Positions 1 to 64,000 of a DNA stretch of 64,000 nucleotides are shown here, piece after piece (within the stretch, counting starts at the first letter, position 1; each line of letters starts with the position of its first letter). Source of the DNA: Rhodoferax sp. OV413 (lineage in GTDB: Bacteria; Pseudomonadota; Gammaproteobacteria; Burkholderiales; Burkholderiaceae_C); the NCBI RefSeq assembly GCF_900104385.1, contig NZ_FNJA01000005.1, forward strand, positions 186,001 to 250,000, read 5' to 3'. A model generated the notes under the pieces. That model had not been told where the DNA came from. It ran no database searches and saw only the letters and a list, made by a program, of their open reading frames with translations. The position numbers and the translations under genes were made by a program.

Positions 1-1604
1 GCCTCATCGGCCAAGTCATCGGACATATAGCCATCGACGGTTTCGCGCATGCGCATGACCGCATAGGACGCCTGGTCCAGACCCAGCACCGACAGCACGC
101 CACGCATTTGCGACAGCTGGTTGGTCACCTTGGCCAAGGGCACTTTCTCACGCGGCGTGCGGAAGAACTGGTCCAGCGACTGCTCGACCTCGCCCAAGGT
201 GCTGCGCAGCTCATCGACCACACTGCCCATGGTTTGGCGGTCGCTCACGCGGTGGTACAGCTCCTCCATCCAGGGAGCCAGCGGCTCGGGCTGACCGCCA
301 CGCTCCACACCGATCAAACGCTCGGCCAACAACTTGGCCCGCTCTTCCAGTTGGGCATCGGCCTGGTCCAGCTCTTCAAACGCGGCCTCCAGGTAGAGCA
401 CCGAGGTAGCCACCTCCATGCCTAGTGCTGCCGACGGTGGGGCTTTGGAACGCACTGTGCTTTCCACCGCTTCGCACAAGGCCTGCGCCAATACGGCACT
501 GCCGGAATGCAATTTGGTCAGCGATTCGCCGACCATGTTGAACTGGTCGAGTGCCGGTTTGAAACGGTGGGTATCACCGCCAGCCAGCGCCGACCAGGTC
601 TCGGCGGCCGCTGCCAGGCGCTTGCGGGCCTGCGCCAGCAGCGCCGGGTCAAAGCGGCCAAACTGGCGCACCTCGTAATCGATGGGCGCATGCCGCTGCA
701 AGCCATAAGCCTGGCGCACCGCGGCCAAAGTCGGCGCGTCCGCAAACTGTGTGGGCACGGCCTGGGCACAGAAGAACAGCATGTCCTGCGCCAAGCGGGT
801 GGCCACCGTAGGGTCACCCTTGGCCAGCGTCGCGTACTGGGTCAGCACCCGTGACGCAATGCGCTTGGAATACACGTCCGGCGGGAACAGCCCCATAGAC
901 AGGGCTTCAAAATAGGCTGCTGCAATGGTCCAGAACGCCCGCTCGGGCTGGCGCTGCTGGCCGGCGGCAAACCCCAGACAGGTCGCCACCAGCTCCTGGG
1001 ACGCCACCGGATCACCGGTCTTGACGACCTTGAGCACGCACTGGTCCAGACGCGCACGCAACGCCGGCGCATAGGCCAGCGGAGCCACGGGTACAGCGGC
1101 CGCCACCTCGCGCCAGCGCACTTCCATCGGCCACAGATCGGCCGGATGGATCTGGCTCACGCCCGCCAGCAGCTGTGCCTCGCGGTACTGCGGAAACAAC
1201 CCGACCGACGATACCGGCTTGCTGGCCAGCACGCCTTCCAGATAGTCGACCAGCGCAAAACTGGCACGCTCAATCTTGCCTACCGACTCTTCTACACACA
1301 GGCTGGGGTTATCGACAAACTTGTTGACGGCAGCCTCCATGGCGCGCAGCACCAGCGAGGGCGCTGTCATGCCGACCATTTCCAGCGCACCTACGGTCAG
1401 GTGCAACTGCTGCGAGGCGGTGCGCAGGTGGCTGGTATCCGGCACAGCAAAACCTGCGCCCTGGGCGGCATCAGATTCGCGCACAAAGCGCTTGAGGGCT
1501 TTGACCGCGGTATCCAGCGTCTTGCGCAGCTCGTCAAGCACCCAGGCCAGCGGGCCGAGGTCTTGCTCGGGCAACTCAGCAGCCGTAGATTCGGTGGTTT
1601 GCAT
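1..1604 (-). CDS. chpA: ChpA/PilL-type hybrid chemotaxis histidine kinase, N-terminal part (runs off the left edge)
   Basis: The frame is open from an ATG at 1604 to the window edge, giving about 534 residues of a larger protein. ChpA/PilL is the CheA-like kinase of the Pil-Chp system, which takes signals from PilJ and phosphorylates PilG and PilH to control type IV pilus extension and retraction. The visible part is helical and resembles the FimL-like, degenerate Hpt region at the start of ChpA. A histidine-containing stretch (HLRTASQQLHLTVGALEMVG) lies near residues 50-70. Near the left edge a second Hpt-like helix reads SQMRGVLSVLG, with serine where a phosphorylatable histidine is expected. 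Kinase and receiver domains would lie outside the window. An AGGGA sits just before the ATG, 42 bases after pilJ ends. The family call rests mainly on operon position and helix pattern. Confidence 0.82.
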   Translation of the reverse strand, partial: MQTTESTAAELPEQDLGPLAWVLDELRKTLDTAVKALKRFVRESDAAQGAGFAVPDTSHLRTASQQLHLTVGALEMVGMTAPSLVLRAMEAAVNKFVDNPSLCVEESVGKIERASFALVDYLEGVLASKPVSSVGLFPQYREAQLLAGVSQIHPADLWPMEVRWREVAAAVPVAPLAYAPALRARLDQCVLKVVKTGDPVASQELVATCLGFAAGQQRQPERAFWTIAAAYFEALSMGLFPPDVYSKRIASRVLTQYATLAKGDPTVATRLAQDMLFFCAQAVPTQFADAPTLAAVRQAYGLQRHAPIDYEVRQFGRFDPALLAQARKRLAAAAETWSALAGGDTHRFKPALDQFNMVGESLTKLHSGSAVLAQALCEAVESTVRSKAPPSAALGMEVATSVLYLEAAFEELDQADAQLEERAKLLAERLIGVERGGQPEPLAPWMEELYHRVSDRQTMGSVVDELRSTLGEVEQSLDQFFRTPREKVPLAKVTNQLSQMRGVLSVLGLDQASYAVMRMRETVDGYMSDDLADE

Positions 1605-1646
1605 GGATGCGTCCCTGGCGGCGAATGGCAACAACGGCATTCGCGC

Positions 1647-3881
1647 TTACTTGATTTTGAACCGTGCAACCGACTGGCGCAATTCTTCGGCCATCTGGGA
1701 CAGCTCGCGCACCTGGGCAGCGGTGGTACGCGTACCCTCTCCTGTTTGCTCGGTCACCGCAAAAATGTGCTGGATGTTGTCCGCCACCACGTTGGCTTTT
1801 TCCGCTTCGCGCGAAGTGGCTTGCGAGATCTGTTCAATCAGCTCGGCCAGACGGCGAGACACACGGTCAATTTCAGACAAGGCAGTACCCGCACTGTCCG
1901 ACAGCCGGGCACCGGCCACCACACCCTGGGTGGAACGCTCCATAGCGGCCACGGCATCCTGGGTGTCGGTCTGGATCGCCTTCACCAGGGTCGCAATCTG
2001 GCGCGTCGCATCGGCAGAACGCTCGGCCAGCCGCTGCACTTCTTCCGCCACCACCGAGAAGCCGCGACCGGCTTCGCCGGCGGACGCAGCCTGGATGGCG
2101 GCATTCAGCGCCAGCACGTTGGTTTGCTCGGTAATGTCGGAAATCAGTTCGGTGATTTCACCAATCTCCTGCGACGACTCGCCCAAGCGCTTGATGCGCT
2201 TGGAGGTTTCCTGGATCTGGTCGCGGATCGAATTCATGCCGCCAATCGCGTTCTGCACCGCCTGCAAACCGGTGTCGGCAGCTTCCAGTGACTGGCGCGC
2301 CACAGTAGCCGACTCTTGCGCCTGGGTAGACACCTCATTGATGCGCGACGCCATGTCCAGCACCGAGCGTCCGGTTTCGCGGATCTCGCGCAGCTGTTCG
2401 GTCGACGCGGCCAGCAGCTCGGTCGAGGTGTTGTCCACCTGCGAAGTCGTCTGGGCCACCTGGGTGGCCGTGTTCTGCACGCTGCCCACCAGTGCGCGCA
2501 ACTCTTCCACCGTGTAGTTCACCGAGTCGGCAATCGCGCCGGTAATGTCTTCGGTCACCGTCGCCTGTTGCGTCAAATCGCCTTCGGCCACGGCTTGCAG
2601 CTCGTTCATCAACCGCAAAATAGCCGCCTGGTTCGCGTCATTTACGCGCTTGGTACCTTGTTGAGACAACTCAGCCTCGACCCGCTGCACTTCGGCCGTG
2701 GTCTGCCGTTTGCGGCTACCAAGCAGCTGTACGCGGGCCAGGCCAAACGCGCAAGCCAGGGCCAGCAGTGCAGACAACACCAGCACCGCCACCGCTACGA
2801 CACCCAGGCCGCTTTGCGACGACAGCTTGTCTTGCAGTTCTTCAAGCTGACGGCGCAGCGGCTCGCTATCGGCCACCACCGCAGTCTGGGCTTCGCGGGC
2901 CGATACCAGGCCCTGCAAATTACCCAAAATCGCGCCCGCTTGGGTACGGGTTTCGTCGTACAGCTTGAGCAAGGCGCCCAGTTGCTCGCGTGTAGCCGGG
3001 TCTTTGGCAGCCGTCAGGCGCAGCTCGGCACTGCCTTCCAGCAGACCCTGGGTGATTTCCTTGAACGAATTCAAATCCTTGCCCAGCAGGAACACGGCCT
3101 CGGGGCTCACGCCTTCCATGGTCTGGAATTCATTGGCTGACTTGCCGATGCGTTGGGTCAGCATCACCAGCTGGCCGGCCGCGGAAATCTCGGTGGGCGA
3201 AGCCGCCTGCTGCAACTTGAAGGAAGCAACGGTTTCGGCGATCTCCAGCAAGTCTGAGGATTGGCGGTTGATGGTGCGCAGCGCGGCCCCCACTTGGGTC
3301 AGAATCTTCTGCTGGCCCATCACGGTGGCCGCATTCTTCTCGGCCCGGTCGGTCAACGGAACAATTTTGGCGATATCGGCCTGGTCATCAGAACTCACGG
3401 GCGACAGGCGCTCGTCACCGGCCTGCAGGCCGCGCACGTTCTTGGCCAACACGTCGGCGCTTTCGGCCACGTCGGGAAAGGCCGAAGTGCTGCCCACCAG
3501 GGCCTGGGACACCGACTTGGCCAGCCGCTGCGACTGCATCAAGGCCTGGCCGGTGGCCGCCAGTTGCTGCGCCACTTTGTCAGACCGGTTCAAGGTATAG
3601 GCTGCCACCAGCACCAGCACCAGTACCGCCAACGCCAGTACCGTTACCAGAATGCGCTGGTGGGTGTTGATACGGCGCTTGCCCAGCAAGGGCAGCGTCA
3701 CCCATTCGTCCACCGAAGCTGCCCCACTGGAGCCGACCAAACGGCTTTCCGCAAAGTCAGGCGCCGGGGGTACGGGAGCCGGCGCTTCAGGGGCCGCCTC
3801 CGGCAGACCTGCCACGGTATCCAGGTCGGTTTCAACCGAAGACATGGTGAGCGACGAATTCAGGTTCTCAACAGCGGGCAT
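1647..3881 (-). CDS. pilJ: PilJ, methyl-accepting chemotaxis protein of the type IV pilus system
   Basis: This is a 744-residue transmembrane receptor. A proline/alanine-rich cytoplasmic lead is followed by a first membrane helix near residues 77-95, a periplasmic helical region with two PilJ-type repeats, a second membrane helix near 360-380, a HAMP-like segment, and the signalling hairpin. The hairpin tip reads [17 protein letters not shown], the PilJ variant of the usual receptor tip. PilJ senses pilus or surface contact and activates the ChpA kinase. I chose the ATG at 3881. An in-frame GTG at 3911 would overlap the end of pilI and has no better ribosome site. The gene sits between pilI and chpA, as in other Pil-Chp operons. 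Confidence 0.93.
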
Positions 3882-3903
3882 GGTGCAGCTTTCTGGATGG
3901 GCC

Positions 3904-4434
3904 CTAAGCACTGATGCTCAGAAAAGAAGGAAGTTGGGACAAGGTCAGCAGGTTGATTTCCTGCCATGAAACACCGGCCGCATCGCTGTATGTGCGGCCG
4001 AAGTAGGTGGGCGCCCCGTCTTCGGGTGGGGCAGAGGAGGCAAATGAATCGTTACCGCGCAGGCCGCTGAGCTGGTCGACCAGCAAGGCGCAATTCACAT
4101 CCATGGCGCCATTGAATGACAGCAGACTGCAGTCCGGCAAATCCGACTCAGCGCGTGTACTTGGTGCATCCGGTGCCATGAAGCGCAGCAGGTCCACCAC
4201 GCCGCACAGACCGCCGCGCAGATTCGCCACACCCAGAAACCAGGGTTGGGTATAGGCGGCCGGCTGCACCGAAGTCCACGGAAAAATTTCGCCGCATTGG
4301 GCCAGGGGAAACAAGTAGCGCCCCGTCCCCACATAGATGGCCAGCCAGCGCACCGACAAGCCTTCGTTGCGGGCGGCTTGCAGCCGGGAGGCTAGCCGGG
4401 TTTGCAGTTCTCGGAGTGCTTCACGATTCGCCAT
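3904..4434 (-). CDS. pilI: PilI, CheW-like coupling protein
   Basis: This 176-residue soluble protein has a single CheW domain (about residues 25-170, with [16 protein letters not shown] and [15 protein letters not shown]). It bridges the PilJ receptor and the ChpA kinase. It starts at ATG 4434, 13 bases after the pilH stop codon, and ends 22 bases before the chosen pilJ start, so all five genes look like one transcript. The CheW assignment is firm. The specific name PilI comes from position. Confidence 0.9.
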
Positions 4435-4447
4435 GGGTGCAGTCGCC

Positions 4448-4813
4448 TTAGCCCAAGGCGCTGATCTTGGCCTTCAGCTCGGCGGCGTTCACCGGTTTGG
4501 TGATGTAGTCGCGCGCTCCCTGGCGCATGCCCCAGACCCGATCGGTTTCCTGGTTCTTGCTGGTGCACATGATGATGGGCACATCCGCAAAGTCGGGGTT
4601 GCGGCTGATGGTGCGCGTCAGCTGAAAGCCGTTCTGCCCAGGCATCACCACGTCCATCAGGATCAGGTCGGGTTTTTGCTCGGCCAGTCGACGAAAAGCC
4701 TCTTCGGCGTTCTCCGCCGTGCGCACCGACATGCCCTCTTTTTGCAGCAGCTCGGTGAGGTACAACAATTCTGTTTTGGAATCGTCCACGATCAGTACGT
4801 TGTGGATAGTCAT
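4448..4813 (-). CDS. pilH: PilH, single-domain response regulator
   Basis: This is a 121-residue stand-alone CheY-like receiver. The acidic pair follows VLIVDDS near residue 10, the phosphoacceptor Asp lies in LILMDVVMPG, and the conserved Lys lies in YITKPV. There is no output domain. PilH is one of two receivers phosphorylated by ChpA and is usually linked to pilus retraction or to acting as a phosphate sink. Its ATG overlaps the pilG stop by four bases (ATGA), which implies translational coupling. Confidence 0.92.
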   Translation of the reverse strand: MTIHNVLIVDDSKTELLYLTELLQKEGMSVRTAENAEEAFRRLAEQKPDLILMDVVMPGQNGFQLTRTISRNPDFADVPIIMCTSKNQETDRVWGMRQGARDYITKPVNAAELKAKISALG

Positions 4814-5211
4814 TCGTCAGATCCTTGCACCACGGCACCAAACTGCTGTACGGCCTGGAGCAGCTGGTCTTTGGTAAACGGTTTGGTTAAATAGTCTTGC
4901 GAGCCCACCATGCGGCCACGCGCCTTGTCGAAAACACCGTCTTTGGACGACAACATGACCACCGGGATGGACGCAAACTTGGGGTTGCGCTTGATGATGG
5001 CGCAGGTTTGGTAGCCGTCCAGCTTGGGCATCAGGATGTCGCAAAAAATCAGCTGCGGCAGGTGGTCGTTGATCTTGGACAAGGCGTCAAAGCCATCTTC
5101 GGCCAACAACACCTCGTGCCCGCCTTGTTTCAGGAATATCTCGGCACTACGACGTATCGTATTGCTGTCGTCCACCACAAGGACTTTGAAGGTCGTGGCT
5201 GTCGTACTCAC
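4810..5211 (-). CDS. pilG: PilG, single-domain response regulator
   Basis: This CheY-like receiver of about 133 residues has KVLVVDDSNTIRR at the N-terminus, a phosphoacceptor Asp in LIFCDILMPKLDG and the Lys in YLTKPF. PilG is the first gene of the Pil-Chp operon and promotes pilus extension through the PilB side of the machinery. I chose the GTG at 5211 because GAGGAG lies about nine bases upstream. A TTG at 5241 would give an N-terminal extension without a ribosome site. Confidence 0.92.
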   Translation of the reverse strand: MSTTATTFKVLVVDDSNTIRRSAEIFLKQGGHEVLLAEDGFDALSKINDHLPQLIFCDILMPKLDGYQTCAIIKRNPKFASIPVVMLSSKDGVFDKARGRMVGSQDYLTKPFTKDQLLQAVQQFGAVVQGSDE

Positions 5212-5260
5212 GTGGCACCGCTCCTCATTAGGACTGGACAACGCGGACGGTCGCCGCGCA

Positions 5261-5434
5261 TCAAAGTTGAACCATCTCGAAATCTTCTTTACGAGCCCCG
5301 CATTCGGGGCAAGTCCAGTTCATGGGCACCAAAGCCCACGCGGTTCCAGCGGCAATGCCATGCTCGGGCGAACCCGTAGCTTCGTCATAAATCCACCCGC
5401 AAATCAAACACATCCAAGTTTTAGGGTCAGTCAC
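5261..5434 (-). CDS. Rubredoxin
   Basis: This is a 57-residue iron-sulfur electron carrier with two metal-binding knuckles, CLICG near the start and CPECG near the end, and the typical core (GWIYDEATG and MNWTCPECGARKEDFE). Four cysteines bind one iron. It starts at GTG 5434. An internal ATG at 5413, directly before the first Cys knuckle, is an alternative start that would remove seven residues. It is divergent from thiD and lies just upstream of pilG. Its redox partner cannot be told from the window. Confidence 0.95.
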   Translation of the reverse strand: MTDPKTWMCLICGWIYDEATGSPEHGIAAGTAWALVPMNWTCPECGARKEDFEMVQL

Positions 5435-5528
5435 AGCTTAAAGGGCCTTCGAATAGAATGCAACGGATTGTATAGACGCAGTTTGACGGCCTCGCCAATT
5501 TGCTCGCGCCCCCTGCCGAATTAGGCCC

Positions 5529-6501
5529 ATGAACTCCCCCAAATCCCCAAAAAAGCCCGCCACCAACGACCCGCTCGACGAGGTCCATGAGCCCGAAGCC
5601 GCCGATGAAGACCTCGCCGGACCGGCCTGCGTCATGGTCTTCAACGCCAGCGATCCCAGCGGCGCAGCCGGCCTGGCAGCCGACACCACGGCCATCGCCT
5701 CGGTCGGCGCGCATGCCCTGCCCGTCGTCACCGGCGCCTATGCCCGCGACACCGGCGAGATCTTTGAGCACTTCTGCTTCGACGAAGAAGCGGTCACCGA
5801 GCAGGCCCGCGCCGTGCTGGAAGACGTGGAAGTGCAGGTCTTCAAGGTCGGCTTCGTCGGCAGCCCGGAGAACATCAGCGCCATCGCCGAAATCACCTCC
5901 GACTACGCCGAAGTGCCGGTTGTCGCCTATATGCCCAACCTTTCGTGGTGGGACGAAGACAAGATCGACGAGTATCTGGACGCATTCCGTGAGCTACTGC
6001 TGCCGCAAACCACGGTGTTGGTTGGAAACCACAGTACGCTGCGCCGCTGGCTGCTGCCCGACTGGGATAGCGAGCGCAACCCCACGCCGCGCGACATCGC
6101 CAAGGCCGCCGCCACCATGGGCGTGCCCTACACCCTGGTCACCGGCATCCCCTTGCCCGAGCAGCATGTAGAAAACGTGCTGACCAGCCCCCAAGCGGTG
6201 CTGGTGAGCGAAAAGTTCGAGCTGTTCGAAGCCGTTTTCACCGGCGCGGGCGAAACCCTGTCCGCCGCCTTGGCCGCCCTGCTGGCCAGCGGCAGCGATC
6301 TGGCCGAAGCCACCAATGAAGCCATGAGCTACCTGGACCGCTGCCTGGATGGCGGTTTCCGCCCCGGCATGGGCCACATCCTGCCCGACCGCATGTTCTG
6401 GGCCCAGCCCGAGGACGACGCGGCAGACGATGGCTCCGACCCCGACCAAACCCTCGACGAAGAAACCCTGCGCGCCATCGCCGCACTGGAAGCCCCGCCC
6501 C

Positions 6502-6518
<17 letters not shown>
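5529..6518 (+). CDS. thiD: Hydroxymethylpyrimidine/phosphomethylpyrimidine kinase
   Basis: This 329-residue protein of the ribokinase-like fold phosphorylates HMP and HMP-phosphate in thiamine synthesis. The signature [20 protein letters not shown] lies near residues 38-57, and a C-terminal glycine pair ([17 protein letters not shown]) matches the anion-hole region, with GAGE where GTGD is common. An acidic, proline-rich lead of about 30 residues precedes the domain, and the C-terminus carries an acidic tail. The gene overlaps hemL by 17 bases, so the two are probably cotranscribed. I saw no strong ribosome site before the ATG. Confidence 0.9.
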
Positions 6519-7800
<1,282 letters not shown>

Positions 7801-7815
<15 letters not shown>

Positions 7816-7867
7816 CTGCCTGCGTAGGTAGTACCTGCGCTAGAGGTCGATTTGACGCCTAAATTTT
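7801..7867 (+). repeat. Interspersed AATAGCTGC-type repeat, copy overlapping the hemL 3' end
   Basis: The element has the family layout: CTATCAAAAGCATAGCTGCC, then TGCG...CTGCGC in inverted arrangement, then GCTAGAGGTCGATTTGAC. Its left end lies inside hemL and gives the stop codon. Further copies are at 8644, 12897, 15883, 22357, 34693, 42137, 48948, 50299, 53235 and 61056. Confidence 0.85.
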
Positions 7868-7936
7868 CAATGGAAAATTGAAAATGCGCGGTAAAGCCTG
7901 AAACCTAGGGGCGGGTTCAGGCGTTTAATCACCATC

Positions 7937-8593
7937 ATGAAAAACATTCTCATCCTCAGCGCACTGACCTTGGCGTCAGGCCTTGCAGCCGCCCAGGAAA
8001 CCGGGCGTGTCTTGTCGTCGACACCCATCATCCAGCAGGTAGCTGTTCCGCGCCAGGTGTGCAGTAACCAGCAAGTAGCGGTCGAGCCACAACGCTCCGG
8101 CGCCGGCGCCCTGATGGGCGGTATCGCCGGCGGTGCCATGGGTAATGCCGTGGGTGGCGGTAGCGGCCGGGCCGCAGCCACCATGCTGGGCATTGTGGGC
8201 GGCGCGATCCTGGGCGACCGGATCGAAAGCCCCGGCCCGACCCAATTGCGCAATGTGCAGAGCTGCAACACCCAGACCTTCTTTGAAAACCGCACTGCGG
8301 GCTACAACGTGGTCTACGAATTCGCCGGCAAGCAGTACACCACCACCATGGCGAACGACCCCGGCCCAACCATCCCGCTGCAGGTCAGCCCCATGGGTGG
8401 TAACAGCATGCCCCCGGTGCGCGCTCCGGTGCAGACCATTTCCGGTGACTACTACCAACCCCAGCCGGCCTATGCCGAGCCCACCTATGCCACGCCAGTG
8501 GTGGTGCAGCCCGCGCCCTACTACCGCCCCGCCATCCCAATTGGCGTGGAGTTGAACTTCGGCTACAGCCGCGGCTACGGCCACTGGCGCTGA
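7937..8593 (+). CDS. Glycine-zipper 2TM-type envelope protein
   Basis: This 218-residue protein has a clear signal peptide (KNILILSALTLASGLAAAQE, cut after AAA). A glycine-zipper segment (GALMGGIAGGAMGNAVGGG, then MLGIVGGAILGDRI) near residues 56-95 is typical of outer-membrane-associated 17 kDa-antigen or YMGG-like proteins. No lipobox cysteine is seen at the cleavage site. The C-terminal half is rich in Pro, Tyr and Val (YYQPQPAYAEP) and looks disordered. A strong terminator follows. The role is probably envelope integrity, but nothing here shows a specific function. Confidence 0.85.
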   Translation: MKNILILSALTLASGLAAAQETGRVLSSTPIIQQVAVPRQVCSNQQVAVEPQRSGAGALMGGIAGGAMGNAVGGGSGRAAATMLGIVGGAILGDRIESPGPTQLRNVQSCNTQTFFENRTAGYNVVYEFAGKQYTTTMANDPGPTIPLQVSPMGGNSMPPVRAPVQTISGDYYQPQPAYAEPTYATPVVVQPAPYYRPAIPIGVELNFGYSRGYGHWR

Positions 8594-8613
8594 GAACCCG
8601 GCGCTCACCCAAT

Positions 8614-8641
8614 AAAAAAGACCGCAGCCGCGGTCTTTTTT
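8614..8641 (+). terminator. Rho-independent terminator after the glycine-zipper gene
   Basis: A perfect GACCGC/GCGGTC stem (8620-8625 and 8630-8635) with loop AGCC is flanked by six As and six Ts. It can work in both directions and also serves the leftward gene at 8709. Confidence 0.93.
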
Positions 8642-8643
8642 AT

Positions 8644-8708
8644 TGCTATAACTTATATAGCTGCCTGCGCAGCATCTATCTGCACCAGAAGTCGATTTAG
8701 CATATAAA
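8644..8708 (+). repeat. Interspersed AATAGCTGC-type repeat
   Basis: GCTATAACTTATATAGCTGC is followed by CTGCGCAGCATCTATCTGCA and GAAGTCGATTTAG. It lies exactly between the terminator and the stop codon of the leftward gene at 8709. Confidence 0.88.
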
Positions 8709-8999
8709 TCAAGCGACTTGGCGCATCTCCAGCATCTCCAAGTCGGCGATCCAGTCGCCGGCCTGGGCCCGGAACGCCGCGCTGTGCGGGCCGGCCAGAT
8801 GCTTTTCCCACGACGCACGGTCTTGCCACCGTTCATAAAACACCACCTTGCCCGGCTGGTTCAGGTCTTCGTGCAACTCATAGGCGATGCAGCCCGGTTG
8901 CTGGCGCGACAAGGGCACGAGTGCGGTTTGCGCAGCCACCAGAGCGGCTTCCAGGCCCGGCTTGGCTTGCACGCGGACGATGATGACGAGATCGGACAT
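8709..8999 (-). CDS. Antibiotic biosynthesis monooxygenase (ABM) domain protein
   Basis: This is a 96-residue single-domain protein of the dimeric ABM/YgiN fold (LVIIVRVQAKPG at the start, CIAYELHEDLNQPGKVVFYE, then WEKHLAGPH). Members act as small cofactor-free quinol monooxygenases or heme-related enzymes. The substrate cannot be read from the sequence. An AGGA lies before the ATG. It follows the small cytochrome c gene by 38 bases on the same strand. Confidence 0.85.
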   Translation of the reverse strand: MSDLVIIVRVQAKPGLEAALVAAQTALVPLSRQQPGCIAYELHEDLNQPGKVVFYERWQDRASWEKHLAGPHSAAFRAQAGDWIADLEMLEMRQVA

Positions 9000-9037
9000 G
9001 GAGAATTCCTGGGGAAAAAGTAGATAAGGGCGCGATG

Positions 9038-9352
9038 TTACGGCGCCGGCTGGGACAGCACCCAGCGCGCCAGCGCCTGGGCGTCGGCTTCGGACACATG
9101 GGGCTGGCGCGGCATGCTGAGGCGCCCCCAGGTGCCGACGCCGCCGCTGCGGATCTTGCCAGCCAGGCGTTGCGGCGCCTCGGCATCACCCCGGTAGCGG
9201 GCCGCCACCTGGGCGAAGCCCGGGCCGACCTGCTTGCGCACCAGGCCGTGACAAGACATGCAGCCGTAGTCCTGGGCCAGCTCGGGCGGCGAGGCGGCTA
9301 CGGCCAGCCCCGTCCACAGGAGCAAAGCGGCCATGGCGCCCAGCCGCAGCAT
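9038..9352 (-). CDS. Small periplasmic c-type cytochrome
   Basis: This 104-residue protein has a signal peptide (LRLGAMAALLLWTGLAVAAS) and one heme site, CMSCH, near residues 31-35. A likely distal methionine lies in GRLSMPRQPHVSE near residue 80, as in the cytochrome c551/c552 class. It would carry electrons in the periplasm. Its ATG lies four bases after the purH stop, so it probably shares the purH transcript, although a functional link is not obvious. Confidence 0.9.
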   Translation of the reverse strand: MLRLGAMAALLLWTGLAVAASPPELAQDYGCMSCHGLVRKQVGPGFAQVAARYRGDAEAPQRLAGKIRSGGVGTWGRLSMPRQPHVSEADAQALARWVLSQPAP

Positions 9353-9356
9353 CTTT

Positions 9357-10928
9357 TTAGTGGCGGAAGTGGCGCACGCCGGTCAGCACCATCACCACGC
9401 CGCGCTCGTTGGCGGCTTTGACTACTTCATCGTCGCGCATCGAGCCACCGGGCTGGATCACGCAGGTCGCACCCGCGTCGATCACCACGTCCAGGCCGTC
9501 GCGGAACGGGAAGAAAGCATCGCTGGCGACAGCCGTACCAGCCAGGGTCAGGTTGGCATGGCCGGCCTTGATGCTGGCGATGCGTGCCGAGTCCAGGCGG
9601 CTCATCTGGCCGGCGCCCACGCCCATGGTCATGCCGTCCTTGCAGAAGACGATGGCATTGCTCTTGACGAACTTGGCCACCTTCCAGGCGAACAGCAGGT
9701 CTTGCAGTTGCTGCGGCGTGGGCTGCAGCGTGGTGACGACCTTCAGGTCGGCCAGCGCCAGTTCGTGGTTGTCGGCGGTCTGCATCAGCAGGCCCGAGCC
9801 GATGCGCTTGATGTCCATGGCGTTCTGGCCCTTGTCCCAAGCGGTCGCGCCGCCCGGTGGCAAGGCGATTTCCAGGATGCGGACATTCACCTTGGTCTTG
9901 AATACTTCCAGCGCTTCGGCGGTATAGCCGGGGGCCATCAGCACTTCAACGAACTGCTTCGAAATCTGTAGCGCAGCGTCCTTATCCAATGTGCGGTTCA
10001 GGGCAATAATGCCGCCAAAAGCCGAGGTCGGGTCGGTCTGGAAGGCCTTGCTATAGGCTTCCAGGCCATTCGCGCCGACAGCCACGCCGCAGGGATTCGC
10101 ATGCTTGACGATCACGCAGGCCGGCACGTCGAAGCTCTTCACGCATTCCCAGGCGGCATCGGCGTCGGCGATGTTGTTGTAGCTGAGTTCCTTGCCCTGC
10201 AGCTGCTTGGCGGTGACCAGCGAGCCGGGCGCGGGATACAGGTCGCGGTAGAACGCAGCCTGCTGGTGCGGGTTCTCGCCGTAGCGCAGGTCCTGCAGCT
10301 TGACGAAGCGGCCATTGGTTTGCGCGGGGAACTGAGAGTGGCTGCCGTCTTCCTGGATGGCGGACAGGTAGTCGCTGATCGCACCGTCGTACTGGCTGAT
10401 GCGGTTGAACGCGGCCACCGACAGGGCGAACTTGGTCTTCTGGCTGACGCTGCCGGTAGCTTGCAGCTCGGCCAGCACCGTGGCGTACTGGCTGGCGTCG
10501 GTCAGCACGGCCACGTCTTTCCAGTTCTTGGCGGCGCTGCGCACCATGGCAGGGCCACCAATGTCGATGTTCTCGATCGCGTCTTCCAGCGTGCAGCCGG
10601 GCTTGGCCACCGTCGCTTCAAACGGGTACAGGTTGACCACCAGCAGGTCGATGGTGTCGATGCCGTGGGTTTTCAAAGCAGCCATGTGCTCGGGGAAGTC
10701 GCGGCGCGCCAGCAGGCCGCCGTGGACCTTGGGGTGCAGGGTCTTGACCCGGCCGTCAAGCATCTCGGGGAAGCCGGTGTGGTCGGCCACCTCGGTCACG
10801 GGCAGGCCGTTGTCGGCCAGCAACTTGGCGGTGCCGCCGGTGGACAGCAGGCCAACGCCCAGGGCGTGCAGTGCGCGGGCGAGTTCCAGGACACCGGTTT
10901 TGTCAGAGACGGAGAGAAGTGCGTTCAT
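9357..10928 (-). CDS. purH: Bifunctional AICAR formyltransferase/IMP cyclohydrolase
   Basis: This 523-residue enzyme carries out the last two steps of IMP synthesis. The N-terminal MGS-like cyclohydrolase domain shows LLSVSDKTG and [12 protein letters not shown]. The C-terminal transformylase domain shows the Lys-His pair in [14 protein letters not shown], and [10 protein letters not shown] lies between them. Full length matches the family. It follows fis by about 50 bases, in the usual betaproteobacterial order dusB-fis-purH. Confidence 0.98.
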
Positions 10929-10977
10929 GGGGTTCTAAAGGTCAGGGAGTCAAAATAAAAAGGGGCAGGCGCGGGGC

Positions 10978-11214
10978 TTATTCCATCAGCCGGTGGTCCA
11001 GCAGTTTCTTGCGCAAGGTGTTGCGGTTCAGCCCCAGCCAGGCGGCGGCGCGCGACTGGTTCTGGTCGGCCTGGGCCATCACCACTTCGAGCAGCGGCTT
11101 CTCGACCACCCGCACCATCATTTCGTACATGCCTGCGGGTTCGATGCCGTCCAGGTCTTTGAAGTAGCTCGCCAGACTCAGGCGCACACACTCATCAATA
11201 CTTTTTTGGCTCAC
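10978..11214 (-). CDS. fis: Nucleoid-associated regulator Fis
   Basis: This 78-residue protein carries the Fis-type helix-turn-helix at the C-terminus (NQSRAAAWLGLNRNTLRKKL) and the N-terminal dimer helices. Fis bends DNA and modulates rRNA, tRNA and recombination sites. Its start overlaps the dusB stop by four bases, the coupling known from dusB-fis operons. Confidence 0.95.
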   Translation of the reverse strand: MSQKSIDECVRLSLASYFKDLDGIEPAGMYEMMVRVVEKPLLEVVMAQADQNQSRAAAWLGLNRNTLRKKLLDHRLME

Positions 11215-12260
11215 GCTGCGCTCTCCAGATCGGATTCTTGTTCTTGCTCATTCATGCTGTGGGCGACCGGCATGCGGTCCATGGCGGTCGCCAATTCGGT
11301 AAAAAAATCGTCCACGGCGGCCAGTTGCAGCTGCGGGTCTTCCAGCAGGTTCATGCGGGCGCGGAAGTCCTCGCCGCCGGGCAGGTTTTTGACGTACCAG
11401 CCGATGTGCTTGCGCGCGGTGCGCACGCCGCTGAATTCGCCGTACAGGCTGTAATGGTCTTCCAGGTGGTCCAACAGCAGACGACGCACCTCGGCCACCA
11501 GCGGGGGCGCCAGGTGCGTGCCGGTGTCCAGAAAATGCGCGACCTCGCGGAAGATCCAGGGCCGGCCCTGGGCGGCGCGGCCGATCATGACGGCGTCGGC
11601 ACCGGTATAGGCCAGCACATCGCGGACTTTCTCGGGGCTGGTCAGGTCGCCATTGGCCACTACCGGCACGCGCACCGCGGCCTTCACGGCAGCGATGGTG
11701 TCGTATTCGGCCTGGCCCTTGTAGCCCTGCTCGCGGGTGCGACCGTGCACGGTCAGCATCTGCACGCCGGCCTGCTCGAACTGGCGCGCCAGCGCCACCG
11801 CGTTCTTGTTGTCCTGGCTCCAGCCGGTACGCATCTTCAGGGTGACGGGCACGCCGTGCGGGGCGCAAGCAGCAACCACGGCCTCAACGATGGCCAGGGC
11901 CAGGGGTTCGTCCTGCATCAGCGCCGAACCTGCCCATTTGTTGCACACCTTCTTGGCCGGGCAGCCCATGTTGATGTCGATGATCTGCGCGCCGTTGGCC
12001 ACGTTATAGGCTGCAGCCTCGGCCATCATGGCCGCATCGGTGCCGGCGATCTGCACGGCAATGGGTGCCACTTCGCCGTCGTGGTTGGCGCGGCGCGATG
12101 TCTTCAGCGTGTTCCACAAATCACGCCGCGAGGTCACCATTTCGCTGACCGCATAGCCCGCACCCAGGGTTTTACACAGGCGCCGGAACGGCCGATCCGT
12201 CACGCCAGCCATGGGCGCGACAAACAAACGGTTCGCTAAAGCGTACGGGCCGATGTGCAT
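11211..12260 (-). CDS. dusB: tRNA-dihydrouridine synthase B
   Basis: This 349-residue FMN enzyme reduces uridine in the tRNA D-loop. It shows a TIM-barrel start (LFVAPMAGVTDRPFRRLC), IDINMGCPAKKVCNK with the catalytic cysteine, and MLTVHGRTREQGYKG. It heads the dusB-fis-purH block. The C-terminal tail (after about residue 320) is the variable helical region. Confidence 0.97.
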   Translation of the reverse strand: MHIGPYALANRLFVAPMAGVTDRPFRRLCKTLGAGYAVSEMVTSRRDLWNTLKTSRRANHDGEVAPIAVQIAGTDAAMMAEAAAYNVANGAQIIDINMGCPAKKVCNKWAGSALMQDEPLALAIVEAVVAACAPHGVPVTLKMRTGWSQDNKNAVALARQFEQAGVQMLTVHGRTREQGYKGQAEYDTIAAVKAAVRVPVVANGDLTSPEKVRDVLAYTGADAVMIGRAAQGRPWIFREVAHFLDTGTHLAPPLVAEVRRLLLDHLEDHYSLYGEFSGVRTARKHIGWYVKNLPGGEDFRARMNLLEDPQLQLAAVDDFFTELATAMDRMPVAHSMNEQEQESDLESAA

Positions 12261-12405
12261 GGGAATAGGAACAAGCGCCGGCAGGGCGCAAAGGGTATTT
12301 TTGGGGGGAGACGCATTCTAACTGCTCAAAATTTCAGCAATTGAAATGCGCTACCCCATGGCGGAACTTCGGCGACAGCCGGCCCGCAGGCACTAATATG
12401 CGCGC

Positions 12406-12912
12406 ATGTTTGAAAAGCGATTGATCGTCTGGCTGCTACTGTTGTCCTTCTTGCCCGGGTGTTCGACCACGCTGCGTGCCCAGCCTTTGGCGGTGGAAGA
12501 ACCCAGCACCGAAGCCCCTGAAACCGCCCCATTGGCCACCAATCCATCCGACTTCTGGGCCACCGACCTGGGCGCAGGTACGGCTCAGCGCGGCAAAGCC
12601 AGCTGGTACGGCAAGCGCTTCCACGGCCGGCGCACGGCCTCGGGCGAAGTCTTCAAAATGTCGGAGCTGACGGCGGCCCACCGCACCCTGCCCTTGCTGA
12701 GCTACGCCAAAGTGACCTTGCTGAGCAACGGCAAAAGCGTCATCGTGCGCATCAACGACCGGGGCCCGCACATCCTCACCCACCGCATCATCGACCTGAG
12801 CCAGGCGGCAGCGGCCGAACTGGGCTTGCTGTCCATGGGCACGGGCGACGTGCTGGTGGAGCGGGTGGTGGCGCGCGACGTTGGCGACCCGCCTTCGCTA
12901 TCGAAAAAATAG
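12406..12912 (+). CDS. rlpA: RlpA-like septal ring lipoprotein
   Basis: This 168-residue lipoprotein has a signal peptide ending in the lipobox LPGC near residues 17-20, and a double-psi beta-barrel RlpA domain (KASWYGKRFHGRRTASGE through VRINDRGPH and IIDLSQAAAAELGL). RlpA proteins are lytic transglycosylases or septal binders of denuded glycan. No SPOR domain follows, so this is the short form. The final residues LSKK and the TAG stop come from the interspersed repeat at 12897, as also happens at hemL. Confidence 0.88.
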   Translation: MFEKRLIVWLLLLSFLPGCSTTLRAQPLAVEEPSTEAPETAPLATNPSDFWATDLGAGTAQRGKASWYGKRFHGRRTASGEVFKMSELTAAHRTLPLLSYAKVTLLSNGKSVIVRINDRGPHILTHRIIDLSQAAAAELGLLSMGTGDVLVERVVARDVGDPPSLSKK

Positions 12913-12950
12913 CTGCATACGCAAACAGCCTGCACGCTGGCAGGCTGTTT
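12897..12950 (+). terminator. Repeat left arm plus hairpin between rlpA and aceA
   Basis: GCTATCGAAAAAATAGCTGC (from 12897) is the left arm of the interspersed repeat. Next comes a perfect 11-base stem, 12923-12933 against 12940-12950, with core AAACAGCCTGC. There is no long T-run after it on the plus strand. It lies between converging genes and probably ends both transcripts. Confidence 0.7.
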
Positions 12951-13006
12951 GGTTATGAACTCAATTCAGGCAGCAGCGAAAACGCCGCCGCCCCGGAGAT
13001 GGCATT

Positions 13007-14326
13007 TCAGTGAAACTGCTCTTCTTCGGTCGAGCCGGTCAAGGCTGTCACACTGGACTTGCCACCCTGGATCACCGTGGTCACTTCGTCGAAGTAACCC
13101 GTGCCCACTTCCTGCTGGTGCGACACAAAGGTGTAGCCACGGTCGCGGGCAGCGAACTCGGGCTCTTGCACCTTCTCCACATAGGCCGACATGCCGCGCT
13201 TCACATAGTCCTGCGCCAGGTCGAACATGTTGAACCACATCGAGTGGATGCCGGCCAGCGTGATGAACTGGTACTTGTAGCCCATTGCGCCGAGTTCGCG
13301 CTGGAACTTGGCGATGGTCGCGTCGTCCAGGTTCTTCTTCCAGTTGAACGATGGCGAGCAGTTGTAGGCCAGCATCTTGCCGGGGTGCACCTTGTGCACG
13401 GCGTCGGCAAACTTCTTGGCGAAGGCCAGATCGGGCGTGCCGGTTTCGCACCACACCAGGTCGGCGTAATGGGCGTAGGCAATCGCGCGGCTGATGGCCT
13501 GGTCGATGCCCTTCTTGGTCTTGTAGAAACCTTCGGAGGTGCGCTCGCCGGTGATGAAGGGCTTGTCGTTCTCGTCGTAGTCGCTGGTCAGCAGGTCGGC
13601 GGCTTCGGCATCGGTACGGGCAATCACCAAGGTCGGCACGCCGCAGACGTCGGCGGCCATGCGGGCGGCGATCAGCTTTTGTACGGCTTCGGCAGTAGGC
13701 ACCAACACCTTGCCGCCCATGTGGCCGCATTTTTTCACCGATGCCAACTGGTCTTCCCAGTGCACGCCGGCAGCGCCGGAGTTGATCATGGCCTTCATCA
13801 GCTCGAACGCGTTCAGCACACCGCCGAAACCGGCTTCGGCATCGGCCACGATGGGCGCGAAGTTGTCGATGTAGCCTGCGTCGCCAGCGTCGATGCCCTT
13901 GGAGTGCTGGATCTCGTCGGCACGGCGAAACGTGTTGTTGATGCGCTCAACCACTTTCGGCACCGAATCCACGGGGTACAGCGACTGGTCGGGGTACATG
14001 GCGGCGTAGCCGTTGTTGTCGGCAGCCACTTGCCAGCCGGACAGGTAAATGGCCTTCACGCCGGCCTTCACCTGCTGCATGGCCTGGCCACCGGTCAATG
14101 CGCCCAGGCAGTTCACATAGGCTTCGGTGTGCAGCAAGTCCCAGAGCTTTTCAGCGCCGCGGCGGGCCAATGTGTGCTCGATGGGAAAGGAGCCGCGCAG
14201 ACGCACGACTTCGGCCGCGGTGTAGCCACGTTTGATGCCCTTCCAACGGGGATTGGTGTCCCAGTCTTTTTGCAGAGCGGCGGCTTGTTGTTCACGGCTG
14301 AGTTGTTCGGTGATGGATTGCGGCAT
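13007..14326 (-). CDS. aceA: Isocitrate lyase
   Basis: This 439-residue glyoxylate-shunt enzyme splits isocitrate into glyoxylate and succinate. The catalytic loop [14 protein letters not shown] is present, as are [11 protein letters not shown]-like and [11 protein letters not shown] segments. I chose the ATG at 14326, which has GGAG close upstream, over an in-frame ATG at 14362. Malate synthase is not in the window. Inverted repeats upstream suggest control by carbon source. Confidence 0.97.
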
Positions 14327-14633
14327 AAAAAGCTCCAGAGGTGGTTGAAACAGGGTCTGCATCTGCGGCGGGTTCCGCGGTGCCTGTGGAAAAATTTTAA
14401 GTCTTCTACAAGACTTTAAATACTCTTATGTCTTATATAAGATTAAATATTTCACCCAATAAAATCAACAGCTTATGGATATTTATCGCATTACGAAAAG
14501 AATTTCCGCTTCCCGAAAGAAAATGCGGCAGTGCAGCAATTGACGGTTTCGCAGAGCGGTTTTCATTTTTCGCATCGTGAAATGAACGAATGGGGCAGAA
14601 ATTCCGCCCCAGGCGCGCCCCTATACTGCGCCG
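14327..14633. promoter_or_regulatory. aceA control region with several inverted repeats
   Basis: This 307-base AT-rich gap lies between divergent aceA and the YqaA-like gene. I see a perfect 7-4-7 inverted repeat (AAGTCTT/AAGACTT, 14399-14416), a perfect 12-base palindrome TCTTATATAAGA (14431-14442), and two imperfect TTTCGC...GAAA-like palindromes (about 14484-14499 and 14568-14582). The first two are 73-116 bases upstream of the aceA ATG, a fitting place for operators. The binding proteins are unknown. Confidence 0.6.
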
Positions 14634-15098
14634 ATGCAAGCCTGGATAGAGCACCTTTTGACCCTGTTGGCCCTGCCGCAATTCGGACTCAGCACGGTCT
14701 TTGTGGTGTCCTTCATCTCCGCCACGCTGCTGCCCATGGGCTCGGAGCCGGTGGTCTTCGGCCTTGTCAAGCTGAATCCGGAACTGTTCTGGCCCGCCAT
14801 CCTGGTGGCCACCGCCGGCAATACCCTGGGCGGTGCGGTCGACTGGTGGATGGGCTTTGGCGCCCACAAGGTGGCCGACAAATACACCCACTCCAAGCAC
14901 CATGTGCGGGTGCTCGGCTGGCTGGAAAGATTGGGGCCCAAAGCCTGCTTGCTGGCCTGGCTGCCGCTGGTCGGCGACCCGCTGTGCGCGGTGGCGGGCT
15001 GGCTCAAGCTGCCGTTCTGGCCCTGCCTGGGCTATATGGCGATAGGCAAGTTCATCCGCTACGTGCTGATGACCGGATCGCTGGTCTGGGCGTTCTAG
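14634..15098 (+). CDS. YqaA/DedA-like inner-membrane protein
   Basis: This 154-residue membrane protein of the VTT/SNARE-associated superfamily has hydrophobic helices near residues 15-35, 45-70 (with the GNTLGGAVDWWMG motif) and 100-150. YqaA-type members are the short branch of DedA proteins, thought to act in lipid scrambling or proton-coupled homeostasis. It stands alone on the plus strand, converging on the pseudouridine synthase gene. Confidence 0.85.
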   Translation: MQAWIEHLLTLLALPQFGLSTVFVVSFISATLLPMGSEPVVFGLVKLNPELFWPAILVATAGNTLGGAVDWWMGFGAHKVADKYTHSKHHVRVLGWLERLGPKACLLAWLPLVGDPLCAVAGWLKLPFWPCLGYMAIGKFIRYVLMTGSLVWAF

Positions 15099-15107
15099 CG
15101 AACGGCT

Positions 15108-15866
15108 TTAGAAGCGTTCGTGTTCGGCCAAGTAACGCCACTGGCCGGGCGCCAAAGCCGTCATCGGCACACGGCCGACACGGATGCGCTTGACCGAGCG
15201 GATCTGCAGCCCGGCGCTTTCGCACAGGTAGTCGATCTGGCCGGGGCGCTCACCTTTCAAGGCAAAGCGCAGTTTGGTCTCGGTTGCGTCCTCGTTCTGG
15301 CTGCTGACGCTGACCTTGGCGGGCGCCAGCAAGCGCTCGTGGTACTGCACCGGGTCGGCCAGCTTGCGCAGCATGCCGGGGGTGACTTCGCCCGCCACCT
15401 CGACGATCACCTCGTGCTCGATCAGGTCCGCATCTTCTTCCAGCTTGCGCACGACACGGCCGTCCTGGGTGTAGACCACCAGGCCGCTGGCCCGGCTGTC
15501 CATGGGCGTGGCCAGGCGCAACTGGGCGAAGTGTTTCTTCAGGGTGCGGATGCCGGAACGGTCGTCCGGCGTATGGTTTTCGCGCGTCAGCAGCGCCAGC
15601 GCGGCCTGTGCTTTGGGGCCCGGGCCGGCATCCAGCCCCGCGGTAAAACCCACGGGCTTGTGCAGCAGCAGGGTCACTGTCGGCGGCGCCAGCAAGGTGG
15701 CGTCCGGGTCGACCTCGATCTTCTGCGTGGTGACGCGGAACATCGGCTCCTCGACCAGCTGCCCATCCACCCGCACCCAGCCGCCTTCGATGTACTGCTC
15801 GGCCTCACGGCGGGAGCAGGCCAGCTGTTCAGCAAGGCGTTTGGCAAGACGAACCGGTTCGGTCAT
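15108..15866 (-). CDS. rluF: rRNA pseudouridine synthase, RluF/RsuA-type
   Basis: This 252-residue protein has an N-terminal S4 RNA-binding domain (RLAKRLAEQLACSRREAEQY) and an RsuA-type catalytic domain. The catalytic Asp is in ATPMDSRASGLVVYTQDG, where the usual GRLD has become PMD. That variation occurs in RluF-like proteins but makes the exact target uncertain. Likely substrate is 23S rRNA. Confidence 0.82.
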   Translation of the reverse strand: MTEPVRLAKRLAEQLACSRREAEQYIEGGWVRVDGQLVEEPMFRVTTQKIEVDPDATLLAPPTVTLLLHKPVGFTAGLDAGPGPKAQAALALLTRENHTPDDRSGIRTLKKHFAQLRLATPMDSRASGLVVYTQDGRVVRKLEEDADLIEHEVIVEVAGEVTPGMLRKLADPVQYHERLLAPAKVSVSSQNEDATETKLRFALKGERPGQIDYLCESAGLQIRSVKRIRVGRVPMTALAPGQWRYLAEHERF

Positions 15867-15882
15867 GGAGGGCTTACTACAG

Positions 15883-15930
15883 AATTAATAGCTGCTCACG
15901 CAGGTGGAATAAGCGCTAGCGGCCTAAAAA
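15883..15930 (+). repeat. Interspersed AATAGCTGC-type repeat
   Basis: AATTAATAGCTGCTCACGCA is followed by GGTGGAATAAGCGCTAGCGG. It lies between the start of the pseudouridine synthase gene and the stop codon of ychF. Confidence 0.85.
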
Positions 15931-15939
15931 GCTTAAAGC

Positions 15940-17031
15940 TTACGAGCTGAACAGGAAGTTCATCACGTCGCCATCCTTGACCACGTATTCCTTGCCTTCG
16001 GCGCGCATCTTGCCCGCGTCCTTGGCGCCCTGTTCGCCCTTGTGGGCAATATAGTCGTCAAACGCAATGGTCTGGGCGCGGATGTAGCCCTTCTCAAAGT
16101 CGGTGTGGATCACGCCGGCCGCCTGCGGGCCGGTATCGCCCACGTGGATGGTCCAGGCGCGGACTTCCTTCACGCCGGCGGTGAAATAGGTTTGCAGGCC
16201 CAGCAGCTTGTAAGCAGAGCGGATCAGGCGGTTCAAGCCGGGCTCGGTCTGACCCAGTTCTTCCAGGAACATCTGGCGGTCCTCGTCGCCCATCTCCGAC
16301 ATTTCGGCTTCCAGCTTGGCGCTGATGGCGACCACGGGTGCGTTTTGCGCGGTGGCATAGGCGGTCAGGCGGTCCAGCATGGGGTTGTTCGTGAAACCGT
16401 CTTCGGCCACGTTGGCCACAAACATCGCCGGCTTGGCGGTGATGAAGAAAAACTGCTGCAACAGCGGCAGCTCTTCCTTGCTGAAGTCCAGCGTGCGCAC
16501 CGGCTTGGCTTCGTTCAGCGCGGCCTGGCATTTCTCCAGAATGGCGACCAGCTTGATCGACTCCTTGTCGCCGGAGCGCGCGGTCTTGGTCACGCGGTGC
16601 AGGGCTTTTTCGGCCGCCGCCAGATCGGCCAGGCAGAGCTCGGTCTGGATGACTTCGATGTCAGAGATCGGGTCAACCTTGCCGGCCACGTGGATCACGT
16701 TGTCGTCTTCAAAGCAGCGCACCACATTGATGGTGGCGTCGGTTTCGCGGATGTGGGCCAGGAACTTGTTGCCCAGGCCTTCGCCGGTGCTGGCGCCGGC
16801 CACCAGGCCGGCGATGTCCACAAACTCAACAACCGCCGGCACGATGCGCTCGGGTTGGACGATCTCGGCCAGCTGGGCCATGCGCGGATCGGGCACTTCC
16901 ACAATGCCGACATTCGGCTCGATGGTGCAGAAGGGGTAGTTTTCCGCGGCGATGCCCGCCTTGGTCAACGCGTTAAACAGGGTCGATTTACCGACGTTGG
17001 GCAGGCCGACAATGCCGCACTTCAAGCTCAT
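15940..17031 (-). CDS. ychF: Redox-regulated ATPase YchF (OBG family)
   Basis: This 363-residue P-loop ATPase binds ribosomes and the 50S subunit. The G1 motif GLPNVGKST is at residues 8-16, and a coiled-coil insertion and a C-terminal TGS domain ([20 protein letters not shown]) follow. I chose the ATG at 17031, which has AAAGGA before it. An ATG at 17049 adds six residues not typical of the family. Confidence 0.97.
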
Positions 17032-17081
17032 AAAAATCCTTTGGAACACCCCCGGTCTTGCCCACTGCGTGTGGCCGCCAA

Positions 17082-17096
17082 CCCCCTTGCAGGGGG
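17082..17096. other. Short GC hairpin between the MOSC gene and ychF
   Basis: CCCCC-TTGCA-GGGGG forms a five-base stem in the 120-base gap. No T-run follows on the minus strand, so a terminator role for the MOSC gene is only possible. Confidence 0.35.
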
Positions 17097-17151
17097 CGTT
17101 TATTACTCGCCAGGGGTGGCGTAAACAACCGTCTAGTGTATGCGACGGGGG

Positions 17152-18003
17152 TTAGTCGAACTTGTAGTCCGCAGCAGCGGCTTGGCCGGTGCGCAATTCA
17201 AAGTCCACGCCGTCCAGCACGATGGCGTTCATGCCGAAGGCCACGGCACCGCCCACCACCGCGGTCTGGCGGTAGGTTTGCAGCATGTCGCCCACCGTGG
17301 GTGTGCTGATGGCAGTACGGGGGTCGATATTCGGGATCGGGCAACGCGGGCAGGGTTTGACCATGCGCAGCCGGGCTTCGCCCTGGGCGGTGGTCACCAG
17401 CAACTCGTCCAAGCGGTCTTCGTCGTGCGCGTCGATGCCGGACAGCACGATATTCGGGCGGAAGCGCTGCATGCCGACCTCGGCTTCGCCGGCCGCGGCC
17501 AGGCGCTGGTTCAGCCCGTCCAACGAAGCCTCGCTGATGACCAGCACTGCGTAGCCGTCGGAAAACTGGTTCAAACCCTCGGCATCGCCCGTCCACTGCG
17601 CGCTGGACAGCCGACGGTGGTCGGGGTTGAAGCGCACCAGCCGCAGGCTTTTACCCAAAAAGTCGCTGAACCACTGCGCGGCGACATCGCCCATGTCATA
17701 CGCGGCCACGGTGTCTTTCCATACCGTCGCCTGCACGGGTTGCTCTACTTTATCTAGCGCGATGTGCAGAGCCAGCATGCCGGGAGCCCGTAAAACCATC
17801 TCAAAAGTCTTCAACTCGGGCTGGACCAGGGCCATGCGCGGCAGTTCGCGCTGGGTCACAAACACGCCCTGCGCGTCCACCACCATCCAGGCGCGGTCGA
17901 ACTCCAGCCCGGTTTCCGTCAGCGTGGCCTGGGGCAGCTCCACCCCGGCGCAGGATTTGATGGGGTAGACAAACAGGCGGGTGATGGTGGCGCTTACGTC
18001 CAT
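17152..18003 (-). CDS. MOSC domain protein (YcbX-like)
   Basis: This 283-residue protein has an N-terminal MOSC beta-barrel (FVYPIKSCAGVELPQATLTE) and a C-terminal MOSC domain (RFRPNIVLSG, then KPCPRCPIPNID with the conserved Cys). Such proteins bind molybdenum cofactor and reduce N-hydroxylated compounds with a partner reductase, as YcbX does. No ferredoxin domain is fused here. The start at 18003 has AAGGA upstream. An in-frame start at 18033 lacks support. Confidence 0.9.
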   Translation of the reverse strand: MDVSATITRLFVYPIKSCAGVELPQATLTETGLEFDRAWMVVDAQGVFVTQRELPRMALVQPELKTFEMVLRAPGMLALHIALDKVEQPVQATVWKDTVAAYDMGDVAAQWFSDFLGKSLRLVRFNPDHRRLSSAQWTGDAEGLNQFSDGYAVLVISEASLDGLNQRLAAAGEAEVGMQRFRPNIVLSGIDAHDEDRLDELLVTTAQGEARLRMVKPCPRCPIPNIDPRTAISTPTVGDMLQTYRQTAVVGGAVAFGMNAIVLDGVDFELRTGQAAAADYKFD

Positions 18004-18106
18004 GGGGCGAATCCTTGGGGCAAATTCCAACATTGTGCCCGCCTCCTACAATCCCAGGACTGGACTTGGCACCCGCCGGGAGCCCCGTCCACCCAGACTT
18101 ATTTAT

Positions 18107-19231
18107 ATGGCCCAACCCTTTGACATTTGTATCCGCGGCGCCGGCATCGTCGGCCGCACCTTGGCGCTGCTGCTGGCGCGCGACCGGCTGAGGGTGGCCC
18201 TGGTAGCCGACCCCGCGCACGCCGCCGCAGCCGACGACGTGCGCGCCTACGCGCTGAATGCCGCATCGCACAGCCTGCTCGAATCGCTGCGCTGCTGGCC
18301 CGACGCCGCCCACGCCACCACGGTGCAGCAGATGCATATCTGGGGAGACAAAGGCGGCGAGGTCCAGTTCGACGCTGCCACCCAGGGCGCTGCGGCCCTG
18401 GCCTGGATCGTCGACGTGCCCGCGCTGGAGGCCCGCCTGGGGGAAGCCGTGCGCTACCAGCCCATGATCGAGGTGGTTGCCGCGCCGGTCTCCGCCACGC
18501 TGACGGTGGTTTGCGAAGGCAAGGCCAGCGCCACCCGCACTGAGCTGGGCGTGGAATTCGACACCATGCCCTACCACCAGCAAGCGATTGCCACCCGGCT
18601 GACCTGCGAACACGGGCACGGCCAGATCGCCCGGCAGTGGTTCGACAACGGCGAAATTCTGGCTTTTTTACCCCTGCAAGGCGAAGCCGGGAACTCTGTG
18701 GCCGTGGTGTGGTCTGTGCAGGAGGACCGGGCAGCGGCGCTGCTAGCGCTGCCGCCCGAAGAATTTGCGCAAGCCCTGCAAACCGCCAGCCATGGCACCC
18801 TGGGCCATCTGACGCTGGACGGCCCGCGGGGCGCCTGGCCACTACACAAGGCGCAAGCCACCCGCTGGATTGGCAGCCAAGGCAAGAGCGCTTGGGTGCT
18901 GGCCGGCGATGCGGCCCACACCGTGCATCCGCTGGCCGGCCAGGGTCTGAACCTGGGCCTGGGCGACGCCGCCCTGCTGGCGCAGGTACTGCACGAACGG
19001 GACTACTGGCGCAGCGTAGCCGACACCCGGCTGCTGCGGCAGTACGAGCGGGCGCGCAAAACCGCGCTGCTGGCGGTAGGCGGCGCGACCGATGGTTTGC
19101 AGCAGTTGTTTGCGCGCGGCGACGCCACGACGCAAGGCCTGCGCAATTGGGGCATGAGGGGGTTTGAGCGCAGCGGCGGGGTGAAATCCTGGGTCGCGCG
19201 GCAGGCCATGGGATTAAAAACGCTCGGCTAA
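18107..19231 (+). CDS. UbiH/UbiF-family FAD-dependent hydroxylase
   Basis: This 374-residue flavoprotein monooxygenase shows a Rossmann GAGIVG near residues 11-16, the second FAD motif LAGDAAHTVHPLAGQGLNLG near 265, and the C-terminal helix region. The family hydroxylates the ubiquinone ring. Which position is unclear, because beta-proteobacteria carry several paralogues. The start at 18107 was chosen because translation before it overlaps the MOSC gene. dsbC follows 19 bases downstream. Confidence 0.88.
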   Translation: MAQPFDICIRGAGIVGRTLALLLARDRLRVALVADPAHAAAADDVRAYALNAASHSLLESLRCWPDAAHATTVQQMHIWGDKGGEVQFDAATQGAAALAWIVDVPALEARLGEAVRYQPMIEVVAAPVSATLTVVCEGKASATRTELGVEFDTMPYHQQAIATRLTCEHGHGQIARQWFDNGEILAFLPLQGEAGNSVAVVWSVQEDRAAALLALPPEEFAQALQTASHGTLGHLTLDGPRGAWPLHKAQATRWIGSQGKSAWVLAGDAAHTVHPLAGQGLNLGLGDAALLAQVLHERDYWRSVADTRLLRQYERARKTALLAVGGATDGLQQLFARGDATTQGLRNWGMRGFERSGGVKSWVARQAMGLKTLG

Positions 19232-19250
19232 GAGCTTAGGTAGAACGCAT

Positions 19251-19970
19251 ATGACATTCTTGAAATTCGCAGCGGCCACGGCCATCGCCCTGGCCTGCCT
19301 GGGCGCCCAGGCCCAAGAGGCCACCATCCGCAAGAACCTGGCCGAGCGGATTCCGCAAATGCCCAAGATCGATGAGGTCAGCAAGAGCCCGATGGCCGGC
19401 CTGTACGAGCTACGGGTCAACGGCAGCGACATCATGTACACCGACGCCGAAGGCAACTTCCTGATCCAGGGCAACCTGATCGACACCAAGCTGCGCCGCA
19501 ATCTGACCGAAGAGCGGGTCGAAAAGCTCAGCGCCGTGGACTTCGACGCCCTGCCCAGCAAGGACGCATTCACCATCGTGCGCGGCAACGGCAAGCGCAA
19601 GATCGCAGTGTTCGAAGACCCGAACTGCGGCTACTGCAAACGCTTCGAAAAAGACATGCAGAAGATCGACAACGTGACGATCTCGCTGTACCTGTACCCC
19701 ATCCTCAGCGCCGACTCCACCGACAAATCGCGCAATATCTGGTGCTCCAAAGACAAGGCCAAGGCCTGGACCGACTGGATGCTGCGCAACCAGACGCCGA
19801 CCCAGGCGGCGGCCAACTGCGACGCGCCAGCGCTTGCCCGCAACGTCGAATTTGGCAAAAAGTACCGCATCACCGGCACGCCGACGCTGATTTTTGCCGA
19901 CGGCTCGCGCATCCCTGGCGCGATTCCGTCCGAGCAGGTCGAAGAGCACCTGGCCAAACTCAAGAACTAA
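19251..19970 (+). CDS. dsbC: Thiol:disulfide interchange protein DsbC
   Basis: This 239-residue periplasmic disulfide isomerase has a signal peptide (TFLKFAAATAIALACLGAQA), an N-terminal dimerisation domain, and a thioredoxin-like domain with the active site CGYC in FEDPNCGYCKRF. The cis-proline is in GTPTLIFADG. It corrects wrong disulfides in exported proteins and is kept reduced by DsbD. Confidence 0.95.
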   Translation: MTFLKFAAATAIALACLGAQAQEATIRKNLAERIPQMPKIDEVSKSPMAGLYELRVNGSDIMYTDAEGNFLIQGNLIDTKLRRNLTEERVEKLSAVDFDALPSKDAFTIVRGNGKRKIAVFEDPNCGYCKRFEKDMQKIDNVTISLYLYPILSADSTDKSRNIWCSKDKAKAWTDWMLRNQTPTQAAANCDAPALARNVEFGKKYRITGTPTLIFADGSRIPGAIPSEQVEEHLAKLKN

Positions 19971-20068
19971 GCGGCTGGCCACCCTCCCCCACGGGACGGC
20001 GTGGCGTTTTCAACACAGTCGCTAGCCGCTGGCGCGCAAGGCTTGTAAAAGCCTTGAGAATCGCGCCC

Positions 20069-20503
20069 ATGCAAAAAACAACTACCGAGATTCTGGTGCA
20101 GCGCCTGGCCTACCTGGGCCTGCTGCCCTATGTGCTGCTGGCAGCGCTGGTGTGGATGGTGCCGGCCGACCTGCACCCCTTCATCGCCATCGCACTGGTC
20201 GGCTACGCCGCCGTCAACGCCGCGTTTCTGGGCGGCATCCACTGGGGCATAGGCCTGCGCCTGGCTGCGCCGACGCCGCGCTGGCATGTGGGCTGGGGTG
20301 GTGTGGTGATGTTGGTTGCCTGGGTCGCCGTGGTCATGCCCGCCTACGCCGGCCTGCCACTGCTAGGCCTGCTGCTGACGGTTTGCTGCGTGGTCGACCA
20401 CAAGACCTGGCCCGGCGCCGAGCTGTCCGCCTGGCTGCCGATGCGCCTGCACACCACGGTGGTGGCGGTGCTGAGCTGCCTGCTGGGCGCCGCCGGCACC
20501 TAA
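20069..20503 (+). CDS. DUF3429-type membrane protein
   Basis: This 144-residue integral membrane protein has about four or five hydrophobic segments and the family motif NAAFLGGIHWGIGLRLA near residues 50-66, plus VCCVVDHKTWPG near the C-terminus. Function is unknown. The ATG at 20069 was chosen because upstream sequence in this frame overlaps dsbC. Confidence 0.8.
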   Translation: MQKTTTEILVQRLAYLGLLPYVLLAALVWMVPADLHPFIAIALVGYAAVNAAFLGGIHWGIGLRLAAPTPRWHVGWGGVVMLVAWVAVVMPAYAGLPLLGLLLTVCCVVDHKTWPGAELSAWLPMRLHTTVVAVLSCLLGAAGT

Positions 20504-20544
20504 CAGGCAAAGACAGGTATGGGCCGTGGGGTATTCTTAGCCCC

Positions 20545-22350
20545 ATGCCTACATCCTCAGCGCCCTGCCCTGTCCATTACCGCGTGGAGCTTGCCGACCT
20601 GCACGCCCATCTGTTCCGCGTCACGCTGACCATCGCCCAGCCCGCAGCCGTCCAGCGCGTGTCACTGCCGGTGTGGATTCCGGGCAGCTACCTGGTACGC
20701 GAGTTCTCCAAGAACCTGCAGCACCTGCAAGCCCGCCAGGGCAAGCGCGCCGTGCCACTGCAGCAGCTGGACAAGAACAGCTGGGAGGTCACGGCCAACC
20801 CCGCCAAGCCGCTGGTGCTGGTATGTGAGGTCTACGCCTTTGATACCTCGGTGCGAACCGCCTGGCTGGACGCAACCCGCGGCTTCTTCAACGGCACCAG
20901 CCTGTTCCTGCGGGTGCACGGCCAGGACGACGCCGCGCACAGCCTGGAGCTGGTAGCGTCCAAGCCCATCGCCCATTGGTCGGTGGCCACCGGCCTGGCA
21001 GCCACCGATGTCGACAGCGCCGGCTTCGGCCACTACCAGGCCAACAACTACGACGAGCTGGTCGACTGCCCGTTCGAGCTGGGCAGCTTCTGGAGCGGCG
21101 AATTCAAGGCCGGCGGCGTGCCGCACCGCTTTGTGGTGGCGGGCGCCCCGCCCTCGTTCGACGGCACGCGGCTGCTGGCCGACACCAAGGCCATCTGCGA
21201 GGAAGAGATCCGCTTCTGGCACGGCAAGCAGCGTGGCAGCAAAGCCCCGCACAAAAACTACGTCTTCATGCTCAACGCAGTGGACGACGGCTACGGTGGA
21301 CTGGAACACTGCAACTCCACCGTGCTGGTCTGCAATCGCCGCGACCTGCCGCGCACTACAGAAGCCGATGGCAAAAAGCCCGCCATGCCGCCCAAGCGCG
21401 GCGAGGGCTACACCACCCTGTTGGGCCTGATCAGCCACGAGTACTTCCACACCTGGAACGTCAAGCGCCTGCGGCCCGCCGAATTTGCGCGCTACCAGTA
21501 CGACGCCGAGCAGTACACCCGGCTGCTGTGGTTCTTCGAAGGCTTCACCAGCTATTTTGATGATCTGCTGCTGCGCCGCGCCGGCCTGCTGGACAACGCG
21601 GGCTACCTAAAGCTGCTGAACAAGACCATCAACCAGGTGCAGCAAACCCCGGGCCGGCTGCTGCAGTCCGTCACCCAGGCCAGCATGGACGCCTGGGTCA
21701 AGTACTACCGGCAGGACGAGAACACACCCAATGCCACCGTCAGCTACTACACCAAGGGCGCGTTGGTGGCCCTGTGCTTCGACCTGACCCTGCGCGGCGA
21801 AGGCCAGACCACACTGGACGAGGTGATGCGCACGCTGTGGACCCGCTGCCAGGGCGGGCCGATGCGCGAAACCGACTTTGCCGAGGTGCTGGCCGCGCTG
21901 GGCGGCCGCAGCTTCGACGCCGAAATCCAGGCCTGGGTGCACGGCACGGCCGACCTGCCCTTGAAAGACCTGTTGGCCGGCCACGGCGTGGCGGTGTTCG
22001 AAGATCCAGCCCAACTGGCCCAGCGCCTGGGCCTGCGCGTGGGCGAAAGCCAGGGCGTACAGGTCAAGGTCGTCATGCGCGGCGGTGCAGCCGAACAAGC
22101 CGGCATGGCAGCAGGCGACGAATGGTTGGCCGTGGAGCTGGCCGACGGCAGTGGCTGGCGCATGTCCAAGCTGGACGACCTGCTGCTGTATGCAGGCCCG
22201 GCCCGGCAAGTCACGGCCCTGGTGGCGCGCGACAAGCGCCTGCTGCGCCTGCCGTTGACCCTGCCCTCGGTGGCCAGCACCACCACCTGGCGCCTGGCCG
22301 CAGAAACCCCGCGCAGCATCACCGCCTGGCTGGAGTCCAGCCCCGAATAA
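20545..22350 (+). CDS. M61-family metallopeptidase (glycyl-aminopeptidase-like) with PDZ domain
   Basis: This 601-residue protein has the M61 N-terminal beta domain, a thermolysin-like catalytic domain with the zinc motif HEYFH (in GLISHEYFHTWNVKRLRP, near residue 298) and the downstream Glu in FFEGFTSYFDD, then a C-terminal PDZ domain (GGAAEQAGMAAGDEWLAVEL). No signal peptide is seen, so it may act in the cytoplasm. It removes N-terminal Gly or Ala in characterised relatives. Confidence 0.92.
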   Translation: MPTSSAPCPVHYRVELADLHAHLFRVTLTIAQPAAVQRVSLPVWIPGSYLVREFSKNLQHLQARQGKRAVPLQQLDKNSWEVTANPAKPLVLVCEVYAFDTSVRTAWLDATRGFFNGTSLFLRVHGQDDAAHSLELVASKPIAHWSVATGLAATDVDSAGFGHYQANNYDELVDCPFELGSFWSGEFKAGGVPHRFVVAGAPPSFDGTRLLADTKAICEEEIRFWHGKQRGSKAPHKNYVFMLNAVDDGYGGLEHCNSTVLVCNRRDLPRTTEADGKKPAMPPKRGEGYTTLLGLISHEYFHTWNVKRLRPAEFARYQYDAEQYTRLLWFFEGFTSYFDDLLLRRAGLLDNAGYLKLLNKTINQVQQTPGRLLQSVTQASMDAWVKYYRQDENTPNATVSYYTKGALVALCFDLTLRGEGQTTLDEVMRTLWTRCQGGPMRETDFAEVLAALGGRSFDAEIQAWVHGTADLPLKDLLAGHGVAVFEDPAQLAQRLGLRVGESQGVQVKVVMRGGAAEQAGMAAGDEWLAVELADGSGWRMSKLDDLLLYAGPARQVTALVARDKRLLRLPLTLPSVASTTTWRLAAETPRSITAWLESSPE

Positions 22351-22356
22351 TTTATA

Positions 22357-22425
22357 CAAAAACAGGCTCTGGCGCAGACTCCACTAGCGCCAGCAGCTAT
22401 TTTTAATATAGCAAACCGTTTTCTT
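22357..22425 (-). repeat. Interspersed repeat acting as a terminator after the M61 gene
   Basis: Read on the minus strand it carries GCTATATTAAAAATAGCTGC. A perfect CTGGCGC/GCGCCAG stem (22369-22375 and 22387-22393) is followed on the plus strand by CAGCTATTTTT, so this copy can terminate transcription of the upstream gene. Confidence 0.82.
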
Positions 22426-22442
22426 TTGAACCGAGGCGCCCC

Positions 22443-23222
22443 ATGGACTACACAACCATCACCGTACGTACCGAAGCCGACAAGGTTGGCATCGTCACCC
22501 TGAACCGGCCCAAGCAGCTGAACGCGCTGAACGACCAGCTGATGGACGAGCTGGGCCATGCGCTCAAGACTTTCGACGCCGACGAAAACATTGGCTGCAT
22601 CATCGTCACTGGCAGCGAAAAAGCGTTTGCCGCGGGCGCCGACATCGCCACCATTGCCAGCCTGAGCTTTGCCGAGGCCTATAAAACCGACTTCGTTTCC
22701 AGCAACTGGGAAACCATCCGCAGCGTGCGCAAACCGGTGATCGCCGCCGTCAGCGGCTTTGCCCTGGGCGGCGGTTGCGAGCTGGCCATGGCCTGCGACT
22801 TCATCATCGCCGCCGACAACGCCAAGTTCGGCCAGCCCGAAATCAAGATCGGTGTGATCCCCGGCGCCGGCGGCACCCAGCGCCTGCCGCGCGCCGTGGG
22901 CAAGTCCAAAGCCATGGACATGGCCTTGACCGGCCGCATGATGGACGCCACCGAGGCCGAGCGCAGCGGCCTGGTCAGCCGCGTCGTGCCGCTGGACCAG
23001 TTGATGACCGAAACCCTGGGCGCGGCGCTGATGATCTGCGACTACGGCCAGCTGGCCGTGATGGCCGCCAAGGAGGCGGTGAACCGCGCGTTCGAGGGCG
23101 GCCTGAGCGACGGCATCATGTTCGAGCGCCGCCTGTTCCACGCGCTGTTCTCCACCGCCGACCAAAAGGAAGGCATGGATGCCTTCATCGGCAAGCGCAA
23201 AGCAGTTTTTACCCACAGCTGA
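22443..23222 (+). CDS. Enoyl-CoA hydratase
   Basis: This 259-residue crotonase hydrates trans-2-enoyl-CoA in beta-oxidation. The oxyanion-hole motifs are clear ([10 protein letters not shown] and [13 protein letters not shown]), the two catalytic glutamates fit [19 protein letters not shown], and the C-terminal helix is complete. It is a FadB1x/EchA-type stand-alone hydratase. A GAGGCGCCCC lies before the ATG. Confidence 0.94.
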
Positions 23223-23243
23223 ACAGCCGCCTAAAAACCGGTA

Positions 23244-23249
23244 TATAAT
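23244..23249 (+). promoter_or_regulatory. Probable -10 box of the tRNA-Met gene
   Basis: A perfect TATAAT lies 11 bases before the tRNA. A CTGAAC about 19 bases further upstream is a weak -35 candidate. Confidence 0.6.
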
Positions 23250-23260
23250 TTCGGGCTGTT

Positions 23261-23337
23261 GGTGATATAGCTCAGTTGGTTAGAGCGCAGCATTCATAAT
23301 GCTGATGTCGGTGGTTCAAGTCCACCTATCACCACCA
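23261..23337 (+). tRNA. tRNA-Met (anticodon CAT)
   Basis: The acceptor stem GGTGATA pairs with TATCACC (23327-23333), with discriminator A and an encoded CCA. The D-arm contains AGCTCAGTTGGTTAGAGC. The anticodon stem CAGCA/TGCTG encloses TTCATAA with anticodon CAT at 23295-23297. The T-arm is GGTGG-TTCAAGT-CCACC. The overall form fits elongator tRNA-Met. A CAT-reading isoleucine tRNA cannot be fully excluded by eye. Confidence 0.95.
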
Positions 23338-23347
23338 AAAACACTTA

Positions 23348-23380
23348 AAACCCGCAGAGCTACCGTTCTGCGGGTTTTTT
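23348..23380 (+). terminator. Terminator of the tRNA gene
   Basis: A perfect 11-base stem AAACCCGCAGA/TCTGCGGGTTT with a short loop runs into six Ts. It lies ten bases after the tRNA. Confidence 0.94.
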
Positions 23381-23412
23381 CCGTTTCGGGCTCCGTTTTA
23401 CCCAGCACCCCC

Positions 23413-24621
23413 ATGAAATCGAACTTCTTCCGCGCCGCGCTCGTACTCGGCCTGCTGTCCGCGATTGGCCCCTTCGCCATCGACATGTATCTGCCGGCGC
23501 TGCCGTCCATCGGCCAGAGCCTGAACGCGTCCATCGGTGCGGTGCAGGCCAGCCTGATGGCCTTCTTCATCTCGCTGGGCATAGGGCAGCTGATCTACGG
23601 GCCAGTGTCCGACATGGTGGGTCGCAAGGCGCCGTTGTATTTCGGGCTGGTGCTGTTTGCTGTCGGCAGCGTGGGCTGCGCACTGGCGCCCGACATCCAC
23701 ACCCTGGTGGTGCTGCGCTTTATCCAGGGCCTAGGCGCCTGCGCCGGCATGGTGGTGCCGCGCGCCGTGGTACGCGACCTGCACACCGGGCACGATGCCG
23801 CACGGCTGATGTCGCTGCTGATGCTGGTGTTCAGCGTATCGCCCATCCTGGCGCCGCTGGCTGGCAGCTTTCTGATCGAGTGGTTTGGCTGGCGCAGCGT
23901 GTTCTGGGCAGTGACCGTAGCCGCCGGCCTGGGCTTGGTGCTGCTGGCGACCAGCCTGCCCGAAACCCGGCCGCAGTCCGAACGGGTGGACAGCACGGTG
24001 CGCAGCGCTCTCGCCGCCTACGGCGTGCTGCTGCGCGACCGGCATTTCCTGGGCCTGGTGTTCATAGGCGCGTTCGGCATCTCCAGCTTTTTTGCCTACC
24101 TGGCCAACTCGTCCTTTGTGCTGATCGACCACTACGGGCTGACGCCGCGCCAGTACAGCATGGCATTTGCGGCCAACGCAGCCTCCTTCATCGGAGCCTC
24201 GCAATTCACCGGCAAGTTGAGCCTGCGCTTTGGCCTGGTGCCGGTGGTCAAGGTGGCGGTGATCGGCTATGCGGCGCTGATGGCCTTGCTGCTGGCGCTG
24301 AACCTGGCCGGCATCGACCAACTGGAAGTGATGATGGTGCTGCTGTTCATTGGCTACGGCTTTCTCGGCCTGGTGGTGCCGACCACAGCCGTACTCGCAC
24401 TCGAAGAGCATGGCGCGATTGCCGGCACCGCATCGGCGTTGATGGGCACGCTGCAGTTCGTCACCGGGGCGGTAGTGATGGCCTTGGTCGGGCTGTTTGT
24501 CGACGGCAGCGCCCGGCCGATGATCGCGGGCATCGCCGGCTCGGCATTGGTGGCGTTTGTATTGACGCGCAGCACCCTGGGCGGGCACCGTGCCGTGCCC
24601 GCGGCCACACCTTCGGCCTGA
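23413..24621 (+). CDS. Bcr/CflA-family MFS drug exporter
   Basis: This 402-residue 12-helix transporter opens with LGLLSAIGPFAIDMYLPALP, the hallmark of Bcr/CflA proteins, and has the MFS motif A region YGPVSDMVGRKAPLYFG between helices 2 and 3. Typical substrates are bicyclomycin, chloramphenicol-like drugs or sulfonamides by proton antiport. The substrate here is unknown. The longer open frame from 23299 starts inside the tRNA and is not used. Confidence 0.92.
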   Translation: MKSNFFRAALVLGLLSAIGPFAIDMYLPALPSIGQSLNASIGAVQASLMAFFISLGIGQLIYGPVSDMVGRKAPLYFGLVLFAVGSVGCALAPDIHTLVVLRFIQGLGACAGMVVPRAVVRDLHTGHDAARLMSLLMLVFSVSPILAPLAGSFLIEWFGWRSVFWAVTVAAGLGLVLLATSLPETRPQSERVDSTVRSALAAYGVLLRDRHFLGLVFIGAFGISSFFAYLANSSFVLIDHYGLTPRQYSMAFAANAASFIGASQFTGKLSLRFGLVPVVKVAVIGYAALMALLLALNLAGIDQLEVMMVLLFIGYGFLGLVVPTTAVLALEEHGAIAGTASALMGTLQFVTGAVVMALVGLFVDGSARPMIAGIAGSALVAFVLTRSTLGGHRAVPAATPSA

Positions 24622-24623
24622 CA

Positions 24624-25820
24624 TCAGGCCAGTAACCGGGCCTCGGTCTCGCCGTATTTCAGCGTCCGTTCATCGGCGTTGAAACAGCCAGTGTGCTCGT
24701 CGCGGCCTTGCAGCAGAAAGCGCGCATCCGGCAGGCCTAAAGTGGCGGCGGCCTGCTGGCTGTTCTGGCCGATCACGCCGGCTTGCAGGCGGTTGATGAT
24801 CACGCCCAGCCTGGTATCGGCAAAGTCTTTCATCATCCAGGCATCGCCATCGCTGTCGCCAAACACCAGGGCCGGGCCATAGCCTTTCTGGGCCACAAAA
24901 ACATTCTGGATGCCGATGGTTTTGCCTGGACCCCAGTTGAAATGCCAGTCTTTTTTATACACATTGGTGTATTTGCCATTGGCCATTTCCAGTTTCAGGC
25001 CGAGCACGTTTTCGGCCGGGATGTTGTAGCCATAGACAGGGTTGCTCGCAAACACCCGCACCACATCGTCAATCGATGCGGTGGAAACATGGACATCGAT
25101 GCCATTGGCGCGCAGCGCAGCCATCAAGGCCACAATTTCCGCATGTACCCGCATGCCGTAGAAATGCACCGGGGCCACACGGCCGGCACGGCCCGGCTGC
25201 TGCTCGCTGCTGGGAATCGCGGCCTGGTGCAAGCTCTCGGCCAGGTTGTAGGTAATTGAATCGGCCACCATCGCCTGCAGCTCGGCGGGCGTGAAGTTCT
25301 TATAAAAGTAAATGATCCACTTGTAGCCCACCTCCATCGGGTAGGTGTCGCACAGGGCGCCATACAGGTAGTAGAACTTGGCGCGGAAATTCTGGAACTG
25401 CGGGGTTTCGCGCAGCGCGGCCAAGGGCTGCGTGCCGCCCAGCGCTGCGCAGTGCGCGTACAGCCAGGCATAGGCTTCGTCGATGTCGGCAGCCAAGTCG
25501 GCCATTGCCACCGGCTGGCCGTCGAGGTTGGTGTAGTCAGGGTGGAACATGCCGTCGGGCACGCCTTGGCGCAGCACCTCGGCAAACTCTGCAGGCGTCA
25601 GCTTAAACAGCAGGTTTTCGGCCTGGTACAGCAGCAAGGACTCCTCGGTGTCGTTCATGATGCAGGTGTTGTCCCAGTCGAACACCGCATAGGGTTTGCG
25701 AGCCGGGTTGTAGTCTGGGCTGCTGTTGCCTACAGTCTGCAGCAGCTGGTTGATGGCACGGCGGTTGGCCGCCGACCAGCCCGCGGGCTGGTCGGGCAAA
25801 ACAGAGGTATCGATCGCCAT
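24624..25820 (-). CDS. HAD-superfamily phosphatase, phosphorylcholine-phosphatase-like
   Basis: This 398-residue protein has all HAD motifs: FDWDNT (Asp48, Asp50), a Ser/Thr motif II (VHVSTAS, 244-250), Lys300 in GPGKTIG and GDSDGD (321-326). The motif I layout and large cap domain resemble the PchP phosphorylcholine phosphatase group, but there is no signal peptide, so it should act in the cytoplasm. It is the last gene of the ABC importer operon, two bases before the ATPase gene's stop. The inferred role is to dephosphorylate the imported compound. Exact substrate is unknown. Confidence 0.8.
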   Translation of the reverse strand: MAIDTSVLPDQPAGWSAANRRAINQLLQTVGNSSPDYNPARKPYAVFDWDNTCIMNDTEESLLLYQAENLLFKLTPAEFAEVLRQGVPDGMFHPDYTNLDGQPVAMADLAADIDEAYAWLYAHCAALGGTQPLAALRETPQFQNFRAKFYYLYGALCDTYPMEVGYKWIIYFYKNFTPAELQAMVADSITYNLAESLHQAAIPSSEQQPGRAGRVAPVHFYGMRVHAEIVALMAALRANGIDVHVSTASIDDVVRVFASNPVYGYNIPAENVLGLKLEMANGKYTNVYKKDWHFNWGPGKTIGIQNVFVAQKGYGPALVFGDSDGDAWMMKDFADTRLGVIINRLQAGVIGQNSQQAAATLGLPDARFLLQGRDEHTGCFNADERTLKYGETEARLLA

Positions 25821-25822
25821 AC

Positions 25823-26890
25823 TCAGACTACTTCTTCCAGTACGAGGAGGTTGTCGAAAGAGAAGCCGAGGGTGATGTTCTCACCGCGCTGCGGCAGCGT
25901 ACGGTGGGGGTCGTTGAACACGTCCAGCGAGATCACTACCGTGTCCATGCGCACCCGGATACGCACCACGGCGCCCAGGAAGTTGACCTCCTCCACCGTC
26001 GCCGCCAGCGAATTGCGACCCGGCGTGGGCCCCTCCAGCGCGATGGCTTCGGGGCGGATTGCCAGCGCCCGGGTTTGCCCGGTCACGGCACCTTGTATGG
26101 AATTCGAAGTCACCAATGGCTGGCCATTGACCGATATCTGGCCGGCCGCGGCATCCACCACCACACCCGACAGCAGATTGAGGGTGCCGACAAACGAGGC
26201 CACGAAACGGGTGCGCGGAAAATTGTAGACCTCGCTGGGCGTGCCGATCTGCTCGACCCGGCCTTCGCTCAGCACCACAATGCGGTCGGAGATCGACAAG
26301 GCCTCTTCCTGGTCGTGGGTGACGAACACCGAGGTGATGCCCAGCTCGCGCTGCACGGCCCGGATTTCCTCGCGCAGCGAGACACGGATCTTGGCGTCCA
26401 GGGCCGACAAAGGTTCGTCCAGCAGCAGCACCTGCGGCTTGCCAGCCAGCGCACGGGCCAAGGCCACGCGCTGCTGCTGGCCGCCGGACAGCTGCCAGGG
26501 GTAACGCGCACCCAGGGCCGCCAGGCCGATGAGCTTGAGCATCTCGGTCACACGCACGTGGATCTGCTCCACCGGCATCTTAGCCACCTTGAGGCCAAAG
26601 CCAATGTTCTCGGCCACGGTCATATTGGGGAACAGCGCATACGACTGGAACACCATGCCGATGTTGCGCTGGCTGGTCGGCGTGTGGGTGACATCCTTGC
26701 CATCGAACTTGATGACCCCGCCGGACGGCCCCTCGAACCCCGCCAGCATGCGCAGGATGGTGGTCTTACCGCAACCCGAAGGGCCGAGAAAGGTAATGAA
26801 CTCACCGCGTTCGATGTCCATGGTGAAGTCGTGCACCGCCGTTTGGTTGCCGAAGACTTTTTTCAGATGGGAGATTTCAAGGAAGGCCAT
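25823..26890 (-). CDS. ABC importer ATPase (PotA/FbpC/PhnT-like)
   Basis: This 355-residue ATPase shows Walker A GPSGCGKTT near residue 37, signature LSGGQQQRVALARAL, Walker B VLLLDEPLSALD, and a switch His in FVTHDQEEAL. A C-terminal TOBE domain follows (ALAIRPEAI). It belongs to the iron/polyamine/phosphonate importer class. It sits after the two permease genes with 24 bases of spacing. Confidence 0.93.
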   Translation of the reverse strand: MAFLEISHLKKVFGNQTAVHDFTMDIERGEFITFLGPSGCGKTTILRMLAGFEGPSGGVIKFDGKDVTHTPTSQRNIGMVFQSYALFPNMTVAENIGFGLKVAKMPVEQIHVRVTEMLKLIGLAALGARYPWQLSGGQQQRVALARALAGKPQVLLLDEPLSALDAKIRVSLREEIRAVQRELGITSVFVTHDQEEALSISDRIVVLSEGRVEQIGTPSEVYNFPRTRFVASFVGTLNLLSGVVVDAAAGQISVNGQPLVTSNSIQGAVTGQTRALAIRPEAIALEGPTPGRNSLAATVEEVNFLGAVVRIRVRMDTVVISLDVFNDPHRTLPQRGENITLGFSFDNLLVLEEVV

Positions 26891-26914
26891 GCGCTGCTTT
26901 TCTGTAGACGGAAT

Positions 26915-27700
26915 TTATTGCTTGGCGTTCTTGGCATTGCGCCCGAACACTTGGATCAGGCCCATGGAAGCCCAGGTGATCAAGAAGGCCATAATGGCCA
27001 GCGCCGATGGCTCATACGCCTTGTTGGCACCCACCAGCTGCAGATACGGGCCAAAGGCCGGACGGTTCAGCAGGCTGGCCATGGTGAACTCGCCAATCAC
27101 CACCGCGAAAGTGAGGAACGAGCCCGACAAGATCGCCGAGCGCACATTCGGGAAGATCACCTTGAACAGGATGGTGAAAGTGCCGGCGCCCAGCACCTCG
27201 GCTGCCTCGGTCAGGGTACGCACATCGATAGTCCGCAAGCCGGTATCGATGGAGCGGTACATGTACGGTAGGGACAAGGTGACATAGCTGCAGACCAGCA
27301 GAAAGTCGGTCGCCCGCTCATTGCCGGTCAGCGGTATCCACGAGTTGCTGCCAAAAATACGCAGGTAGCCAAACACGATGACGATGGCCGGAATCACCAG
27401 CGGCAGCAAGGTGATGAACTCGACCAGCGGCCGCAGCTTGGGCAGACGCAACTGCACCCAGTAAGCGGTGGGCACCACCAGCAGCACACCAACCACAATG
27501 GTCACCAGCGCCATCACGATCGAATAGCCGAACGTGGCCTGGAACTGCGGGTCGCCAAACACCACGCGGTAGGCCTCGAAGCTGTACTCGCCACGTAGCA
27601 TGCGCAGGCTGAACTCAAAAGTGGCGATCAGCGGAATCAGGAAGTAGCTGGCACCGACGCCTATGGCGATCCAGGCACCCAACCGAGAAGTAGGTTTCAT
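26915..27700 (-). CDS. ABC importer permease, second subunit
   Basis: This 261-residue membrane protein has about six helices and the EAA loop that contacts the ATPase (EAAEVLGAGTFTILFKVIFP near residues 165-185). The start at 27700 overlaps the end of the first permease by four bases (ATGA). Longer frames upstream are antisense or shadow sequence. Confidence 0.92.
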   Translation of the reverse strand: MKPTSRLGAWIAIGVGASYFLIPLIATFEFSLRMLRGEYSFEAYRVVFGDPQFQATFGYSIVMALVTIVVGVLLVVPTAYWVQLRLPKLRPLVEFITLLPLVIPAIVIVFGYLRIFGSNSWIPLTGNERATDFLLVCSYVTLSLPYMYRSIDTGLRTIDVRTLTEAAEVLGAGTFTILFKVIFPNVRSAILSGSFLTFAVVIGEFTMASLLNRPAFGPYLQLVGANKAYEPSALAIMAFLITWASMGLIQVFGRNAKNAKQ

Positions 27701-28593
27701 GTGCGCCCCTTTTCCGATTTGCTGCGCAGCCAGATATAGCCCGCATTGGAAATACCGGTGATCACCACCATGCCCAGAGCCAGCGCGTAGCCCAGGTTCG
27801 GGTTGTGCAGCACGTCGCCACGGATCTGCGCGAACAGCAGAATCGGCACGATGTTCAAGGAGCTGCCGGTCAGTGCATAGGCCGTGGCCACCGCACCAAA
27901 AGCATTCGCAAACAGCAACAGCATGGCGCCCATGATGCTGGGCCACAGCACCGGCAGCGCCACATAGCGCCAGTAGTGGTAAGCCGAGCCGCCCAGGCAG
28001 TCGCAGGCCTCGCGCCACTCGCGTTTCAGCCCTTCAAGGGCAGGCGAAACGATCAGCACCATCAGGGGAATCTGGAAGTACAGATAGGTCAGCGTCAGCC
28101 CGGTAAAGCTGAGGATGCTGAAGCCGGTGGAGTACAGATCGAACCCCAGGTACTTGCGCATCAACGCGGTGACCAAACCGACCCGACCCAAGGTGGCCAG
28201 GAAGGCAAAAGCCAGGGGTACGCCGGCAAAATTGGAAGCCACGCCGGAGAAGGTCATCAGCGTAGGCCGTATCCATTCGGGCAGCTTGCCTTGCACCGCA
28301 GCCCAGGCCAGCAGAAAGCCGATGATGCCGCCGCCCAAAGCCGAGGCAGCACTGATGCGGAAGCTGATCCAGTAGGCGTTGAGAACGTTGTCGTCCGCCA
28401 GGCCGCGGATATTGGCCAACGTGAAGTGGCCGGCTTCGTTCTGGAACGCGCCGACCATCAGGTAGGCGGTTGGCAAAATCAGAAACAAGGTGGCGAACAC
28501 CAAGAACGGCAACACGCCCAACCAATGCCAATTCAGCCCGCCACCGGGCTTGGGCGGCGCAGCAGCGGGCCCAGAAGTCAAAGAAGTAGTCAC
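27697..28593 (-). CDS. ABC importer permease, first subunit
   Basis: This 298-residue membrane protein has a cytoplasmic lead, about six helices starting at WLGVLPFLVFATLFLILPTA, and an EAA-like loop (REACDCLGGSAYHYWRYVALP). I chose the GTG at 28593, which has AAAGGCG nine bases upstream. The frame extends to 28659 without a better start. It lies 97 bases after the binding-protein gene. Confidence 0.9.
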   Translation of the reverse strand: MTTSLTSGPAAAPPKPGGGLNWHWLGVLPFLVFATLFLILPTAYLMVGAFQNEAGHFTLANIRGLADDNVLNAYWISFRISAASALGGGIIGFLLAWAAVQGKLPEWIRPTLMTFSGVASNFAGVPLAFAFLATLGRVGLVTALMRKYLGFDLYSTGFSILSFTGLTLTYLYFQIPLMVLIVSPALEGLKREWREACDCLGGSAYHYWRYVALPVLWPSIMGAMLLLFANAFGAVATAYALTGSSLNIVPILLFAQIRGDVLHNPNLGYALALGMVVITGISNAGYIWLRSKSEKGRT

Positions 28594-28690
28594 GTACGCT
28601 GCGCCTTTCAGCCAAGCACCAAACCCACCAGGGAGCGGGTGCAGCCGCTTCGGCCGCACCCGCGCTATGAACGCACCAGGCGTTCGGCGC

Positions 28691-29797
28691 TTACTTCACA
28701 GCAGCGCCAACCACCGTATCCCATTGCTTGGTGATCACTTCCTTGGCTGCGTTCTGCTGGTCCAGCGTGGGGAACAGCGCCTTGGCGTAGCCTTCGGCCG
28801 GTGGCAGTTTGTCCAACATGGCTTTGGGCAGCTTGTTCTTGGCTACCAGGTCGTTGAAGCGGATGGGGTGGCAGTAGCCGTCCAGCCAGGCGATCTGGCC
28901 TTCGTCGGAATACAGGTATTCCATCCACAGCTTGGCCGCATTGGGGTGGGGAGCGTAGGCGCTGATGGCCTGCACGTAGACACCTGCAACCACGCCGGTC
29001 TTCGGCACCACTACCTGCACCTTGGGATTGCCCTTGAGTGCATCGCGGTCGGCCAGGGCGTTGTAATCCCAGCGGATGATGATCGGGGTCGTGCCTTGCG
29101 CTAGCGATGCGGCTTTGCCGATCACCGGCACAAAGTTGCCGGCCTTGTTCATGTCGGAGAAGTACTTCAGGCCGGCATTGGCGGCTTTGGCGGGGTCACC
29201 ACCACCAGTGGATATACCTGCGGCAAACACACCCTGGATAGCCTGGTTGGCGGAACGCGGATCGCCTGCCAATGCCACGGCATTCTTGTAATCAGCCTTC
29301 AGCAAATCACTCCAATCGGTTGGCACCTTGCTGACCAGGTCGGTGTTGACCTGGAAGGCCAGTACGCCGTAGTAGTCACCGTACCAGTAGCCTTCTGGGT
29401 CCTTGGACGAATCGGGGATGGTGGCCCAGTTTGCCACCTTATAGGGTTGCAGCAAACCGGCCGCCTTGGCCTGCGGACCAAATGACAAACCAACGTCGAT
29501 GGTGTCGGGCGCCTGTGGGCCCTTGTTGTCCTTATTGGCCTTGATGGCTTCCAGCTCATCGCCTGAGCCGGCGTCTGGATTCAGCTCATTCACCTTGATA
29601 CCGTACTTGGCCTTGAAGGCATCGATCATCTTGCCGTAGCCACACCAGGAACGCGCCAAGGCGATCACCGTCAACTCGCCCTCGGCTTTGGCCGCAGCGA
29701 TGAGTTGGGCCGACTGGGCTGATGCGCTTTGTGCGCCACCCAGTGCTACGGCTGCGGCTGCTGATACAGCAAGAACTTTGAACATTTGACGCGGCAT
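28691..29797 (-). CDS. Periplasmic substrate-binding protein of the ABC importer
   Basis: This 368-residue protein has a signal peptide (FKVLAVSAAAAVALGGAQSASAQ, cleaved at about residue 28) and the class of fold used by iron, polyamine and 2-aminoethylphosphonate binding proteins (AAKAEGELTVIALARSW at the mature N-terminus). AAGGA precedes the ATG at 29797. It is the first gene of a five-gene operon with two permeases, one ATPase and a phosphatase. A phospho-organic ligand is plausible from that context but not shown. Confidence 0.88.
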   Translation of the reverse strand: MPRQMFKVLAVSAAAAVALGGAQSASAQSAQLIAAAKAEGELTVIALARSWCGYGKMIDAFKAKYGIKVNELNPDAGSGDELEAIKANKDNKGPQAPDTIDVGLSFGPQAKAAGLLQPYKVANWATIPDSSKDPEGYWYGDYYGVLAFQVNTDLVSKVPTDWSDLLKADYKNAVALAGDPRSANQAIQGVFAAGISTGGGDPAKAANAGLKYFSDMNKAGNFVPVIGKAASLAQGTTPIIIRWDYNALADRDALKGNPKVQVVVPKTGVVAGVYVQAISAYAPHPNAAKLWMEYLYSDEGQIAWLDGYCHPIRFNDLVAKNKLPKAMLDKLPPAEGYAKALFPTLDQQNAAKEVITKQWDTVVGAAVK

Positions 29798-30194
29798 ATC
29801 ACTTCCTTTTGGTTATCCGTTAGAAACACATTTGACGGTGAAAGATCAGGGCCCCGCGAACGACCTCGGCGTGACGGCAAAGCCAGCACCCTCGGCAACA
29901 GCATTCGCAAACACCCAGCCTAGGCTGGCGATGTGGTCGCAAAATGTAAGTTCTGCTTACCCCGATTGCATACTAATAGCCCCCCTGAGCTTGCGCAATC
30001 CTAGTGGCGGTTTATGACCAATCCGCGACCATTCCGTGACATCAAGCAATATGTGGGCCAGAAAACCAGGGGATTTCATGCGCCAAAAGTGCTGCGTTAC
30101 TATGCTGCTCCCGAGCTGCAACCGGGCCAAACGGCGAGCAATATCCGGGGCCGCCACTTTCTAAATTCGTCCTACAAAAAACAACAGAGATCCG
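29798..30194. promoter_or_regulatory. Divergent promoter region between the ABC operon and the lipid operon
   Basis: This 397-base gap separates two divergent operons, so promoters for both should be here. Around 29968-30010 a stretch with CTAATAGC...GCTTGCGCAA loosely resembles the interspersed repeat. A 68-codon open frame at 30014-30220 overlaps the next gene and shows no recognisable features. I see no clear operator. Confidence 0.5.
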
Positions 30195-30956
30195 ATGCGC
30201 GACACCTTGCTTGGCCTTAGCTGGTACCAGATCATGCTGTGGGGCTGCATCTTCTTTGGCAGCCTGTACTGGGGCATGGGCGCACTCAACCAACTGATTA
30301 CCCACCATCTGATGCCCACCTTGGGCCATGGCCGCACGCTGGACCCGCGTCCGCTAAGCCCCGGCCAGCGCGCGCGGGAGCAAACCCAATCTGCCCGCAG
30401 CGTACTGCTGTTTGGGTTGGGCAGCGTCGTGCCTTGGAGCTTTCTGCAATGGGGCTGGGCCGGGCTGGCAGTCAACCCCAGCGGATGGCAGATAGCACTG
30501 GAGATTGGGGTATTGGTGGTATGGAATGAAGTGCATTTCTATGCCAACCACTGGCTGCTGCACACCCGGTGGTTGCGCCGCTTCCACCTGCTGCACCACC
30601 GCTCGGTGGTGGTGACGCCGTGGTCCACCTACTGCTTCCATCCGGTGGAAACCCTGATGCTGGGCAATGTGCTGTTGTTGCCCATGCTTATGCACGACTT
30701 CAGTGTGTGGGCGCTGCTAAGCGTGCCGGTGTTCAGCATCGTCTTCAACAACATCGGCCATTCGAACTTCGACTTCTTGCCGGATGCCGACCGTGACCGT
30801 TGGTGGCTCAACGGCGCCCGCCGCCACCACCTGCACCATGCGTGCTACCACGGCAACTTTGGCTTCATGTTTCCGTTCATGGACCGATTGTTCGGCACCG
30901 CGCTGCCACCCGATGCGGCCCAGGCGCAGATCGCCCGCCATGGGCGCAAGCCCTGA
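30195..30956 (+). CDS. Sterol desaturase/fatty acid hydroxylase family membrane protein
   Basis: This 253-residue integral membrane protein has the di-iron histidine clusters of the FA-hydroxylase superfamily: HFYANH near residue 113, HLLHH near 131, HSNFDF near 190 and HHLHH near 211. About four hydrophobic helices flank them. Family members hydroxylate or desaturate lipids at a membrane surface. It is the first gene of a four-gene operon and ends two bases before the next start. The substrate is unknown. Confidence 0.88.
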   Translation: MRDTLLGLSWYQIMLWGCIFFGSLYWGMGALNQLITHHLMPTLGHGRTLDPRPLSPGQRAREQTQSARSVLLFGLGSVVPWSFLQWGWAGLAVNPSGWQIALEIGVLVVWNEVHFYANHWLLHTRWLRRFHLLHHRSVVVTPWSTYCFHPVETLMLGNVLLLPMLMHDFSVWALLSVPVFSIVFNNIGHSNFDFLPDADRDRWWLNGARRHHLHHACYHGNFGFMFPFMDRLFGTALPPDAAQAQIARHGRKP

Positions 30957-30958
30957 AC

Positions 30959-31816
30959 ATGCTGCACTCTCCGCGTGACTGGCAGTCTGTGCTGTACCTG
31001 CTGCTACTGCCTGCGCTGGCGGCCTGGCAATGGCGTTATGGCTTTACCTGGTGGGTATACCTGCCCATGCTGTTCTTGACGCTGGGCATCAGCGTGGTCC
31101 ACCACAACCACGCACATCTGAAGATGTGGCGCAGCCGCCCGCTGAACCGTGTGACCGACATCTGGCTGAGCCTGCTGCAAGGCCACCCCGGTTTCGTATT
31201 CCACGCGACCCACAACGCCAACCACCACCGCTACCGCCATGGGCCACGCGACGCGGCCCGTACCTACCGGTTTGGGGGCGACACCAACCACCTGGTCGGC
31301 TATCTGCTCCACCCGTTTCAGGCTACGGCCGCGCTGTATCCGCTGTTCTTTCGCTGGCTGGCCCGCTTGCAGCGCCGGTCGCCGGGAGCATTTCGGTATT
31401 GCCTGCTGCAATACCTGCTGGTGGGCGGCTTGTGGGCCGGCTTGGCCTATCTCGACTGGCAGAAGTGGCTGCTGTTCATCTGGACTCCACAGCTGCACGG
31501 ACTGCACTGGCTGCTAGCCACCAACTACCTGCAGCATGCGCATGCAGACGGTGGTTCACGCATGGATTTCGCCCGCAACTTCGAGGGTTGGCTGAATCCG
31601 CTGCTGTTCAACATCGGCCTGCACACCGCCCACCACCTGCATGCACGCGCACACTGGTCCAGCTTGCCGATCCTGCACGCACGCTACCGCGGCCAGATTC
31701 ACCCAAGGCTGAACTGCGGCGGACTGGTTCCGTATATGTTCACCACCTTTGTGCTGGGCCCGCTGCTGCCGCGTTGGCGCAGCCAGTCCCTGATGCAAAC
31801 CACCGAGACTTCTTGA
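30959..31816 (+). CDS. Membrane fatty acid desaturase
   Basis: This 285-residue protein has the histidine boxes of the membrane desaturases: HHNHAH near residue 42, HATHNANHH near 73 and a C-terminal HTAHH near 220. Four or more hydrophobic helices are visible. It would introduce a double bond, or catalyse a related oxidation, in an acyl chain. The start at 30959 follows the previous stop by two bases, and its stop overlaps the next ATG by one base. Codon use matches its neighbours. Confidence 0.88.
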   Translation: MLHSPRDWQSVLYLLLLPALAAWQWRYGFTWWVYLPMLFLTLGISVVHHNHAHLKMWRSRPLNRVTDIWLSLLQGHPGFVFHATHNANHHRYRHGPRDAARTYRFGGDTNHLVGYLLHPFQATAALYPLFFRWLARLQRRSPGAFRYCLLQYLLVGGLWAGLAYLDWQKWLLFIWTPQLHGLHWLLATNYLQHAHADGGSRMDFARNFEGWLNPLLFNIGLHTAHHLHARAHWSSLPILHARYRGQIHPRLNCGGLVPYMFTTFVLGPLLPRWRSQSLMQTTETS

Positions 31817-33708
31817 TGCCCACCCGTTTTGAACGCGTCTATATCGAATCCGCCGGCTACTTTCTGCCTGGCGCACCGGTCAGCAATGCGGAGATGGAAG
31901 CCTTCATTGCGCCGATCAACCGCATCTCCGGCCGCATCAAGGCGCGCATCCTGGCCGAGAACGGCATCCAGTCGCGCCACTACGCGATCGACGCAGAAGG
32001 CAAAACCGTCATCTCCCACGCCCAAATGGCGGCCGCAGCAGCACAGGACTGCCTGGCGCGCGCCGGGGCCCGTATGGCCGATATTTCGTTGCTCAGCGTC
32101 GGTTCATCGGGTGGCGACGCGCTGATGCCAGGCTTTGCCAACATGGTGCAGGGCGAGATGGGCGCACCGCCGATGGCGACCCTGTCCAGCCAAGGCGTTT
32201 GCGCGGCCGGCGTCAGCGCCTTGCTGCACGCGGCCCAAGGGATTGAGCTGGGCGCCCACCACCAAGCCCTGGCGGTCTCCGCAGAAATGCCCTCACGCAT
32301 GTTCAAGCGCAGCCGGTTTGGTCCGCGCGGCTACCAGAGCGATTTCGACGCGCATTTCCTGCGCTGGATGCTGTCGGACGGCGCCGGCGCCCTGCTGCTG
32401 GGCGATCGCCCGCTGGGGCTGCACGGCGCCAATGGTGCGGCCGGACGCTCCGGGGTGCGGCTCAAGCTGAATTGGATCCACCAACAGAGCTTTGCCGGCG
32501 ACTACCCGGTCTGCATGCAGCTGGGCCTGAGCGAAGACCGCAGCACCTCGTTCCTCGACTACCCCAGCGCCAGCGAGGCCGAGGCTGCGGGCGCTCTGTC
32601 GCTGCGCCAGGACATCCGCCTGCTGCCGCATTTGTTCGATGTGTCCATCCACGAATACGTCAAACTGGTGAATGCGGGCTGGGTGCAATCCAGCGAGGTC
32701 GACCACTTTCTGTGCCATTACTCGTCCGAGAAATTCATCCCGGTCGTCGCCGACCTGCTGGCCAAGGCCGGGCTGGAGATTCCACGGGAGCGCTGGTACA
32801 ACAATCTGCGCAGCCGCGGCAATACCGGGGCGGCGTCGATCTTCATCATGCTGGCCGAGTTCATCGACACGCATAGCCTGAAGCCGGGTGAAAAAATCCT
32901 CTGCTTCATTCCCGAATCCGGCCGCATCAGCGCCGCCTACATGCTGCTGGAAGTCGAGGCCGCCAATGCCCCGGTCACCCGCTCCGCGCCCGAGCCCGTC
33001 GCCCGCCCGGTCGACTCCATCGCTGCGCCACACGACCCGCAGCACGCGCCGGCCCCGCTGCAGCCACTGCTCACAGCCCTGGCCGGCATCTGGCATGGCT
33101 ACCGCTCCCAGGTATGGCGCAGCCCGGTGATCCACAAGCTGGTGGCCGGGCAATTCAGCACCGCCGACTACCGCAACTGGACGGCCCAGTGGGTGCCCCA
33201 GGTGCGCGAAGGCAGCCGCTGGATGCGCGAGGCCGTTTCCGCGCTGACCGGGCCATTTGCCGAGCTCGGCGCGCTGATCGAAACCCATGCCAGCGACGAG
33301 CAGGACGACTTCCAGATCCTGTACCGAGACTACCTGGCGGCGGGCGGCAGCCTGCCGCTGGACGGCCTGCGCCGCAACCCCGGCGGCGAGGCGTTGAACA
33401 GCTACCTGCACGCCCTGGCCGCCACCGAGAATCCGCTGGGCTTGCTGGGTGCCATCTACATCATCGAGGGCACGGGCCAGCGCATCGTGCCCGCCCTGCT
33501 GCCGCTGCTGCGCCAACAGCTGCCGCTGCCGCCCAGCGCTTTCCGCTTCCTCGAATACCACGGCGCCAACGACGAAAACCACCTGGCCCGCTGGCTGGCC
33601 GCGGTGGAAATCACCCTGGCGCTGGACCCGTCGGCCGCAGAAGCGATTCTGCAAACCGCCCGCCATACCGCCCAGCTGTACCTGATGCAGTTTGAGCACA
33701 TCGCCTAA
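31816..33708 (+). CDS. Ketoacyl synthase III fused to a heme-oxygenase-like (probable non-heme iron) domain
   Basis: This 630-residue two-domain protein is unusual. Residues 1-380 form a FabH/thiolase-fold synthase with a complete Cys-His-Asn triad: Cys129 (GVCAAG), His301 (LCHYSSEKF) and Asn336 (RGNTGAAS). A Pro/Ala-rich linker (about 384-412) leads to a helical domain (412-630) of the TenA/heme-oxygenase-like fold. That domain has HxxxDxxH (His582, Asp586, His589) and Glu551, the metal ligands of heme-oxygenase-like di-iron oxidases. Glu489, His491 and Glu495 are candidates for the remaining ligands. A plausible role is to condense an acyl chain and then oxidise or cleave the product. No such product is known to me. 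Confidence 0.85.
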   Translation: MPTRFERVYIESAGYFLPGAPVSNAEMEAFIAPINRISGRIKARILAENGIQSRHYAIDAEGKTVISHAQMAAAAAQDCLARAGARMADISLLSVGSSGGDALMPGFANMVQGEMGAPPMATLSSQGVCAAGVSALLHAAQGIELGAHHQALAVSAEMPSRMFKRSRFGPRGYQSDFDAHFLRWMLSDGAGALLLGDRPLGLHGANGAAGRSGVRLKLNWIHQQSFAGDYPVCMQLGLSEDRSTSFLDYPSASEAEAAGALSLRQDIRLLPHLFDVSIHEYVKLVNAGWVQSSEVDHFLCHYSSEKFIPVVADLLAKAGLEIPRERWYNNLRSRGNTGAASIFIMLAEFIDTHSLKPGEKILCFIPESGRISAAYMLLEVEAANAPVTRSAPEPVARPVDSIAAPHDPQHAPAPLQPLLTALAGIWHGYRSQVWRSPVIHKLVAGQFSTADYRNWTAQWVPQVREGSRWMREAVSALTGPFAELGALIETHASDEQDDFQILYRDYLAAGGSLPLDGLRRNPGGEALNSYLHALAATENPLGLLGAIYIIEGTGQRIVPALLPLLRQQLPLPPSAFRFLEYHGANDENHLARWLAAVEITLALDPSAAEAILQTARHTAQLYLMQFEHIA

Positions 33709-33711
33709 GCC

Positions 33712-34620
33712 ATGAAAAACCCGCCCGACTTCCTGACCCAAGCCCACGACCCGCTGGACCCCAACCCCTGGCTGGCGCTGTACCTGGACCAGAGCACGCC
33801 GCTGCCCGGCCATGTGAAGCAGGCCTGGCTGGCCGACTCATGCTCGGTGTCGCGGCAGTTTCTGCTGCCCTTTGTGCGGCCGCTGGCGCGTACCTGCATT
33901 GTGTTGATCCAGGTGGTCAAAGCCTTTCTGCCGCGGCGCTGGGCGGCATCGCGCCTGCTGCACTGGCTGCTGGCCGAAGGCCTGAAGCGGCTGGTATCGC
34001 CCGAGGCCAACTGGCTGGTGATGCGCCACTTCCACCTGGGCGGGCAAATTCTGGAGTTCATCGCCAAGAACGCCCCCACGCCCGTAGCCACCGCACCGCT
34101 GCAGCCGCTGCGCCTGGACGATCTGAAAGACGACTTCTTTCTGAAGCACGACCTGAACCTGTTCAACTTCGTGATCCGGCTGAACCAGGCCTTGCGCGCG
34201 GCCGGCCAGCAGCTGCAGCCGGTGGCGCAGCCGGACTTCAGCATGGTGCAGGAGCCGCCGATGGCGCTGGCGGATTTCCCCCATGGCCGATTGAACAAGA
34301 TAGACCTGCAAACCGCCATCGAGTGCTTCACGCCGATCTACCAGCTGTTCCTGACGGACAACGACTTCTGGCGCGCCGCCAATTCGCTGCAGTTGGACGA
34401 AACCGTGGGCATCTACGTGGCCACCATTCTGAACACGCCGCAGCACCTGATCCTGCTCAACAACAAGCACCCACTGGTGCCGCTCAGCACCCTGCGGGCC
34501 GGCCACCGCCTGGTGGTCCATGGCCTGTCGACCGAGATGCTGCATGCGCTGCTGATGCAGATGAAGGCCGCGCAGGCCGCCGAGGCGCCGCCAGCAGCCG
34601 ATTCCAGCCCCTCACGGTAA
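33712..34620 (+). CDS. Uncharacterised protein of the lipid operon
   Basis: This 302-residue protein follows the fusion gene by three bases and is surely cotranscribed. I do not recognise its family. It has one amphipathic or hydrophobic segment (residues 55-70, ARTCIVLIQVVKAFL), a His-rich stretch (WLVMRHFHLGGQILEFIAKN) and a helical, acidic middle (DDFFLKHDLNLFNFVIRLNQ). There is no signal peptide. It looks soluble or membrane-associated. Its fixed place at the end of the operon suggests a partner or carrier function, which is inference. Confidence 0.75.
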   Translation: MKNPPDFLTQAHDPLDPNPWLALYLDQSTPLPGHVKQAWLADSCSVSRQFLLPFVRPLARTCIVLIQVVKAFLPRRWAASRLLHWLLAEGLKRLVSPEANWLVMRHFHLGGQILEFIAKNAPTPVATAPLQPLRLDDLKDDFFLKHDLNLFNFVIRLNQALRAAGQQLQPVAQPDFSMVQEPPMALADFPHGRLNKIDLQTAIECFTPIYQLFLTDNDFWRAANSLQLDETVGIYVATILNTPQHLILLNNKHPLVPLSTLRAGHRLVVHGLSTEMLHALLMQMKAAQAAEAPPAADSSPSR

Positions 34621-34665
34621 AATCCGCCCTCCACCAGCCTCTGGATGTACACCACGAACCGCTGC

Positions 34666-35052
34666 ATGACTATCCCAGCCCCAACCCCATCAGCTATTAA
34701 AAATATAGCTACTTGCGCAGTACTTTCCTGCGCTAGCGCCTTATTTTCTTTAAATTCCTGGGCTCAGGCCCGGGAGTTCCCGGCCGCTGCCTTGCGCGGC
34801 TCGCTGGAAGTGACGGTGCCACCACAGGTTGTGCTCGATGGCAAAGTCGACCAGCTGTCGCCTGGCGCCCGTATCCATGGCACCAACAACATGCTGCTGC
34901 TGTCGGGCAGCCTGGTGGGCCAGAAGGTCAAAGTGAATTACATCCGGGAAATCAACGGCGCACTCTCCGAGGTGTGGGTGCTGACCGAGGCCGAGGCTGC
35001 GGTTAAACGGCCTACCGCCAATCCCTCTCGCTTCTTTACCTTTTTCGATTAA
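34666..35052 (+). CDS. Small secreted protein whose signal peptide is encoded by an interspersed repeat
   Basis: This 128-residue protein has a signal peptide with Lys12, a hydrophobic core (residues 14-29) and the cleavage site AQA before Arg36. The mature part is small and beta-rich ([21 protein letters not shown], cut here to its main segment; [29 protein letters not shown]), with no known domain. Residues 10-30 are read from a repeat copy at 34693-34754, so the export signal derives from mobile or interspersed DNA. An in-frame ATG at 34645 is possible but I prefer 34666. Confidence 0.72.
34693..34754 (+). repeat. Interspersed repeat inside a coding sequence
   Basis: GCTATTAAAAATATAGCTAC is followed by a perfect GCGCAG/CTGCGC stem with a seven-base loop, then GCTAGCGCCTTATTTTC. 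It is read in frame as part of the signal peptide of the gene at 34666. Confidence 0.88.
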
Positions 35053-35093
35053 AGCCTGGGCCGCTGGTCGGCCCTGCGCACTGTGAGTTTCCC

Positions 35094-36446
35094 ATGTCCA
35101 AAAAAGTCTTTATCAAAACCTTCGGCTGCCAAATGAACGAGTACGACTCGGACAAGATGGTCGATGTGCTGCATGCCGCCCAGGGCTACGAGGCCACGCA
35201 GAACGTAGACGAAGCCGACCTGATCCTGTTCAACACCTGCTCGGTGCGCGAGAAGGCGCAGGAGAAGGTGTTCAGCGACCTGGGCCGCATCAAGCACCTG
35301 AAGAAAAAGGGTGTGCAGATCGGCGTAGGCGGCTGCGTGGCCAGCCAGGAGGGCGCGGCCATCATCGCCCGCGCGCCTTATGTAGACGTGGTATTCGGCC
35401 CGCAAACCCTGCACCGCCTGCCCGAAATGCTGAACCAGCGCGCGCTGCAAAGCCGCCCGCAGGTCGACATCAGCTTCCCCGAGATCGAAAAGTTCGACCA
35501 CCTGCCGCCGGCCCGGGTCGAAGGCGCCTCCGCCTTCGTCAGCATCATGGAAGGCTGCTCCAAGTACTGCAGCTACTGCGTGGTGCCGTATACCCGCGGC
35601 GAAGAAGTGTCGCGGCCGTTTGAAGACGTGCTGGTGGAAGTCGCCGGCCTGGCCGACCAGGGCGTGAAAGAAGTGACGCTGCTGGGCCAGAACGTGAATG
35701 CCTACCGCGGCACCATGGGCGGCACGGCCGAGATCGCCGACTTCGCGCTGTTGCTGGAATATGTGTCCGACATCCCCGGCATCGAGCGCATCCGCTACAC
35801 CACCAGCCACCCGAATGAATTCACCCAGCGGTTGATCGACGCCTATGACAAGCTGCCCAAGCTGGTCAGCCACCTGCACCTGCCGGTGCAGCACGGCTCG
35901 GACCGCATCCTGATGGCCATGAAGCGTGGCTACACCGCTATGGAATACAAGAGCACGGTGCGCAAGCTGCGCGCCATCCGCCCCGATATGGCAATGAGCA
36001 GCGACTTCATCGTCGGCTTCCCGGGTGAGACCGAGGAAGACTTCCAGAAGATGATGAAGCTGGTGCACGACGTGGGCTACGACAACAGCTTCAGCTTCAT
36101 CTTCAGCCCGCGCCCCGGCACGCCAGCGGCGAATCTGGCCGACGACACGCCGCACGCCGTCAAGCTGGCGCGGCTGCAGCACCTGCAGACGGTGCTGAAC
36201 GACAGCGTGCGCTCCATTGCCGCCAGCCGCGTCGGCACGGTGCAGCGGATTCTGGTCGAAGGCCCGTCGAAACGCCCTAGCGCTGAGGGGCTGGAGCTGA
36301 TGGGCCGCACGGAATGCAACCGCGTGGTCAACTTCCAGGGCCAGCAGCGCCTGGTCGGCCAGATGGTCGATGTACGGGTGACTGAAGCGATGTCGTTCTC
36401 GCTGCGCGGCGAGATCCTGGTGCAGGAAACCGCGGCGGCGGTCTAA
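35094..36446 (+). CDS. miaB: tRNA-2-methylthio-N6-dimethylallyladenosine synthase
   Basis: This 450-residue radical-SAM methylthiotransferase modifies A37 of tRNAs. The N-terminal UPF0004 domain has cysteines in [23 protein letters not shown] and GGCVASQEG. The radical SAM cluster motif is [15 protein letters not shown], and a C-terminal TRAM domain is present ([20 protein letters not shown]). Full length. Confidence 0.97.
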
Positions 36447-37216
36447 CTGTCGAGTTCGGCGCGCGCCATGTCGGCGTCCAGGTGCTCCATGGCATCCAGC
36501 GGCGCGGCGGCGGCGGCCTGCTCATAAAGCCGGGTGGCCTCGGCCATGCGCGGCTCGCCGTCCAGCATCACCAGGGCATTCGCGTATTCAACCATCGCAA
36601 TCGCCGAGCCGGGGTTCAGGCGCAAGGCTTCCTGCAGCAGCTTCAAGCCCACGTCCTTGCGTACGCCATAGGTCATGCTACCAATCAGGGGGCCGACCTT
36701 GTCGATTACCTCGGCATGGAAGGCGCCCAGAGCGATGTGGGCACCCACATGGTGCGGCTGCAGGCGGATGGTTTTCTCCAGCGAATCCTTGACCTTGCCG
36801 CCCAGACCCCGCGCCAGCGCTTTGGCCACACTGATGCCTTGGCTGTAACGGCCCAGTGCATAGGCGTGCCAGTACCAGGCATTGGCATTCTGGGGATCGG
36901 CCTGCGCCTGGGCTTGGGCGCGCTCGGCAACGTCCATGAACAGGTCCAGCCGGGTCTTTTCATGCGGCTCCAGATAGGTGGCGTAGATGCTGATGGCCTT
37001 GTTGGCCACGGTATAGCCCGGGCCCCCGATCTGCAGCCCGGCATCGGCCGCCTTCTCGAACTCGCCGTTGTGGAACAGGGCCCAGGCCTCCAGCAGCGGC
37101 GCATCGGTGGGCAGCGGTTCGGAGTCGCCGCGGTGCAGCCGTTCCCAGCTCTTGGCGGTGCTGGCCGCATCAAACGCATATTCGCCCGGGTGGGGGAAAG
37201 TAGTCCATTGGGCCAT
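36443..37216 (-). CDS. TPR-like helical repeat protein
   Basis: This 257-residue soluble protein contains at least three TPR-like helix pairs ([60 protein letters not shown]). It has no signal peptide. The stop codon overlaps the 3' end of miaB on the other strand by four bases. It follows the tetR gene by 29 bases and may be cotranscribed. Function unknown; probably protein binding. Confidence 0.75.
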
Positions 37217-37245
37217 GGCGTGTCTCCTGGGTGAATGGACGGGGT

Positions 37246-37920
37246 TCAGGTCGCGGTTTGGGCGGCCGGGCTGGCGTAAGCAGACACAAGGGTCCGCAAA
37301 TGCTGGCGCTGGCTGGGCTCCAGGTAAGGCAGCAACAGGTTCAGCACATGGTGGGCACCGCGCAGCAAGGCCTGCTGGGCGCTTTCGGCCTCCAGCGCAT
37401 GGCGCGGGTCGCGCACATACTCAAAGCTCAGCCAGTAGGTGAGCATGACCACCATGCTGGTCGCCGTGGCCTCGGCCTCGCGCGCGTCTATCTGCAAGGC
37501 ACCGGCCTGGGCCATGCCGTCGAGCAGGGTTTGCAAGGCGCGGGTCTTGTGCTTCAGCACACCCTGGAAATGGGTCTCCAGGTGCCGGTTGTTGCTCAGC
37601 AGGTCGTTGAGATCGCGGTACAGGAAGCGGTACTGCCAGATCAGCTCGAACAAGGTGTGCATGAAGAACCAGGCGTCTTCCACGTCGCGCACGCCGTCGC
37701 TGGCGCTGAGCAGCTCGGTCAGGCCGCTCTCGTAGCGGTCGAACAGCGCGTTGATCAGCTCTTCTTTGGCGGGGTAGTGGTAGTACAGGTTGCCGGGGCT
37801 GATGGACAGCTCGGCCGAGATCAGGGTGGTGGAGACATTGGGCTCGCCGAACCGGTTGAACAGATCCAGCGTGACCTCCAGAATGCGTTCTGCGGTGCGG
37901 CGCGGCGCTTTTTTCGCCAT
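37246..37920 (-). CDS. TetR-family transcriptional repressor
   Basis: This 224-residue regulator has an N-terminal HTH (TLISAELSISPGNLYYHYPA) and a helical ligand-binding domain of the FadR/AcrR sort. It sits between a TPR gene and a phasin gene, both on the same strand. Inverted repeats just upstream of its ATG and a perfect TetR-type palindrome at 38602-38617 upstream of the phasin gene are candidate operators. A role in fatty acid or PHA metabolism is inferred from position. Confidence 0.9.
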   Translation of the reverse strand: MAKKAPRRTAERILEVTLDLFNRFGEPNVSTTLISAELSISPGNLYYHYPAKEELINALFDRYESGLTELLSASDGVRDVEDAWFFMHTLFELIWQYRFLYRDLNDLLSNNRHLETHFQGVLKHKTRALQTLLDGMAQAGALQIDAREAEATATSMVVMLTYWLSFEYVRDPRHALEAESAQQALLRGAHHVLNLLLPYLEPSQRQHLRTLVSAYASPAAQTAT

Positions 37921-37924
37921 GGAT

Positions 37925-37997
37925 GTCTTCCCCCGTTATGGAAGACTGCACTCTACCCCAGGCATTCCGATAGTGGCACTAGGGATCGCGCTAGTGC
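37925..37997. promoter_or_regulatory. Two 7-8-7 inverted repeats before the tetR gene
   Basis: GTCTTCC (37925-37931) pairs with GGAAGAC (37940-37946), and GCACTAG (37976-37982) pairs with CTAGTGC (37991-37997). Both have eight-base spacers. The first abuts the tetR start codon, a usual site for autorepression. The second could also be a terminator stem for the phasin gene. Confidence 0.5.
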
Positions 37998-38019
37998 ATC
38001 CACAAACCCAAGGAAGAAA

Positions 38020-38487
38020 TCAGGCGTCCGGCTTGGCCGCGCGGGCGGGTTTGGCCTTGGCGGTGGACTCTTGCTGGGCCACCAGGGTTTGCACCAGCTG
38101 GCTCAATTCTTCAATCCGGGCCGTCAACACCTCGACATCGCGGGCGGATGGCACGCCCAGCTTCTTCAAGGCCTTGGCCACCCGGTCCTCGAAAATATTC
38201 TCCAGCTTGTCCCACTGGCCGGTGGCGCGTTCAGAAATACCCTGGGCCATGCTGCTCATCTTGTTGGCCGCTTCGGCGAGCTTTTCTTCGGCCATGGCCT
38301 GCGACTTGGTCTGCATGCCGATGCCGTCTTTCACCAAGGCTTCAAAAACTTTGCTGCCCTCTTCCTGCGCCTTGGCAAAAGCACCCAGCCCTGCCAGCCA
38401 GATTTGCTGGGCCGAATCCTTGACGCTGGGCTTGGGGGGTACGTCGGAAGGGTTGTCGCCGGCGGGGTTTTGTTGTTGCTTGTCCAT
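38020..38487 (-). CDS. PHA granule-associated phasin (PhaI/PhaF type)
   Basis: This 155-residue protein has the phasin amphipathic helix (IWLAGLGAFAKAQEEGSKVF near residues 29-48), a long coiled region, and an Ala/Lys-rich tail (AKAKPARAAKPDA). Phasins coat polyhydroxyalkanoate granules and limit their size. A palindrome about 115 bases upstream may bind the adjacent TetR regulator. No PHA synthase gene is present in the window. Confidence 0.9.
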   Translation of the reverse strand: MDKQQQNPAGDNPSDVPPKPSVKDSAQQIWLAGLGAFAKAQEEGSKVFEALVKDGIGMQTKSQAMAEEKLAEAANKMSSMAQGISERATGQWDKLENIFEDRVAKALKKLGVPSARDVEVLTARIEELSQLVQTLVAQQESTAKAKPARAAKPDA

Positions 38488-38601
38488 GGGGGTCTCGCAA
38501 AGTGGGGTGGTTGGTTAGCCACAGTCCGGAGGGACTGCGGTGCATGGCAAGCACTGTACGCAGTGTCATACGCCGGGTGTAGGTACAGCATCCTAAATAG
38601 C

Positions 38602-38617
38602 TAGAGCGACCGCTCTA
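38602..38617. promoter_or_regulatory. TetR-type palindrome between the phasin gene and rfbB
   Basis: TAGAGCG-AC-CGCTCTA is a perfect 7-2-7 palindrome. Its form is like known TetR-family operators of the TAGAnCG...CGnTCTA class. It lies upstream of both the leftward phasin gene and the rightward rfbB gene, and could serve either. Confidence 0.6.
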
Positions 38618-38718
38618 AGACTATGCAGCGAATTGACTCCATTCCAGTGGGATAAACTTTATGCGCTAAAGCGCTGAGTTGCACAGGAGTGCCAGCGCCA
38701 TGTTCTACAAGGAAAATT

Positions 38719-39786
38719 ATGATTCTCGTCACCGGCGGCGCCGGCTTTATTGGCGCCAACTTTGTGTTGGACTGGGTGGCGCAGCAGGGCGAACCGGTAG
38801 TCAACCTCGACAAGCTCACCTACGCCGGCAATATCGAAAACCTGGCCAGCGTGCAGGCCGACAGCCGCCACATCTTCGTGCAAGGCGATATTGGCGACAA
38901 CCCACTGGTCACCCGTTTGCTGGCCGAGCACCAGCCCCGCGCCGTCATCAACTTCGCGGCCGAGTCGCATGTAGACCGCTCCATCCACAGCCCCGAAGCC
39001 TTCATCCAGACCAATGTAGTGGGAACTTTCCAGCTGCTGGAAGCCGTGCGCACCTACTGGGGTGGCCTGGAAGGCGAGGCCAAAGCCGGATTCCGCTTCC
39101 TACATGTGTCCACCGACGAAGTCTATGGTTCGCTGGCCGCCACCGACCCAGCGTTTACCGAATCCCACCCCTACGAGCCGAACAGCCCGTATTCGGCCAG
39201 CAAGGCTGCCAGCGACCACTTGGTACGTGCCTACCACCACACCTATGGCCTGCCGGTGCTGACCACCAACTGCAGCAACAACTACGGCCCCTACCACTTC
39301 CCGGAAAAACTGATCCCGCTGATGGTGGTGAATGCGCTGGCAGGCAAGCCTTTGCCGATCTACGGCGACGGCCAACAGGTGCGCGACTGGCTGTATGTCA
39401 AAGACCATTGCAGCGCTATCCGCCGCGTGCTCGAAGCCGGCCGCCTGGGCGAAACCTATAATGTCGGCGGCTGGAACGAGATGCCGAACCTGGACATCGT
39501 CCACACCGTCTGCGGCCTGCTCGACAGCCTGCGTCCGCGCGCTGACGGCCAGAGCTATGCCACCCAGATCACCTATGTGACCGACCGCCCCGGCCACGAC
39601 CGTCGCTACGCCATCGATGCCAGCAAGATCGAGCGCGAACTCGGCTGGAAGCCGGCCGAAACCTTCGCCACCGGCATCCGCAAAACCATAGAGTGGTACC
39701 TGGCCAACCCCGAATGGGTGGCCCGCGTGCAAAGCGGTGCCTACCGCGACTGGGTGCAGACCAACTACGCAGCCCGCGCCGCATGA
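38719..39786 (+). CDS. rfbB: dTDP-glucose 4,6-dehydratase
   Basis: This 355-residue NAD-dependent SDR makes dTDP-4-keto-6-deoxyglucose. The N-terminal glycine motif is [13 protein letters not shown], the catalytic triad region has STDEVYGSL and a [10 protein letters not shown] motif, and [18 protein letters not shown] is present. The start at 38719 has AAGGAAAA upstream. First gene of rfbBDAC, overlapping rfbD by four bases. Confidence 0.98.
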
Positions 39787-40694
39787 AACCTGCGTTGAAA
39801 ATCCTGCTGCTGGGTAAGAACGGCCAGGTCGGCTGGGAACTGCAGCGCAGCTTGGCGACTCTGGGGCACTTGACCGCGTTGGACCGCCACAGCAGCGACT
39901 ACTGCGGCGACCTCAGTAAGCTGGACAGTCTGGCCGAGACCGTGCGCCGCCTGCAGCCCGATGTCATCGTCAATGCCGCAGCCCATACCGCCGTAGACCG
40001 GGCCGAGAGCGAGCCCGAGCTGGCCCACACCTTGAACGCCCTCGCCCCCGGCGTACTGGCAACCGAAGCCGAAAAGCTCGACGCCTGGCTGGTGCATTAT
40101 TCGACCGACTATGTGTTCGACGGCAGCGGCAGCCGGCCCTGGCAGGAGACCGATACCCCGGCCCCACTGAGTGTCTATGGCCGCAGCAAGCTGGAAGGCG
40201 AACAGCGCATCCAGGCCGCCTGCAGCAAACACCTGATCTTCCGTACTAGCTGGGTTTATGCAGCGCGTGGTGGCAACTTTGCCAAAACCATGCTGCACCT
40301 GGCCCGGGAACGCACACAACTCACCGTGATCGACGACCAGATCGGTGCCCCTACCGGGGCCGAGCTGCTGGCCGATGTGACGGCGCTGGCCCTGCGTTCG
40401 GCTATGGCCACACCCGCTTTGGCGGGCATCTACCACCTGGCGGCGTCCGGCCAGACCTCTTGGCACGGCTATGCCCGCTATGTGCTGGCCCAGGCCCAGC
40501 ACGCCGGCGTCGCCCTGAAGGCCGGCCCCGATGCCGTCCAAGCCGTGCCCACCACAGCCTTCCCGACTCCCGCCAAGCGGCCGCACAACAGCCGCCTGGA
40601 CACCTACAAACTGCAAGCCGCCTTTGGCCTGACCCTGCCCGACTGGCAGGACGGCGTAGCGCGCATGCTTAACGAGACCCTGCCCACCCCATGA
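39783..40694 (+). CDS. rfbD: dTDP-4-dehydrorhamnose reductase
   Basis: This 303-residue SDR gives dTDP-L-rhamnose. [14 protein letters not shown] is the nucleotide-binding motif, and [10 protein letters not shown] and YGRSKLEGE carry the catalytic residues. Overlaps both neighbours by four bases (ATGA), so translation is coupled along the operon. Confidence 0.97.
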
Positions 40695-41578
40695 CCCAAC
40701 GCAAAGGCATCATCCTCGCCGGCGGCTCTGGCACCCGCCTGCACCCCGCCACCCTCGCCATCAGCAAACAGCTGCTGCCGGTCTACGACAAGCCGATGAT
40801 TTACTACCCGCTGAGCACGCTGATGCTGGCCGGGATCCGCGACATCCTGATCATCAGCACGCCGCAAGACACGCCGCGCTTCACCCAGCTGCTGGGCGAC
40901 GGCTCGCAGTGGGGCCTGAACCTGCAGTACGCGGTACAGCCCAGCCCCGACGGCCTGGCCCAGGCCTTCCTGATCGGCGAAGACTTCATCGGCAATAACC
41001 CGAGTGCCTTGGTGCTGGGCGACAACATCTTCTATGGCCACGACTTTGCCCAGCTGCTGGGCAGGGCCGATGCCAAAACTGCGGGCGCCTCGGTATTTGC
41101 CTACCATGTGCATGACCCTGAGCGCTATGGCGTGGTGGCGTTCAATGCCCAGGGCAAGGCCACCAGCATCGAAGAAAAGCCTGCCCAGCCGCAGAGCAAT
41201 TACGCCGTTACCGGCCTGTACTTCTACGACAACCAGGTGGTGGAGATTGCCAAGGCCGTCAAGCCCAGCACCCGCGGCGAGCTGGAGATCACCGCTGTCA
41301 ACCAGGCCTACCTGGACCGGGGCACGCTAGACGTGCAGATCATGCAACGCGGCTATGCCTGGCTGGATACCGGCACCTTCGACAGCCTGTTGGAAGCCGG
41401 CCAGTTCATAGCCACGCTGGAGCGCCGCCAAGGCCTAAAGATCGCCTGCCCGGAAGAAATCTCCTGGCGCAACGGCTTCATCAGCAGCGAGCAGGTCGAA
41501 CGCCTGGCCCAGCCACTGGCCAAGAACGGTTACGGCCAGTACCTGCTGCGCATGCTCAAAGAGGAACTGCGCAAATGA
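40691..41578 (+). CDS. rfbA: Glucose-1-phosphate thymidylyltransferase
   Basis: This 295-residue nucleotidyltransferase starts the pathway by making dTDP-glucose. The signature [20 protein letters not shown] and the [19 protein letters not shown] segment are present, with [11 protein letters not shown] for metal binding. Full length and four-base overlaps with rfbD and rfbC. Confidence 0.98.
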
Positions 41579-42123
41579 AAGCCACGCCGACCCGCATCCC
41601 CGATGTGCTGATCATCGAGCCCAAGGTGTTTGGCGACGCGCGCGGTTTCTTTTACGAGAGCTTCAACCAGCAGGCGTTTGCCCAGGCCACTGGCCTGGAC
41701 GTAACCTTTGTGCAGGACAACCATTCGCGCTCGGCCCAAGGCGTGTTGCGCGGTCTGCACTACCAGGTACAGAACCCGCAGGGCAAGCTGGTGCGCGTGG
41801 TGCGCGGTGCGGTGTTTGATGTGGCTGTAGACATTCGCCGCAGCTCGCCCACGTTCGGCCAATGGGTGGGTGTGGAACTGTCGGAAGAAAACCACCTCCA
41901 GATGTGGGTGCCACCCGGCTTCGCCCATGGCTTTCTAGTGCTCAGCCCATCGGCGGACTTCTTGTACAAGACCACCGACTACTACGCTCCCGCACACGAG
42001 CGCTGCATCGCCTGGAACGACCCGGCGATTGGCATAGAGTGGCCTGCGGGCATCACGCCGCTGCTGTCGGCCAAGGATGCAGTCGGCGCTGCACTGCAAG
42101 ACGCCGAAGTGTTTACCAGCTGA
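41575..42123 (+). CDS. rfbC: dTDP-4-dehydrorhamnose 3,5-epimerase
   Basis: This 182-residue cupin epimerase has the family motif [20 protein letters not shown] with the catalytic His, [18 protein letters not shown] and [12 protein letters not shown]. It completes the set of four enzymes for dTDP-L-rhamnose, which feeds O-antigen or exopolysaccharide. The operon ends here with a pair of inverted repeat elements. Confidence 0.98.
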
Positions 42124-42136
42124 ACTGGCTGCAAAC

Positions 42137-42246
42137 GCTATATAAAGAATAGCTGCTAGCGCTTATACGAACAGCATCGGCGACCTCTTTATTTTTAGGG
42201 CCAAAGCGCCTATTCCATCAGCGCCAAAAGCTATGCATTCAATAGC
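42137..42246. repeat. Two opposed copies of the interspersed repeat between rfbC and a chemoreceptor gene
   Basis: A forward copy starts GCTATATAAAGAATAGCTGC at 42137. A reverse copy reads GCTATTGAATGCATAGCTTT on the minus strand (ending near 42246). They lie between converging transcription units and may form a large hairpin. Confidence 0.75.
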
Positions 42247-42255
42247 AAACCGGTT

Positions 42256-44070
42256 TTAAAAGCTTTCCCAGTCGCCCTCGCCACCTTTGGCGATCGACGG
42301 CTTGCTGGCGGTGATGGCCACCGGGCGGCGTGGCGCTGGGGCCCGTGGCTTGGCTGGCGGCGCAGGCTTGGCGGTGGACAAGGCTTTCATCGGTGCACGT
42401 ACGGCCGCTGGCATAGCAGCCTTGCCGGCCAAAGCCTTGACTACGGGTTTGGCTGGCAGCTTGGGCGCTGCCGCCGGGCGCATGGCGACCGGGCGCGGCA
42501 CCGGCCGGGCCAGCTGCACCGCGTGGCTGCCGACGTTGAACACCGACACCACTTCCGACAGGCGCTGCGACTGCTCGCGCAGGCCGGACGCGGCCGCCGC
42601 AGATTGCTCGACCAGCGCGGCATTCTGCTGCGTCATCTGGTCCAGGTTATTGACCGCCTGGTTAACCTGGGCAATGCCGTCACGCTGCTCGGTGGACGAG
42701 GCGCTGATTTCGCCAATCAAATCGCTGACGCGGCGCACGCTGCTGACGATCTCGCCCATGGTCTCGCCGGCCTGGGCCACCTGCTGGGTGCCGGACTCTA
42801 CCGTCTGCGCCGAGGCGCCGATCAGGGTCTTGATCTCTTTGGCGGCCTGGGCCGAACGCTGGGCCAGGCTGCGCACTTCGGAGGCCACCACGGCAAAGCC
42901 ACGGCCTTGCTCGCCAGCGCGCGCGGCTTCGACCGCCGCATTCAGCGCCAGGATGTTGGTCTGGAAGGCGATGCCGTCGATGGTGCCGATGATGTCGGAG
43001 ATCTTGCGCGAGGCATCGCTGATGTTCTGCATGCTGGTGACCACCTGGGCCACCACTTCGCCGCCGCGGATCGCGGCCTGGGCGGCGGTGGATGCCAATT
43101 GGTTGGCCTGGCGCGCGGTGTCGGCCGACTGGGTGACGGTGCTGGTCAGCTCTTCCATGCTGGCCGCGGTCTGCTGCAGGTTCGAGGCGGTCTGCTCGGT
43201 ACGCTCGGACAGATCATGGTTGCCGGTGGCGATCTCGTTGGATGCGGTGGACACCGATTCCACGCCGGTGCGCACCTCGGCCACCACGCCGCGCAGCTTG
43301 CTGGCCATGCCCGACAACGAACGCAGCAGATTGCCGAATTCATCTTTGCGGCTGTCTTGCAGGTCCAGCGTCAGATCGCCTCCGGCAATCGCGTCGGCGG
43401 CCGACACGGCGCGCTGCAGCGGTACAGTGATAGAACGCACCAGCGCGATGGCCAGCACCACACCCAAAGCCAGCAGCAGTGCATCGCTGAGCAGCGCCCA
43501 CATCTCGGCTGCGCTCTGCGCCGCCGCGGCCTGGGCCACGGCATCGCTGCGGTGCTGCTCCTGCAGCTTCACAAAATCATCGAGGCCACTCAGGTACTGG
43601 GCAATGGCCGGCAAAAATACCTGGTCCACATGGGCCTGGACGGCCGCCGGATCGCCCGCTGCCTTCAGCTCCTTGGCTTTGCCCAGCGATGCCAATACGG
43701 GGGCGCGGGCGGCGGCGATCTTGTCGAGCGCCTGTTTGTCGGCCTCGTCGGTGGAGTCGGCTTTGATTTCACCGGCCAGCTTGGTCATGCCGGCGCTGAG
43801 CCCCTGGACCTTGCCGTCGAACAGGGTGGCCAGGGCAGCGTCGGTAGTGATGGCGCTGCCGACCGACATAGTGACCGCAGTTTCCACATTGCCGCGCCAG
43901 CGCGTGGCCTGGACGATTCGGTTCTGCGCCTTTTCGATGGCGGCCTGGGCCGCGGCATTGGCACTGGCGCCGTAGCGCTGGGTTGCCACCGACACCACCA
44001 GCATGGCGACCAGCAGGCCCAGAATGACGGCCCACAGCTTGGTCGCGACGCGCAAATCGTTGAATTTCAT
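42256..44070 (-). CDS. Methyl-accepting chemotaxis protein
   Basis: This 604-residue receptor has a first membrane helix near residues 12-30, a periplasmic four-helix-type domain, a second helix near 190-212, HAMP, and a signalling domain with the canonical tip [21 protein letters not shown] long Ala/Pro/Lys-rich linker leads to the C-terminal pentapeptide DWESF, like the CheR/CheB-docking NWETF of Tsr. Ligand unknown. Confidence 0.94.
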
Positions 44071-44196
44071 GGATTGCCTCTTTGTAGATATTCGAAACCA
44101 GCGATTGCACCGGACCCAAAAAGTAACCGGATGCTACATCGAAAGACCCGATACAGAGAGGATGATTTGGCCGGATTAACCCGCCCTGCTCCCCGG

Positions 44197-45531
44197 TCAG
44201 TGCAGCTTGACGTGCGACTCGGTACGCCGGGTGATGGCGCGGGTCAGGGTTTCCAGCGCCACCTTGGTGAAGCCGTGCAGCGCCAGTTCGTGCATCTTGT
44301 ACAGCGAGGTGTACATCACGCGCGCCACCAGGCCGTCGATGAACAGGCTGCCCGCCATGAGCCCGCCCATCAGGCTGCCAACGGCGCTGTAGTCGCCCAG
44401 CGACACCAGCGAGCCGAAATCGCGGTAGTGGTAGGGCTCGAGCGGCTTGCCAGCCATGCGAAGCTTGATCTGCTTGGCCAGGTGCGATGCCTGCTGGTGC
44501 GCAGCCTGGGCGCGTGGCGGCACAAAGCCGTTCTTCTCGGGCCAGGGGCAGGCTGCGCAGTCGCCCATGGCGAAAATGTTTTCGTCGCGGGTGGTCACCA
44601 GGGTCTGGTGCACCGCCAGCTGGTTGATGCGGTTGGTTTCCAGGCCGTCGATGTCTTTCAAAAAGCCCGGCGCCTTGATGCCGGCCGCCCAGACCAGCAG
44701 CTCGGCCGGAATCACCTCGCCGCTGGCCAGCTGCACGCTGTCAGCGGCCACGCCCGAGACCCGGGCCGAGGTGTGTACCTTGATGCCCAGGCCGTTCAGC
44801 AGGTCCAGCGCGCCGGCGGAAATGCGCGGCGACAGCGCAGGCAGGATGCGATCCGCGGCTTCGATCAAATGCAGCTGGATGTCGCGCTCGGGGTCGATGC
44901 GGTCCAGGCCAAAGGCCACCACCTCGCGGGTGGTGCGGTGCAGCTGGGCCACCAGCTCCACACCGGTGGCGCCGGCGCCGATCACCGCCACATGCAGCTG
45001 CGACGGACTCAGCGGCGCTGTCTGCGCATGGGCGCGGATGCAGGCGTCGAGCATGCGGCGGTGGAAGCGCTCGGCATCGGCCAGGGTTTCCAGCTTCAGC
45101 GCATGCTGGTCCACGCCGGGCGTGCCAAAGTCGTTACTGCGGCTGCCCACGGCCATCACCAGAGTGTCGTAGGCAAAGGACTGCTGGGTGGTCACTGCCA
45201 CGCCATCTTCGTCGATGAAAGGCGCCACGTGCACCAGCTTGTTGGCGCGGTCCAGGCCATTCATCTCGCCCAGGCGGTAGTGGAAGTGGTGCCAGTGGGC
45301 CTGGGCCAGGTAGTTCAGCTCATGCCGGCCCACGTCCATGCTGCCGGCGGCAATCTCGTGCAGCTTGGGCTTCCAGATATGGGTGCGGGCCCTGTCGATC
45401 AGGGTGATGTCGGCTTGGCCCTTGCGCCCCAGCGTATTACCCAAGCTGGTCGCCAGCTCCAGCCCCGCGGCGCCTCCACCGACGATGACGATGCGGTGGG
45501 CCGGGGTGCTGGAACGAATAGGTGTGCGCAT
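44197..45531 (-). CDS. ndh: Type II NADH dehydrogenase
   Basis: This 444-residue flavoprotein transfers electrons from NADH to quinone without pumping protons. FAD motif IVIVGGGAAGLELATSLG at the start, NAD motif VAVIGAGATGVELVAQLH, and NIFAMGDCAACPWPEKNGF near the C-terminus, followed by the membrane-anchoring C-terminal helices. Lies upstream of the chemoreceptor gene on the same strand, but separated by 126 bases. Confidence 0.92.
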   Translation of the reverse strand: MRTPIRSSTPAHRIVIVGGGAAGLELATSLGNTLGRKGQADITLIDRARTHIWKPKLHEIAAGSMDVGRHELNYLAQAHWHHFHYRLGEMNGLDRANKLVHVAPFIDEDGVAVTTQQSFAYDTLVMAVGSRSNDFGTPGVDQHALKLETLADAERFHRRMLDACIRAHAQTAPLSPSQLHVAVIGAGATGVELVAQLHRTTREVVAFGLDRIDPERDIQLHLIEAADRILPALSPRISAGALDLLNGLGIKVHTSARVSGVAADSVQLASGEVIPAELLVWAAGIKAPGFLKDIDGLETNRINQLAVHQTLVTTRDENIFAMGDCAACPWPEKNGFVPPRAQAAHQQASHLAKQIKLRMAGKPLEPYHYRDFGSLVSLGDYSAVGSLMGGLMAGSLFIDGLVARVMYTSLYKMHELALHGFTKVALETLTRAITRRTESHVKLH

Positions 45532-45566
45532 CGAGAAATTCTACGATGCCCCCACACCTTTATCGA

Positions 45567-46748
45567 CTATTCCAGGGCGCTGGCCGGGCCGAAGAATTCA
45601 TAGCGTGTTTGCGCCTCGGGCACGCCCAGGTCGCGCAGCTGCTGCTTGACCTCACGCATGAAGGGCTTGGGGCCCAGAAAGTACGCATCCACGTCGCGCG
45701 AAGCCGGCAGCCACTGGGCCAGCTGCAGCGGGCTCAGCCGGCCGACGGCGTGCGGCACGTCTTCGGGGCCGCTGTGTTCGTCGTAGGCGTAGAAGCGCTT
45801 TAGCTGCGGGTGCTTGGCCAGACGCGCGTCGATCGCATGGCGAAAGGCATGCACATGGCGGTTGCGCGCGCAGTGGATGAAGTGCACCGGCCGCCTGCCC
45901 TGCAGCGCCGCGTCCAGCATGGCCAGGGTCGGCGTGATGCCGACGCCGCCGCTGATCAGCACCAGCGGCTTGTCGCTGGCGGCCAGCACGAAGTCGCCGG
46001 CCGGCGGAAACAGATCCAGCACATCGCCCGGCTGCACCTGGTCGTGCAGGTAGTTGGACGCCACGCCACCGGCCTCGCGCTTGACGCTGATGCGGTAGTC
46101 CACGCCATTCGGCGCTGCCGACAGCGAGTAGTTGCGGCGGATCTCGTTGCCGTTCACCACCAGGCGCAGGCCGATGTACTGGCCGGGCTGGAAGTCGATC
46201 AACGCGCCGCCGTCTTGCGGCTGCAGGTAGAAGGATGTGATCTCGCTGCTCTCCACTTCCTTGCGTGCCACACGGAATGCCCGCGCGCCGCGCCAGCCAC
46301 CAGGGGCGGCCGCCACATCGGCGTAGATTTTTTCTTCCGCGCCGATCAGGATGTCGGCCAGCTGGCCGTAGGCAGCGCCCCAGGCTGCGATGACGGCATC
46401 GGTGGCGATCTCGGCGCCCAGCACCTCGCGGATGGCACGCAGCAGGCAGGCGCCGACGATAGGGTAGTGTGCGGCCTCGATCTGCAGCGACACATGCTTG
46501 TTGATGATCTGCGACACCAGGCCGCCCAGCTGCTCCAGCTTGTCGATATGCCGGGCATACATCAGCACGCCATTGGCCAGGGCGCGCGGCTGGTCGCCAT
46601 TGGCCTGGTGCGCCTGGTTGAAGAAGGGCCGCACTTCGGGGTGCTCGGCCAGCATGATTTTGTAGAAGTGCGTGGTCAATGCCTCGCCGCCACTTTCCAG
46701 CAGGGGCACGGTGGATTTGACGATGGCGCGTTGTTCAGGGGTCAGCAT
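45567..46748 (-). CDS. hmp: Flavohemoglobin, nitric oxide dioxygenase
   Basis: This 393-residue protein has an N-terminal globin domain (Tyr in HFYKIMLAEHPEVRPFF, proximal His in IEAAHYPIVGACLL), an FAD domain (RRNYSLSAAPNG) and an NAD domain (LVLISGGVGITPTLAMLD). It converts nitric oxide to nitrate under oxygen. It is divergent from a NorR-type activator gene 126 bases away, the arrangement of the Fhp/FhpR pair of pseudomonads. Confidence 0.96.
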   Translation of the reverse strand: MLTPEQRAIVKSTVPLLESGGEALTTHFYKIMLAEHPEVRPFFNQAHQANGDQPRALANGVLMYARHIDKLEQLGGLVSQIINKHVSLQIEAAHYPIVGACLLRAIREVLGAEIATDAVIAAWGAAYGQLADILIGAEEKIYADVAAAPGGWRGARAFRVARKEVESSEITSFYLQPQDGGALIDFQPGQYIGLRLVVNGNEIRRNYSLSAAPNGVDYRISVKREAGGVASNYLHDQVQPGDVLDLFPPAGDFVLAASDKPLVLISGGVGITPTLAMLDAALQGRRPVHFIHCARNRHVHAFRHAIDARLAKHPQLKRFYAYDEHSGPEDVPHAVGRLSPLQLAQWLPASRDVDAYFLGPKPFMREVKQQLRDLGVPEAQTRYEFFGPASALE

Positions 46749-46842
46749 GTGTGGCTTTCAATCGGATGCAGGGCGGCGCCCGGCTGCAGCTAGTAACTCA
46801 AGTTCCATGCCCGCCCTGCAGTCCATATAAATCAACCACTTA

Positions 46843-46853
46843 GTCGATCACAC
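46843..46853. promoter_or_regulatory. Candidate NorR site (GT-N7-AC) between hmp and norR
   Basis: GTCGATCACAC fits the GT-N7-AC core bound by NorR. Only this one match was found in the 126-base gap, and I could not find a convincing sigma-54 -24/-12 element on either strand. Treat as tentative. Confidence 0.4.
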
Positions 46854-46874
46854 TATCTTTTTGATGCAGTCATA

Positions 46875-48434
46875 ATGACTCACCAAGGAATCATTTTGAT
46901 TACAAAAAACCTACTCCAGACCCTGGTACCCCTGGTAGACGACCTGGCGCGCGAACTGCCCGACGGCGAGCGTTACCGCCGCCTGCTGGAGGCCGTGCGC
47001 GCCCTGCTGCCCTGCGATGCGGCCGCGCTCTTGCGTCTGGACGGCGGCTGGCTGCTGCCGCTGGCGGTGGATGGCCTGAGCCACGACACGCTGGGGCGCC
47101 GCTTCAAGGTCAGCGAGCACCCGCGCCTGCAGCAGCTGCTGGAAGCCCCCGGCCCGACCCGCTTCCCGCCCGACAGCCCCCTGCCCGACCCCTACGACGG
47201 CCTGATCGAAGGCGTGCAGCTGGAGGTGCACGACTGCATGGGCTGCCCGGTGCTGCTGGGCGACACCCCCTGGGGCGTGCTGACCCTGGACGCGCTGGAC
47301 AAGGAGCGGTTTTCCAGCGTTGACCTGGGCGACCTGCAGGCCTTTGCCAGCCTGGCGGCGGCCACCGTCAGCGTGGTGCAGCGCATAGCCGGGCTGGCGC
47401 AGCAGTTCGAGGCCGAGCACGCGCGCGCCGAAAGCTACCGCGCGCTGGCCGAAGAGCACCCTGCCCCCACGCTGATCGGCCAGAGCCCCGCGCACCAGCG
47501 CCTGCTGGCCGACATCGCCACCGTGGGCAATAGCGACCTGACGGTGCTGATCACCGGCGAAACCGGGGTCGGCAAGGAGCTGGTGGCGCAAGCCCTGCAT
47601 GCGGCATCGCCGCGCGCAGCCCGGCCGCTGATCAGCCTGAACTGCGCGGCCCTGCCCGAGTCGCTGGTGGAAAGCGAGCTGTTCGGCCATGTGCGCGGCG
47701 CGTTCTCGGGTGCGGTGGGCGACCGGCGCGGCAAGTTCGAACTGGCGGATGGCGGCACCCTGTTCCTGGACGAGGTGGGCGAGCTGTCGCTGAGCGTGCA
47801 GGCCAAGCTGCTGCGCGTGCTGCAAAACGGCCAGCTGCAGCGCCTGGGCTCGGACCGCGAGCACCGCGTCGATGTGCGGGTGATTGCCGCCACCAACCGC
47901 GACCTGGCGCAGGAGGTGCGCGCCGGCCGCTACCGCGCCGACTTCTACCATCGGCTCAGCGTCTACCCGCTGCCGGTGCCGCCGCTGCGCGAGCGCGGGC
48001 ATGACGTGCTGCTACTGGCCGGGCATTTTTTGGAGCTAAACCGATCCCGGCTCGGCCTGGGCAGCCTGCGGCTGGATGCCGACGCCCAGGCCGCGCTGCT
48101 GGCTCATAGCTGGCCCGGCAATGTGCGCGAGCTGGAGCACCTGATCGCCCGCAGCGCGCTCAAAGCCATGCAGGGAGCGGCGCCCCGGGCGCGCATCGTC
48201 AGCCTGACGGCGGCGCACCTGGACCTGGGTGCGCAACTTGCCCCGGCCGCCGCGCAGAACGATGCAGCCCCGCCGGTCGACTTGCGTACGTCCCTGGACG
48301 ACCACCAGCGCCAACGCATCGCCGACAGCCTGCAGCGCCACCAGGGCAACTGGGCCTCGGTAGCCCGCGAACTGGGGCTGCACCGGGCCAATCTGGTCCG
48401 GTTGGCGGGCCGATTGGGTTTGCGCAACAAGTAA
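46875..48434 (+). CDS. norR: NorR/FhpR-type nitric oxide-responsive sigma-54 activator
   Basis: This 519-residue regulator has an N-terminal GAF domain for NO sensing ([26 protein letters not shown]), an AAA+ domain with Walker A GETGVGKE and the sigma-54 contact loop GAFSGA (usual GAFTGA), and a C-terminal Fis-type HTH ([20 protein letters not shown]). The close match to NorR and the divergent hmp gene fix its role. An in-frame TTG at 46896 with AAGGAA before it is a plausible true start. Confidence 0.93.
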
Positions 48435-48464
48435 TAATCGCCCCAAGAACTACGAAAGCCCGCG

Positions 48465-48950
48465 ATGGAACTCCCCGCACACCAACTGAGCATGACGGTC
48501 TTGATGACCCCGGATATGGCGAACTTTTCGGGCAATGTGCACGGCGGCGCCGTGCTCAAGCTGCTCGACCAGGTGGCCTACGCCTGCGCCAGCCGCTATG
48601 CCGGCCGCTATGTGGTCACCGTGAGCGTGGACCAGGTGATGTTCCTGCAGCCCATCCACGTGGGCGAGCTGGTGACCTTTCTGGCCAGCATCAACCACAC
48701 CGGCACCTCGTCGATGGAGGTCGGCATCAAGGTGGTGGCCGAAGAGATCCGCACCCGTAGCGTGCGCCATGTGAACAGCTGCTTCTTCACCATGGTCGCC
48801 GTGGACGAGGCCCGCAAGCCCGCGCCCGTACCGGCGCTGGTGCCCAGCACGGACGACGAAAAGCGCCGCTTCGAACAGTCCATCATGCGCAAAAAGGTAC
48901 GCCAGGAACTGGCCGCCCGCTTTGCTTCCATCAAAGAAGTTTCTGAATAA
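48465..48950 (+). CDS. Acyl-CoA thioesterase (hotdog fold, YciA/BACH-like)
   Basis: This 161-residue hotdog protein shows the family motif NFSGNVHGGAVLKLLDQVAY with the catalytic Asp and the strand VVTVSVDQVMFLQPIHVGEL. It hydrolyses medium- or long-chain acyl-CoAs. Stands alone after norR. Confidence 0.92.
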   Translation: MELPAHQLSMTVLMTPDMANFSGNVHGGAVLKLLDQVAYACASRYAGRYVVTVSVDQVMFLQPIHVGELVTFLASINHTGTSSMEVGIKVVAEEIRTRSVRHVNSCFFTMVAVDEARKPAPVPALVPSTDDEKRRFEQSIMRKKVRQELAARFASIKEVSE

Positions 48951-49005
48951 AAAGAGCTTCTAGCGCAGAATCTACCTGCGCCAGTAGCTATAAATTAAGT
49001 AGCAA
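48948..49005 (-). repeat. Interspersed AATAGCTGC-type repeat
   Basis: On the minus strand: GCTACTTAATTTATAGCTAC, then a GCGCAG/CTGCGC stem with seven-base loop and GCTAGAAGCTC. It separates converging genes and overlaps the thioesterase stop codon by a few bases. Confidence 0.87.
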
Positions 49006-49007
49006 CC

Positions 49008-49547
49008 CTATTTATCAATGCTGGCGCCCATGTCGTCCAGCCAGAGCACCCGGTCGGCATAGCACTGCAGGTCGGCCGACAAGGTGGCCTGGGCGCCGTT
49101 CAGCCAGACCTCTTTGTGCAGGTCCGACTTCAGGTAGGAGATCGCATCCTCAAAATCGCCGTCGCCGGCCGACAGGATCACCCGGTCGTAAATGCCCTGG
49201 GCGGCCAGCTTGATCATCAGGGTGGCAATGGCCACGTCCACGCCTTTTTGCACCGTGCGGTCGAAGTGGGTTTTGCACGACGGGCACTGGTTGTGCTGCT
49301 CCTTCAGCTTGTACAGCTGCACCCGCATCTGCGGCCCCTTGGGCGGCGCGGACTTGATCCAGGTGTGGAAGGCGTTCTGCGCCTCGGCGTGCGGATCGCC
49401 GGTGGAGTTGATGTAGTAGCTCTCATACAGCGGGCCGCCATTGGCCTTGACCAGCTCGTTCTTCAGCTTCAGGTAGTCAAAGCTGTTCGGTCGCGAGCGG
49501 CCGAAGTTGTACAAATACGCGGCATCTACGATCCAGACAGTTTTCAT
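49008..49547 (-). CDS. NYN-domain (PIN-like) protein
   Basis: This 179-residue protein has the LabA-like NYN fold with acidic residues in WIVDAAYLYN, KGVDVAIATLM and SAGDGDFEDAI, the pattern of PIN-type ribonucleases. A CPSC pair lies in the middle. Its ATG lies five bases after the stop of the VOC gene, so it is probably the second gene of that transcript. Target RNA unknown. Confidence 0.85.
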   Translation of the reverse strand: MKTVWIVDAAYLYNFGRSRPNSFDYLKLKNELVKANGGPLYESYYINSTGDPHAEAQNAFHTWIKSAPPKGPQMRVQLYKLKEQHNQCPSCKTHFDRTVQKGVDVAIATLMIKLAAQGIYDRVILSAGDGDFEDAISYLKSDLHKEVWLNGAQATLSADLQCYADRVLWLDDMGASIDK

Positions 49548-49552
49548 GGGGC

Positions 49553-49945
49553 TCACGGAGTCACTTCGTATAGTTCTAAAGGCAGGCCGTCGGGGTCGGC
49601 AAAAAAGGTGAAGCGCCGGCCGGTGAATTCATCCACCCGCACTGGCTCGACGGCCACGCCATGGGCTTGCAGGCTGGCGATATTCGCATCCAGGTCGGCC
49701 ACCGCAAACGCCAGGTGGCGCAAGCCGCAGGCCTCGGGCCGCGAGGGGCGCGGCGGCGGGGACGGAAAGGAAAACAGCTCGATCTGCGAACCATCGGCCA
49801 AGGCCAGGTCCAGCTTGTACGACTGGCGCTCGGCGCGCAGGTTCTCGGCCACGGTGCGCAGGCCAAGTATGCGGGTGTAGAAGTCTTTGGAGCGTGCGTA
49901 GTCCGAGCAGATGATGGCGGCGTGGTGCAGGCTGGCTAATTCCAT
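49553..49945 (-). CDS. VOC-family protein (glyoxalase-like)
   Basis: This 130-residue protein has two beta-alpha-beta-beta-beta modules (LHHAAIICSDYARSKDFYTR and LRHLAFAVADLDANIASLQA) with His, Glu and Glu positions suited to metal binding (IELFSF, LPLELYEV). It resembles the GloA2/YaeR group. The reaction is not known. Confidence 0.87.
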   Translation of the reverse strand: MELASLHHAAIICSDYARSKDFYTRILGLRTVAENLRAERQSYKLDLALADGSQIELFSFPSPPPRPSRPEACGLRHLAFAVADLDANIASLQAHGVAVEPVRVDEFTGRRFTFFADPDGLPLELYEVTP

Positions 49946-49956
49946 AGGCTTCGAGC

Positions 49957-50700
49957 TTAACCCGCCATGGCCTCGCGCACCGCGGCCAGCTGGCGGCGCG
50001 ACACCATCAGCGGCTCGGCCAGGCCTTGCAGGCGCACCGCCCAGCCCTCGCCCTCCTCGGGGTCGAAATGCTTTTCCAGGGCCCGCAAGGCGCGCTTGGA
50101 CACCAGCGCGTTGCGGTGGATGCGGATAAACACACTGGCATGCCGCGCCTCCAGCTCGCTCAGGGAGCCATCGAGGATGTAGTTTTTGCTGGCGGTGCGC
50201 ACGGTGATGTACTTCAGCTCAGCCTTCAGGTACAGCACGCTGGCCATGGGCACGCGTTCGGTGCGGCCGCGGTCGTGTATCACCAGCACGTCCTCGGTCA
50301 AATCAGGCTCTAGCGCTTTATTTACCTGCGCAATACGCTCCACTTTTTGTAGCGCCTGCTGGAGCCGCTCCAGCCGCACCGGCTTGGTCAGGTAGTCCAC
50401 CGCCGCTACCTCGAAGGCCTGCAGCGCATGGCCAGCGTGGGCGGTGACGAACACCACGGCCGGCGGCTGGGGCAGCGCCTGCAGGCGCTGCGCGAGCTGC
50501 ACGCCGTCCATGCCGGGCATGTGGATGTCGAGCAGCAGCAGGTCGAAAGTCTGGCTGGACAGCAGCGCCAGCGCTTGCTCGGCATGCGCCGCCTCGCCGC
50601 ACACCTGGGCCCGCGGCGCAGTGCAGTCGCCCAGCAGGGTGCGCAGCCGGGAGCGCGCCAGGGCTTCGTCGTCCACCAGCAAGACGCGCAGGCTGTTCAT
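49957..50700 (-). CDS. algR: AlgR-type LytTR response regulator
   Basis: This 247-residue regulator has a receiver (acidic pair in LLVDDEALARSR, phosphoacceptor Asp58 in LLLLDIHMPGMDG) and a C-terminal LytTR DNA-binding domain (residues about 138-245, KAELKYITVRTASKNYILDG). The interdomain linker (117-134) is encoded by an interspersed-repeat copy. Its start overlaps the histidine kinase stop by four bases. AlgR in pseudomonads controls twitching and exopolysaccharide. Confidence 0.9.
   Translation of the reverse strand: MNSLRVLLVDDEALARSRLRTLLGDCTAPRAQVCGEAAHAEQALALLSSQTFDLLLLDIHMPGMDGVQLAQRLQALPQPPAVVFVTAHAGHALQAFEVAAVDYLTKPVRLERLQQALQKVERIAQVNKALEPDLTEDVLVIHDRGRTERVPMASVLYLKAELKYITVRTASKNYILDGSLSELEARHASVFIRIHRNALVSKRALRALEKHFDPEEGEGWAVRLQGLAEPLMVSRRQLAAVREAMAG
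50299..50354 (-). repeat. Interspersed repeat inside the algR-like gene
   Basis: On the minus strand GCTACAAAAAGTGGAGCGTA then TTGCGCAGGTAAATAAAGCG and CTAGAGCCTGATTTGACC match the family over most of its length, including the right end seen at 7801 (GCTAGAGGTCGATTTGAC). It is read in frame as the linker between the two domains. Confidence 0.8.
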
Positions 50701-51731
50701 AGCGGCAACTCCATGCGCACTAGGTAGACGCCGTCTTTCAAGCCAGCCTGGAACTGGCTGTGCACATCGTGCAGCAGGTTCAGGCGGTCGCGCACATTGT
50801 CCAGCGCCAGGCCATGGCCGGGCGCGCCCTGGCCGCCGGGCACGGTATTGCTGATCTTGATGACCACGGTGCTGCCACGCCGCTCGGTAGAAATGTGCAG
50901 GTCGGCCCCGCTGGCGCTGGGCTCGACGCCGTGCTTGACCGCGTTCTCCACCAGCGGCTGCAGCAGCAGCGGCGGCAGCTCAGCACCCGCGGCGCGCGGG
51001 TCTAGCGACCATTGCACGCGCAGGCGCTCCCCAAAGCGCACCTGCTCGATCGACAGATAGCGCTCGGCCAGCGTGGTCTCCTGCTCCAGGGTGACGGACT
51101 CGCCCTGGTCAACCAGCGCGTGGCGGAACAGGTCGCTCAGGTCTTCCAGCAAGGCCTCGGCCCGGGCCGGCTCGGCGCGCACCAGGGCGATCGCGCTGTT
51201 GAGCGTGTTGAACAAGAAATGCGGCCGGATGCGCGCCTGCAGCTCGCCCAGCCGGGCGGTGGTGGCCGCCGGCGTGCGGGCCCGGGCGCGCAGCACCAGG
51301 CCGGCCACGATCAGCGCCGACAGCCAGGCACCGGCGGCCGCGCTGGCCAGCCAGGGCGCGGGTTCGACCACGCCGATCAGCGCCAGCATGCCGCAGCCAT
51401 ACAGACCGGCCAGCGCACCCAGCGCCACGCCGGCGGCGTTCTGCCAGCGCTGGCGCAGCCGCGCCAGGCTGCGCTTCAGGCTGCAGGCGGCCAGCAGCCA
51501 GACCAGCACCGCGGGCAGGGCGCCACCGGTCCACAGCGCCAGCTTGGTCAGCCAGTCCCAGCTGTCCTGCGCGCCAAACAGCGCGGCCACGGCCACCGCC
51601 ACCTCCACAAACAGCACGGCACGCAGGATCACGCCGGCCTGGCAGGCGTCGAACACCAGCGCCGCCCGGGCAGACGCGGACGGCTCGGCGGCCACGGGCT
51701 GGAAGCCCGATAAAATTTGGGTCTCTTGCAT
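50697..51731 (-). CDS. fimS: FimS/AlgZ-type sensor histidine kinase (His_kinase family)
   Basis: This kinase of about 344 residues has four membrane helices in the N-terminal half, then the LytS-type His box ([19 protein letters not shown]) and an ATPase domain ([19 protein letters not shown]). It pairs with the AlgR-like regulator by a four-base overlap and is divergent from argH, as in pseudomonads. The start is uncertain: ATGs at 51731 and 51764 are both possible and neither has a strong ribosome site. Confidence 0.88.
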
Positions 51732-51798
51732 ACCAGCCCGATTATTGGGGAAGTTCATCTTCATTGGTACGCCATTCCATTTCCCATTGGTGCCCCGC

Positions 51799-53202
<1,404 letters not shown>

Positions 53203-53234
53203 GAACCTATATGGCCCTGTAGCCAGTGCAGGAA

Positions 53235-53298
53235 TGCTATTTAATAGATAGCTGTCTGTGCTGGTGAATACTTCGCTAACGGCCTTTTTTATATAAAT
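53235..53298 (+). repeat. Interspersed AATAGCTGC-type repeat
   Basis: GCTATTTAATAGATAGCTGT, then CTGTGCTGGTGAATACTTCG and GCTAACGGCCTTTTTTAT. It lies downstream of argH and may help end its transcript. It is more diverged than most copies. Confidence 0.8.
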
Positions 53299-53318
53299 AA
53301 AACCAAAGGCTTGCATCC

Positions 53319-53332
53319 TTGACGCAAGTCAA
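53319..53332. promoter_or_regulatory. FNR/ANR-like box upstream of the universal stress protein gene
   Basis: TTGAC-GCAA-GTCAA is a perfect palindrome close to the FNR consensus TTGAT-N4-ATCAA. It lies 65 bases before the start codon, a usual distance for activation under low oxygen. Confidence 0.65.
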
Positions 53333-53396
53333 GGCTGCGGCGTGCGCATCGGTCGCACAATGGGGTCAGCACAAGCCTTGTGCGCAAGGAGTCTCT

Positions 53397-53834
53397 ATGC
53401 TGAAACACATCCTGCTGGCTACCGATGGCTCCACCGCCTCGGACCACGCTGCGGCCCTGGCCGTGGACCTGGCCCGGAGCATGGGCGCCAAACTGACCTC
53501 GCTGTACGCGGTAGACCCCTACCCCTACCTGGCGGTGGGCGAAATGAGCACCGAAGGCGTCCAGTACTACATGGCCGCCGCGCAGCAGGAAGCTGCTGCG
53601 GCGCATGCCAAAGTGCAGGCCCTGTGCAACCAGGGCAGCACGGTGGTCTTGCAGACCATCGTGGTGGAAGACCGGGCCGTGTCGAAAGCCATCGTCGAAA
53701 ACGCCCACAGCGAAGGCGCGGACATGATCGTCATTGGCTCGCACGGCCGCACCGGCATCGCCAAGCTGATGCTGGGCAGCATCACCACCAAGGTGCTGGC
53801 CGAATCCACGCTACCGGTGTTGGTCGCCCGCTGA
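53397..53834 (+). CDS. Universal stress protein (UspA family)
   Basis: This 145-residue single-domain Usp has the start KHILLATDGSTASDHAAALA and the ATP-binding motif IGSHGRTGIAKLMLGSITTK. It has AAGGAG before the ATG at 53397. The FNR-like box upstream suggests induction in low oxygen, as for many proteobacterial Usps. Confidence 0.95.
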   Translation: MLKHILLATDGSTASDHAAALAVDLARSMGAKLTSLYAVDPYPYLAVGEMSTEGVQYYMAAAQQEAAAAHAKVQALCNQGSTVVLQTIVVEDRAVSKAIVENAHSEGADMIVIGSHGRTGIAKLMLGSITTKVLAESTLPVLVAR

Positions 53835-53906
53835 AACGCCCGTTTTAAGCCTGGCCTAAGCCCGGCCGGGCATACTCGCAGCGCATACAGGAAACACAGG
53901 ATCTCC

Positions 53907-54566
53907 ATGCGATTGCTGCTGGTAGAAGACGACGCGATGATCGGCGAAACCGTGCTCGACGTGCTGCGCGCCGAGCACTTCGCCGTGGACTGGGTAAAAG
54001 ACGGCGCCATGGCCGACACCGCACTGCGCAGCGAACACTACGACCTGGTGCTGCTCGACCTGGGCCTGCCCAAGCTGGACGGGCTGGAGGTACTGAAAGC
54101 CCTGCGCCAGCGCAAGGACGCGACGCCGGTGCTGGTCGCCACCGCCCGCGACGCGGTGGCCGACCGCATCAAGGGCCTGGACGCCGGGGCCGACGACTAT
54201 GTGCTCAAACCCTATGACATCGACGAGCTGCTGGCCCGCATCCGCGCGCTGACCCGGCGCAGCGCCGGCCGCGCCGACCCGGTACTGGAAGTGCACGGCC
54301 TGCGCCTGAACCCCGCCACCCACGAAGCCACGCGCGACGGCCAGGCCATCGTGCTGTCGGCCCGCGAATGGGCGGTGCTGGAGGCTTTGATGGCCCGGCC
54401 CGGCGTGGTGTTCTCGCGCGCCCAGCTGGAAGAAAAGCTCTACAGCTGGAAGGACGACGTGAGCAGCAATGCCGTCGAGGTCTACATCCACGGCCTGCGC
54501 AAGAAGCTCGGAGCCGAGCTGATCCAGAACGTGCGCGGCCTGGGCTACGTGATGCCGAAGCCATGA
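53907..54566 (+). CDS. OmpR-family response regulator (QseB/TctD-like)
   Basis: This 219-residue regulator has a receiver (acidic pair in LLLVEDDAM, phosphoacceptor Asp51 in LVLLDLGLPKLDG, Lys in YVLKPYD) and a winged-helix DNA-binding domain (VLSAREWAVLEALMARPGVV). Overlaps its kinase gene by four bases. The signal is unknown. Confidence 0.93.
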   Translation: MRLLLVEDDAMIGETVLDVLRAEHFAVDWVKDGAMADTALRSEHYDLVLLDLGLPKLDGLEVLKALRQRKDATPVLVATARDAVADRIKGLDAGADDYVLKPYDIDELLARIRALTRRSAGRADPVLEVHGLRLNPATHEATRDGQAIVLSAREWAVLEALMARPGVVFSRAQLEEKLYSWKDDVSSNAVEVYIHGLRKKLGAELIQNVRGLGYVMPKP

Positions 54567-55870
54567 GCGGCACGCATTCACTACGCCGCCGCTTGCTGGG
54601 CTCGGTGATGACGGCCATCCTGGTGGCCGCGCTGTTCCAAGCCGCGTCGGCCTACCGCGGAGCACTGCAACAGGCCGACGAAATGTTCGACTACCACCTG
54701 CAGCAAATGGCCTATGCGCTGCGCAATGGCGCACCCAGCCAGCTGGAGCCGACCGAATCCGAGCTGGAGGCCGACTACGAGGTGCAGATATGGAGCGCCA
54801 ACGGCGTGCAGCTGTTCCAGTCGCACCACAACCGGTTGCCCGCCCAAGCCGTGCTGGGCTTTTCGGACGTGGAGCAAAACGGCACGCGCTACCGCGTCTA
54901 CTCGATACAGACCACCGCCCAGACCATCCAGATCGCCCAGGACTTGAGCGCCCGCCAGGCCCGCGCCCGGGCCCTGGCCGCCCGCGCCATGCTGCCCATG
55001 GCCTGGATGGCGCCGCTGCTGATGCTGGCCCTGTGGTGGACCATCCGCCACGCTCTGAAACCGCTGGAACGCACCCGCCAGCAGGTGGCCAGCCGCGCTG
55101 CCGACGACCTGTCGCCGCTGGCCGAGGACGGCCTGCCCGACGAAGTACGGCCGCTGGTGCACGAGCTGAACCTGCTGTTCGACCGCGTGCACACCGCCTT
55201 CCACGCCCAGCAGTCCTTTGTCGCCAATGCCGCCCACGAGCTGCGCTCGCCGCTGACCGCGCTGAAGCTGCAAGCCCAGGCACTCGACCGCGCGGCCGAT
55301 GCGCCCACCCGCAGCGTCGCCGTGGCCCGGCTGCACCAGGGCATAGACCGCGCGATCCGCTTGATGAACCAGCTGCTGGTGCTGGCGCGCCAGGAATCGG
55401 CCAGCGAGACCCCGCCCGAACGCATCCAGCTGCAAGACCTGGTGCGCCTGGCGGTCGAAGAAATGCTGCCGCAGGCCCAGGAACGGCAGCAGGACATCGG
55501 CGTCGCGCCCAGCGAACCGATATGGGTGCAAGGCCACGCCGACGCACTGCGCATCCTGCTGCGCAACCTGCTGGACAACGCGCTGAAGTACACGCCGGAG
55601 CACGGTCGGGTCGATGTCGCCATCGCGCTGGAAAAGGGCGCCCCGGTGCTTAGCGTGGACGACTCTGGCCCAGGCATTGCCGAGGAAGACATGGGACGGG
55701 TGTTCGACCGCTTCTTCCGCAGCGCCAGTGCGACCGCCAGCGGCAGCGGCCTGGGCCTGGCCATCGCCCAGGCGATTGCCCAGCGCCATGGCGCCCAGCT
55801 GCGGCTGGGGTCATCCGCCAAGCTGGGCGGGCTGCGGGTGACGCTGGAGTTTCCGGGGACTGTGGGCTGA
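54563..55870 (+). CDS. Sensor histidine kinase (QseC/TctE-like)
   Basis: This 435-residue kinase has two membrane helices (about residues 13-33 and 148-168) around a periplasmic sensor of about 110 residues, an H-box (NAAHELRSPLTALKLQ), N-box (LLDNALKYTPEHG) and G-boxes (DDSGPGIAEED, SGSGLGLAIAQAIA). Partner of the regulator just upstream. Confidence 0.93.
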   Translation: MSGTHSLRRRLLGSVMTAILVAALFQAASAYRGALQQADEMFDYHLQQMAYALRNGAPSQLEPTESELEADYEVQIWSANGVQLFQSHHNRLPAQAVLGFSDVEQNGTRYRVYSIQTTAQTIQIAQDLSARQARARALAARAMLPMAWMAPLLMLALWWTIRHALKPLERTRQQVASRAADDLSPLAEDGLPDEVRPLVHELNLLFDRVHTAFHAQQSFVANAAHELRSPLTALKLQAQALDRAADAPTRSVAVARLHQGIDRAIRLMNQLLVLARQESASETPPERIQLQDLVRLAVEEMLPQAQERQQDIGVAPSEPIWVQGHADALRILLRNLLDNALKYTPEHGRVDVAIALEKGAPVLSVDDSGPGIAEEDMGRVFDRFFRSASATASGSGLGLAIAQAIAQRHGAQLRLGSSAKLGGLRVTLEFPGTVG

Positions 55871-55873
55871 AGT

Positions 55874-56716
55874 TCAGCGCCGCTCGGACGGCGCAGCCCG
55901 CTGGCTGGCGCGCTGCCGTGCGGCCTCGAAATCCTGCGCCAGCAGGCTCTTGCCCTGCGGGTCCGCAGGCATAGCCCAGCGCAGGTATTTCTCGGCCACC
56001 CGCACCGAGATCGGCTTCTTTTTCTCGGTAAACGGGTCGACCATGTCGCGCCGGGTGAACAGGTGCAGATCGGCGTGGTTGGAGAAAAACCGGCAGCCCA
56101 GCTGCTGCGCCAGCAGCTCCAACGAGCGGACTGTAAAAAACACGATGTGCTGCCCGGTTTCGGGCACCAGGTACCACCAGTCTTTTTGAACCGGGTCTCC
56201 CTCGGGAACCAGTACGGTGGAGAACAGCACCGAGTCCGCATAGTCCAACAGCTGCCGGACCTCGGCCACCGGGTCCACCAGGTGCTCAAACACCTCGAAG
56301 GCCGTGACCAGCTCGAAGCGCGCATGCGGCTCCAGGTCCTTCAGGTCCAGATGCTGGGCAAAGATGTTGCTGCAGTAGCGGTCCTGCCGGTAGAAGTCAA
56401 AGCCCTTGTCGCGCATCATGCGCACAAACAGGCCGTAGCCGCCGGCGTAGTCGAGAAAGCGCGCGCCGGGGTCGAACACCGCGGCAATCGTCTGCGCTGC
56501 CTTGTTGGCTAAAAAGATATTGCGCCCGACCATGCCCACATCCAGCGAGGAAATGGCCGCGCCATAGGCCTCGTCCAGCCAGTAAGGATGCTCGGTATGC
56601 ACCAGCCCGCAGCTCTGGCACTGGAAATACCCCACCTGGTAGCGGCCCAGGATCAGGTTTTCAAACAAGGGCGCACTGGCTTTACCGCACACCAAACAGG
56701 TATTTTTTGAACGCAT
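55874..56716 (-). CDS. Class I SAM-dependent methyltransferase with an N-terminal zinc knuckle
   Basis: This 280-residue protein opens with CLVCG and CQSCG, a treble-clef-like pair of knuckles, followed by a Methyltransf_23-type Rossmann domain (FLDYAGGYGLFVRMMRDKG; VTAFEVFEHLVDPVAEVRQL). Such enzymes occur in sugar and polysaccharide clusters as C- or O-methyltransferases. The leftward glycosyltransferase gene is upstream, 87 bases away. Confidence 0.85.
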   Translation of the reverse strand: MRSKNTCLVCGKASAPLFENLILGRYQVGYFQCQSCGLVHTEHPYWLDEAYGAAISSLDVGMVGRNIFLANKAAQTIAAVFDPGARFLDYAGGYGLFVRMMRDKGFDFYRQDRYCSNIFAQHLDLKDLEPHARFELVTAFEVFEHLVDPVAEVRQLLDYADSVLFSTVLVPEGDPVQKDWWYLVPETGQHIVFFTVRSLELLAQQLGCRFFSNHADLHLFTRRDMVDPFTEKKKPISVRVAEKYLRWAMPADPQGKSLLAQDFEAARQRASQRAAPSERR

Positions 56717-56803
56717 AGGGAAACGGCCCCGAAAAATCAGCCCCCTGGCACAAGCAAGCTCGTTCTTGTCTCTCTCCCATCCTCCCGAAACGTAGCCGCA
56801 GCC

Positions 56804-58048
56804 TCAGTGGCTGCCGACCACCTCGGCCAGCAAATCGGCAAACGCCTTGGAACGGCCCTGGCGCGAGGCGTTCCTCACAGCCGCCGGGTCAGGTTGCCGG
56901 ACCGCTTGGGCTCGCACAGCGGCCACAAAGCGGGGTAGCAGCGCGGCGATCTCGTCCACCGAATCGATGCGCGCCATCGCGTCCAGGCCGGCGCCGCGCA
57001 ATACACCCGCAGTGTCGCCCAGCGGATCGGTCAGCCCGAGTATCGGCCTGCCGGCGCGCAGGTATTCGTAAATCTTTGCGGGGATTTGTGCGTTGCAGTT
57101 ACTGGCCTGCATGACCAGCAAGGCATCGACCGACAGCATCTCGGCCAGGGCTTCTCGGTAGGGCACGGAGGGGCACAGCTCGATGAAGTCCTGCACGCCG
57201 TACTGGCTGGCCAGACCGGCCAGCAAATCGTCGTGCGCCGAGGCGCGGAAGCGGATGCGCAACTGCGCAGGCTGCAAGTCGCCGGCGGCGCGCAGGCGCT
57301 GCAGCGCGGCAAACAACTGGGTCGGGTCGCGCTCCGACGGGTAGACGATGCCGCTGTGCAGCAGGACCACCGGCTGGTCGCCGGCCAGCGGACTGGCCGG
57401 CGCGGCGACGGCGTTCGCAAAGCTTTCCTCGTCATAGCCGTTCTCCAGCACGGTGATGCGGCTGGCGGCCTGGGGATAGCGTTCGCGGTACATCTGCGCG
57501 GCACCGGGAGTGGTGAAGACGCTGCGGCTGGCGTCTTCCACCGCTTCCTGCTCGATGCGCTGGTAGCTGCGCCAGGTGTCGGGGTCGGCCGGGTAGCCGT
57601 CTTGCGCCATCGGGTCGCGGAAGTCGGCCACCCAGGGCAGTCCGGTTTTCTTGTGCAGCTGCTGGCCGATCACATGCGCAGTGGCAATCGGGTAGGTCGA
57701 CCAGATGGCATCGGGCTTGAACTCCTTGACCAGCTGCATGCCCTGGCGCACGGCGTCGAAGCGCCAGCTGATCCAGCGGTCCGGCCGGGCCATCCAGCCC
57801 ATGTAGCGGCCCTGGATGTTCAAATGCCGCGCGGTGTCCAGCGCAAAAGCCCGGCGCACCACCGTGGCCGCGGGCACGTCGTCCAGCAGGTCGGGGCTGG
57901 TGCGCTCGTAGGCGCGCGGGTCGGCGGTCAGCACGATGGGGCGCCAACCCAGGGCCGGCAAGTGCTGCACAAACCGCAAGGTGCGCTGTATGCCACTGCT
58001 ACCCGCCAGCGGCGGGAAGTGGTAGGCGATCATCAAAACTGTTTTCAC
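56804..58048 (-). CDS. Glycosyltransferase (GT4-like)
   Basis: This protein of about 414 residues has a GT-B layout: N-terminal YHFPPLAGSSGIQRTLRFVQ and a C-terminal donor-binding region (VDALLVMQASNCNAQIPAKI, then YEYLRAGRPILGLTDP). The start is taken as GTG 58048, as the frame to 58300 runs over the divergent gene's promoter. It likely adds a sugar to a surface glycan. Donor and acceptor are unknown. Confidence 0.85.
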   Translation of the reverse strand: MKTVLMIAYHFPPLAGSSGIQRTLRFVQHLPALGWRPIVLTADPRAYERTSPDLLDDVPAATVVRRAFALDTARHLNIQGRYMGWMARPDRWISWRFDAVRQGMQLVKEFKPDAIWSTYPIATAHVIGQQLHKKTGLPWVADFRDPMAQDGYPADPDTWRSYQRIEQEAVEDASRSVFTTPGAAQMYRERYPQAASRITVLENGYDEESFANAVAAPASPLAGDQPVVLLHSGIVYPSERDPTQLFAALQRLRAAGDLQPAQLRIRFRASAHDDLLAGLASQYGVQDFIELCPSVPYREALAEMLSVDALLVMQASNCNAQIPAKIYEYLRAGRPILGLTDPLGDTAGVLRGAGLDAMARIDSVDEIAALLPRFVAAVRAQAVRQPDPAAVRNASRQGRSKAFADLLAEVVGSH

Positions 58049-58127
58049 ACGGAACCCTGGGTTGTTCTTGGCTGCAGGATCATACGGGGGAAGCAGGCCA
58101 GGGCTTGCGGCAGAATGCCCGGTATTT

Positions 58128-59303
58128 ATGCCACTGCCTGTACCTGCCCGCCTTCTTCGCCGCCTTGGCCTGATTGTTATAGGCCTGCTGCTGTGCAGCG
58201 CTACCAGCGCCGACGAGGGCTTCAAGACGCTGCAGGTCGGACCGCTGCGCACTATCAAAACAATAGCTTCTGCCGCAAAACTGGCGGGCGACAACACCAT
58301 TATTGACGTAGATGCGGGCGACTACGTGGGCGACGTGGCGGTATGGACCCAGGCCAATATCCGCCTGCGCGCCGTGGGCGGCCGGGTGCGTTTGCGCGCT
58401 GACGGCCAGGCTGCCGAGGGCAAGGGCATCTGGGTAGTGCGCTCGGCCCAGTTCAGCGTCGAGGGCTTCGACTTTTCGGACGCGCGGGTTCCGGGCCGCA
58501 ACGGCGCGGGCATACGCTTTGAATCAGGCCGGCTGCTGGTGCGCGACTGCTCATTTACCTACAACGAGATGGGCTTGCTGACCAACAACGATGGCCAGGC
58601 CGTGCTGGAAGTGGAGAACAGCGAGTTCGCCCACAACAACCGCCCCGACGGCCACAACCACAATCTGTACATAGGCCGCATCGCCCATGCCACGGTGACC
58701 GGCAGCTACTTCCACCATGCGCAGACCGGCCACCTGCTGAAAAGCCGGGCCGCGCTCAGCCACATCCTGTACAACCGGCTGACGGACGACGGCGGCAGCG
58801 CCAGCTACGAGCTGGAGTTCCCCAACGGCGGCGTGGCCGTGGTGCTGGGCAACATCGTCCAGCAAGGCCCGCTGACCGAGAACCCGGCCGTCATCTCCTT
58901 TGGCGCCGAAGGCTATGTGTGGCCTAGCAACCAGCTGTACCTGGTGAACAACACCCTGGTGGACGAACTGCCCAGCGGCGGCAGCTGGCTGCGCGTCCGG
59001 CCCGGCGCCGACAGCGTGCTGGCGGCCAACAACCTGCTGGTCGGCCCGGCGCGCCTGCAAGCCAGTACCCCGGGCGATTTCCGCAACAACTTCAACGTGG
59101 ACCGCAGCGCCTTTCAGCCCGATGGCAGCTACCGGCTGCGGGCCAAGGCCGCCGTGCTGGGCAAGGCCCTGGACCTGGGCAGCAGCAATGGCCACGATTT
59201 GCGGCCGCAGCGCGAATATATTCACAGCGCCCAAACCAGGGCGCTGGACATTGCCCCGCATAATCCCGGAGCGATGCAGCAGCTGAAAGCGCCCGCGCCC
59301 TGA
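58128..59303 (+). CDS. Exported right-handed beta-helix protein
   Basis: This 391-residue protein has a signal peptide (RRLGLIVIGLLLCSATSA) and PbH1-type repeats of a parallel beta-helix (VEGFDFSDARVPGRNGAGIR; VRDCSFTYNEMGLLTNN; VENSEFAHNNRPDGHNHNLY). Such folds bind or cleave polysaccharide. Residues 42-50 (TIKTIASAA) are read from a sequence like the left arm of the interspersed repeat. No catalytic set is clear. Confidence 0.82.
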   Translation: MPLPVPARLLRRLGLIVIGLLLCSATSADEGFKTLQVGPLRTIKTIASAAKLAGDNTIIDVDAGDYVGDVAVWTQANIRLRAVGGRVRLRADGQAAEGKGIWVVRSAQFSVEGFDFSDARVPGRNGAGIRFESGRLLVRDCSFTYNEMGLLTNNDGQAVLEVENSEFAHNNRPDGHNHNLYIGRIAHATVTGSYFHHAQTGHLLKSRAALSHILYNRLTDDGGSASYELEFPNGGVAVVLGNIVQQGPLTENPAVISFGAEGYVWPSNQLYLVNNTLVDELPSGGSWLRVRPGADSVLAANNLLVGPARLQASTPGDFRNNFNVDRSAFQPDGSYRLRAKAAVLGKALDLGSSNGHDLRPQREYIHSAQTRALDIAPHNPGAMQQLKAPAP

Positions 59304-59348
59304 GCCGGCTTGCTGTGGTTTGGCCCCTCTTTTTTACCGCCTTATCCC

Positions 59349-61037
59349 ATGTCCTCCATGTCCCTGACCTCCCCCTCTCTGGCACTTGGTAGCCCCCGCT
59401 TTGCAGATCCGCGCTTGGCAGAACTGGCCCGCACCGACGGCGCCATCGCTGCCTGGCAGGCCGCTTGCGCCCAGGATGCGGCCAAGGCCGCGCTGCAGGC
59501 CACCGGGGACTTTGCGGTGGGTTTGCAGCAGCCCTCCGGCCGGACCTTTCTGGCGGTGGACCGCTTTGCCATCCGCAGCCTCTGCTACCGCGTGGTCGAT
59601 GGCCAGCTGCGCTTTGCCGAACGCGCCGATGCGCTGGCCCAAGGAACGGATGGTGCTCAGATCGACCCGCAGGCCATCTTCGACTACCTGTACTTCCACG
59701 CGATTCCCTCGCCGCGCACCATCTTCAAAGACGTGTTCCGCCTGCCGCCCGGCCACTACGCGCTGTTCGACAACGGCCAACTGACGGTCGCACCCTACTG
59801 GGTGCCGACGTTTGCCGAACAAGGTAATGTGTCCTTCGACGCCCTGCGCGACGAGTTCCGCGGCCTGGTGCGCAACGCGGTAGCCGCCCAGCTGGACGGC
59901 GGCAAAGCCGCCTGCTTTTTGAGCGGCGGCACCGACAGCTCAACGGTGGCCGGCATGCTCAGCGACATCAGTGACCAAAAAGCCGCCACCTACTCCATCG
60001 GCTTCGACGCCGAGGGCTACGACGAGATGGAATACGCGCGCCTGGCCGCACGCCATTTCAAGACCGAGCACCACGAGTACTACGTCACCCCCGACGACCT
60101 GGTACGCAGCATTGCCGACGTGGCCCGCTCCTACGACCAGCCGTTTGGCAACTCGTCCGCCCTGCCCTCGTACTACTGCTCACGCGTCGCCAAAGACGAC
60201 GGCGTGACCAAAATCCTGGCCGGCGACGGCGGCGATGAACTGTTCGGCGGCAACGCCCGCTATGCCAAGCAGCGCGTGTTCGGCTGGTATGGCGTCGTGC
60301 CCTCGGCCCTGCGCAGCGGCCTCATGGAGCCGCTGCTGGACAAGTCGGCCGACAGCAGCATCGCGCTGTTGCGCAAGGCCTCCAGCTATGTGGAACAAGC
60401 CAAGGTGCCGATGCCGGACCGGCTGCAGATGTACAACCTGCTGCTGCGCCTGGGTGTGAATGACGTGCTGACGCCCGATTTCCTCGCCCAGGTCGACATC
60501 CAGGGCCCGACCGTGCAGCAGCGCGGTGTCTGGGCCGAAGCCAAGTCCGCCAGCCAGGTGAACCGCATGCTGGCCTTCGACTGGCGCTACACCCTGGCCG
60601 AAAGCGATCTGCCCAAGGTCTGCGGCACGACCCGCCTGGCCGGCCTGGGCGTGGGTTTCCCGATGCTGAACGAAGCCCTTCTGGACTTCTCGCTCAAGCT
60701 GCCCACCGAGTACAAGCTCAAGGGCCTGAAGCTGCGCTGGTTCTTCAAAGAGGCGCTGCGCGGCTTCCTGCCGGACGAGATCCTGACCAAGAAGAAACAG
60801 GGCTTCGGCCTGCCCTTCGGCGTCTGGGCCACCCGCCACGACGGCCTGAAACAAGTTGCCACCGACTCCCTGAACAGCCTGGCCACGCGCAACATCGTGC
60901 GCCCGGAATTCATCCGTAGCCTGCTGGCAGAGCGCCTGCAGGAACACCCCGGCTACTACGGCGAAATGGTCTGGATTCTGATGATGCTGGAGCAGTGGCT
61001 GCAAGCCCAAGCGCCCCAGTTCAAATTGGAACGCTAA
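59349..61037 (+). CDS. Asparagine-synthase-like protein lacking the glutaminase cysteine
   Basis: This 562-residue protein has the asparagine synthetase ATP-pyrophosphatase domain (SGGTDSS at 192-198; KILAGDGGDELFGGNARYAK; KKKQGFGLPFGVWATRH). The N-terminal half ends in the normal DRFAIRSLCY and FRLPPGHYALF segments but is about 45 residues short at its start: no Met-Cys, and no RGPD-like loop. Upstream sequence in frame gives no Cys. It is thus probably an ammonia-using or non-canonical ligase, acting in the polysaccharide group with its neighbours. Confidence 0.88.
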   Translation: MSSMSLTSPSLALGSPRFADPRLAELARTDGAIAAWQAACAQDAAKAALQATGDFAVGLQQPSGRTFLAVDRFAIRSLCYRVVDGQLRFAERADALAQGTDGAQIDPQAIFDYLYFHAIPSPRTIFKDVFRLPPGHYALFDNGQLTVAPYWVPTFAEQGNVSFDALRDEFRGLVRNAVAAQLDGGKAACFLSGGTDSSTVAGMLSDISDQKAATYSIGFDAEGYDEMEYARLAARHFKTEHHEYYVTPDDLVRSIADVARSYDQPFGNSSALPSYYCSRVAKDDGVTKILAGDGGDELFGGNARYAKQRVFGWYGVVPSALRSGLMEPLLDKSADSSIALLRKASSYVEQAKVPMPDRLQMYNLLLRLGVNDVLTPDFLAQVDIQGPTVQQRGVWAEAKSASQVNRMLAFDWRYTLAESDLPKVCGTTRLAGLGVGFPMLNEALLDFSLKLPTEYKLKGLKLRWFFKEALRGFLPDEILTKKKQGFGLPFGVWATRHDGLKQVATDSLNSLATRNIVRPEFIRSLLAERLQEHPGYYGEMVWILMMLEQWLQAQAPQFKLER

Positions 61038-61055
61038 ACCTGCCGCCCGATATCT

Positions 61056-61130
61056 GCTATCTTTTTTAGTATCAAAAAAATAGCTACCAGCGCATGATTT
61101 GATTGCGCTGGCAGCTATTTTTATGCCCTA
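61056..61130. terminator. Interspersed repeat forming a strong two-way terminator
   Basis: A 19-base stem (61076-61094 and 61104-61122, one mismatch, nine-base loop) is flanked by A- and T-runs. It lies between two converging genes (the asparagine-synthase-like gene and hisD), so it can end both transcripts. Confidence 0.88.
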
Positions 61131-61155
61131 AAAACGGGCTATTTTTAAAACCCAG

Positions 61156-62478
61156 TCAGGCTTTGTCCAACCGCATCTCGGCGGCGCGCGCGTGGGCCTG
61201 CAGGCCCTCGCCATAGGCCAGCTCGGCGGCAATCGTGCCCAACTGCTGCGCGCCGGCCTGGCTGACCTCGATGATGCTGGAACGCTTCTGGAAGTCGTAG
61301 ACACCCAGCGGGCTGGAGAAACGTGCGGTGCCGGAGGTCGGCAGCACGTGGTTCGGGCCGGCGCAGTAGTCGCCCAGGCTTTCGCTGGTGTAGGCGCCTA
61401 GAAAGATCGCACCGGCGTGTTTCAGCAGCGGCTCCCAGCGGTGCGGGTCGTTGCTGCTGACTTCCAAGTGCTCGGGTGCGATGCGGTTGCTGATCTCGCA
61501 GGCCTCTTCCATGCTGCGCGTATGGATCAGCGCGCCGCGGCCGGTGAGGCTCTTGGCGATGATTTCGGCGCGTGGCATCTCATTCAGCAGGCGGTCGATG
61601 GAAGCCTGCACCTGGGCTATGTAGCCGGCATCGGGACACAGCAGAATGCTTTGCGCCAGCTCGTCGTGCTCGGCCTGGCTGAACAGGTCCATCGCCACCC
61701 AATCCGGCGGCGTCGTGCCGTCGGCCAGCACCAGGATTTCGCTGGGGCCGGCAATCATGTCAATGCCCACGGTGCCGAAGACGCGGCGCTTGGCGGCGGC
61801 CACATAGGCGTTGCCGGGGCCGGTGATCTTATGCACGTTCGGAATGGTCGCCGTGCCATAGGCCAGCGCGGCCACGGCCTGGGCGCCGCCGATGGTGTAG
61901 GCGCGGGTGACGCCGGCCACGTAGGCGGCGGCCAGCACCAAGGCGTTCTTCTCACCGCGCGGTGTGGGCACGACCATGATGATCTCGGCCACACCGGCCA
62001 CATGGGCGGGGATGGCGTTCATCAGTACGCTGCTCGGGTAGGCTGCCTTGCCGCCGGGCACATAGATACCCACGCGATCCAGTGGCGTGACCTTTTGGCC
62101 CAGTAGCGTGCCGTCCGCATCGCGGTAGCTCCAGCTCTCACCCGAAGCCTTTTTCTGCGCCTCGTGGTAGGTACGCACGCGGGCGGCGGCAGCTTGCAGG
62201 GCTTCACGCTGGGCGGTAGGAATGGTGTCGAACGCGGCTCTGAGTTCGGCCTGGGTCAGCTCCAGCTCCGCCAGCGAACTCGCGCTCAAGCCGTCAAAGC
62301 GGTTGGTGTACTCCAGCACCGCCGCGTCGCCGCGCAGCTGCACATCGGCCAGGATGTCGGCGACGGTTTTTTCGATCGCCGTATCAGCCTCGGCCGACCA
62401 ATGCAGGCGCGCCTTGAATTCAGCCTCAAAAGTGCCGCTAGTGGTGAATAGATGTGCGGGAGCAGCTACAAATGTCAT
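61156..62478 (-). CDS. hisD: Histidinol dehydrogenase
   Basis: This 440-residue zinc enzyme makes the last two oxidations of histidine synthesis. The signature [20 protein letters not shown] and the zinc/catalytic region [20 protein letters not shown] are present. The ATG lies five bases after the hisG stop codon, so it is coupled to hisG. The first 17 codons are AT-rich and resemble the interspersed repeat. Confidence 0.98.
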
Positions 62479-62483
62479 AGCAA

Positions 62484-63134
62484 TCAGGAGGTAGAACGTT
62501 CGGCAACTGCCTTGGCGAAGGCGTCGATCAGCGCGCGGATAGGGGCTTGCTTGAGCTTCAGCGAGGCCTGGTTCACCACCAGGCGCGAGCTGATGTCCAT
62601 GATGCGCTCGACTTCCACCAGGTGGTTGGCTTTGAGCGTGTTGCCAGTGGACACCAGGTCCACGATGGCATCGGCCAGGCCGGTCAGCGGCGCCAGCTCC
62701 ATGCTGCCGTAGAGCTTGATCAAATCCACGTGCACGCCCTTGGCGGCAAAGAACTCGCGCGCAATCGCTACATATTTAGTAGCTACCCGCAGCCGCGAAC
62801 CCTGCTTTACAGCCCGTTCGTAGTCAAAGTCGGCACGCACCGCCACGCTGATGCGGCATTTGGCGATCTGCAGGTCCAGCGGCTGGTACATGCCCTGGCC
62901 GCCGTGTTCGATCAAGGTGTCCTTGCCGGTGATGCCCAAATCGGCGCCGCCGTTTTCCACATAGGTGGGCACGTCGGAGGCGCGCACCAGCACCACCCGC
63001 ACGCCGGGCTGGTTGGTGTCCAGGATCAGCTTGCGCGAGGTTTCGGGGTTGTCCAGCACCTCGATGTTGGCGGCGCGCAGCAGCGGCAGCGTGTCGTCAA
63101 AGATGCGGCCTTTGGAGAGGGCTAAGGTAATCAT
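62484..63134 (-). CDS. hisG: ATP phosphoribosyltransferase, short form
   Basis: This 216-residue enzyme starts histidine synthesis. Family motifs [20 protein letters not shown] and [20 protein letters not shown] are present. Its length marks the short HisG form, which needs the regulatory subunit HisZ. No hisZ is in the window. Start overlaps the murA stop by four bases. Confidence 0.97.
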
Positions 63135-64000
63135 GCTTTCACTCGCTCGATGTCTGCGCCTATGCCGCGCAGCTTGGCTTCCATCTGGTCGTAGCCGCGG
63201 TCCAGGTGGTAGATGCGGTCCACCACGGTCTCGCCTTCGGCCACCAGGCCGGCGATCACCAGGCTGGCAGACGCGCGCAGGTCGGTGGCCATCACGGTGG
63301 CGCCCGACAGCTTGGCCACGCCCTCGGTCACGGCCACCTTGCCGTCGATCTGGATGTGCGCGCCCAGGCGCACCAGCTCGTTGACATGCATGAAGCGGTT
63401 TTCAAAAATCGTCTCGGTGACCTTGCTCGGGCCCTGGGCCACGCAGTTCAGCACCATGAACTGGGCCTGCATGTCGGTGGGGAAACCCGGGTATTCGGTG
63501 GTGCGGAAGCTCTGCGCCTTCAGGTGCGCATGCGCCGGACCGGCGGACTGCACGCGGATGCCGTCGGCTTCGGGCGTGACCGTCACACCTGCAGTACGCA
63601 GCTTGTCGATCACCGCGTCCAGATGGTCGGCGCGGCCGTGCTGCAGCAGCACGTCGCCACCGGTGGCGGCCACGGCGCACAGGAAGGTACCGGTCTCGAT
63701 GCGGTCGGCCACCACCTGGTGGCTGCAGCCGTGCAGCTTGTCCACGCCCTGGATGCGGATGCGGTGCGTGCCATGGCCTTCGATCTTCGCGCCCATCTTG
63801 ATCAGCATCTCGGCCAGATCGCTGATTTCAGGCTCTTGCGCAGCGTTTTCCAGAACCGTCTCGCCTTCGGCCAGGGCTGCGGCCATCAGGAAGTTCTCGG
63901 TGCCGGTGACGGTCACCATGTCGGTGGTGATGTGGCAGCCCTTGAGGCGGGTCCAGCCCTTGGGCAGCTTGGCGATCATGTAGCCGTGCTCGACCACGAT
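63131..64000 (-). CDS. murA: UDP-N-acetylglucosamine 1-carboxyvinyltransferase, C-terminal part (runs off the right edge)
   Basis: The frame is open to the edge and gives 289 residues. MurA adds enolpyruvate to UDP-GlcNAc, the first committed step of peptidoglycan synthesis. Matches include [40 protein letters not shown] and [17 protein letters not shown]. The active-site cysteine would lie outside the window. It overlaps hisG by four bases. Confidence 0.96.

Follow-up and report, generated by a model that had tools for sequence, protein, structure and literature searches.

The locus considered here raises the question of what might be made by a single chain that carries a carbon-carbon bond-forming ketosynthase (KS) at one end and a heme-oxygenase-like (HDO) domain at the other. 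In the window, by which we mean the whole 64,000-nucleotide stretch of Rhodoferax sp. OV413 DNA analysed, this KS-HDO protein is encoded by the third gene of a four-gene operon, all on the + strand and separated by gaps of 2, -1, and 3 bases. It is preceded by genes for an FA_hydroxylase-family (sterol desaturase-like) membrane di-iron enzyme (30195..30956; PF04116, 7.3e-23) and an FA_desaturase-family membrane enzyme (30959..31816; PF00487, 6.1e-25 in a scan from 30953), the latter with the histidine boxes HHNHAH, HATHNANHH, and HTAHHLH seen in its sequence, and is followed by a DUF6999 protein of 302 residues (33712..34620; PF22523, 2.9e-127). No match to either membrane enzyme was found in a PDB sequence search up to E 0.1. 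Further along the same strand come a 135-residue ORF that matches no Pfam family and a MiaB-like gene, neither of which was found beside the module in the 33 related loci described below; the MiaB-like gene takes its name from its sequence alone.

The KS-HDO gene (31816..33708) encodes 630 residues. The longest ORF over it opens at 31030, and the ATG at 31816 is taken as the correct start because it overlaps the stop codon of the desaturase gene as TGATG and because Met1-Pro2 is invariant in all 32 sequences of alignment A1. An earlier note on this DNA had read these positions as a fusion, and its coordinates, frame, and residues are confirmed. The chain comprises a ketosynthase domain of the StlD/DarB type with the triad Cys129-His301-Asn336 (residues 1-381; 31816..32958), a variable Pro/Ala-rich linker (about residues 382-409; 32959..33042), and the HDO domain (residues 410-630; 33043..33705).

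Ketosynthases of the StlD/DarB type condense acyl units. The KS domain matches the StlD/DarB profile NF005293 over residues 8-380 (2.8e-97, 326.2 bits), and a PDB sequence search recovers StlD (5gk0) at 35% identity (E 1.3e-58 to 4.6e-58), with the Cys-His-Asn triad in register in the alignment. StlD is also the closest fold among the matches listed (Z 42.0, rmsd 2.9, 347 aligned), with OleA, a condensing KS solved with myristoyl-CoA, among the next-best folds listed (Z 34.2) and PqsD far below StlD (Z 32.4). The triad, which the earlier note had recognized as complete, is invariant in 48/48 proteins, fused or split, many of which are close relatives. The similarity to StlD/DarB ketosynthases is therefore full-length and includes the same triad, but the module KS scores below both curated cut-offs, with 326.2 bits against 450 for NF005293 and 261.6 against 550 for the DarB model NF053539; the Pseudoalteromonas module KS reaches 372.1 bits with NF005293. 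By sequence, then, the KS is a StlD/DarB relative, and since it lies under both cut-offs, it need not share DarB chemistry. A Prevotella KS named StlD/DarB by NCBI scores 479.9 bits, likewise under the NF053539 cut-off of 550.

For the C-terminal part, PF14518 ('iron-containing redox enzyme') matches residues 502-622 above its cut-off (1.1e-11), and the family profile of the HDO domain has one clearly significant solved-structure match, PDB 3dde (9.8e-14), a TENA/THI-4 protein of heme-oxygenase-like fold with which E551, H582, D586, and H589 are in register in the profile alignment. 3dde shares the early His (491) and a Glu on helix 1, but has His in the column of the module's Asp498 and is a 239-residue chain without a KS. 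The whole-chain model (pLDDT 83.7, pTM 0.62) is all-helical in its C-terminal part, and pLDDT drops below 50 at residues 389-400 of the linker, which is longest in the Bordetella relatives (whole proteins of 689-721 residues). This model was compared with the PDB in two ways; the best 50 matches are all of ketosynthase type in one comparison and all stop at or before residue 384 in the other, so that the HDO part is barely probed and its absence from these matches carries no weight. In a viral library, the four Foldseek matches under E 0.001 are again all of ketosynthase type; ranks 5, 6, and 8 go to three proteins annotated as heme oxygenase or heme-oxygenase-like (E 1.9e-3, 5.9e-3, and 4.3e-2; probability 1.00; 208-218 columns, TMt 0.54-0.62), and rank 9 to one whose name refers to a rubrerythrin domain. 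The three heme oxygenase matches probably fall on the C-terminal part of KS-HDO. Searches of the two halves against HMM and structure libraries thus return NF005293 and 5gk0 for the KS and PF14518 and 3dde for the HDO domain. Together with the all-helical model and the viral matches, as placed here, they support the heme-oxygenase-type helical fold that the earlier note had assigned to this domain.

A scan of genome records recovered 33 related loci, from beta- and gammaproteobacteria by their titles. KS-HDO occurs in 33/33 of these (truncated by a contig end in one and broken in frame in another), with DUF6999 adjoining it in every case (two cut by a contig end, L007 and L011). The FA_hydroxylase gene is found in 29 of the 33 (37% identical and placed after DUF6999 in one of these), and the FA_desaturase gene in 28. 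Searches that started from DUF6999 found it in 9/398 genomes of the phylum, 6/337 of the class of G223, and 6/274 of the class of G368, for a total of 18 different genomes. Sixteen of these have KS and HDO beside DUF6999, eight as a fusion and eight as two genes; in G767 DUF6999 lies beside transposase-like ORFs (judged by eye) and KS-HDO was not found, and G747 has only broken fragments there. A ninth split case is the plasmid pTHAF3_a of Pseudoalteromonas sp. THAF3, where a KS and an 'iron-containing redox enzyme family protein' accompany a DUF6999 protein annotated as 'hypothetical protein'; its HDO matches no Pfam family at E 0.01, yet all ligands align. In each of the nine proteobacterial split loci, KS and HDO are neighbouring genes, followed by DUF6999. 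This adjacency of the split homologues in other genomes makes it likely that the two act in a shared pathway.

Clustering of ORFs from 48 loci in 33 labels recovers KS-HDO and DUF6999 throughout and finds the two membrane enzymes in 20 and 19 of the 33 labels. The only other families in at least four genus labels, after removal of shadow ORFs overlapping the four operon genes, are an ABC-ATPase (nine labels, in varying places) and a LysR-type protein (four). The two membrane di-iron enzymes are therefore optional, and the core is a three-part module of KS, HDO, and DUF6999. An MFS/acyltransferase/AMP-ligase protein is encoded next to DUF6999 in the split locus L051 and is not counted among the core parts. 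Five Iodobacter-type loci carry relatives of its MFS/acyltransferase part (626 residues) within a few kb on the downstream side, and its ligase part finds a weak, partial match in L030.

To follow the history of the fusion, KS (31 rows) and HDO (29 rows) trees were reconstructed from a sample of 20 of the 39 fused rows along with all nine split rows. In both trees the 20 fused proteins lie on one side of a single branch and the nine split proteins on the other (support 100/99 and 100/100). This pattern fits a single fusion event, without proving it. In the KS tree the outgroup rows form long branches, of which one attaches to L071 and another to rows from the class of G223, so that how the split rows relate to DarB is uncertain. 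KS-HDO of the window groups with proteins of Chitinibacteraceae (and Cellvibrio) and not with those of its own family (G379, G196, and G082), which suggests horizontal transfer.

DUF6999, the third component, is a full-length member of its family (423.8 bits against a gathering cut-off of 27). Alignment A3, with 33 of the 47 available rows, has 27 invariant columns, which include H106, H146-D147, D198, D229, R266, H270, and E275. Its model is all-helical (pLDDT 90.1), and no solved structure was matched by fold (best Foldseek E 1.6, best VIA Z 3.4), which is the lack of a match and not proof of a new fold; by sequence, nothing in the PDB was better than E 0.41. The idea that DUF6999 is itself a relative of the HDO domain was rejected, as profile comparison gives a probability of 0.3 on a per-cent scale. 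The name DUF6999 was not found in the open literature searched.

The candidate metal ligands were compared across the module proteins, with L031 (contig end) and L034 (broken frame) excluded from the alignments, loci L070 and L072 lacking an intact KS-HDO, and 25 of the 48 module HDOs in alignment A2. H491, E495, D498, E551, H582, D586, and H589 are invariant in 48/48 proteins (39 fused, nine split; many closely related), and position 465 is always acidic (45 Glu, three Asp). Glu551, His582, Asp586, and His589 had all been named as ligands in the earlier note. Of its three further candidates, His491 and Glu495 hold, whereas Glu489 is present in only 17/33 rows (a count that includes the truncated first frame of L034); Asp498, which it did not list, is conserved too. 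In the model, helix 449-476 carries E465, helix 479-495 carries H491 and E495, and D498 opens helix 498-508, with a break between the last two helices at the ligand site; E551 lies on 543-568, H582 on 573-584, and D586/H589 on 586-603. This predicted helix order fits the HDO fold.

Most HDOs use three His and three carboxylates, and about a quarter likely use three His and four carboxylates, according to the available portion of a review of the group (PMC13108848). In AetD, for example, the ligands are D76-x2-H79 on core helix 1, E140 on core helix 2, and Hx3Ex2H on core helix 3 (PMC11611611, as far as the available text goes). The same text describes an extra carboxylate on auxiliary helix 2 in SznF (E189) and RohS (E93), and assigns a carboxylate there to HDOs that are not substrate-triggered and a hydrophobic residue to substrate-triggered HDOs, including UndA and BesC, in which it leaves Fe1 open to the substrate carboxylate (PMC11611611). 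The module shares with UndA, BesC, SznF, AetD, and CADD the fold, the Glu on core helix 2, and the HxxxDxxH on core helix 3 (the latter two in 48/48). It differs from them on core helix 1, where the usual carboxylate-x2-His or its looped forms are replaced by H491-x3-E495-x2-D498, and in the acid on auxiliary helix 2 and the fusion or pairing with a KS. His491 lies seven residues before D498, the usual position of the helix-1 His, so that three His are kept although the canonical set, with a carboxylate and a His from core helix 1, is not. The earlier note had taken these ligands as the hallmark of UndA, BesC, and CADD, which holds for core helices 2 and 3 but not for core helix 1 or for position 465, where the hydrophobic residue of the UndA type is E/D in 48/48. 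The register of 465 is derived from helix order and spacing, without a solved structure.

For comparison, 50 other PF14518 loci were fetched, of which 35 aligned at core helix 1, two gave no match, and 13 gave partial or weak alignments. Column 498 is His in 35/35 of the alignable proteins (28 plus seven further), a narrow comparison set, since a single subfamily accounts for the majority of the 28. L087, among the 13, shows Asp in this column in an ambiguous helix-1 alignment. An acid at 465 was found in none of the 35, most of which carry His there, and one of them, L113, has His at 491, as does PDB 3dde. We therefore file the module HDO, from its aligned residues, as a variant of the HDO ligand set. 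Because this set departs from those HDOs with a known reaction and described ligands, analogies to known HDO chemistry are weak.

Gene context offers a further line of argument. The protein beside the DarB-like KS on a Streptomyces plasmid and in G379 is presumably DarA, judging from its position; searches with Pfam and NCBIfam models gave no match to it. In DarB clusters this DarA-type protein adjoins the KS, whereas in the module HDO and DUF6999 adjoin it instead. Of the 16 module genomes, 15 yielded no relative of the putative DarA; in the sixteenth, G379, it adjoins a separate DarB-like KS at another locus. Since G379 has both, the module need not replace a DAR-type pair. For Azoarcus, the available portion of PMC3949708 gives DAR cyclase as the product of darB and DAR aromatase as that of darA. 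Because HDO holds the place of DarA beside the KS and a relative of the putative DarA occurs in one of 16 module genomes, we propose a DarB-like condensation followed by O2-dependent oxidation of the product by HDO, with DUF6999 as a core part, and give this reading a probability of about 0.4. The KS would condense two acyl thioesters from fatty-acid metabolism, most likely to a cyclohexanedione- or beta-keto-type product, which HDO would oxidise with O2, for instance by aromatisation or hydroxylation, at roughly the place of the DarA aromatase in the dialkylresorcinol pathway. HDO would be tethered by the flexible linker in this lineage and act as a separate neighbour in others, DUF6999 would take part in some way, and one or two membrane di-iron enzymes may add desaturation or hydroxylation of the chain in most of the beta- and gammaproteobacterial loci seen. 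We infer the metal content, the substrates, the order of steps, and the product of the module.

Several other readings of the HDO domain have to be weighed against this one. The earlier note had suggested condensation followed by oxidative decarboxylation; in such a scheme the KS would make an alpha-alkyl-beta-keto acid from which HDO would remove CO2 in the manner of UndA, leaving an enone or alkene. OleA is among the next-best folds listed for the KS (Z 34.2), and UndA is an HDO that acts on fatty acids (PMC13108848, available portion). The joining of a bond-forming KS to an HDO-type domain has stood as a conserved fusion, but decarboxylation is made less likely by the acid at 465 in 48/48 proteins, where substrate-triggered HDOs are hydrophobic (PMC11611611, available text), and the core-helix-1 His is replaced by Asp498; we regard it as unlikely. 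That same departure of core helix 1 from the canonical ligand set would favour an HDO that has given up oxidase chemistry and serves instead as a cyclase or hydrolase, metal-free or mononuclear, for the KS product, and the fold does include metal-independent and mononuclear members (PMC13108848, in the portion available). Seven invariant His/Asp/Glu candidates in 48/48 proteins and a retained HxxxDxxH speak against such a loss, which we hold to be improbable to the same degree as decarboxylation.

The acid on auxiliary helix 2, as in SznF E189 and RohS E93 (PMC11611611, available text), could instead point to an N-oxygenase of the SznF/RohS kind or another substrate-independent oxygenase, with the KS acylating a nitrogen-bearing product in the way of PqsD, itself among the fold matches. 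The fold score of the KS is, however, far higher with StlD (Z 42.0) than with PqsD (Z 32.4), and ORF clustering found no recurring amine-supply or ligation gene beside the module, which leaves this reading with a rather small chance. The least probable is a guarding or regulatory role, in which HDO would handle oxygen or peroxide for the KS or the cell. Its precedent is the HDO-like DtpC of A. baumannii, which depends on its ligand residues and guards the cell against the oxidative stress that comes with desiccation (PMC13232832, available text). That portion of the source tells of a catalase operon and mentions no KS, whereas the HDO of the module is paired with a KS in both split and fused forms.

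HDOs form a fast-growing group of over 10,000 sequences, about a dozen of them tested (PMC13108848, available portion). In the open literature searched, outside which most subscription papers fall, no paper was found on the fusion or on a KS with an HDO, one listed paper (PMC10849742) uses both 'ketosynthase' and 'fused', and the available main text of PMC13108848 makes no mention of ketosynthase, fused, fusion, or polyketide. The module is real and conserved and, as far as this literature shows, undescribed. At somewhat less than even odds, KS-HDO-DUF6999 would constitute an undescribed pathway across proteobacteria that turns two acyl chains into an oxidised lipid or signal, with an HDO of a new class, its helix-1 His having become Asp and the His seven residues upstream taking over, and with DUF6999 as an enzyme or partner whose fold is not yet in the PDB.

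The module thus gives DUF6999, a family without a described function, a context. It also presents a conserved subgroup of HDOs whose ligand set differs from the usual one, held here in one chain with the enzyme that presumably forms the HDO substrate, and because of this tie its reaction is directly testable. The HDO of this module would show how the metal site of these proteins can be rebuilt.

At L070, DUF6999 is present and transposase-like ORFs, so judged by eye, lie at the expected place of KS-HDO, the ketosynthase/heme-oxygenase-like fusion. In three Bordetella loci (L027, L032 and L033) the KS-HDO linkers are much longer, giving whole proteins of 689-721 residues versus 630 in the window. 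In two split gammaproteobacterial loci, membrane proteins of 185-188 residues (L052:11441-12007 and L073:5436-5993) are encoded immediately upstream of the ketosynthase; they are 64% identical to each other, both carry His-rich motifs, and neither has a Pfam match. An MFS/acyltransferase/AMP-ligase protein adjoins DUF6999 at L051 (4697-8098); in five Iodobacter-type loci (L013, L016, L018, L019 and L020), proteins of 626 residues that are related to the first part of this one lie a few kb downstream.

In the window, DUF6999 is followed by a 135-residue ORF (34645-35052) that has no Pfam match and was not detected in any of the 33 named loci with the module. Judged by eye, its product is possibly exported.

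Genome G379, from the same family as the window's organism, contains both a KS-HDO module (L107, G379:C19:293000-304000) and a separate DarB-like ketosynthase adjoining a relative of the putative DarA, a protein so named from its position.

When compared with L003, L046, L048 and L049, the window KS-HDO (31816-33708) is nearer to Chitinibacteraceae proteins than to its counterparts from modules within its own family, with the best segment against Chitinimonas reaching 82%. This sequence relationship suggests that the operon carrying KS-HDO was horizontally transferred.
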